DNA from: Clostridiaceae bacterium
GTDB taxonomy: Bacteria > Bacillota > Clostridia > Saccharofermentanales > Saccharofermentanaceae
Assembly: GCA_012523365.1 (NCBI GenBank)
Contig: JAAYIQ010000067.1
Span: forward strand, 1-36,421
Length of the DNA stretch: 36,421 bases
Direction: 5' to 3'
Of the stretch, positions 1-36,421 are shown piece after piece. The notes below the pieces were generated by a model. That model was not told the DNA's origin and made no database searches. It was given only the letters and a program-made list of their open reading frames with translations. Within the stretch, counting starts at the first letter, position 1. Every line of letters begins with the position of its first letter. Made by a program: the position numbers and the translations under genes.

Positions 1-84
1 TCGGAAGAACGCATCGTCGGAGCGGCCGCCGCTTTCACTCGTGCTCGCGCGGGCGGACATGCCGGCGAAAGGAGCGACGCATGA
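1..84 (+). CDS. 3' end of an unidentified upstream gene (partial)
   Basis: Frame 1 is open from the window edge to a TGA at 82-84 that overlaps the gatB1 start as ATGA, giving a 27-residue Ala/Arg-rich tail. The same ATGA coupling is used between gatA and gatB2 further on, which is why I favour this frame. The other two forward frames are also open over this GC-rich 80-bp stretch, so the call is weak. The product cannot be named from 27 residues. If real, the gene is the upstream member of the gat operon. Confidence 0.4.
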   Translation, partial: SEERIVGAAAAFTRARAGGHAGERSDA

Positions 85-1526
85 CGAATTTTGAAACCGT
101 GATGGGTATCGAGGTCCATGTTGAGCTTTCGACGGAGTCGAAAATATTCTGCGGTTGCTCCGCCGCCTTCACAGTTGAAGCGAACGGGCATGTATGCGAA
201 GGTTGCGCGGGGATGCCCGGCACTTTGCCCGCTCTGAACCGCAAAGTCGTCGAATACGCGATCCGGGCCGGCCTCGCCCTCAACTGTGAGATATCGAAAT
301 TCAGCCGGTTTGACCGGAAGAATTACTTTTATCCGGACCTTCCGGCCGCCTATCAAATCACGCAGCTGTACCATCCGATCTGCAAAAACGGACACTTGGA
401 CATTTTGACGGAAGGTGCGAAAAAGTCAATCGGTATCAACCGGATCCACATTGAGGAGGATGCGGGTAAACTGGTTCACGATTCCTGGGACGACTGCTCC
501 CTCGTCGATTACAATCGCTGCAGCGTGCCTTTGATCGAGATTGTTTCGGAGCCCGATTTTCGAACGGCCGGGGAAGTAGTCGCGTACCTTGAAAAACTGA
601 AGTCCACGCTTCAGTATCTCGGAGTCTCCGATTGCAAGATGCAGGAAGGATCAATGCGCGCGGATATCAACATCTCGGTCCGCCCGGTCGGAGCCGAGAA
701 ATTCGGCGTTCGTACCGAGATGAAGAACATGGCTTCGCTCAAGTCGATCGCGCGGGCGATCGACGGAGAATCCGCCCGTCATATCGAGGTTATCGAAGCC
801 GGCGGAACGCTCTGTCAGGAAACCAGAAGATGGGATGACAACAAGAATCGATCGTATGCGATGAGGAGCAAAGAAAACGCTCATGATTATAAGTATTTCC
901 CGGATCCGAACCTGATGCCGGTAATCGTCGGGGAGGACGATATCCGAAACATCCGAGAGACGCTTCCGGAGCTTCAGGAAGAGAAAAAAGCGAGGTATAT
1001 CCGGGAGTTTGAACTGCCCGAGTATGATGCGGATATATTAACCGGCTCAAAGCATCTGGTCGATGTTTTCGAACGCACTGTCGAGATATGCAAGAATCCG
1101 AAGGATGCCTCAAACTGGGTGATGACCGAGCTGATGAAACTCTTGAACGAGGCGCAGTTACAACCGGAAGATATGCACTTCCGGCCGGATTCGCTCGGAG
1201 AGATCCTCCTGATGATCTCCGAAGGTAAAATCAATCGTTCCGTTGGGAAAAAAACGCTCGCGGCGGTTCTCGAGACAGACATTCTCCCGAAGGATTATGT
1301 CGAGCAGAACGGTCTTCTTCAGGTTTCCGACGCCGGCGCGATCGAGCCGGTCATCCGGGAGGTTCTGGATCAGAACGAGAAGGCGGTTTCCGAGTATTTG
1401 GGCGGAAACGAGAGGAATATCCAGTTCTTGATCGGACAGTCGATGAAGGCTCTGCGCGGCAAAGGAGATCCGCAGGTGATCCGGGAATTATTAGTTGCGC
1501 TACTGAACGATCGAAAGAAGGGGTGA
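81..1526 (+). CDS. gatB: Asp/Glu-tRNA(Asn/Gln) amidotransferase subunit B, copy 1
   Basis: GatB is the kinase/transamidase subunit of GatCAB. It activates the carboxyl of Glu or Asp on misacylated tRNA with ATP and receives ammonia from GatA. The 481-aa product has full family length. The N-terminal cradle domain carries the zinc-type cysteines C24, C26, C39 and C42, followed by the NYFYPDLP motif, IHIEEDAGKLVH, the PLIEIVSEPDF block and the MQEGSMRADIN block. The C-terminal tRNA-binding tail contains FLIGQSMKALRGKGDP. AAAGGAG at 69-75 sets the ATG at 81. It is the first of two GatB genes in the same operon and is clearly paralogous to the one at 3454. One visible difference is Ser instead of Gly just after the YNRC segment. 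All major motifs are kept, so it is probably active. Confidence 0.96.
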   Translation: MTNFETVMGIEVHVELSTESKIFCGCSAAFTVEANGHVCEGCAGMPGTLPALNRKVVEYAIRAGLALNCEISKFSRFDRKNYFYPDLPAAYQITQLYHPICKNGHLDILTEGAKKSIGINRIHIEEDAGKLVHDSWDDCSLVDYNRCSVPLIEIVSEPDFRTAGEVVAYLEKLKSTLQYLGVSDCKMQEGSMRADINISVRPVGAEKFGVRTEMKNMASLKSIARAIDGESARHIEVIEAGGTLCQETRRWDDNKNRSYAMRSKENAHDYKYFPDPNLMPVIVGEDDIRNIRETLPELQEEKKARYIREFELPEYDADILTGSKHLVDVFERTVEICKNPKDASNWVMTELMKLLNEAQLQPEDMHFRPDSLGEILLMISEGKINRSVGKKTLAAVLETDILPKDYVEQNGLLQVSDAGAIEPVIREVLDQNEKAVSEYLGGNERNIQFLIGQSMKALRGKGDPQVIRELLVALLNDRKKG

Positions 1527-1528
1527 GT

Positions 1529-1852
1529 ATGACATCTTCCGAGAAATCGAACGGAAATGATCCCGTCGGAATTGATGCCGAGCAAATCGAGTATCTCGAG
1601 CAATTGGCACGCATCCGTCTGACTCCGGATGAGAAAGTCCGGACACGAAGGGATTTGTCTAGTATTTTGGAGTATATCGAGAAGTTGAACGAACTTCGGA
1701 CGGACGACATCGAGCCGCTGTCGCATACGGTTCCGATGGCGCCCGTTTTTCGAGAGGATCGGGCCGTCAACGGTGACCGGAGAATCGAGATTTTAAGAAA
1801 CGCTCCCGAGCAGAAGGACGGATGCTTCAAGGTGCCGAAGACGGTCGAATAG
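1529..1852 (+). CDS. gatC: Asp/Glu-tRNA(Asn/Gln) amidotransferase subunit C
   Basis: GatC is the small subunit that wraps around GatA and holds GatA and GatB together. The 107-aa product has the family pattern: an N-terminal helix with LARIRLTPDEK, the IEYIEKLNELRTDDIEPL-type segment, FREDRAV and the C-terminal FKVPKTVE. A GTG at 1523 overlaps the gatB1 stop, but AAGGGG lies immediately against it. The ATG at 1529 has proper spacing and was chosen; the alternative adds two residues. It follows gatB1 almost without a gap and precedes gatA by about 100 bp. Confidence 0.93.
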   Translation: MTSSEKSNGNDPVGIDAEQIEYLEQLARIRLTPDEKVRTRRDLSSILEYIEKLNELRTDDIEPLSHTVPMAPVFREDRAVNGDRRIEILRNAPEQKDGCFKVPKTVE

Positions 1853-1865
1853 AAGCATCGACGGA

Positions 1866-1958
1866 ATGATTACGCTCGAAAATCTAAGCGGCTTCGATCA
1901 ATGGCGATCCGGGCGCGTCGGTTTTAACGAGAAAAAAGCGAGGCCGAATGCGATATGA
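1866..1958 (+). CDS. possible 30-codon ORF coupled to gatA
   Basis: In the 102-bp gap between gatC and gatA there is an ATG at 1866 whose frame runs to a TGA at 1956-1958, overlapping the gatA ATG at 1955 as ATGA. The predicted peptide is 30 aa, starts MITLENLSGFDQW and is basic in its second half. The ribosome binding site is poor (ATCGACGGA directly before ATG). An open frame of 30 codons is not rare by chance, so this is only a candidate. Its placement would allow translational coupling into gatA. Confidence 0.22.
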   Translation: MITLENLSGFDQWRSGRVGFNEKKARPNAI

Positions 1959-3457
1959 ACAGTAAAGATATCATGAAAATGACAGCGTTGGATGTCGGCC
2001 GGGCAATCCGGGAAGGCGCGATCACAAGCGTAGACGCGACGTTCGCGATGCTCGAGGCCATCGGGCAAAAGGATGCGCGGCTCAACGGTTACATCCGGGT
2101 TTTCGCGGATCTTGCGCTTCAACGGGCCGAGGAAGTCCAGAAAAAAATCTGCGCCGGAGAATCTGCGTCTCCGCTTGCGGGGGTCCCGTTTGCGATCAAG
2201 GACAATATTTGCACGGAAGGACTTCCTACGACCTGCGGATCCCGGATGCTTGCCGATTTTTCGCCGCCGTATTCCGCGACGATCATGAAAAAACTCGAGG
2301 AAGCGGGTGCGGTATTGGTCGGGAAGCTGAATCTGGATGAGTTTTGCATGGGATCAACCTCCGAGACCTCATATTTCGGGCCGGTTCGGAATCCGTGGGA
2401 TACGAGCCGCGTTCCGGGCGGTTCCTCCGGCGGTGCCGCGGCATCCGTCGCGGCCGGAACCGCCTTTTACGCGTACGGCTCCGATACGGGCGGATCCATA
2501 CGTCAGCCATGTTCGTACTGCGGTGTAAGCGGGATTAAGCCGACCTACGGTACCGTCTCCCGATTCGGTCTGATTGCGTACGCTTCGTCGCTTGATCAGA
2601 TCGGCCCGATCGGGCGCGATATTCTTGATTGCGCGGCGGCCTTGAATCAAATTGCCGGTAAGGATCCGGCGGACCAGACGACAAACGAATCCACTCCGAT
2701 CGATCTTGCGGCAGCGCGGTCTTTTTCGGGCAAAGATCTTCGGATCGGAATGCCGGTCGATTACTTTGGCGAAGGAATTGACCCGGACGTCGAGGCACGC
2801 GTTCGTGAAGCCGCCGAAAAATATAAAGATCTGGGTGCGACGGTGATTCCGATCCGACTCCCGATCGTGGAATACGCGATTCCGACTTACTACATAATCG
2901 CTTGTGCCGAGGCTTGCTCCAACCTCTCCCGCTACGACGGTATCAAGTACGGATACCGGGCCAAAGGCGCGGAGAATCTGTCCGAGATTTATATTCGCAG
3001 TCGAAGCGAGGGCTTCGGGCTGGAGGTCAAACGACGTATTATGCTCGGGAATTACGTGCTGTCCAGCGGCTATTATGAGGCATACTATAAGAAAGCGCTC
3101 CAAGCCAAGGCAATCATCAAGAAGACCTTTGACGAAGCGTTTGCTTCCTGCGATCTCATGATCGGCCCGACGGCGCCCGCAACGGCACCGCGAATCGGAG
3201 AGAGTCTTTCGGATCCGCTCAAGATGTATTTGGGCGATATATATACCGTCCTTCCCAACATCGTCGGACTTCCGTCTGCTTCGATCCCCTGCGGATCAGA
3301 CCGGAACGGGATGCCTGTCGGACTTCAATTGATCGGCCCTTATCACGGGGAGCAGTTGATGGTCGGTGCGGCGAGCCTTTTCCAACGTTCGACAAAACAC
3401 CATCTGCGGGTTCCCGGATTGTTTGACGACTGCGAAGAGGGAGGGGTCGAAAGATGA
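1955..3457 (+). CDS. gatA: Asp/Glu-tRNA(Asn/Gln) amidotransferase subunit A
   Basis: GatA is the amidase-signature glutaminase of GatCAB; it hydrolyses glutamine and feeds ammonia to GatB. The 500-aa product has normal length and the complete Ser-cisSer-Lys triad: K82 in PFAIKDN, S157 in PGGSSGG and S181 in SDTGGSIRQP. The downstream GVSGIKPTYG and the C-terminal LPSASIPCG and GMPVGLQLIGP segments are typical. The ATG at 1955 fits the family N-terminus, though its ribosome binding site is weak. Its TGA overlaps the next ATG (ATGA at 3454-3457), so gatB2 is translationally coupled to it. It is the only GatA in the window and would have to serve both GatB copies. Confidence 0.96.
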   Translation: MNSKDIMKMTALDVGRAIREGAITSVDATFAMLEAIGQKDARLNGYIRVFADLALQRAEEVQKKICAGESASPLAGVPFAIKDNICTEGLPTTCGSRMLADFSPPYSATIMKKLEEAGAVLVGKLNLDEFCMGSTSETSYFGPVRNPWDTSRVPGGSSGGAAASVAAGTAFYAYGSDTGGSIRQPCSYCGVSGIKPTYGTVSRFGLIAYASSLDQIGPIGRDILDCAAALNQIAGKDPADQTTNESTPIDLAAARSFSGKDLRIGMPVDYFGEGIDPDVEARVREAAEKYKDLGATVIPIRLPIVEYAIPTYYIIACAEACSNLSRYDGIKYGYRAKGAENLSEIYIRSRSEGFGLEVKRRIMLGNYVLSSGYYEAYYKKALQAKAIIKKTFDEAFASCDLMIGPTAPATAPRIGESLSDPLKMYLGDIYTVLPNIVGLPSASIPCGSDRNGMPVGLQLIGPYHGEQLMVGAASLFQRSTKHHLRVPGLFDDCEEGGVER

Positions 3458-4893
3458 GCGAATATGAAGTTGTGATCGGACTGGAGGTTCATGTCGAACT
3501 TTCGACCGAGTCGAAAATATTCTGCGCCTGTCCGACGGCTTTCGGCGGAGATCCCAATACCCATGTCTGCGAGATTTGCTCCGGCATGCCCGGGACGCTC
3601 CCGGCCCTGAATCGAGAGGTACTTCGATATGCCGTGCGAGCAGGACTCGCCACGCATTGCGAGATAACGAGAAACGGTAAATTTGACCGCAAGAATTATT
3701 TCTATCCCGACCTGCCCAAGGCATATCAGATTTCACAGCTGTATCTGCCGATCTGCCGGAACGGATATGTCTTGATCGGTGAAGGCGCCTCCGGAAAAAG
3801 GATCCGCATCCATGAGATGCATATGGAGGAGGATGCCGGCAAATTAGTTCATGATCCGCAAGAGAAATGCACGCTGGTCGATTACAACCGGTGTGGTATA
3901 CCGTTGATCGAGATCGTCACCGAACCCGATTTTCGAAATGCGGAAGAGGTCGGTGATTTCCTCGAAAAGTTGAAAACAACACTTCAGTACATCGGTGTTT
4001 CCGACTGCAAAATGCAGGAAGGCTCGATGCGCGCGGATATCAATCTTTCGGTTCGTCCGGCCGGCGAAGAAAAATTCGGCACGCGCACCGAGATGAAAAA
4101 CATGGCTTCACTCAAAGCGATCACACGGGCGATCGAGGGTGAAACCAATCGCCAGATCGAACGGATCCGGGCCGGGAAAAGCATCAAACAGCAAACGCGG
4201 CGATGGGACGACGATAAGGGTGTTTCTTATTCCATGCGCAGTAAGGAAAACGCACACGACTATAAATACTTCCCGGAGCCGGATCTTCTGCCCGTCCAAA
4301 TCAGCGAGGATTTTATCGACGAGGTTTCCCGCGAGATTCCGGAGCTTCGCGAGGCGAGAAAGGAACGCTATATCCGGGACCTCGGACTTCCGGAATACGA
4401 CGCGGACATACTTACCGCTTCATTTCCCCTGGTTCGTGTTTTCGAGCGGACCGCGGAGCTGTGCGGCAATCCCAAGGAGGCGTCCAACTGGATCATGACC
4501 GATCTCCTGAAGCTGATGAAGGACGCCCAATGCCAGCCGGAGGACATATCTTTCTCGGAGGATTCTCTCGGTAAAATTATCGAAATGGTAACAAACGGCG
4601 TCATCAGTCGAACGGTCGGCAGAAAAGTTCTCGCGGAGGTTTTCGCGACAGACGTTGATCCGGCAGAGTACATCAAGAGGAATGCTTTGGCAATGGTCTC
4701 GGACCAATCGGTCATTCTGGAGGCGATCGCCCGTGTCATCGAAGAAAACGAAAAAGCGGTCGGTGATTATCTCTCGGGGAACCCCAAGAGCGCTCAATTC
4801 CTGATCGGTCAGTCGATGCGCATGTTTCGGGGAAAAGCCGATCCGCAAGCGGTGCAGAAGACGTTGTTCGAACAACTCGAAAAGCTCCGTTGA
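3454..4893 (+). CDS. gatB: Asp/Glu-tRNA(Asn/Gln) amidotransferase subunit B, copy 2
   Basis: This is a second full-length GatB (479 aa) with the same role as copy 1. It has C24, C26, C39 and C42 for zinc, NYFYPDLP, MHMEEDAGKLVHD, GIPLIEIVTEPDF, MQEGSMRADIN and FLIGQSMRMFRGKADP. By eye it is collinear with copy 1 over its whole length, and strongest in the cradle domain. The helical and tail regions diverge more, which points to an old duplication rather than a recent one. It keeps the family Gly in the GIPL motif where copy 1 has Ser. The start overlaps the gatA stop by 4 bp. No terminator is evident after it. Confidence 0.96.
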   Translation: MSEYEVVIGLEVHVELSTESKIFCACPTAFGGDPNTHVCEICSGMPGTLPALNREVLRYAVRAGLATHCEITRNGKFDRKNYFYPDLPKAYQISQLYLPICRNGYVLIGEGASGKRIRIHEMHMEEDAGKLVHDPQEKCTLVDYNRCGIPLIEIVTEPDFRNAEEVGDFLEKLKTTLQYIGVSDCKMQEGSMRADINLSVRPAGEEKFGTRTEMKNMASLKAITRAIEGETNRQIERIRAGKSIKQQTRRWDDDKGVSYSMRSKENAHDYKYFPEPDLLPVQISEDFIDEVSREIPELREARKERYIRDLGLPEYDADILTASFPLVRVFERTAELCGNPKEASNWIMTDLLKLMKDAQCQPEDISFSEDSLGKIIEMVTNGVISRTVGRKVLAEVFATDVDPAEYIKRNALAMVSDQSVILEAIARVIEENEKAVGDYLSGNPKSAQFLIGQSMRMFRGKADPQAVQKTLFEQLEKLR

Positions 4894-4903
4894 ACGGGCG
4901 TTC

Positions 4904-4932
4904 TTGTGGAAGAATCCGAAATCTGCTATATT
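4904..4932 (+). promoter_or_regulatory. sigma-A-type promoter of the CNNM/CBS operon
   Basis: TTGTGG at 4904-4909, a 17-bp spacer, and TATATT at 4927-4932. It lies just after gatB2 and reads toward the gene at 5046. The predicted start point is near 4939, giving a leader of about 105 nt. Confidence 0.55.
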
Positions 4933-4943
4933 CTCTTTTGTAA

Positions 4944-4976
4944 GGAGATTGCGCGATAGGTTTCGCGCAACACTCC
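4944..4976 (+). other. 5'-leader hairpin before the CNNM/CBS gene
   Basis: Perfect 8-bp arms TTGCGCGA (4949-4956) and TCGCGCAA (4963-4970) enclose a 6-nt loop. GGAG (4944-4947) and CTCC (4973-4976) can extend the stem past a small bulge. It begins only a few nucleotides after the predicted transcription start and has no U-tract, so it is not a terminator. Confidence 0.45.
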
Positions 4977-5045
4977 AAGATCGGTATTCGCGGCAGATAC
5001 GGACGCCGCGGCGGGATGTTTACCCAAGAAAGGACAGGAGACACT

Positions 5046-6404
5046 GTGCCCGATGACGATATAGGCCGAATCATTATCGACCTGATCATAGTATTCATTT
5101 TTGTCTTGATCAACGCATTTTTTTCCGCCACGGAAATGGCAGTAATCACCCTCAACGACAACAAAATTAAAAGAATGGCGGAGGATGGTCACCGGAGTGC
5201 CCGAAGAGTCCTTCGATTCATTGAGAACCCGGGCTCTTTTCTCGCAACCATTCAGGTCGGCGTGACGATGGCCGGATTCCTGTCGTCCGCATTCGCGGCC
5301 GACAAATTCACGGATCTTCTTTACGGCGCGATCGACAAGGCCGGGAAATACGAATCTTTCCTGCGTCCGACCAGTATGATCGTCATCACAGTCGTACTCG
5401 CCTATTTTTCGCTGGTGTTGGGTGAACTCGTACCCAAGCGGATCGCCCAGAAATATCCCGAACGCGTCGCGTTTGTGTCGGCATCGATCGTTAAGACATT
5501 CGGGTTTCTGATGAAACCGTTCGTTAAACTCCTGACGCTTTCAACGAATGCGGTGTTACGGCTTTTCGGCATTGACCCGAACGCCAACGACAAGAATGTT
5601 ACAGAGGAAGAAATCCGAATGATGGTCGACGTCGGCAGTGAGTCCGGCTCGATCGAGGACGAAGAGAAACAGATGATCCAGAACGTTTTCGAGTTTAACG
5701 ACAAGGAAGCGTCGGAGATCATGACCCATCGAAGAAAAATAGTATCTCTCCCGGTGGACGCAAGCATCGACGAAGTGATGAAAGTCGCCACAGAAGAGCA
5801 GTTTACCCGTATACCGGTATACCGTGACACGATCGATGATATCGTCGGTGTTCTTCACATCAAGGACCTGCTCGCGTATTCGTCCTGCCCCGACAAGCGA
5901 GAGGCCTTCTCGCTACAGAAACTCCTGCGCCGCCCGCTGGTCGTGCATGAGAATAAGAAACTCTCCTCGCTGTTTCGCGAGATGAAGAAGGGCGGTATAC
6001 AAATGGCGGTCGTCGTTGACGAGTACGGCGGCACCATGGGTATCGCGACCATAGAAGACATGATTGAGGAAATCGTCGGTAACATCACCGACGAGTTTGA
6101 CAAAGCGGAACCGCAATTGACTTTGCTTCCGGACGGCGACTATATCGTGTCCGGCGACATGACGCTTAACGATCTGGAAATCGCCGTCGGCATCGACCTT
6201 CCCGACGAGGACTATGATACGATCGCCGGCCTGGCGATTCAGCTTTTGGACCGTATCCCCAATGATGGTGAGACCCCCGAAGTCGCCTACAAGAACATCA
6301 TCATCCGGGTCGAGAAGGTGGAAGACAAATGGATCTCCAAACTGCGACTGCATATTCTTCCTCCCCAAGAAGAACCGGAGGAAGAGGAAAAGAATGAAGA
6401 ATGA
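5046..6404 (+). CDS. CNNM/CBS-domain membrane protein (hemolysin C / CorC-type family)
   Basis: Members of this family are membrane proteins linked to magnesium or other cation efflux; the substrate here is unknown. The 452-aa product has an N-terminal CNNM (DUF21) region with hydrophobic segments near residues 6-30, 65-85, 105-130 and 140-170, including the NAFFSATEMAV and GELVPKRIA signatures. Two CBS domains follow (about 200-330, with IMTHRRKIVSLP and RIPVYRDTIDDIVGVLHIKD), then VVDEYGGTMGIATIEDMIEE and a C-terminal CorC/HlyC domain (about 350-435). I chose GTG at 5046 because ACAGGAG sits 5 bp before it. An in-frame ATG at 5016 would add ten residues but has a poor site. The C-terminus is glutamate-rich. 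It overlaps the next gene. Confidence 0.9.
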   Translation: MPDDDIGRIIIDLIIVFIFVLINAFFSATEMAVITLNDNKIKRMAEDGHRSARRVLRFIENPGSFLATIQVGVTMAGFLSSAFAADKFTDLLYGAIDKAGKYESFLRPTSMIVITVVLAYFSLVLGELVPKRIAQKYPERVAFVSASIVKTFGFLMKPFVKLLTLSTNAVLRLFGIDPNANDKNVTEEEIRMMVDVGSESGSIEDEEKQMIQNVFEFNDKEASEIMTHRRKIVSLPVDASIDEVMKVATEEQFTRIPVYRDTIDDIVGVLHIKDLLAYSSCPDKREAFSLQKLLRRPLVVHENKKLSSLFREMKKGGIQMAVVVDEYGGTMGIATIEDMIEEIVGNITDEFDKAEPQLTLLPDGDYIVSGDMTLNDLEIAVGIDLPDEDYDTIAGLAIQLLDRIPNDGETPEVAYKNIIIRVEKVEDKWISKLRLHILPPQEEPEEEEKNEE

Positions 6405-7083
6405 GAAGGAAACTTTGTTTTCGCGAAAATCACTGAAATACGATGCGATTCTTTATGATTTCGACGGAACACTCGTCGATACGATCCCTTTGATTTTGAA
6501 ATGTTTTCATATCGCTTTCGAAGAGGTGCTCGGAATTCGAAAGGATGATAAAGATATCCTTGCGACCATCGGGCTTCCGTTATGGACCGCTTTTCGCGAA
6601 TACGACGAGGAGACCCAACGCAAATTGCACGATGCCTATATTCGCGCAAATGATCTTTATCTGCCGACTGACGTTCGCATTTTTCCGGGAATTCACGAAG
6701 GTCTTTCCGCGGTGGCGGATCTGGGCGTCGTTCAGGGCGTGGTCACATCCAAACGCAGAGATCCCGCTCTTTTCACCATGCGGCAATTTGACCTCGAGAA
6801 ATATTTCTCCGTTTTGGTTACCCGCGAGGACACGACGGAACACAAACCCGCTCCCGCTCCGATTTTCTTCGCGGCGGGGAAACTTGGCATTGCCGATCCG
6901 AAAAGGATCCTGTTCGTGGGCGACAGTATCCATGACCTGATTTGTTCCCGCAATGCCGGAACCGATTCGGCGGCGGTTGGTTGGACTTATATGCCCAAAG
7001 ACGAGCTTGCATCTCTGTCGCCGACGTATTGGCTGGAGAATCTTTCCGCACTTTCTTGCATTCTGACGGAACGGGAATTATAA
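6394..7083 (+). CDS. HAD-superfamily phosphatase (phosphoglycolate/pyrophosphate phosphatase-like)
   Basis: A 229-aa haloacid-dehalogenase-type phosphatase. Motif I is DFDGTLVDT near residue 20, with a helical cap after it. Motif II is VVTSKRR, motif III lysine lies in EHKPAPAP and motif IV is FVGDSIHDL. The overall form resembles Gph/PpaX enzymes, but the substrate cannot be fixed from sequence. The ATG at 6394 overlaps the previous gene by 11 bp and is preceded by AGAGG. The open frame extends further upstream inside the preceding gene, but that part does not resemble a HAD N-terminus. A housekeeping metabolite-repair role is likely. Confidence 0.88.
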   Translation: MKNEKETLFSRKSLKYDAILYDFDGTLVDTIPLILKCFHIAFEEVLGIRKDDKDILATIGLPLWTAFREYDEETQRKLHDAYIRANDLYLPTDVRIFPGIHEGLSAVADLGVVQGVVTSKRRDPALFTMRQFDLEKYFSVLVTREDTTEHKPAPAPIFFAAGKLGIADPKRILFVGDSIHDLICSRNAGTDSAAVGWTYMPKDELASLSPTYWLENLSALSCILTEREL

Positions 7084-7132
7084 TAGGCGTGCTGTGCCTC
7101 GAAAAGAACCACGGAAGAAGGACGTAATCAAT

Positions 7133-8725
7133 ATGGAAAACAAAACAAAAGCGGCCGTAAAAGGCAAGAAAAACAAGAAGCCGATACTTAGCTCCTCCGC
7201 AAAGAGGACGCTTGTCATCGTCTCCTTCATTCTGGTTCTTGTGATATCGGTTGGCGGCTTTTTCGCTTATATCGCCAATGTTCCCGCAATGCTTCTGACC
7301 GGCGCGGAGATCACACTGACTCCGGAAGGCGGTTCCCCGAAGGTCATTGAGAGGATTAAGGTAAACGAGCTGAAATATTTATACTCATCGGCTCTTTCTC
7401 AATTGTCACAATATCAAATGCTTCCGGCCGATTTTTCGATTGAGATGGAGGAACAGCCGATTCCGGAAGGGGATCGGCTTTACAACTCTGAAAATCCCGG
7501 GAAAACATACAGAGAGTATATTTACGAGCATGCATGCCTGACGCTCCTGCAATCCATCCTTATTGAGAAGCAGGCCCGTAACGACAAGGACTTTAAGCCC
7601 GAGGTCGTTGAGTTTTCGGTACGCGACTCGATACAGGCCTTACGGGATGCGGTGAAGACCAATACAGAGATTTACGGCCATCAAATGACTGCGGATCAGT
7701 ACTTGACACGTCTTTACGGCAGCGGGATTACCGTCACAAGTTTCGCGTCTTTTCTGGAGCGCGAACTGATTGCCGACGAATATATGCAGTATCTTTTGCA
7801 GTATAAATTTATGCCGACCCCGGAGGAACTCCGGGCAGAAATCGATGAAATGGGCAACAAAACGGAACTGGTTACGTTCCATTATTATTTCTTCCGAGCA
7901 AACTTTGAGGAGGGCGCAACCGAAGAACAGAAAGCCGCCGCGAAAGCGGAAGCCAGAAGCAAGGCGGATGAACTGTCCGGGCGCGCGACGGATCCCGTGA
8001 GTTTCCGCAACGTGAGTGCGGAGCTTTCGGATGATTCCGAAGCCGAATCCTTTATGGACGGGAAAGACCCGACCTATGCCGAGAAGTACTCGATAAATAC
8101 GATCAAGGGGTTTGGCGAAGAGGCTGCGAATTTCTTCTATTCTCCGGACCGGGTCGAAGGGGACAAGGCAGTTTTCGACGTAGAAGCGGGATCTATAGCG
8201 GTTTATTATCTGTCCCGCCAGTTAGACGAGGAGCGGACGTTCTCCTATCGTTCCATTCGCCTCCACTATTCCGGTGAATTCGGGACGGACGGTAAAATTC
8301 TCGAGACAGAGAAGGAAAAAACCAATCTGGAAGCCGCCGAGATCATGGCTCAGGTCAGCGACGAGGCTTCCTTCGCGTTGCTTGCCAAGCAGAAATCCGA
8401 AGATTCCTCTTTGAGAATGGCCGGTGGGCTGGTTACCGGAGTGCCGGAGTTAAGCCTTTTCTCGGATGATATGACTTTGCAAATCAATATGGATAAGGCA
8501 AACTGGCTGACTGATCCCGACCGTAAGCCCGGCGATATGACCGTTCTTAAGGCGGATGAATATGTTGAGATTTATTTCTTCAAAGAGTATCTTCCCGCAT
8601 GGCAGAGTGAGGTTCGCAAATCGATCATGAGCGAGCGTTACGACGAATGGATGCTGGGCATTGAAGCGCAAGGAGAACTCTCTTTTAAGATCAAATACGG
8701 GAACATCGATTTCGCGACTTATTAG
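7133..8725 (+). CDS. membrane-anchored SurA/PrsA-like peptidyl-prolyl isomerase-related protein
   Basis: A 530-aa protein with a Lys-rich cytoplasmic N-terminus, one hydrophobic segment (about residues 25-50) without a lipobox cysteine, and a long extracytoplasmic part. A SurA-like helical N-domain covers roughly 85-250. Two weakly conserved parvulin-like stretches follow, the second recognisable by LAKQKSEDSSLRMAGGLV. The likely role is folding of exported proteins, but PPIase activity is uncertain because the domains look degenerate. The ATG at 7133 has GAAGAAGGA about 11 bp upstream; a GTG at 7094 in the same frame would add 13 residues. It is 49 bp after the HAD gene and probably in the same operon. 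Confidence 0.72.
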   Translation: MENKTKAAVKGKKNKKPILSSSAKRTLVIVSFILVLVISVGGFFAYIANVPAMLLTGAEITLTPEGGSPKVIERIKVNELKYLYSSALSQLSQYQMLPADFSIEMEEQPIPEGDRLYNSENPGKTYREYIYEHACLTLLQSILIEKQARNDKDFKPEVVEFSVRDSIQALRDAVKTNTEIYGHQMTADQYLTRLYGSGITVTSFASFLERELIADEYMQYLLQYKFMPTPEELRAEIDEMGNKTELVTFHYYFFRANFEEGATEEQKAAAKAEARSKADELSGRATDPVSFRNVSAELSDDSEAESFMDGKDPTYAEKYSINTIKGFGEEAANFFYSPDRVEGDKAVFDVEAGSIAVYYLSRQLDEERTFSYRSIRLHYSGEFGTDGKILETEKEKTNLEAAEIMAQVSDEASFALLAKQKSEDSSLRMAGGLVTGVPELSLFSDDMTLQINMDKANWLTDPDRKPGDMTVLKADEYVEIYFFKEYLPAWQSEVRKSIMSERYDEWMLGIEAQGELSFKIKYGNIDFATY

Positions 8726-8760
8726 CCTCGATGCCGCACAAAGAATTAAATATATTTTCA

Positions 8761-8789
8761 TTGACACATGCCTCCTTCGGTGCTATCAT
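8761..8789 (+). promoter_or_regulatory. strong sigma-A promoter of rpoBC
   Basis: TTGACA (8761-8766), a 17-bp spacer, then TATCAT (8784-8789). It predicts a leader of about 150 nt before rpoB. It lies just after the SurA-like gene, so rpoBC need not depend on transcription from upstream. Confidence 0.8.
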
Positions 8790-8819
8790 TCTATAGCGCG
8801 TCATAAATTGGAGGCATGT
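8766..8819. repeat. 10-bp inverted repeat flanking the rpoB -10 box
   Basis: ACATGCCTCC at 8766-8775 and its exact reverse complement GGAGGCATGT at 8810-8819 are separated by 34 bp. The left arm starts on the last base of the -35 box. The right arm is about 14 bp past the predicted start point. Only read-through RNA from upstream would contain both arms. Confidence 0.6.
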
Positions 8820-8935
8820 CGCCTTTCGTGTTTTTAGAGGAAGAAACGGACCGTTTATTCGGCTGTACGACCGTTTTGCTATCCGTAAATGCCGTTGACG
8901 CGACATTGATGGCCAAAGAGCCGGAACATTCGTGA
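8816..8935 (+). CDS. possible 39-codon leader ORF before rpoB
   Basis: ATG at 8816 opens a frame that ends at TGA 8933-8935, 11 bp before the rpoB start. The peptide starts MSPFVFLEEETDRLF and is 39 aa. GGAGG at 8810-8814 is only one base from the ATG, too close for an ordinary site; an in-frame GTG at 8828 would be 13 bp away. It lies wholly within the predicted rpoB leader. It could be chance. Confidence 0.25.
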   Translation: MSPFVFLEEETDRLFGCTTVLLSVNAVDATLMAKEPEHS

Positions 8936-8946
8936 GGTGATGTGTA

Positions 8947-11900
8947 ATGGTGCGTCCCGTCAAGCAGGGAAGAGTGGAACGGTTATCCTATTCTCGTATC
9001 GACGAAGTCATTGAAGTGCCGAATCTGATCGAGGTCCAGAAGAATTCATATCAATGGTTTTTGGACGAAGGTCTGATGGAGGTTTTACACGAAGTATCAC
9101 CTATCACGGACTTTTCGGGAGACATTGAGCTTTCGTTTATCAACAAGGAATTCGATATTGACCATCCCCAGAACAGTATCGAAGAGTGTAAAGAGAAGGA
9201 TTCCAATTTTGCCGCTCCGTTGAAAGTTCTGGTGCGCCTGAACAACAAGCGCGAGAACAGAATTACGGAGCAGTCCGTTTTTATCGGTGACTTTCCCATC
9301 ATGACGGATAACGGCACGTTTATTATCAACGGTGCCGAGCGCGTAATTATCAGCCAGCTGGTCCGGTCTCCGGGCGCGTACTATTCATCCGAAAGAGATA
9401 AGTCCGATATCGAGCTTTACGCGTCTCAGGTTATCCCGAATCGCGGAGCTTGGTTGGAATATGAAATGGACGCCAACGGCGTCATTTACGTGCGCGTGGA
9501 TCGCGCGCGCAAATTTCCTCTGACTGTCTTCCTGCGTTCACTCGGAATCGGATCTGACGATGAGTTAAGGGCGCTTTTCGGAGATGAAAGGTGTTTGAAC
9601 GCGACAATCGAGAAGGATCCGTCGCATTCCCGCGAGGAAGGCCTTTCGGAGCTTTATCGCAAACTGCGTCCCGGCGAGCCTACCTCCATTGAGGGAGCGG
9701 AATCTCTCCTGAACGGAATGTTCTTTGATCCGAAGCGCTACGATCTGGCGCGGGTCGGCATTTATAAAATTAATCAGAAGTTGTCGCTGGCTACACGTAT
9801 CGAAGGTCACAGATCTTCGCGCGATATCGTATCCGACGACGGAGAGATGCTGCTCAAGGCGGAGTCTCTGATTTCTTCTGAGAAGGCGATTGAGATTGAA
9901 AATGCCGGGATCAACGAGGTTTTCATTTTCCCGATCACAACCATCGGAGATACGATTCGTATTTCGGAGCGTGAGTTTAAGGTAATCGGTAACGCCAGAC
10001 TGGACGCTGATGCATTTATTCGCGCGAGTTTCTCGGCCAAAGAATTGAAGGACTTCGACATTGCGTCGACTCCGATTAACGAGAAAGTCAGAACCGGAGT
10101 GCTCCGTTCTATCATTTCGGAAATACGTTCAGCGGAGAAAGGTCAAATTGCGGAAGCATTGACCGAAGCCTTGAAAGCGCATCAGTATGACCTGATGCCG
10201 AAGCACTTGACCGTGGAAGATATCGTCGCGACTGTCAGCTATTTTCTGGGACTCGAGTACGGGATCGGACATCTGGATAACATCGATCACCTCGGAAACA
10301 GAAGAGTGCGTTCCGTCGGAGAACTTTTACAGAATCAGATTCGAATCGGCTTTTCGCGCATGGAGAGAAATATTCGCGAGCGTATGGGAGCTGTTCCCGA
10401 CATTTCGACCGTTACTCCCTTACAGCTCGTTAACACTCGCCCCGTCAGCGCGGCGGTCAAAGAATTTTTCGGCTCTTCACAGCTGTCTCAGTTCATGGAT
10501 CAGCCGAACCCGCTTGCGGAGTTGACGCATAAGAGAAGATTGTCCGCATTGGGTCCGGGAGGTCTTTCCCGTGATCGTGCGAACTTTGAGGTCCGTGACG
10601 TTCACTCCTCGCACTACGGAAGAATGTGCCCGATTGAGACCCCCGAGGGTCCGAACATCGGCTTGATCAATTCGCTAGCGACCTATGCCAGAGTCAATCA
10701 ATACGGATTTATCGAGACGCCTTATCGTTATTATGATAAGAAAAAGGGCATTGTTACCCGCGACGTCGTCTATATGACCGCGGACCGAGAGGATTATTTC
10801 AATGTCGCTCAGGCCAATGAGCCGATCGATGAAACGGGACGCTTCCTCGACAAGAAAGTGGTTTGCCGCTATCTTGACGAGTTTAAGGAAGTCAGTCCGG
10901 AACTGGTCGACTACATGGACGTTTCTCCGAAGCAGTTGGTATCCGTCGCGACGGCGCTGATTCCGTTTCTGGGAAACGACGACGCGAACCGTGCGCTCAT
11001 GGGTTCGAACATGCAACGTCAGGCTGTGCCCCTGATCCAGACCGAGTCTCCGATTATCGGCACCGGTATGGAGTACAGAGCGGCAAAGGACTCCGGAGTT
11101 TGCAGAGTCGCCAAGAGTGACGGAACGGTTTCCTATGTAGCCGCAGATCGTATTGACATCATGACCCGTGAAGGAAAGAAGGAAAGCTATTCACTGATCA
11201 AGTATCAGCGCTCGAACCAGAGCACCTGCATCAACCAGAAGCCGATCGTTCGCCAAGGCGACGAAATCAAGGCCGGTGACGTCATTGCCGACGGTCCTTC
11301 CACCAGTGAAGGAGAGCTTTCACTCGGCAGAAATGTGCTGATCGGGTTTATGACCTGGGAAGGTTATAACTATGAAGACGCGGTTCTCATAAACGAAAGA
11401 ATGGTTCGGGACGATGTCTACACCTCGATCCATATTGAGGAATATGAGTGCGAAGCGAGAGACACAAAACTGGGTGCGGAAGAGGTTACCCGCGAAATTC
11501 CCAACGTCAGCGACGACGCTCTCAAGGATTTAGACGAAGAAGGCGTGGTTCGCATCGGTGCAGAGGTTCAGGCCGGAGATATTCTGGTCGGTAAAGTCAC
11601 ACCGAAGGGCGAGACGGAATTGACCGCGGAAGAGCGCCTGTACCGTGCGATCTTCGGCGAGAAGATCCGCGAGGTTCGTGATACCTCCGTTCGTGTTCCG
11701 CACGGAGAATCCGGCATCGTTGTTGATGTTAAGGTTTTCACAAAGGACAGCGACAATGTGCTCAAGGGTAGTGTGAATAAGCTGGTTCGTGTATACATCG
11801 CGCAGAAGAGAAAACTCTCTGTCGGTGACAAGATGGCCGGCCGCCACGGAAATAAGGGCGTCGTCTCGATGATCCTTCCCGAGGAGGACATGCCTTTCCT

Positions 11901-12771
11901 GCCGGACGGCACCCCGCTGGATATCGTTTTGAACCCCTTGGGTGTTCCGTCCCGTATGAATATCGGTCAGTTGCTTGAGGTTCATCTCGGCTACGCGGCC
12001 CGTGCGCTGAATTGGAAGGTTGCGACGCCGGTTTTCGACGGAGCGAACGAAACGGATATTGTTGCGGCCTTTAAGGAGGCCGGCATTGATTCCGACGGCA
12101 AGACCATTCTGTACGACGGCCGTACCGGAGAGCCCTTCGAGAGTCGGATCACGGTGGGTGTTATGTACTACTTGAAACTGCACCACTTGGTTGATGACAA
12201 GATCCATGCCCGGTCGATCGGACCGTATTCTCTGGTCACGCAACAGCCGTTGGGAGGCAAAGCTCAGTTCGGCGGTCAGCGATTCGGAGAGATGGAGGTT
12301 TGGGCGCTTGAGGCATACGGTGCGGCGCATACCCTTCAGGAGATCCTTACGGTGAAATCCGACGATATTGCCGGACGCACGAAGACCTACGAGTCGATCG
12401 TAAAGGGGCAGAGCGTTCCGGAGGCCGGCATTCCGGAATCCTTCAAGGTTCTGGTTCGCGAGCTTCAGTCGTTGGCGCTGGATGTACACATCTACTCCGG
12501 AGAGAACGAGGAGTGCGAGATACCGGACGCGACCGAGGAGGACGGAGATCTTCCGTCTCCCGATCCCGAGCTGATATCGAAGTATATCCTCCAACCCAGT
12601 GAGGGCGAGCTGGCGGGGCAGGGCTTTTCCGAAGTCGGCCCGGACGGTGAGTTGACCGACGATTCCGAGAACTCGGACAGCCTGGATGACTTGGAGTTTC
12701 CGGATCTGGAGCTTGGTGTCGACGATGAAGACTCGGTTGAGGTCGCGGATGATCTGACTGAGGAAGAGTAA
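8947..12771 (+). CDS. rpoB: DNA-directed RNA polymerase subunit beta
   Basis: The beta subunit forms one pincer and part of the active centre of RNA polymerase. The 1274-aa product shows the Gram-positive N-terminus ([21 protein letters not shown]), [20 protein letters not shown], and the rifampicin pocket at about residues 508-535 with [28 protein letters not shown]. These carry the usual drug-sensitive residues (Asp, His, Ser and Leu at the classical positions). The [38 protein letters not shown] and [21 protein letters not shown] blocks are intact. The last ~85 residues form a long acidic tail beyond the conserved core. GAGGTGAT precedes the ATG. It is followed after 57 bp by rpoC. Confidence 0.98.
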
Positions 12772-12828
12772 CGATTTCGGTTTCGCGTCGTTTATCACGC
12801 GGGATTTGTCGCATGGGAAGGAGACTTC

Positions 12829-15800
12829 GTGCATATGTTTGAACTGAATCATTTCGAGTCCATCGGGATCAGACTGGCCTCGCCCGAGATCATCAAAGGA
12901 TGGTCGCACGGTGAGGTGAAAAAGCCGGAAACTATCAACTACAGGACTTTGAAGCCCGAGCGTGACGGATTGTTTTGCGAGAGGATTTTCGGGCCGCAGA
13001 AGGACTGGGAATGCCATTGCGGTAAGTACAAGAAAATTCGCTATAAGGGAATTATCTGCGATCGCTGCGGCGTCGAGGTGACCAAGTCCAAGGTTCGCCG
13101 CGAGCGATTGGGGCACATCGAGTTGGCCGCTCCGGTTTCTCATATCTGGTATTTCAGAGGCATCCCGAGCCGTATGGGCTTGATTCTTGATATTACGCCC
13201 AGGAACCTTGAGCGTGTCCTCTATTTTGGCGCTTATATTATCATTGACCCGGGAACGACCGAACTTCTTAAGAACTCGATCATCGAGGAAAAAGAGTACC
13301 GTGAGGCGGTCGATCAATACGGGCGCAACTCCTTTGTTGCCAAGATGGGTGCTGAGGCGATCAAGATCTTGCTCAAGCAGATCGACGTCAATAAATTGGC
13401 GGATAGCCTCCGTGAGGAGTTTCGTAACACATCCGGACAGAAGAAGGCCAGAATCGTGAAGCGGCTCGAGGTTGTCGAGGCTTTCAAGAAATCCGGGAAT
13501 AAGCCGGAATGGATGATATTGGACGTCCTGCCCGTGTTGCCTCCCGAGCTTCGTCCGATGGTTCAGTTGGATGGCGGACGTTTTGCGACGTCGGACCTGA
13601 ACGATTTGTATCGACGGGTAATCAACCGGAATAATCGCCTGAGCAAGCTTTTACAACTTGGTGCACCGGAGATCATCGTCCGCAACGAGAAGCGCATGCT
13701 TCAGGAAGCGGTTGACGCATTGATCGATAACGGCAGAAGGGGACGTCCGGTAACGGGCGCTTCCAGCCGCGCGCTCAAGTCACTTTCGGATATGCTGAAA
13801 GGTAAACAAGGCCGCTTCCGTCAGAATCTTCTCGGGAAGCGTGTCGACTACTCCGGTCGTTCGGTTATCGTCGTCGGCCCGGAACTGAAGATGCACCAAT
13901 GCGGACTTCCGAAGGAAATGGCACTTGAGCTCTTTAAGCCCTTTGTCATGAAACGCCTTGTAAACGACGGACACGCACAACATATCAAGACCGCCAAGAG
14001 ACTTGTGGAACGCTCTTCCGATGTCGTTTGGGATATTCTCGAAGAAGTCATCAAGGATCATCCGGTCATGCTGAACCGCGCACCGACACTCCACAGACTC
14101 GGTATTCAAGCCTTTGAGCCGATCCTGGTCGAAGGACGTGCCATCAAACTGCACCCGTTGGTCTGTACGGCATTTAATGCAGACTTCGACGGAGACCAGA
14201 TGGCGGTTCATGTTCCGCTGTCGGCTGAGGCGCAGTCCGAGGCTCGTTTCCTCATGCTTTCTTCGAATAACCTGTTGAAGCCTCAGGACGGAAAGCCGGT
14301 CACGGTTCCGACGCAGGATATGATCTTAGGTTGCTATTACCTGACGATTGATAAGCCCGACGAGAGAGGCGAGGGGATGATTTTCTCATGCCTGGAAGAA
14401 GCAGTCATGGCTTATGACGAACATCACCTGGAGTTGCACGCTCCGATTACCATTCGTGTCACTCGCGAAGTGAACGGGCGCAGTAAAACAGGATTGGTGA
14501 AGTCAACTCTCGGTCGTTTCATTTTCAATGAGATCATCCCTCAGGATCTGGGCTATGTTGATCGCTCGATTCCCGAGAACGAACTCCATTTGGAGTGTGA
14601 TTTCCTGATTGGCAAGAAGCGACTTGAGGATGTTATTGATCGTGCGATTCGTGTTCACGGCATTGATAAGACGGCCGCTCTTCTCGATGACATCAAGTCG
14701 CTCGGTTACAAGTATTCGACGCGCGGCGGTATTTCCATCGGCATTGAGGACATGATCGTCCCGGATGTTAAGGAGAAAATGATCAGCGAGGCTGAGGAAA
14801 AAGTCGAACATGTTAACATGATGTATGATCGCGGTATGTTGAATAAGGATGGCCATGACCGAGCCGTTATCGGTATCTGGAACAACACGACGGATGCAAT
14901 CACCGAAGAATTGAAGAAGAACCTCGGACCGTACAATCCGATCAAGATGATGTCGGACTCCGGTGCCCGCGGTCAGATCAACCAGATCAAGCAATTGGCC
15001 GGAATGCGCGGAAATATGTCCGATACTTCGGGCCGGACCATATTGATCCCGATCAAATCCAATCTTCGTGAAGGTATGAACGTTCTGGAGTTTTTTATCT
15101 CCTCCCACGGCGCAAGAAAATCACTTTCGGATACCGCACTGAAGACGGCGGATTCCGGATACCTGACCCGCCGGTTAGTCGACGTCGCTCAAGATGTCAT
15201 TATTTCGGAGGAAGATTGCGGAACGGACGACTTCACATACGTTCGTGAGTTGGCCACGGTCGCTAATGATAAAAAGGATGTGATCAAGCCTCTGAGCGAG
15301 CGTCTCGCCGGTCGGTTTACCGCCGAAGAGATTGTTCATCCTCAGACCGGCGAATTGATCATCGGGCGCAATGAGCTGATCAGCATGGATATCGCCAAGA
15401 AGATCGAGGAACTCGGTTTCTCGAGAGTCAAGATTCGTTCTGTGTTTGATTGCCGTTCCAGAAGAGGAGTCTGTGCTCACTGCTACGGAGTGAACCTGGC
15501 AACCGGCGAGAAGGCGATCGGCGGAGAAGCGGTCGGCATTATGGCTGCACAGTCCATTGGAGAGCCCGGTACACAATTGACGATGCGTACGTTCCACACC
15601 GGCGGTATCGCTTCGGGCGATGACATTACTCAGGGTCTGCCGCGTGTTGAGGAGCTTTTCGAGGCCAGAAAGCCCAAAGGACAGGCGATCATTTCCGAGA
15701 TCGACGGTATCGTTCGGATCGAGGAAGGCTTGAAGCGCAAGCGCGATATCGTTGTTACCGCGGCTGAGACCGAAGACAGCGAGTTGGGGATCGAAGAAAA

Positions 15801-16434
15801 GAGATACCCGATTTCCTACTCGGCGACGCTCAAGGTATGTGACGGAGATTTTGTCGAAGCCGGCGATCTTTTGACAGACGGTACGGTAAGCCCGCAGGAG
15901 ATCATGAAGATCAAGGGCGTCCGCGGTGTTCAGAAGTATATCATCAGCGAGGTCATTAAGGTTTATAAGAGCGGTGGTGTTACCATCAACGATAAGCACA
16001 TTGAAGTCATTACCCGTCAGATGATGCGCAAGGTTCGGATCGACGATCCCGGAGATACCGAATTCATGACCGGAAGTCTCGTGGACATCTTTGACTTTGA
16101 AGAGGATAACAGCCGGATCGAAGCGCGCGGTCTTGAGCCCGCCAAGGGCAAGAGGACTCTTCTGGGTATTACAAAAGCATCTTTGGCGACGGATTCTTTC
16201 CTGTCGGCCGCATCCTTCCAGGAGACGACCCGTGTCCTGACAGACGCCGCAGTCAAGGGCAAGATCGACCCGCTTTTCGGACTCAAAGAGAATGTCATCA
16301 TCGGTAAGCTGATTCCGGCGGGAACCGGGATGAGTCGCTACCGCAAGATCACGGCTGTTCCGGTTATTCCCGAGAATGCCGATTTGATCGGATCGCATTC
16401 GGAAACAGCATTAGAGACAGAGTCCGCGGAATAG
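12829..16434 (+). CDS. rpoC: DNA-directed RNA polymerase subunit beta'
   Basis: The beta' subunit holds the catalytic Mg2+ and the DNA clamp. The 1201-aa product has the N-terminal zinc ribbon (CHCGKYKK and CDRCGVE), the [15 protein letters not shown] region and the catalytic NADFDGD at residues 450-456. The bridge-helix/trigger-loop region follows ([38 protein letters not shown]), with a second CxxC-type zinc site around [15 protein letters not shown]. The C-terminal [20 protein letters not shown] block is present. GTG at 12829 is placed 6 bp after GGAAGGAG; ATG at 12835 is the alternative and shortens the protein by two residues. Length is usual for Gram-positive beta'. Confidence 0.98.
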
Positions 16435-16468
16435 TAATCGACACTGAATTTGCCGGTCGGTAAAGCAC

Positions 16469-16502
16469 GCCGTCGCACCTTTGGCGCGGCGGCTTTGTTT
16501 TG
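16469..16502 (+). terminator. rho-independent terminator of rpoBC
   Basis: Left arm GCCGTCGC (16469-16476) pairs with GCGGCGGC (16486-16493), including one G-U pair, around a 9-nt loop. TTTGTTTTG follows. Confidence 0.82.
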
Positions 16503-16516
16503 TTGCGATTTGATTC

Positions 16517-16544
16517 TTGACAGAAAGCCGGGCGGGATTATAAT
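16517..16544 (+). promoter_or_regulatory. sigma-A promoter of the ctsR-clpC operon
   Basis: TTGACA (16517-16522), a 16-bp spacer, TATAAT (16539-16544). Both boxes are perfect consensus. The predicted start point lies at the beginning of the CtsR operator. Confidence 0.88.
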
Positions 16545-16551
16545 TAAAGTA

Positions 16552-16574
16552 AGTCAAAGATAATCAAAGTCAAA
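16552..16574 (+). promoter_or_regulatory. CtsR operator (heptad direct repeat)
   Basis: The known CtsR box is a direct repeat of (A/G)GTCAAA separated by NAN. Here AGTCAAA (16552-16558), GAT, AATCAAA (16562-16568) fits with one mismatch. A further overlapping AGTCAAA occupies 16568-16574. The site covers the start point and early transcribed region, so bound CtsR would block initiation. Confidence 0.85.
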
Positions 16575-16589
16575 AGGAAAGGTGATCAA

Positions 16590-17057
16590 ATGGCGCGTTT
16601 GGTAGATGTCATAGAAGCGATGATCAAGCAAATGCTCGATGATAACGAGGGCGTTGCGGTGATCAGCAGAAGCTCTCTGGCCGAGAAGGTCAATTGCGTA
16701 CCGTCTCAGATCACTTATGTATTGTCGACGCGATTTACGAACGGTCAGGGTTTTATTGTGGAGAGCCGTCGCGGAGGCGGAGGTCAGATTCGTGTATCCA
16801 GAGTACAGAATCGCGCCACGACAGAGTATTTGATGCATACGATCAATTCTTTAGGCGAGGACCTTTCTCAGCAACAGGCAGAGATATACCTTCAGAATTT
16901 TCTGGATTATCAAGTCATTACAAGCGGGCAGGCGAAACTGATGATGGCAGCCGTTTCGGATAACGCACTATCCGGCATCGATTCGGACCGCAAAGGAACG
17001 GTTCGAATGGGAATATTTAAAAACATGATCATCAGTTTGATCACGGGCAGTCTATGA
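16590..17057 (+). CDS. ctsR: transcriptional repressor CtsR
   Basis: CtsR represses class III heat-shock genes and releases DNA on heating or stress. The 155-aa product has the winged-helix N-terminal domain with CVPSQITYVLSTRF and the glycine-rich wing RGGGG at residues 61-65 followed by QIRVSRV. Its C-terminal dimerisation domain is the part usually recognised by McsB/ClpC. AAAGGTGAT precedes the ATG. It is the first gene of the operon, directly behind its own operator, so autoregulation is expected. Confidence 0.96.
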   Translation: MARLVDVIEAMIKQMLDDNEGVAVISRSSLAEKVNCVPSQITYVLSTRFTNGQGFIVESRRGGGGQIRVSRVQNRATTEYLMHTINSLGEDLSQQQAEIYLQNFLDYQVITSGQAKLMMAAVSDNALSGIDSDRKGTVRMGIFKNMIISLITGSL

Positions 17058-17102
17058 TTATTCCCGACAAGAATTTGTCGGCGAAAGGATAAGGAGTGAA
17101 AC

Positions 17103-17888
17103 ATGAAGTGTCAAAAATGTAAAGAACGCGAAGCAAACGTACAAATCGTCCAACAGGAGCTGGGTAAGAAGCCACAGACCTTCATGCTTTGTGACGTTTG
17201 CGCGAGAGAGATGGGGATTTCGATACCGACTTTTACCTCTCCCGTCAAATTGAATAATCCCTTCGCGGTAATGGGCAACGCTTTTCAGACGACGTTCGGT
17301 ATCGGTGCGGATGATATTCAGCGACGTCGGACGACCAGATGCGCGCGCTGTAATCTATCTTTCGACGAATTCAGAAAAACAGGATTTCTGGGCTGTCCCG
17401 ATTGCTATGAGGCCTTCGGAACCCAACTTGACCCGGTTTTCTGTCGAACCCAGATGGGAAAGAAGCATCTCGGAAGAAAGTTGGGCGAAAAGGTGAAGCC
17501 GAGTTCCAAGAAGCGTGCGGAAGAAGAAGCGTGCACTCAGGATGACCGTATCGAAGGCATCGGATTATCCGTTTGCGACTCCGACGCGCCGAATCTTTTC
17601 TCGAAAAGCGACAGCGCGGATAACGGTACGAACACATCGAATACCGAATTTTCCGGGGAGGTTTCTTCGGTAAGTCACGCGGAACCGGACCCGAAAGCAG
17701 AAAGTCATGATCACGCGGAAGAGAAACCCGCCGGATCCGACGAATTGTCGAGCATGGAAAAGAAGCACCGAATGGCGATGTTGACGCATAAAACCGACGA
17801 ACTGAAAGCCGCGGTTGAACGGGAAGACTATCTAACGGCGGCGAGGCTCCGGGACGAGATTACGGAATTGAAGATGAGGGGAGAGTGA
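17103..17888 (+). CDS. mcsA: McsA, zinc-finger activator of the arginine kinase
   Basis: McsA binds and activates McsB. The 261-aa product has two paired CxxC zinc sites: C3/C6 with C30/C33, and C80/C83 with C98/C101 (CARCNLSF to GCPDCYEAF). The C-terminus has a UVR-type helical hairpin (DELKAAVEREDYLTAARLRDE). Between them, roughly residues 140-220, lies a Ser/Asp/Glu-rich stretch of low complexity, which makes this protein longer than the ~180 aa typical of McsA. The start follows AAAGGATAAGGAG. It ends 4 bp before mcsB. Confidence 0.93.
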   Translation: MKCQKCKEREANVQIVQQELGKKPQTFMLCDVCAREMGISIPTFTSPVKLNNPFAVMGNAFQTTFGIGADDIQRRRTTRCARCNLSFDEFRKTGFLGCPDCYEAFGTQLDPVFCRTQMGKKHLGRKLGEKVKPSSKKRAEEEACTQDDRIEGIGLSVCDSDAPNLFSKSDSADNGTNTSNTEFSGEVSSVSHAEPDPKAESHDHAEEKPAGSDELSSMEKKHRMAMLTHKTDELKAAVEREDYLTAARLRDEITELKMRGE

Positions 17889-17892
17889 GTGT

Positions 17893-18930
17893 ATGAGTTG
17901 GTATATTCAATGCGGCAGAGACGGTGATGTGGTTCTTTCCAGCAGAGTACGACTTGCCCGTAATCTGGACGGCTACTCATTTCCTCATCGCATGACAAAC
18001 GACAAAATGATTGAATTGCGCGACCGCGCGGTGGAATGCCTCCATTCTCTTCCGTCCGCAGACACGGATAAATTTGTATCACTGAACATGGATCTTCTTC
18101 CGGAGCCTGACCGACTCGCGCTGGTCGAGAAACATCTGATCAGCGACGAACTCGCCAAGGGCGGCTCGGGTCAAAGCGTCTGCATCTCGAAGGACGAGTC
18201 GGTGAGCATTATGGTAAACGAGGAAGACCATTTGCGTGTGCAAGTCATGAATTGCGGGTTTTCGCTCGATCAAGCCTACCGGAAGGCGGAGGAAATTGCT
18301 ATCTTTCTCGAAAAAAATCTGCCGATCGCCTATTCGGATCAGTACGGATTTCTGACGGCATGTCCGACCAATACCGGGACAGGAATGAGAGCGTCGGTCA
18401 TGGTTCATCTTCCGGCACTGACTCTGCTCGGCAGAATGCAACCCTTGATTGACGGCCTTTCACATGCCGGATTTGCGGTTCGCGGATATCTCGGTGAACA
18501 CAGTCAGGCCAACGGAAACGTGTATCAACTTTCGAATCAGATCACGCTCGGCATATCGGAGATCAATGTGCTTCTGAGTTTTAAAAGGATGGTGGAAGAA
18601 GTCCTGTCACTGGAGCGCAAATTGCGCGTGGAGCTTTTCGAGAGCAATCCGGAAAAAATCCGGGATCGGGTGTATCGATCGTACGGTGAATTAATGTACG
18701 CCCGGATGATTACCGACTCGGAAGCGATGAAGCGAATCAGCGACTTACGGCTCGGTATCGCACTCGGTTTCTTTGAGGAAGCCGGGATGGAAACATTATC
18801 AAAGATTGCGGCATTCATCGGCCCGGCCGGCGTCCAGAAGAACTCCGGCGAAGTGCTCTCCCCGACGGAACAGGAAGTACGCCGGGCGGAAATGATACGT
18901 CGGATCCTTCGTGAAAATACTGCGCGGTAA
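17893..18930 (+). CDS. mcsB: protein arginine kinase McsB
   Basis: McsB phosphorylates arginines on client proteins, marking them for ClpC-ClpP. The 345-aa product belongs to the phosphagen-kinase fold: VVLSSRVRLARNLDGYSFP near the start, the VNEEDHLRVQ motif with catalytic-type acids, CPTNTGTGMRASVMVHLPAL (C157), and the RGYLGEHSQANGNVYQLSNQ loop. The C-terminal phospho-arginine docking motif, RDxxRA in well-studied McsB, reads QEVRRA here (327-332), so the first two positions differ. GGGGAGAG precedes the ATG. It lies between mcsA and clpC. Confidence 0.95.
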   Translation: MSWYIQCGRDGDVVLSSRVRLARNLDGYSFPHRMTNDKMIELRDRAVECLHSLPSADTDKFVSLNMDLLPEPDRLALVEKHLISDELAKGGSGQSVCISKDESVSIMVNEEDHLRVQVMNCGFSLDQAYRKAEEIAIFLEKNLPIAYSDQYGFLTACPTNTGTGMRASVMVHLPALTLLGRMQPLIDGLSHAGFAVRGYLGEHSQANGNVYQLSNQITLGISEINVLLSFKRMVEEVLSLERKLRVELFESNPEKIRDRVYRSYGELMYARMITDSEAMKRISDLRLGIALGFFEEAGMETLSKIAAFIGPAGVQKNSGEVLSPTEQEVRRAEMIRRILRENTAR

Positions 18931-18979
18931 CGCGAAAAAGAGGCCGCTTCGGCGACGAATGCGGAGAAAGGAATGAAAT

Positions 18980-21595
18980 ATGAATATTTCTGAAAAAACG
19001 ATCAATATGCTCTACCGGGCATTTGTATGCTCGGACGCTTTTTCGATCGACTACATCGGAACGGAGCAAATCATTTATGCGATCGCGGAAAGCGATACAC
19101 CGGCCGGAAAGGTTCTTGAGGAATTCGGCGTTCGAAAAGAGGACGTATTGCGCGCGATTATTCAGGTGACCGGGCGCGAGCCGAAGGAATTTTCCGAACG
19201 GCCGATGAACCCGAACGAACTTTTCGCGATGTGTACGAACAGAACCAAACGGATTATATACCTGGCGGAATTTCTGGCAAAACGGCTGTCTCAGAATATC
19301 GTTGAGCCCGAACACATTCTCCTTGCGATTTTGCGCGACGGTCAATGCACGGGATATCGGGTACTCGTTGAACTCGGGTTACCGACGAACGAAGCCGTCG
19401 GCGCCCTGATGAACCTCCTGGAGGGGGAGGGAACCTCTCCGCCGGAAGGATCGGGAGAACCGGAAGGCATGTCTTACGATTCATCCGAGACCGGAGAAGC
19501 GGGAACGGCCTTTACGAAAGGATCCAAAACGAGTGTGCTCGACAAATTCGCGAGGGATCTGACTGCCATCGCCGCGGAAGGAAAGATCGATCCGATTATC
19601 GGACGGGAGGAAGAAATCAATCGCGTCATGCAGATCCTTGCAAGGAGAACGAAGAACAACCCTGTGTTGATCGGCGAGCCCGGCGTCGGCAAGACCGCTA
19701 TCGCAGAAGGTCTTGCGCAACGGATCGTCGGTGACGACGTACCGGATATCCTTCGCGGTAAGCGGTTGCTGTCATTGGATCTGGCCTCCATGCTTGCAGG
19801 TACCAAGTATCGCGGCGATTTTGAGGAGCGACTGAAAAAAGGACTGGAAGAGGCACGCACCTCCGGGAACGTCATCCTGTTCATCGATGAGCTTCATACC
19901 ATCATCGGCGCAGGGAACGCGGAGGGAGCAATGGATGCCGCGAACATCTTAAAACCGCTGATGACGCGCGGCGAGATGCAAATTATCGGGGCGACCACGC
20001 TTGATGAATACCGGAAACATATCGAAAAGGACTCTGCTCTGGAACGGCGGTTTCAACAGGTGATGGTGAGGGAGCCTTCGACGACCGACACCATTCTGAT
20101 CCTCAAGGGCATTCGCGAAAAATACGAGGAACATCACGGCATCAAGATTCCGGACGAGGCGATCGATGCGGCGGTGATCTTATCGAGCCGTTATATCACG
20201 GATCGTTTTCTTCCCGATAAAGCGATCGACCTTATCGACGAGGCGTCTTCCTGCCTGCGTATCAGCTGTACGAAAGAGACGGACGAAGGGAAAGAGATCG
20301 GCCAGCGCATCCACGAGATCATTCGGCTGAAGAGCGAAGCAGTGGAAAAACAGGACTATGAAACCGCTCAGAAGCTTCGGGATGAAGAGGTCGAATTGGA
20401 ACAGAAACTCGGTGATATCCGAAGGAAAATCAACGAGGATCACCGAAAAAGCAATAGGGAGCTCACGCCGGATGATATCGCCCGGATCGTCGCGAGCTGG
20501 ACGGGTATCCCGGTTGCAAAAATCAACGAGAGTGACACCGAGAAACTCAAGAGTCTGGAGGATGAACTCCGGAAACGAGTGATCGGCCAGGATGAAGCCG
20601 TGACTGCGGTCGCGAAAGCGATCCGCAGAAGTCGGCTCGGACTTAAGGATCCGAAGCGGCCGTCCGGATCATTCATCTTCATGGGAACGACCGGCGTCGG
20701 TAAAACCGAGTTGGCAAGGGCGTTGGCGGATGTCATGTTCGGAAACGAGAATGCTCTGATCCGTGTCGATATGTCCGAATACATGGAGAAGCACGATGTT
20801 TCCAAGCTGATCGGATCACCGCCCGGCTACGTCGGATACGAGGAGGGCGGTCAATTGACTGAGAAGGTCCGGAGAAGACCGTATTCGGTGGTGCTTTTCG
20901 ATGAGATCGAAAAAGCTCACCCCGAGATATTCAATGCGATGCTTCAAATCCTCGACGACGGTCGTCTGACGGACGGGCAGGGCCGAATCGTGAACTTCAA
21001 GAATACGATCATTATCATGACCTCGAACATCGGTGCACGGATGCTCACGACGTCCGGAGGTCGCAGGATCGGGTTCTCGATTCCGACAAAGCAGGTGGAT
21101 GAAGAAACCGGCAAGAGTTTTGTTACGATTGACGAGGCTTCGAACGAGCGCCTGTACGGCGGAAAGACATACGACGAAGCGAAGGAGCTGGTGCTTGAGG
21201 AGCTCAAGAAAGCATTCAATCCGGAGTTCATCAACCGTGTAGACGAGATCATTTTCTTCCGGATGCTGAACAAGGACTCCATCATGAAGATCGTGGATCT
21301 TCTTACGACCAACCTTTCGACCCGAATCTCCGAGATGGGGATCGGGATCGAGATGACGACCTCCGCGAAGGCGCTTCTTGCGCAAAAGGGCTATGATCCG
21401 CAATACGGCGCGCGTCCTCTGAAACGGGTGATCCAGTCGCTTGTCGAGGATAAGTTTTCGCAGGCGATCCTGGACGGGAAAATCTCGGTCGGCGATATCG
21501 CGGTGATCGACGTTAAAGACGGAGACATCGCAATTGAAGCCAAGGGCATCAAGCCTAAGAACAAGCGAAGAAAAGCCAAGGAGCCTGACGTTTAA
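18980..21595 (+). CDS. clpC: ATP-dependent Clp protease ATPase subunit ClpC
   Basis: ClpC is the AAA+ unfoldase that feeds substrates, including phospho-arginine-marked proteins, into ClpP. The 871-aa product has a double Clp N-domain (about 1-145) of divergent sequence, and a short acidic/glycine linker. D1 carries Walker A GEPGVGKT at 232-239 and [16 protein letters not shown]-containing M-domain ([14 protein letters not shown]) is followed by [11 protein letters not shown]2 carries Walker A GTTGVGKT at 569-576. An IGF tripeptide at 697-699 is the probable ClpP-docking loop. Directly after it is an extra stretch of about 30 residues before the conserved [18 protein letters not shown] precedes the ATG. 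It is the last gene of the operon. Confidence 0.97.
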
Positions 21596-21616
21596 TCGAT
21601 AATACGTTCAAATGAG

Positions 21617-21652
21617 AACCGGTCCGGATCGTTGATCCGGACCGGTTTCTTT
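21617..21652. terminator. bidirectional terminator between clpC and the converging gene
   Basis: A perfect 14-bp stem (21617-21630 with 21634-21647) with a GTT loop, followed on the plus strand by TTCTTTAT. It lies in the 55 bp between two converging stop codons. The plus-strand T-run is better than the minus-strand one. Confidence 0.85.
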
Positions 21653-22535
21653 ATGTCGGGAATATAAGCGAAACCAAAAGCAGGACCAAGAGTTTGGAAA
21701 CCAAATAGGTGACTGTATAAACGGAGATCATCATCAGGAAGATTGAGTCTTCCGAGAGACCGAGCGCATTGCGGAAGGCGAGGATCTGGGCCAACCCCAT
21801 CAGAATCAATCCGATAAAAAGAAACGCGATCGAACTACTGCTGCCGAGCAAGACCATGAAAAGAAGAATGAACTCCGGGATCAGCATATAGACCAGAGAC
21901 ACGGAGATGAGATCCAATGTTTTGCGAAAAGTCGGCTTGCGGTTACCGAAGCGTGATGTCGCGAAAAAGCCGAGCGTAAGAAGCATTATAAAAATCAAGG
22001 TCACCAGAGCCAGCACCCCGAAGGCCGGTGCGGGATATTTGCGACAGTACTCGACGGCCTTCTCCCCGAAGATTGATTCCATCATCCCGGTGAACAGAAA
22101 AGAGTTTGCGTAAACCAGTAACACGCCCAAAAGTCCGGTCAGAAGAGAAAAGACTGCGACAGTCACCAGAGAGAACGGACGCTTCGCGCGAAGCGATTCC
22201 TGACGGATCTTTGTCGCCGGCCGCATAATATAGCCGGCGCTCGACATGACTCCGCTTGTAAAAGTGGGGAATATCGTACGCAATTGATCGGCGAGTGTTC
22301 CGAAACGAAAACCAGGACGCAGAGGGCGATCCTTGCGGTTCCGGCGCACGCGCGGGCCCGGCTCCGGAGCGGCCTTTGAATGATTTGTCGAGGCTTTTTC
22401 TCCGGCTTTGCGAGAATCCGCTCTTTTGTCGCGGCGAGTCGAATCTTTCGGCGAAGCATTGCCGCTTGCGGTCCGGCATTTGCATTTTTCGCCGGGCGCC
22501 AGCTCCTGTCCGCAATAAAAACAGTATTTTGCCAT
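21651..22535 (-). CDS. zinc-ribbon and Yip1-like integral membrane protein
   Basis: A 294-aa protein with an N-terminal zinc-ribbon (YCFYCGQELAPGEKCKC, cysteines near residues 5, 8, 18 and 20). A basic, probably disordered linker follows (about 22-75). The C-terminal half has about five membrane helices, starting near SLVTVAVFSLLTGLLGVLL. The arrangement resembles Yip1-domain proteins of Gram-positive bacteria, whose function is mostly unknown. GGAGG lies about 11 bp upstream of the ATG. It is transcribed divergently from the acyltransferase at 22706 and converges on clpC. Confidence 0.65.
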   Translation of the reverse strand: MAKYCFYCGQELAPGEKCKCRTASGNASPKDSTRRDKRADSRKAGEKASTNHSKAAPEPGPRVRRNRKDRPLRPGFRFGTLADQLRTIFPTFTSGVMSSAGYIMRPATKIRQESLRAKRPFSLVTVAVFSLLTGLLGVLLVYANSFLFTGMMESIFGEKAVEYCRKYPAPAFGVLALVTLIFIMLLTLGFFATSRFGNRKPTFRKTLDLISVSLVYMLIPEFILLFMVLLGSSSSIAFLFIGLILMGLAQILAFRNALGLSEDSIFLMMISVYTVTYLVSKLLVLLLVSLIFPT

Positions 22536-22705
22536 TCGGGTAAGGACCTCCGAAAAAGGGGGTAAGGCACATTAGGTGTCTTGTCGTGCCAAATCAGGGT
22601 GTCTACTGTATAATACGAAATAGATGTTATCAAATTATGTCGCAAAGCAGTCGCAAAAATGCGTGAAACTTGTATATTGTGACACGTTGAGAACGGAGAT
22701 CAATT

Positions 22706-24004
22706 ATGTCCGACAAACACGATACCGGCCTGGGCCGGGTCCCGAGCACCTTTTTTTACAGTGGAATCGGCCTCGGAATCGCGGTGACGCTGTCACGCAT
22801 CGTCTTCGGAATCAGAGTTCGAAGAAATAAAGAAGTTGTTAAAATGAAAGGGCCGTTGGTATGCGTCGGGAATCATCCGTCGTTTCTGGATCCGATCATT
22901 ATGGCGGCGATGCTTTACGGAAGAAAGATCAATTTTGTTGCCGGAACGTTCATTTTCCGCAATCGGCTTGTCGGGCCTGTATTTGCGCGCGGAGGAGCAA
23001 TCCCCAAGACTCAGTTCCGGTCAGACTCCAGGGCGGTTAAGGGTATGCTCACCGCTTTGAAGCGCGGCGGAACGCTCGGCATTTTTCCGGAAGCGACCCG
23101 ATTGGTCGACGGAACGTCAATTCATTTCGACGATGCTCTGGCCAGAATGATTAAAAAAACCGACAGCGCGATCGCCGTCATGACGACGCACGGTGCGTAT
23201 ATGACTTGGCCGCGCTGGAGTAAGAGCGGATTCAGAAGAGGTCGGATCACTGCCGAAATCAAGTCGGTCCTTTCCTCGGAGCGGGTCGGAGAAATGAGCA
23301 TCGAGGAAATTCACGAGTATCTCCTCGAGCAGTTGAGTTACAGCGAATATGATTATTTCAGGGATAACCCCCGTAATTTTCGCAACAAGGCGATCGCATC
23401 CGGCGCGCAAAACGTCGCGCACGCTTGCCCGCGTTGTAATCGGGACAATGTAATGAAATGCGACAAGGATCTCTTGATTTGCTCTTCCTGCGGGAATCGG
23501 GTGCGGATGGAACCGACCGGGTTTTTCCGGGCCGACGGTGAATCCGATAAGGCTTTTCCGGATATGCATCATTGGGTCAATTGGGAAAAGGAACGGATGC
23601 GCGAGCGCGTCGGCGATCCGGAATTCCGAATTGCCGAGAATGTTCGCCTGATGCTTCCGCTTGACGAGCATGAATTCCGCTTGGTCGGAGTCGGGGTCCT
23701 GACGATCGCCGATGGGAAAGCCGTTTATGTCGGCACCCAGCGGTCGGTGGAAGAGGGGATCGATATCAAGAAAAACAAGGCGGCGAAGAAAGAGATCTTA
23801 CCGGATGCTTTTCGCCGCGGAGAGAAAATTGTCAAGGAGTTTCCGGTCGACCGTTTGCGCGGCTTAAAGCTCAATTACGGCAAATCGATCGAGTTGATCG
23901 AGGCCGGAGGACAAATCAATCGCTTTCTTCCGGACAACCCGCAAAGGATTTTTGAAATGCAGACAGCTATTGAGGCGATGCAGGAGCGGATTCGGGAGAA
24001 CTGA
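22706..24004 (+). CDS. PlsC-like acyltransferase with C-terminal zinc ribbon
   Basis: The N-terminal half (about 20-215) is a glycerolphosphate-acyltransferase-type domain: motif I NHPSFLD with H57 and D62, and motif III FPEATR at 127-132. It probably transfers an acyl chain to lysophosphatidate or a related lipid at the membrane. Motif III normally reads FPEGTR; the Gly is Ala here. A CxxC-x14-CxxC-type zinc ribbon (C241, C244, C259, C262) follows, then a C-terminal region of about 160 aa that I do not recognise. Total length is 432 aa, nearly twice a minimal PlsC. GGAG is 7 bp before the ATG. A TATAAT lies at 22609-22614 without a clear -35 box. Confidence 0.75.
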   Translation: MSDKHDTGLGRVPSTFFYSGIGLGIAVTLSRIVFGIRVRRNKEVVKMKGPLVCVGNHPSFLDPIIMAAMLYGRKINFVAGTFIFRNRLVGPVFARGGAIPKTQFRSDSRAVKGMLTALKRGGTLGIFPEATRLVDGTSIHFDDALARMIKKTDSAIAVMTTHGAYMTWPRWSKSGFRRGRITAEIKSVLSSERVGEMSIEEIHEYLLEQLSYSEYDYFRDNPRNFRNKAIASGAQNVAHACPRCNRDNVMKCDKDLLICSSCGNRVRMEPTGFFRADGESDKAFPDMHHWVNWEKERMRERVGDPEFRIAENVRLMLPLDEHEFRLVGVGVLTIADGKAVYVGTQRSVEEGIDIKKNKAAKKEILPDAFRRGEKIVKEFPVDRLRGLKLNYGKSIELIEAGGQINRFLPDNPQRIFEMQTAIEAMQERIREN

Positions 24005-24030
24005 TCCCGGGCAAAATTTGAAAGAGAACA

Positions 24031-24060
24031 CGGGCGGCGAGTATTCGCCGCCCGCTTAAT
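24031..24060. terminator. terminator between the acyltransferase and MATE genes
   Basis: Perfect 10-bp stem CGGGCGGCGA (24031-24040) with TCGCCGCCCG (24045-24054) and a GTAT loop. The tail is CTTAATT on the plus strand and TGTTCTCTTTC on the minus strand, so both T-tracts are imperfect. It sits between two converging genes. Confidence 0.7.
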
Positions 24061-24105
24061 TGGACATGATTATCAGTCACTAACGCTGTCCGGAACATTT
24101 TGAGA

Positions 24106-25488
24106 TTATACGAGTTTTCTTGCCCACTTCTCGCTTCGTACCCGGGCGATGCTGATTCCGACCTTCAGGATTTCTTCCAGGCATATGACGATCATCAAAG
24201 CCCAGAAAGGCATGCCGAAGTAGAAACAAACCAACAACGCGAGCGGTACTCCGAACAGCCAGAGCGTGCTGACTTCGATGATCGCCGCACCCATCGTGTC
24301 ACCGCCTGCGCGGAGGATCCCGTTCATGTTTGTAAAATTGATCCCTCTGGCCCAAATGACAAAGGAGATGATCACCAATGCCTGGTGTGCGTAGCGTAAT
24401 GCGTCCGCGGTCAGATTCGGGAACGGAAGCAGTAACACTTTGCTCAGAAGGATGAAGACCGGGCAAAGGATCAGACCCGTAATCAGAATAAGACGCAGAA
24501 GGCGCCACGCGTAGTTTTTTGCGCGATCGATTTTTCCGCTCCCGAGCTCGTGCCCGATCATGATGCCGCCTGCGCTTCCGATAGAGCAAAACGCAATGTT
24601 CATGAACTCGCCCAGATTCGAGTACGCATTGTATGCGGCGGTCTGCGCGACCCCCAAATATGTGAAGCAGATGCTGTACACCGTGACGCCGAGCGCCCAT
24701 AACTGATCTTTAGCCATCATCGGAAGCGCCGCGATCGTAAATTTGCGGAGAAGCAACCGATCCGGACGGACGATATCCTTTCTCGAAAAGGTGATCGGTA
24801 CGTTCGATTTTCGTGCAAGAACAATGAGCAGGATGAGCTCAACAAGCGATCCGATCACGGTGGATAGAGCGGCGCCCTTGATCTCCAATCGGGGGAACCC
24901 CAGAAAACCGTAGACGATCACGCTATCCATTAGTACGTTGATCCCGATCGATACCGCGGACGCGATCATCGGGATCCGGGTGATTCCTACCGAGCGAAGG
25001 ACACCGCAAAACATCGCGGTCATAAACCAGAAGAGATAAGCGAAGCTGACGATCGACAGGTATTCAGATCCCAGCTCACGAGTTCGCGGATCCTGAGAGA
25101 GGATGAGCATCACCTGATCGCGAAAAAAGAAGCCGATGATAAAAAACGGGATCGCGATGCCGGCTCCGAAAAGGAGGGTCGTTGTGAAGGCCTTGCGTAC
25201 TCCGACAATATCTTTGTCCTTACCCCAGTACTGAGCCGCGTAGATCGAGCCTGCGCCGGATATGGCAAAAAGTCCGCTCCACATCAGGAAGGTCAGGTGT
25301 CCGGATTGCCCGGAGGCGCCGAGGTACTCGTCGCCCAGTCCACTGACGATGATCGTGTCAAACAGGAAGACACAGCACATCATCAACTGTTGAAGAGCCA
25401 TCGGGATGGTCAGTTTTACAAGTTTTTTATTGAATTCCCGGTCCTTTTCGGGGAAAAGGAATTTCTTGAATTTTTGGATCGGACTCAT
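24106..25488 (-). CDS. MATE-family multidrug/metabolite exporter
   Basis: A 460-aa polytopic protein of normal MATE length, with about 12 hydrophobic segments in two similar halves. The first half starts LVKLTIPMALQQLMMCCVFLFDTIIVSGLGDEYLGASG and the second around LRKFTIAALPMMAKDQLWALGVTVYSICF. MATE proteins export cationic drugs or metabolites in exchange for Na+ or H+; the substrate here is unknown. GGCGGGAG is 6 bp before the ATG. The gene has a dedicated promoter some 320 bp upstream, with a leader ORF and a terminator between promoter and start codon. Confidence 0.92.
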   Translation of the reverse strand: MSPIQKFKKFLFPEKDREFNKKLVKLTIPMALQQLMMCCVFLFDTIIVSGLGDEYLGASGQSGHLTFLMWSGLFAISGAGSIYAAQYWGKDKDIVGVRKAFTTTLLFGAGIAIPFFIIGFFFRDQVMLILSQDPRTRELGSEYLSIVSFAYLFWFMTAMFCGVLRSVGITRIPMIASAVSIGINVLMDSVIVYGFLGFPRLEIKGAALSTVIGSLVELILLIVLARKSNVPITFSRKDIVRPDRLLLRKFTIAALPMMAKDQLWALGVTVYSICFTYLGVAQTAAYNAYSNLGEFMNIAFCSIGSAGGIMIGHELGSGKIDRAKNYAWRLLRLILITGLILCPVFILLSKVLLLPFPNLTADALRYAHQALVIISFVIWARGINFTNMNGILRAGGDTMGAAIIEVSTLWLFGVPLALLVCFYFGMPFWALMIVICLEEILKVGISIARVRSEKWARKLV

Positions 25489-25576
25489 AGTTTACTCCCG
25501 CCGCAACCGCGGCTCTTTGATTTCGGTTCGCATCCCTTCCGGGACTTGATATTTCGTTCTTTTCGGCGGGATGAGC

Positions 25577-25611
25577 AAATAAAAAATCCCGTCGGGCGAT
25601 ACCCTCCGGGA
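25577..25611 (-). terminator. intrinsic terminator inside the MATE leader (attenuator candidate)
   Basis: On the minus strand TCCCG (25611-25607) pairs with CGGGA (25591-25587), and GGG with CCC further in, across a GA/GA internal loop and a 5-nt loop. TTTTTTATTT follows immediately. It lies 26 nt after the leader-ORF stop and about 90 nt before the MATE start. Confidence 0.82.
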
Positions 25612-25637
25612 CAACGATTTCTCTTCGATTCATTCGA

Positions 25638-25760
25638 TCAGAAAGACGTCGGCGGAGCGGCATGGATATATGCGGAATCGGCGATTGCGCCTGAAATACT
25701 TGCAAAGACCTTGCGTTTGGCGGTAGTAAACCGCATGGATCCGTTATTCTGTACTCGCAT
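25638..25760 (-). CDS. 40-codon leader ORF upstream of the MATE gene
   Basis: AGAAAGGAGAG stands 6 bp before an ATG at 25760, and the frame ends in TGA at 25640-25638. The peptide is 40 aa, begins MRVQNNGSMRFTTAKRK and ends HAAPPTSF. It is not recognisable as a known protein family. It is the first thing translated from the MATE promoter, and an intrinsic terminator follows directly. The KRK triplet at residues 15-17 has the form of a basic-X-basic motif, a class known to favour macrolide-dependent ribosome stalling. That link is inference only. Confidence 0.6.
   Translation of the reverse strand: MRVQNNGSMRFTTAKRKVFASISGAIADSAYIHAAPPTSF
25664..25742 (-). other. possible structured RNA in the MATE leader
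   Basis: On the minus strand GGAT..ATGCGG (25742-25731) can pair with CCGCAT..ATCC (25675-25664), ten pairs around a 2x2 mismatch. This would enclose hairpins GCAA/TTGC (25714-25702) and GGCG/CGCC (25691-25680). An alternative hairpin GCGGT/ACCGC (25734-25720) uses part of the same left arm. It does not match a riboswitch class I know. Confidence 0.35.
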
Positions 25761-25813
25761 CGGCCGCTCTCCTTTCTCTATTTGATTGACGATAAGTCGT
25801 CGGTAACCAGATA

Positions 25814-25842
25814 AGAATATCGCCGTTTTTGAGGTTTGTCAA
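25814..25842 (-). promoter_or_regulatory. sigma-A promoter of the MATE leader transcript
   Basis: On the minus strand TTGACA (25842-25837), a 17-bp spacer, TATTCT (25819-25814). The predicted start point is near 25806, about 46 nt before the leader ORF. Confidence 0.82.
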
Positions 25843-25940
25843 TGGAAAAAAGAAAATCATTATGGTATTATTAATGCGCGTAGTGAACATGTCGGTCGAA
25901 GCACAGCTGTTGATCAGCCGGTAATGGTGAGGAAACGGAT

Positions 25941-27473
25941 ATGAGAAAAAGAAATGTTGTCTTGATATTGGTCATATCATTGATTGTAATTGCTCTGTCT
26001 GTCGGTTCTTGCGCAACAGGTAATACGGACGCGAGTAAACAAACAAATACGGCAGACCGGAAGCAAGCGGAGTTTGCCGTCACTACCTTTATGTCAAAGC
26101 TGCCGACCGCTCTTCTCACCGACGGAGACGCGGAAATACGAGCTTATTTTGATCGAAATGAAGGCTTCGAGCAGTTGTCGGAAGAGGGCCTGTCCTGTGT
26201 CAATGCCGCACTGAAGAGGGTAACCTTTACGATTTCGGAAATGACGATCGAAAAAGACGGGCTGTCGGCGCGATGCCGCTTGAGTATTACGGATGTGGAT
26301 CCCGAAGGCATGCTGTCCGGATTTTCCGGCCCCAAAATCCCCGCGAACGATGCGAAGACGTTGATTTCGAAGGAAGACGCGATTTTACGGACTTCGGACT
26401 GCGCGATTTTACTGACGAAGAACCGGGAGAGTAATTCGTGGGAAGTTTCAGACGCGGACGAATTGATTGAACTCCTGATCGGCTCGTATACAGCGCATGA
26501 GTATGTCCGGGTCGATCCCGTTGTGTCTCTGCTTGACTTTACGAAAACTCTGGCAGAGGGCAAAGTGTATGAGAACGATTTTTATCTGGCCAAGCCGGCG
26601 AAATGGGAGTTACTCTATCCGGAAGATTCTCTTCCGAAATTCGAAACGGCCTTTTTTAAAGCAACGAGCTATCAAGTGATCGAGGTTTCCTATAACGGCG
26701 ACGAGTGCGTGATTCTTACAGAGATCGACTACCCGGACGTATACTTTGTGAATACGATTTTGGCGAGCGACCAGGAGATCCTTATGTCTATGCACCGGGC
26801 CGCAATCCTCAATTTCTTGACCGGAGATCCGGTCGACTTGAGCGAAACGGACCGGTTGGCGGACCAAAAGGGCGTCGAGTTTCTCCTGGATCCCGATACG
26901 CCTCATCTGACAGTGAAACAAAGCTTTCGACTGGTTCTTGCGGCAGGCGAAAAATCATGGATGGTTTCCGGGTTGCCCGAGGTGTTAACGGAGAAAAATT
27001 ACGACTTTGACGAAAGCGGCGAGAAACAGAATATCGCGGCTTTTTACAAAGCCTTGGAACAAATGCTGGACAAAGAAGAGATCACCGAGAAAACATATAA
27101 GGATATATTGCGACGGACCGGATTGGATCCGGTCAACACGGAAATCACAGAAGATATTCTTTCACAGGACTGGGTCGATGTGCAGACGGAACAGCCGGTC
27201 AGCGATTATGTAGCGGCGGAATCCAACGGGATCAAGTATCTGCTGACTTTTCGCTCCGCATGGCCCGATACAAAAATATACGGCGCCTATTATCTGGACG
27301 GAGGCATGAGGCCGATCCATGAATTTGAGCGGGTTCTTGGAAAAACCGATACGACATTCTCGACCTGCTTGGTCGGAACCGATACGGTGACGATCCCGAC
27401 GGGGTCGTATCGGCTCACTCTGACACTCGTCGACGGAACAATCCTGGCTTCCGCCGATGTCGAAGTCCGATAA
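25941..27473 (+). CDS. putative lipoprotein of unknown function
   Basis: A 510-aa protein. Residues 1-23 form a signal peptide (MRKRNVVL, hydrophobic core) ending in a lipobox-like VGSC with the modified cysteine at 24. A short polar linker follows, then a mostly alpha/beta extracytoplasmic region rich in Asp, Glu and Thr. A C-terminal stretch of about 90 residues (KIYGAYYLDGG to the end) could be a small beta-sandwich. I recognise no catalytic motif or family. GAGG is about 8 bp before the ATG. It starts about 100 bp from the divergent MATE promoter and precedes pgk-tpiA. A surface-anchored role is likely; more cannot be said. Confidence 0.7.
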   Translation: MRKRNVVLILVISLIVIALSVGSCATGNTDASKQTNTADRKQAEFAVTTFMSKLPTALLTDGDAEIRAYFDRNEGFEQLSEEGLSCVNAALKRVTFTISEMTIEKDGLSARCRLSITDVDPEGMLSGFSGPKIPANDAKTLISKEDAILRTSDCAILLTKNRESNSWEVSDADELIELLIGSYTAHEYVRVDPVVSLLDFTKTLAEGKVYENDFYLAKPAKWELLYPEDSLPKFETAFFKATSYQVIEVSYNGDECVILTEIDYPDVYFVNTILASDQEILMSMHRAAILNFLTGDPVDLSETDRLADQKGVEFLLDPDTPHLTVKQSFRLVLAAGEKSWMVSGLPEVLTEKNYDFDESGEKQNIAAFYKALEQMLDKEEITEKTYKDILRRTGLDPVNTEITEDILSQDWVDVQTEQPVSDYVAAESNGIKYLLTFRSAWPDTKIYGAYYLDGGMRPIHEFERVLGKTDTTFSTCLVGTDTVTIPTGSYRLTLTLVDGTILASADVEVR

Positions 27474-27497
27474 ATCGGGCTTAATATAAGGTTTTCA

Positions 27498-27526
27498 TTG
27501 AAACGGAGAGTTTTTCTCTGTATAAT
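27498..27526 (+). promoter_or_regulatory. sigma-A promoter of pgk-tpiA
   Basis: TTGAAA (27498-27503), a 17-bp spacer, TATAAT (27521-27526). The predicted start point is near 27533, giving a leader of about 90 nt. Confidence 0.78.
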
Positions 27527-27533
27527 GATATGG

Positions 27534-27570
27534 CTTGATTTGCCGGATCATCCGACAAATCGAGTTTTTT
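27534..27570 (+). terminator. terminator-like hairpin at the start of the pgk-tpiA leader
   Basis: A 14-position stem (27534-27547 with 27551-27564), with one C-A mismatch and one G-U pair around a 3-nt loop, is followed by TTTTTT (27565-27570). It begins at about the first transcribed nucleotide of the pgk promoter. It could end the upstream lipoprotein transcript or attenuate pgk-tpiA itself. Confidence 0.72.
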
Positions 27571-27622
27571 CCGTTTGAATACCTCCCTTTCGGGGAGTGA
27601 GTGATTAAGGAGAGTGAGCATC

Positions 27623-29569
27623 ATGGCAATGGTTCCCAAGAAAAATGTTGAAGATCTGAAAGTAGCCGGTAAGAAGGTTATCGTGCGCGTCGATTTTAAC
27701 GTGCCGCTGGATAAAAAGACCGGTGAAATCACCGACGATAAGCGCATTAAGGGTGCGATCCCGACGATCAAGTATCTTGTGGACAACAAGGCGAAAGTGA
27801 TTTTGGTTTCTCACCTCGGACGCCCGAAGGGCGGACCGGAGCCGGCTTTTTCGATGAAGCCGACATCCGTACGCCTGTCAGAGCTCCTCGGTCAGCCGGT
27901 CATTCAGGCCGAAGATGTCGTCGGAGAGGATGCCAAGGCTAAGGCCGCTGCTCTTCAGGACGGCGAGATCCTAATGCTTGAGAATGTTCGCTTCCACAAA
28001 GAAGAATCTAAGAATGATCCCGCGTTTGCCGCCGAATTGGCTTCGCTTGCGGAACTTTATGTTAACGACGCTTTCGGTACGGCACACCGTGCTCATGCTT
28101 CAACTGCCGGACTCGCAAACTTCCTTCCGAGTGCTTCGGGGTATCTGATCGGGAAAGAACTCGAGATCATGGGTAAATCCCTGACCGCTCCGGAGCGCCC
28201 TTTTGTCGCAATTCTCGGCGGCGCCAAGGTTTCCGATAAGATCGGTGTCATCGAGAATCTTCTTGAGAAGGCCGATACGATTATCATCGCCGGCGCCATG
28301 GCCTATACTTTTGACTTTGCCAAAGGCTACAATGTCGGGGCATCACTCTGCGAGCCGGACAAGGCGGAGTTGGCCAAAGAGCTTCTCGCGAAGGCTGAGG
28401 CGAAGGGTGTAGAGATTTTGCTTCCGAAGGATAATGTGGTCGGCGATTCATTCTCTGCCGAAGCGGAATCCAAGATCGTCTGCTGTGAACATATACCCGA
28501 CGGCTGGATGGGCATGGATATCGGTCCGGAGACGATCTCGATTTTCTCCGAAGCGATCAAGAAAGCAAAGACCGTCGTTTGGAACGGCCCCGCAGGCGTT
28601 TTCGAGTTTGATAAATTCGCGGAAGGAACCCGCGCGATCGCAAAAGCGATTGCCGAGTCTGACGCCGTTTCGATCATCGGCGGCGGAGATTCCGCCGCGG
28701 CGGTCGAGAAGCTCGGTTTCGCCGATCAGGTAACGCATATCTCGACGGGCGGAGGTGCTTCACTCGAATTTATTGAGGGAAAGGTTCTGCCCGGCATCGA
28801 TTGTCTGCAGGATAAAGATCCCGACCGCACATTCGCGGCCGGCAACTGGAAGATGAATAACGGCATCCCCGCCGACGCGGTCAAACTGATCGATGCGCTC
28901 AAGCCGTTGGTCAAGGACGCAACGTCCAAGATTGCAGTGGGCGTTCCCGCTACTGCTTTGCCGGCGGCGCTTGAGGCGGCCGCATACACTAACATCAAGG
29001 TAGCGGCACAGAACTGCCATTTCGAGGATAAGGGAGCATATACCGGGGAGCTTTCCCCGATGTGGCTCGCGAAAATGGGCGTCGACTATGTGATCATCGG
29101 ACACTCGGAGCGAAGAGAGTATTTTGCCGAGACGGATAAGACCGTTAACAAGAAGATCAATGCAGCTTTGAAATGGGGAGTTCGTCCGATCGTCTGCTGT
29201 GGCGAGTCTCTCGCTCAGCGTGAAGCCGGCGAGACCTTCACTTGGGTAAAGGGACAGATCGAAGGAGCTTTTGCCGGAATTCCCGAGTCGAAGCTTTGCC
29301 AGATTACGATCGCTTATGAGCCGATCTGGGCGATCGGTACCGGAAAGGTTGCGACCGACGAGCAGGCCGAAGAGGTTTGCGCGTTTATCAGAAAGACCAT
29401 CGGAGAATTATATTCCGGGGAAGCGGCCGCGAACATGAAGATCCAATACGGCGGCTCGATCAATGCGGCGAATGCCGCGGGGCTTTTTGCGCAGAAGAAC
29501 ATCAACGGCGGACTCGTCGGCGGTGCTTCTTTGAAGGCAGAGGATTTCGCGACGATTTGTCTGGCCTGA
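27623..29569 (+). CDS. pgk-tpiA: phosphoglycerate kinase / triosephosphate isomerase fusion
   Basis: One 648-aa polypeptide carries two glycolytic enzymes. Residues 1 to about 395 are phosphoglycerate kinase (1,3-bisphosphoglycerate + ADP to 3-phosphoglycerate + ATP): [29 protein letters not shown], and the nucleotide-binding [13 protein letters not shown]. Residues from about 402 are triosephosphate isomerase (dihydroxyacetone phosphate to glyceraldehyde 3-phosphate). Its active-site residues are present: K410 in AGNWKMN, H494 in IGHSERR and E566 in [12 protein letters not shown], with the C-terminal [10 protein letters not shown] phosphate loop. The join is in frame with only a few linker residues and no stop or frameshift. 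AAGGAG is 10 bp before ATG 27623; GTG 27614 is too close to it. Similar Pgk-Tpi fusions are known in Thermotoga. Confidence 0.96.
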
Positions 29570-29585
29570 TCGTTTGCTTTATATT

Positions 29586-29627
29586 GACCGGCAGAGGCTT
29601 TGTGTCCTCTGTCGGTCTTTTGTTTTT
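29586..29627 (+). terminator. rho-independent terminator of pgk-tpiA
   Basis: A 12-bp stem (29586-29597 with 29606-29617, one G-U pair) with an 8-nt loop, followed by TTTTGTTTTT. Confidence 0.9.
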
Positions 29628-29676
29628 CGGAAGCAGAGCAGATCGGGGATGTCAACGGAAAGGATAGTGAACGTAT

Positions 29677-30414
29677 ATGTTAACGGAAAGACTCTGGGAC
29701 TTTTTCTACGATTACGGCCTGTTCCTGATGATCGGCACGGTTTTGTTGTCGCTTTTCGCGAGTATATGGACGAAGGTATCGTTCAGCAAATACAGCAAGG
29801 TGATGTCTGCGCGCGGGATCACCGGCAAGGACGCGGCCGAATATATTCTGCGCTCCGCCCGCCTGTCGGATAACAGCGGCGTCGGAAGCGATGTAGTTGT
29901 TGAACCGATCGCCGGAAACCTGACCGATCATTACTCCCCGAAGGAGAAGGTGCTTCGTCTTTCCGAATCGGTTTACGGCAGTTCGTCGGTTGCGGCGATC
30001 GGAGTCGCGGCGCACGAATGCGGACATGCCATTCAGGATTCCAAGAGCTTTCTTCCGAATAAGATCCGGGCGTTTCTGGTTCCGCTTGCTAATATCGGCT
30101 CGAGATTCGGTCCGTATATGGCCATTTTCGGATTTCTCTTCACCGCTTATATCGGCCAGGCGGGTATCATTATGGCGAATATCGGCATTTTACTGTTTGC
30201 TTTTGCGGTGCTTTTCTATCTGGTGACTTTGCCGGTCGAATTCGACGCCAGCAAGAGGGCGCTGAGGATTCTTGCGGACACCAATATCCTTACGGACGAA
30301 GAGCTCGTCGGCGCTAAGAGAGTCCTTCGGGCGGCCGCCATGACCTATGTCGCCGCCGCCGCTTCCGCGATCATCACATTACTTCGTTTATTGGCGATCC
30401 GAAGAAGAAGATAG
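29677..30414 (+). CDS. yugP: YugP-family membrane zinc metallopeptidase
   Basis: A 245-aa membrane protein with the zinc-protease motif HECGH at residues 113-117 (H113, E114, H117), embedded in AAIGVAAHECGHAIQDSKSF. One N-terminal helix (about 13-33) precedes the SFSKYSKVMSARGITGKDAA segment typical of YugP. Two or three C-terminal helices follow (about 145-200 and 220-238), with the conserved LPVEFDASKRAL between them. The substrate is not established for this family. A purine-rich AAAGGA lies about 13 bp before the ATG. It follows the pgk-tpiA terminator with no obvious promoter, and converges on ppk2 with a 37-bp gap. Confidence 0.9.
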   Translation: MLTERLWDFFYDYGLFLMIGTVLLSLFASIWTKVSFSKYSKVMSARGITGKDAAEYILRSARLSDNSGVGSDVVVEPIAGNLTDHYSPKEKVLRLSESVYGSSSVAAIGVAAHECGHAIQDSKSFLPNKIRAFLVPLANIGSRFGPYMAIFGFLFTAYIGQAGIIMANIGILLFAFAVLFYLVTLPVEFDASKRALRILADTNILTDEELVGAKRVLRAAAMTYVAAAASAIITLLRLLAIRRRR

Positions 30415-30451
30415 AGGTGAAGGATCATTTGAAAGACCCCGGTTACTGATC

Positions 30452-31432
30452 CTAAATTTCTTTAGACGCGATCGCGCTTCCATATCGTTCCGGTATGAAA
30501 TTTTGCTTATTGATCGGCGGACGCACATAGCCCGAGTCCTCCTGCCGCGGCGGCAGTTCCAAGGGCTCCGGTGTCAGATCCTCATAGGGGAGCATACTCA
30601 GAAGGTGCGCGATGCAGTTGAGCCTCGCGTGCTTTTTGATATCCGCGTTGACGACATACCACGGCGATTCCTTCGTGTCGGTGTGCTCGAACATCTCGTC
30701 CTTGGCGCGCGAATAGTCGCTCCAGCGTCGCCGCGACTCCAGATCCATTTTGCTCAATTTCCAGCGCTTTGCCGGATCCTCGATCCGGTCCTCGAAGCGT
30801 TTCTCCTGCTCCTCATCCGATACCGAGAACCAATATTTGATCAGGATGATCCCCGAGCGGATCAGCATATTTTCGAATTCGGGACAGGACCGGAAAAACT
30901 CCCGGTACTCCCCCTCGGTGCAAAAGCCCATCACGCGCTCGACGCCCGCCCGGTTATACCAGCTCCGGTCGAAAAGCACGATCTCCCCGGCCGACGGCAG
31001 TTTGGCGACATAGCGCTGGAAGAACCACTGCGACTCCTCCTTCGGCGTCGGCGCCGGCAGGGCCTCGACCCGGCAGATCCTGGGATTCATCGCCTCGGTA
31101 ATCCGCTTGATCACACTGCCCTTCCCGGCTGCGTCCCGCCCCTCGAAAAGCACCACGACGCGAAGTCCCTTGGCCTTGACCCACTCCTGAAGTTTCACCA
31201 GCTCGACCTGAAGTCGCTCGAGCTCCTTATAGTAGGACTTATCGGTGATCCGGTACATCGGCCGGCCGTGAAAAGTAAACGACTCGTATTCGATGTCGCC
31301 GATCTGGATGTTTTTACGCTTGTCAGATGATGTCATTTTCTTCTTTTTATTTGTGTCGGGTGAGCCTGAATCTTTTATCAGGCTATTTTCAGTCGGTGTT
31401 TTCGGGGAGGAAGGATCTTGTTTTCTCCTCAT
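30452..31432 (-). CDS. ppk2: polyphosphate kinase 2
   Basis: PPK2 enzymes transfer phosphate between polyphosphate and nucleoside (di)phosphates. The 326-aa product has a Lys/Ser-rich N-terminal tail (about 1-40) and Walker A GRDAAGKG at 98-105. Walker B lies in VLFDRSWYNRAGVERVMGF around D155, and lid residues follow in FEDRIEDPAKRWKLSKMDLESRRRW. This is the one-domain form. AGGAGG sits 7 bp before the ATG at 31432; the frame extends 12 codons upstream but without a better start. A minus-strand TATAAT at 31522-31517 has no good -35 box. The preferred direction (NDP phosphorylation or reverse) cannot be told from sequence. Confidence 0.93.
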   Translation of the reverse strand: MRRKQDPSSPKTPTENSLIKDSGSPDTNKKKKMTSSDKRKNIQIGDIEYESFTFHGRPMYRITDKSYYKELERLQVELVKLQEWVKAKGLRVVVLFEGRDAAGKGSVIKRITEAMNPRICRVEALPAPTPKEESQWFFQRYVAKLPSAGEIVLFDRSWYNRAGVERVMGFCTEGEYREFFRSCPEFENMLIRSGIILIKYWFSVSDEEQEKRFEDRIEDPAKRWKLSKMDLESRRRWSDYSRAKDEMFEHTDTKESPWYVVNADIKKHARLNCIAHLLSMLPYEDLTPEPLELPPRQEDSGYVRPPINKQNFIPERYGSAIASKEI

Positions 31433-31579
31433 GGGGGAACCTCCTGACGGGTGAAGCGCAAAAACCATTTGAGTTCGGAAGGAATCGATCTGTCTCCGAA
31501 GAGGGGTGAGTTGCGGATTATAAGCATATTGTTATGATGTTATTTTATCACGCCGGAACGCAAGAATGAGAATGATCGG

Positions 31580-31608
31580 TTAACGAAAACAGTGTCTTTG
31601 TATATAAT
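31580..31608 (+). promoter_or_regulatory. promoter of the ArsC/Spx-like gene
   Basis: TTAACG (31580-31585), a 17-bp spacer, TATAAT (31603-31608); the -10 box is perfect, the -35 box is weak. Confidence 0.5.
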
Positions 31609-31642
31609 TGAATCAAACGGTTCCTCATGAAGGAGGCTCCCC

Positions 31643-31999
31643 ATGCTGTTTATCTGCTACCCGAAATGCTCCACCTGCCAAAAGGCCTTGAAATGGCTCG
31701 ACGAGAATAAGATCCCTTTCGAATTTCGCGACATTAAAGAGGACCGGCCGACACGCGGGGAACTGGTCGCCTGGCACGCGAAAAGCGATCTGCCCCTGAA
31801 GCGGTTCTTCAACACCTCCGGCCGGCTCTACCGCGCGGGAGGCCTCGCCGACCGCCTCCCGGAAATGACCGAGGCAGGGCAGTTCAACCTCCTTTCCTCC
31901 GACGGCATGATGGTCAAGCGCCCGATACTGATCGGCGACGATTTCGTGCTGGTCGGTTTTCGAGAGGAGGAATGGGCGGAGAAACTGTTGTATGTATGA
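31643..31999 (+). CDS. ArsC/Spx-family thioredoxin-fold protein
   Basis: A 118-aa protein of the ArsC/Spx family. The redox pair CSTC (C9, C12) sits in YPKCSTCQKALKWL. The FRDIKEDRPTRGEL segment and the VKRPILIGDDFVLVGF block are conserved in the family. It could be an arsenate-reductase-like glutaredoxin-fold enzyme or a Spx-like stress regulator. The RNA-polymerase-contact residues that would support Spx cannot be confirmed by eye, so I leave the symbol empty. AAGGAGG is placed 7 bp before the ATG. No arsenic-resistance neighbours are present. It converges on the FMN reductase. Confidence 0.82.
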   Translation: MLFICYPKCSTCQKALKWLDENKIPFEFRDIKEDRPTRGELVAWHAKSDLPLKRFFNTSGRLYRAGGLADRLPEMTEAGQFNLLSSDGMMVKRPILIGDDFVLVGFREEEWAEKLLYV

Positions 32000-32027
32000 A
32001 CCCGTGGGTACCCGGTCATTCAAGTGA

Positions 32028-32597
32028 TCACTGATCGCGCACACGCTTACCAATGAATTCGAGGAACGCGTCGACCTGAGCGATCAGAAAAGGATTTTCC
32101 GTGAGCGGTGCCGGCGTGTCGCTGCCGTCAGGCGGCTTGTTCGTGTTCGGGATGGCGACTCGGGGCGCGTTCATTATATCCATGTTCAGGTAGCTGATCA
32201 GCGTCACCAGATGATCTTGCGCCAGAACGGTTCCAAAGGGTCCGGGAGAGATTCCGCTGATCGTGACGGGCTTCCCGGGAAGGACGCGCGGCTCGTTTTT
32301 GCCGGCCGGGCGGGACAGCCAGTCGATGAGGTTCTTGAGGGCCCCCGGAAAGAAATGATTGTATTCCGGTGTGAACAACCAAATCGCGTCCGCGACTCGA
32401 ACGGCGTCGCGTGCGCTTTTCACGGCATCGGGCGCGGGAAATTCGATGTCCTGATCAAAGAACGGAACATCCCGGTACTCCAGAATGGTAAAATCCGCCC
32501 GGTCGCCGATGAGTTCCTTGGCCGCCATGGCCAGCTTACGGTTATACGATTCTTTTCGAAAAGAACCGACAACGGCGAGTATTTTTATCTTTTCCAT
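32028..32597 (-). CDS. NADPH-dependent FMN reductase-family flavoprotein
   Basis: A 189-aa flavodoxin-fold protein. The FMN phosphate loop GSFRKESYNRKLA is near residue 11, and the family signature PEYNHFFPGALKNLIDWLSRP lies around residues 80-100. It probably reduces FMN, quinones, azo compounds or chromate with NAD(P)H; the natural substrate is unknown. The open frame reaches 32738, but AAGGGAG precedes the ATG at 32597 and the extra N-terminus does not fit the fold. A promoter (TGGACT, 17 bp, TACAAT) is visible on the same strand at 32689-32661. Confidence 0.9.
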   Translation of the reverse strand: MEKIKILAVVGSFRKESYNRKLAMAAKELIGDRADFTILEYRDVPFFDQDIEFPAPDAVKSARDAVRVADAIWLFTPEYNHFFPGALKNLIDWLSRPAGKNEPRVLPGKPVTISGISPGPFGTVLAQDHLVTLISYLNMDIMNAPRVAIPNTNKPPDGSDTPAPLTENPFLIAQVDAFLEFIGKRVRDQ

Positions 32598-32660
32598 CGG
32601 ATCACGCTCCCTTCGGGTCGGTCTTCGGAACGAGTTTTCGCCCCTGTCCCGGATATTCCT

Positions 32661-32689
32661 ATTGTAAGTGGAGCGGGCGATATAGTCCA
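32661..32689 (-). promoter_or_regulatory. promoter of the FMN reductase gene
   Basis: On the minus strand TGGACT (32689-32684), a 17-bp spacer, TACAAT (32666-32661). The start point would be near 32654, about 57 nt before the ATG. Confidence 0.5.
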
Positions 32690-32721
32690 CAAAGTTCATC
32701 GGATCGAGTGCATTTAAAGAT

Positions 32722-32739
32722 ATTGACCCACGGGTCAAT
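32722..32739. promoter_or_regulatory. palindromic operator, probably for the TetR regulator at 34630
   Basis: A perfect inverted repeat: ATTGACCC (32722-32729), two bases, GGGTCAAT (32732-32739). It covers the whole -35 box and part of the spacer of the ABC promoter. Symmetry, size and position are typical of TetR-family autoregulatory sites; the pairing with this TetR is inferred from the shared operon. Confidence 0.72.
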
Positions 32740-32751
32740 CTGTGATATATT
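32723..32751 (+). promoter_or_regulatory. sigma-A promoter of the ABC-tetR operon
   Basis: TTGACC (32723-32728), a 17-bp spacer, TATATT (32746-32751). The -35 box is the left arm of the palindrome. Confidence 0.78.
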
Positions 32752-32819
32752 CACCTCATCGGGGCGAAAAGTGTCGCCTCGGACGCGCGGATCCGCGCGA
32801 TTTGAATCGAGGTGATCTC

Positions 32820-33701
32820 ATGATCCAGACGGTCCATTTCAAGAAATACTACGGCAAGCATCGGGGCGTCGAAGATCTGACGCTACACGTGAAGGCCGGG
32901 GAGATCTACGGCTTTGTCGGGCCGAACGGCGCCGGCAAGTCAACGACGATCCGGTCGCTTTTGGGCATGCTGAAGCCGACCTCGGGGGAGCTTCTTCTTT
33001 TCGAGCGTCCGTGCACCGACCGGAATCTTTCGGAGGTCAAAGACCGCATCGGATATTTGCCGTCGGAAAACCACTACTACGACCGGTTGCGCGTGAAAGA
33101 GCTTTTCGAGTACGCGGCCGGATATCGGAAGAAGGATTGCTCGGGGAAGATCCGGGAGCTGTGCGAGATCCTTGCGCTCGATACGAGCCGCCTGATCGAA
33201 GACTTGTCCTTCGGCAATAAGAAGAAGGTCGGCATCGTCCTTTCAATGATGCATGAGCCGGAACTTCTGATCCTCGACGAGCCGACGGTCGGCCTTGATC
33301 CGCTGATGCAAAATCACTTCTATGACCTGCTTCGCAAAGAAAAATCGCGCGGGGCGACGGTGTTTTTCTCGTCGCATATCCTTTCGGAAGTTCAGCGCCT
33401 GTGTGATCGGGTCGGTATCATCAAAGAGGGCCGGCTGATCGACGAAAAGGACGTCAAAGAGCTTCGTCAGACGCAGTATAAGAAGGTCTTCATCAAACTT
33501 CAAAACGGCACGCCGTTCCGGCCGGGAGAGGCCGAGTTGACGGAATTGACCGAGAAAAGCGGCGAGGTGCGTTTTATCTATCAGGGGAATGCCGGGGATC
33601 TGACAAGGCTTCTGGCGAGTAACGAGATCGCGGATTTCTCCGTGACCGAGCCGGATTTGGAAGAGGTGTTCATGCACTATTATCGGGAGGATGAGAAATG
33701 A
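32820..33701 (+). CDS. ABC transporter ATP-binding protein
   Basis: A 293-aa ABC-2-type ATPase. Walker A GPNGAGKST is near residue 38, the signature LSFGNKKKVGIVLSMM near 135, Walker B with LLILDEPTVGLDP just after it, and the switch histidine in FFSSHILSEVQ. The signature is LSFGN rather than LSGGQ, common in this subgroup. The C-terminal 80 residues form the usual accessory domain. GAGGTGAT precedes the ATG at 32820; the frame is open further upstream, into the promoter region. The stop overlaps the permease start as ATGA. Substrate unknown; a drug, lipid or peptide export role is typical. Confidence 0.93.
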   Translation: MIQTVHFKKYYGKHRGVEDLTLHVKAGEIYGFVGPNGAGKSTTIRSLLGMLKPTSGELLLFERPCTDRNLSEVKDRIGYLPSENHYYDRLRVKELFEYAAGYRKKDCSGKIRELCEILALDTSRLIEDLSFGNKKKVGIVLSMMHEPELLILDEPTVGLDPLMQNHFYDLLRKEKSRGATVFFSSHILSEVQRLCDRVGIIKEGRLIDEKDVKELRQTQYKKVFIKLQNGTPFRPGEAELTELTEKSGEVRFIYQGNAGDLTRLLASNEIADFSVTEPDLEEVFMHYYREDEK

Positions 33702-34486
33702 GACTTTTTGCTTTTGAAATGAAAAGCGCCTGGAAGTCGCTTCTGGTTTGGAATGTGTGCATCGTCGGCTTCATGGTGTTCGCGATGTCGATGTTCCCGT
33801 CCTTTGCGGATATGGGCAGTTCCCTCGACGATATGATGGCGGGTTTTTCGCCGGAGATGGTCAAGGCCTTCCGGTTTGACGTGATCGATTTTACGGACTC
33901 GATGGACTACATCTGCTACATGTTCTCCTATTTCCTGATCGCGATGGGTTCGCTCGCGATTCTTTCGGGCGGCAATATCATTTCCAAGGAGGAGTCGGAC
34001 CAGACGATCGACGTCCTGTACGCTCAACCGGTGACGCGCGTGTATATTGCCGCAAGTAAGATCGCCGCGCTTTTCGCGCAAATGTTGGTTACGGCGGTCC
34101 TGTTTTTCCTGGGAACGTGGGGGATCCTGGAGATCGTGGCGAACGAATACGATTTTTATGGGCTGGTCCTGCTTTGCGTCGGAATCGTCCTTTTTATGTT
34201 CCTGTTCGCGGCGATCGGACTCCTGCTCGGGCACTTCATCGTGAAGCCCGCCCGGAGATTGCCGTTCGCGCTCGGGATCGTCTTTGTATTTTTCTTTTTG
34301 GATATCATGGGCAAGATCAGCGAGGATGTCGGGGCGATGCTGCACATTACGCCGTATCACTGGTACGACGGGATCGAGATCCTGGAGAGCGGGTTCCCGC
34401 CGGCATATCTTGCGGTCACAATCGCGATCATCGTCGGCGGCGCCGGTCTGACCGGAGTCTTGTATACGCGAAAAGACTTCGTGTAG
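33698..34486 (+). CDS. ABC-2-type transporter permease
   Basis: A 262-aa protein with about six membrane helices: around 15-33, 70-90 (FSYFLIAMGSLAILSGG), 105-130, 138-165, 185-200 and 235-255. A cytoplasmic IISKEESDQTIDVLYAQPVTR loop sits after the second helix, a hallmark of ABC-2 permeases, where it contacts the ATPase. It is translationally coupled to the ATPase by a 4-bp overlap. It pairs with the ATPase to form the exporter, presumably as a homodimer since there is no second permease. Confidence 0.9.
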   Translation: MRLFAFEMKSAWKSLLVWNVCIVGFMVFAMSMFPSFADMGSSLDDMMAGFSPEMVKAFRFDVIDFTDSMDYICYMFSYFLIAMGSLAILSGGNIISKEESDQTIDVLYAQPVTRVYIAASKIAALFAQMLVTAVLFFLGTWGILEIVANEYDFYGLVLLCVGIVLFMFLFAAIGLLLGHFIVKPARRLPFALGIVFVFFFLDIMGKISEDVGAMLHITPYHWYDGIEILESGFPPAYLAVTIAIIVGGAGLTGVLYTRKDFV

Positions 34487-34629
34487 CATCCGAAGAGCGA
34501 ATCAAGAGTCGCGAGGGTTCGGGTAAGCAAGCGACCGCTTTGTTAAGAGACGATCGAGCGGCATACGGCTTTTCGAGAGGCAAACGGGCGTGCGGTTTTT
34601 CGAAAATCATCAGGAGGAGAGCAGTCGGC

Positions 34630-35271
34630 ATGTGTGAGAAATTTTTGGCGATCGGCGCGGAGAAACAGAGGGCGATCCTTCAGGCTGCGCTGTCCGAATT
34701 TGCCGAACGCGGCTACCATAAAGCGAATACCAACACGATCTGCGAGAAGGCCGGGATCTCCAAGGGCCTTCTCTTCCATTATTTTGGAAGTAAGAAGGCG
34801 CTGTACCTGTACCTTCTGGACGATGTGATGAAGGAGATGACCCGAAGGCTCTATGAGTACGTCGGTCGTGAGAAGACGGACCTTTTCGACCTGATCACTG
34901 AGACCTCGCTGGCGAAAATGCGCGTCGGTGCGGAGATGCCGGAGGGGTATCGGCTGATCTACGAGGCTTTTCTGGCGACGCCGGACGAGCTTTCCGCGGA
35001 GATGAAACGCAGTTTCCGAAACACCTATGCCGAACAAAGAGCACAAGTGCTAAGGCTCGTGGACGAGAGCAAATTCAAGCCCTCGGTCAGCAAGGAACGG
35101 GCGGTCGATCTCCTTCTGGCTTGCACCGAGGGGATTTTCAACCGGTACTATGAACTCTACCGACACATGACACCGGAGGAGGCCCTTCCGCATATGGACT
35201 CCATAAGGCAAGAGTTGATCGAGAGCCTCCTGCTGCTGAAAACGGCGTTCTATAAAGAGGAGTACATTTAG
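34630..35271 (+). CDS. TetR-family transcriptional regulator
   Basis: A 213-aa regulator. The N-terminal helix-turn-helix is clear: KQRAILQAALSEFAERGY, then TNTICEKAGISKGLLFHYFGSKKALY (about residues 12-60). The C-terminal ligand-binding domain is all-helical and not specific. AGGAGGAGA is 9 bp before the ATG at 34630. The same frame is open far upstream through the permease gene, but that part is a shadow. As last gene of the ABC operon it most likely represses the operon through the palindrome at 32722-32739 and is released by a transported or signalling compound. Confidence 0.92.
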   Translation: MCEKFLAIGAEKQRAILQAALSEFAERGYHKANTNTICEKAGISKGLLFHYFGSKKALYLYLLDDVMKEMTRRLYEYVGREKTDLFDLITETSLAKMRVGAEMPEGYRLIYEAFLATPDELSAEMKRSFRNTYAEQRAQVLRLVDESKFKPSVSKERAVDLLLACTEGIFNRYYELYRHMTPEEALPHMDSIRQELIESLLLLKTAFYKEEYI

Positions 35272-35366
35272 CGCGTGATCGAGAGTGCGTTGCGGCGACA
35301 TAAGCGGAAAAAACAGCGGGTAAATCCGGAAAAAACTGAATTATCACCGTTTATTGAAAATTTCGT

Positions 35367-35395
35367 TTGAAGCTTGGGCAAAATGATATTATACT
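35367..35395 (+). promoter_or_regulatory. sigma-A promoter of the small zinc-ribbon gene
   Basis: TTGAAG (35367-35372), a 17-bp spacer, TATACT (35390-35395). The leader to the ATG at 35524 is about 120 nt. The rest of the gap after tetR (35272-35366) shows nothing I can name, and no terminator for tetR. Confidence 0.6.
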
Positions 35396-35523
35396 TAACT
35401 GAGTTTCACCCATCGCCAATCTCGAAGATCGTATCCTCAAGATAACCTTCGAAAAGCGGCTACCAGAGATGCCGGCATTTAGATGATACATCTTGCCGAT
35501 ATAGATTATGAAGGAGAAAGAAC

Positions 35524-35805
35524 ATGGCGGACAAGACACTGGAATGCAAAGATTGCGGATCAACATTTACTTTTACGGAAGCGGAGCAGGATTTTTACAG
35601 GGAGAAGGGGTTCGAGAACGAACCGCAGAGATGTCCCGATTGCAGACGCGCCAAGAAGCTGGCCAGAAACAGTTCCGCATCGCGCGGAGATCGTGAGATG
35701 TTTCCCGCGACGTGTGCGGAATGCGGCCAGGAGACAATGGTCCCGTTCAAGCCCAATCCCGACAAACCTGTTTATTGCAAGGATTGTTATCAGTCCCGTA
35801 AGTAA
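35524..35805 (+). CDS. small zinc-ribbon protein
   Basis: A 93-aa protein with four CxxC pairs: C8/C11 with C37/C40, and C64/C67 with C85/C88. The first half (LECKDCGSTFTFTEAEQDFY to QRCPDCRRAKK) is the zinc-ribbon type known as zf-trcl. The second half ends in VPFKPNPDKPVYCKDCYQSRK. Such proteins are common in Bacillota and related genomes and are of unknown function; nucleic-acid binding is a fair guess. AAGGAG is 9 bp before the ATG. It stands alone between its own promoter and a terminator at 35901. Confidence 0.87.
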   Translation: MADKTLECKDCGSTFTFTEAEQDFYREKGFENEPQRCPDCRRAKKLARNSSASRGDREMFPATCAECGQETMVPFKPNPDKPVYCKDCYQSRK

Positions 35806-35814
35806 TCGGGACAA

Positions 35815-35882
35815 CGGATGGATGAATAGTCTGTCCGCATCGCATGTGCGGGAGTCGGACGGATGAATAATCTGTCTGTATC
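35815..35882 (+). repeat. imperfect 27-bp direct repeat
   Basis: A 27-bp block at 35815-35841 recurs at 35856-35882 with four mismatches, spacing 41 bp. The shared core is GGATGAATA followed by TCTGTC. It lies in the 3' untranslated region of the zinc-ribbon gene. Confidence 0.6.
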
Positions 35883-35900
35883 CGGAATCAGATGAATATG

Positions 35901-35938
35901 GCCCATGATTGATGAGAATCGATCATGGGTCGTTTTTT
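35901..35938 (+). terminator. rho-independent terminator of the zinc-ribbon gene
   Basis: A 13-bp stem (35901-35913 with 35918-35930, two G-U pairs) with a GAGA loop, followed by CGTTTTTT. Confidence 0.86.
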
Positions 35939-36090
35939 GCGCGGATTTGACATGTGTCGGGTCGAGAGAAAAGAAAAATGCCTGTGAAAAGCACTGAAAT
36001 GGTGGGGTTGGCAGGTATTTTTCCCCTCCCGACCCTTTCGCCGGAGCGAAATTGCAGTGATTCGGTAATATTGGTGGTACGGACCCAACT
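35939..36090. other. gene-free stretch leading into the repeat array
   Basis: I see no convincing gene here. GCGAAATTGCA and TTCGGTAAT around 36047-36070 resemble parts of the 74-bp unit that follows, so this may be a decayed copy of it. Confidence 0.4.
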
Positions 36091-36352
36091 TCAAAAACGA
36101 GCCCGCGTACCGCTCGAATACCGACCAAATCGCTGAAATGCTCCGTTTAGTCGGTAATCATTAATCAAAAACGAGACCGCGCGTCGCCCAAATACCGACT
36201 AAATCGCTGAAATGCTTCGTTTAGTCGGTAATCATTAATCAAAAACGAGACCGCGCGCCGCTTGAATACCGACTAAATCGCTGATATGCTTCGTTTAGTC
36301 GGTAATCATTGATCAAAAACGAGACCGCGCGCCGCTCGAATACCGACTAAAT
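36091..36352. repeat. 74-bp tandem repeat array, about 3.5 units, each full unit with an inverted repeat
   Basis: Units start at 36091, 36165, 36239 and 36313 with an exact period of 74 bp. The last unit stops after 40 bp at the left arm. Each unit begins TCAAAAACGAG. In the full units a pair of 11-bp arms, TACCGACTAAA and TTTAGTCGGTA, encloses 16 bp; in unit 2 these are 36193-36203 and 36220-36230. Unit 1 has one mismatch in its left arm. Most variation sits at unit positions 12-28. No coding frame runs through it. The whole unit repeats, so it is not a CRISPR array. Confidence 0.9.
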
Positions 36353-36390
36353 GGAAGATGATTCAGTTCCGGCACCTGCAGGCCCGTAAA

Positions 36391-36419
36391 TTGACTTTTT
36401 CGTCCCGCAAAGGTAGAAT
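36391..36419 (+). promoter_or_regulatory. promoter reading out of the window
   Basis: TTGACT (36391-36396), a 17-bp spacer, TAGAAT (36414-36419). The gene it serves would lie beyond 36421. Confidence 0.55.
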
Positions 36420-36421
36420 AA

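Follow-up and report, generated by a model that had tools for sequence, protein, structure and literature searches.

How is a transporter gene expressed when an intrinsic terminator stands between its promoter and its start codon? This question is raised by the minus strand of a 36,421-nucleotide stretch of DNA from a Clostridiaceae bacterium (the window), where a promoter, a short open reading frame (ORF) and a terminator precede the gene for a 460-aa MATE-family efflux transporter (24106–25488, minus strand, ATG at 25488). The product exceeds the curated MatE cut-offs of both Pfam (PF01554, 142 bits) and NCBIfam (TIGR00797, 180.5 bits against a cut-off of 147.4), and the genome carries at least four MATE pumps. 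Our proposal is ribosome-mediated transcription attenuation of this MATE gene, a reading to which we assign a probability of about 0.77. The first-pass annotation of the locus had recognized such a layout; its ORF, terminator and spacing hold, joined by a conserved antiterminator, and its macrolide interpretation of a KRK triplet does not.

Leader anatomy

All parts previously named upstream of the MATE gene are present at their given positions and follow one another in the order described. The sigma-70-type promoter (TTGACA-17-TATTCT, 25842–25814, minus strand) is identified by sequence match and by its counterparts in orthologues, the match by itself being weak evidence (5 matches versus 3.3 ± 1.5 in shuffles). 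The ribosome-binding (SD) region of the leader, GGAGAGCGGC, spans 25772–25763, and AAAGGAGAG precedes the leader ATG at 25760. From here the leader ORF runs for 40 codons (25760–25638, MRVQNNGSMRFTTAKRKVFASISGAIADSAYIHAAPPTSF), and both genus-mates carry an ungapped 40-codon frame.

The intrinsic terminator (25611–25577) follows 26 nt after the leader stop codon and is supported by folding and covariation. Its stem, UCCCGGAGGGUAUCGCCCGACGGGA (25611–25587), has a folding energy of −15.8 kcal/mol when folded alone. Five perfect base pairs are separated from another stem by a GA/GA internal loop, and the T-run TTTTTTATTT then extends to 25577. The internal loop causes a simple terminator scan of the window to miss this element; the 54-nt terminator region is nevertheless more stable than shuffled sequence (z = −3.25). 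On the opposite strand, a 162-codon open frame (25297–25785, plus strand) overlaps the MATE start and the entire leader in antisense orientation, probably by chance.

Conservation in orthologues

We compared the window with five further MATE orthologues, the whole set spanning three genera at 60–84% protein identity. L002 and L003 (JAAYCT010000035.1 and JAFGGR010000046.1; MATE 84% and 80% identical) share the genus of the window locus (L001), and L004, L005 and L006 (60–62% identical) come from two other genera of the same family; the comparison thus comprises six sequences, two groups of which are close. A contig search for further orthologues returned only the genus-mates L002 and L003, and no more were found among 391 class-sampled or 398 phylum-sampled genomes.

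Promoter, SD, short ORF and terminator occur in the same order in all six orthologues, and comparison of the upstream regions, as the first-pass annotation had proposed, shows the short ORF, the terminator and their spacing to be kept in 6/6. Each leader ORF is preceded by a promoter of the form TTGAC[A/T] with a 17-nt spacer and 10–11 of 12 matches. From L001 to L006, the ORFs measure 40, 40, 40, 35, 35 and 38 codons, and the gap between leader stop codon and terminator is 26, 26, 25, 27, 27 and 29 nt. The same scan finds no such leader upstream of any of 24 further MATE genes from the order (0/24) or at the three other MATE genes and the ABC-F gene of the same genome, and within the window it recovers one of 22 genes, the MATE gene itself (0/21 others). 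This comparative evidence lifts the leader architecture above chance.

A covariance model (R1) built on five leader loci was searched against the 115 genomes of the family and the window genome. High scores are confined to the five input loci, and no convincing copy occurs elsewhere in these genomes. Four weak matches in another genus of the family (g2, L046–L049; E 0.008–0.08 per genome) are likely noise, as chance predicts for 115 genomes. Elsewhere in the order, a strong terminator (−22 kcal/mol) precedes an unrelated MATE gene (L023) by ~215 nt, with a 12-codon ORF 85 nt before this terminator; this may be the terminator of the upstream gene or a different leader.

The distance beyond the terminator bears on whether the leader is a unit of its own. 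In L004 and L005, only 34–35 nt separate the terminator from the likely MATE ATG, too short for a second promoter, and the MATE gene is therefore reached by read-through in these two loci. In none of the six orthologues does the interval from terminator to MATE contain a promoter with at least 9 of 12 matches. Taken together, these sequences indicate that MATE must depend on read-through past the terminator. An independent small-protein or sRNA gene ending at its own terminator, followed by a MATE gene with its own promoter, had been offered as an alternative, and a terminated RNA of ~230 nt is expected either way. The short spacing in two orthologues and the lack of a good intervening promoter disfavour it, as does the observation that the unit always precedes MATE and has no convincing copy in the 115 family genomes or the window genome; we consider it very unlikely.

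Leader peptide

The predicted leader peptides are MRVQNNGSMRFTTAKRKVFASISGAIADSAYIHAAPPTSF in the window, MRIQANGTLRFTTAKTIRCYIVSGNFAVSADMRAAPPSTF in L002, MRKQSNGILRFHTAKRPALNKASGMITISAYFYAVLPMFP in L003, MYIIMTIRRINSYIISDNARTHQRTHSHASSLKVF in L004, MYNNITIRRTKSHPIGAKAYALQRTHSHASSLKVF in L005 and MIVSGDVRTGLCQILRSATNYHAAGCAASITLSPDLFA in L006. Beyond the first 15 codons they are poorly conserved. Differences among the genus-mates show no third-position bias, and the changed codons are mostly non-synonymous. Under neutral substitution, start, stop and frame would all be retained with a probability of 0.07, 0.03 and 0.16 in three pairs. Because the changed codons are mostly non-synonymous, translation itself, perhaps together with the first 15 codons in the genus, seems to be kept rather than a fixed peptide.

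The KRK triplet, which had been likened to macrolide-stalling motifs, occurs in L001 only; it is KTI in L002 and KRP in L003 and is absent elsewhere, and a conserved Arg/Lys-X-Arg/Lys (+X+) motif of the erm/hflXr type is absent across the six leaders. The trp and his leaders share the architecture of the MATE leader, with leader, terminator and antiterminator all present, which raises classical amino-acid attenuation, a stall caused by shortage of one particular charged tRNA. The leader translations contain no trp/his-type string of codons specifying a single amino acid, the leaders of the three genera have no obvious control codon in common, and the controlled gene encodes an exporter rather than a biosynthetic enzyme, making this scheme highly improbable.

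Rapid change of the peptide alongside conserved RNA helices could also mean that the attenuator senses a metabolite, a tRNA or an RNA-binding protein and that the short ORF is incidental. A scan of the whole window for known riboswitches and T-boxes gave no match to any Rfam family at the gathering score. All six leaders retain SD, start, frame and stop, and the gap of 25–29 nt from stop codon to terminator is fixed in otherwise unrelated sequence; a metabolite aptamer needs neither. A sensor that bypasses the ribosome is therefore unlikely, and fast peptide drift within a fixed RNA geometry makes the ribosome-mediated attenuator a clean case for asking whether the sensor is translation or the peptide.

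Antiterminator and terminator

Inspection by eye had revealed no convincing antiterminator at this locus. We find one, with paired changes, and folding yields the mutually exclusive stems that the first-pass annotation had suggested looking for: antiterminator and terminator exclude each other. The antiterminator is one long hairpin. Segment A (AUGCCGCUCCG, 25663–25653), its 5′ arm, is defined by folding, covariation and a pairing scan and ends ~13–15 nt ahead of the leader stop codon. It pairs with CGGAGGGUAU (25608–25599), which forms the 5′ arm and loop of the terminator. The 5′ arm of the apical hairpin (25651–25612) includes the leader stop codon, which therefore sits in the upper stem; this hairpin and CGGAGGGUAU are supported by folding and alignment. 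When transcripts are cut at the terminator loop, with the 3′ arm absent, the antiterminator folds in L001, L002, L004, L005 and L006. It thus shares the terminator 5′ arm and overlaps the leader ORF, as an attenuator requires, and is weak in L003.

In the five-leader alignment, 80.8% of the antiterminator cells are paired, compared with 41–53% when the structure is slid along the sequence, and 6/14 pairs of the apical hairpin have changed on both sides. For the terminator 97.8% of the cells are paired, and 3/9 pairs have changed on both sides. Each covariation score is reached by 0/500 shuffles. Double changes in the antiterminator are confined to the upper hairpin, and the helix between segment A and the terminator 5′ arm shows one-sided (wobble) changes only. 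Besides the conserved parts, the analysis thus shows two mutually exclusive, covarying structures, both conserved, and such a pair is the core of an attenuator.

Equilibrium folding favours the completed terminator in most folds. In sequences shortened to mimic a ribosome stalled mid-leader, it beats the antiterminator by 2–14 kcal/mol, and with a ribosome mask its probability is ~0.9–1 at almost every ribosome position. With the complete terminator, equilibrium folding under the mask showed no switch with ribosome position. Because equilibrium favours the complete terminator, the switch would have to be kinetic, with the antiterminator forming first, and the decision to terminate would be made during transcription. 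The same preference at nearly all ribosome positions would suit a constitutive dampener, a terminator that reduces MATE expression by a constant proportion; such a device would leave the conserved competing antiterminator without purpose, and we hold it to be hardly credible.

Proposed mechanism

In the ribosome-mediated attenuator that we favour, transcription would start near 25807 and a ribosome would load on the 40-codon leader ORF. A ribosome that reached the stop codon at normal speed would cover segment A and melt the stop-codon hairpin, allowing the terminator to form; most transcripts would then end near 25577 as an RNA of ~230 nt. Were the ribosome to stall early in the leader, segment A would pair with the terminator 5′ arm, no terminator would form and polymerase would read into MATE. 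We infer leader translation and stalling, as well as the inducer and the export substrate of the pump. Given the gene controlled, a ribosome-targeting antibiotic would be the most likely cause of the stall, and the switch most likely turns the pump on only upon ribosome stalling, as antibiotics cause.

A small hairpin within the leader ORF, GCGGUUUACUACCGC (25734–25720), has arms that are nucleotide-identical in three species; it is similarly placed in L006 and absent from L004 and L005. It is a candidate RNA polymerase pause hairpin, which could keep polymerase and ribosome in step.

In the genus of the window, control may extend to translation, through a second hairpin covering the ribosome-binding site of MATE. 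Here UCCCGCCG (25571–25564) pairs with the MATE SD region, and the ribosome-binding region CGGCGGGA (25503–25496) is predicted to be sequestered. The hairpin is predicted in the three genus-mates and carries a compensated change in L003 (CCCGCCG/CGGCGGG to CCCGTCGC/GCGACGGG); it is absent from L004 and L005. Folding does not support an antiterminated state in which the terminator 3′ arm pairs with 25571–25564 and frees the MATE SD.

A possible third state

The leader SD region GGAGAGCGGC is also complementary to segment A, making it a candidate anti-antiterminator arm. This pairing is position-specific in 5/6 leaders: the stretch of the ORF most complementary to the ribosome-binding region of the leader itself contains segment A and keeps a constant position relative to the stop codon (about −14 to −27; window-specific shuffle p 0.001–0.05). 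The terminator 5′ arm in turn resembles an SD (GGAGGG, GGAAGG, GAAGGUG).

We folded the leaders with a ribosome mask at the stage before the terminator 3′ arm is made. Without a ribosome, pairing between the SD region and segment A is predicted in L002, L004, L005 and L006, L002 being a mixture. With a ribosome on codons 1–2 (up to codon 4 in L006 and codon 6 in L002), segment A is predicted to pair with the terminator arm in these four leaders, and with a ribosome at the stop codon no such pairing is predicted in any of them. The effect is modest against shuffles (21, 8 and 8 of 200 for L002, L004 and L006). It is absent in L001: for the window, folding predicts no third state, and the antiterminator forms whether or not a ribosome sits early in the leader.

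We offer the third state as a lead from modelling. It is possible, if doubtful, that the leader's own ribosome-binding site acts as an anti-antiterminator, that the pyrimidine-rich segment 14–27 nt before the stop codon chooses between the SD and the terminator 5′ arm, and that only a ribosome on the first few codons frees this segment. If true, such a switch would respond to ribosomes stalled at initiation or early in elongation, and would tell this condition apart from both absent and normal translation.

Comparison with known leaders

Ribosome-mediated attenuation has been shown by experiment for the bmrB/bmrCD, vmlR, yxjB and Listeria leaders (PMC4191407, PMC9226507, PMC6851288, PMC8079631, PMC6310831). 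In the 53-codon bmrB leader of Bacillus subtilis, ribosome-targeting antibiotics induce read-through, for which the leader must be translated (PMC4191407). The MATE leader resembles it in having an ORF of similar size and a terminator with alternative stem–loops ahead of a multidrug exporter. The bmrB terminator lies inside the ORF, whereas that of the MATE leaders lies 25–29 nt past the stop codon, and bmrCD is an ABC pair rather than a MATE exporter.

The vmlR leader (B. subtilis) combines an anti-antiterminator, antiterminator and terminator with a hairpin over the downstream SD, and an early stalled ribosome frees the antiterminator (PMC9226507). The predicted logic of L002 and L004–L006 is identical. 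The vmlR uORF, in contrast, has three codons (MIN) and its target is an ABC-F factor, while the MATE leaders have 35–40 codons and the 3′ end of the ORF itself serves as antiterminator arm. The yxjB (tlrB) leader of B. subtilis, which is induced by tylosin and needs both ribosome stalling and polymerase pausing (PMC6851288), likewise combines leader peptide, terminator and SD-sequestering hairpin; it controls a 23S rRNA methyltransferase instead of a MATE exporter. Rli53-lmo0919 and rli80-hflXr of Listeria monocytogenes are induced by translation inhibitors (PMC8079631, PMC6310831) and share a short ORF, a premature terminator and mutually exclusive folds with the MATE leaders. Their ORFs have three and 14 codons, and rli80 contains an RLR macrolide motif that the MATE leaders lack.

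Our literature search found no MATE exporter under leader-peptide attenuation, which is no proof of absence, most subscription papers being outside its reach. Apparently, this is the first leader attenuator on a MATE exporter, the type of switch itself being already known. Antibiotic-sensing leader attenuation, so far seen with ABC exporters, ABC-F factors, methylases and HflXr, would thereby extend to a MATE exporter, in a lineage of Clostridia whose identifiable relatives are all metagenome assemblies. Among the MATE pumps of the genome, at least four in number, the leader singles this one out as probably induced by ribosome stress, which hints at its substrates.

Genomic surroundings

Between the genes for a Clp ATPase and an acyltransferase, a 294-codon frame (21651–22535, minus strand) has no Pfam or NCBIfam match. 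The divergent neighbour of the MATE unit (25941–27473, plus strand) encodes a 510-aa protein that begins with a lipoprotein-like signal (LSVGSC) and likewise matches no Pfam or NCBIfam model. A gene at 27614–29569 (plus strand) encodes a fused phosphoglycerate kinase/triosephosphate isomerase (NF010569, 998 bits versus a cut-off of 883), a fusion that is known but uncommon.
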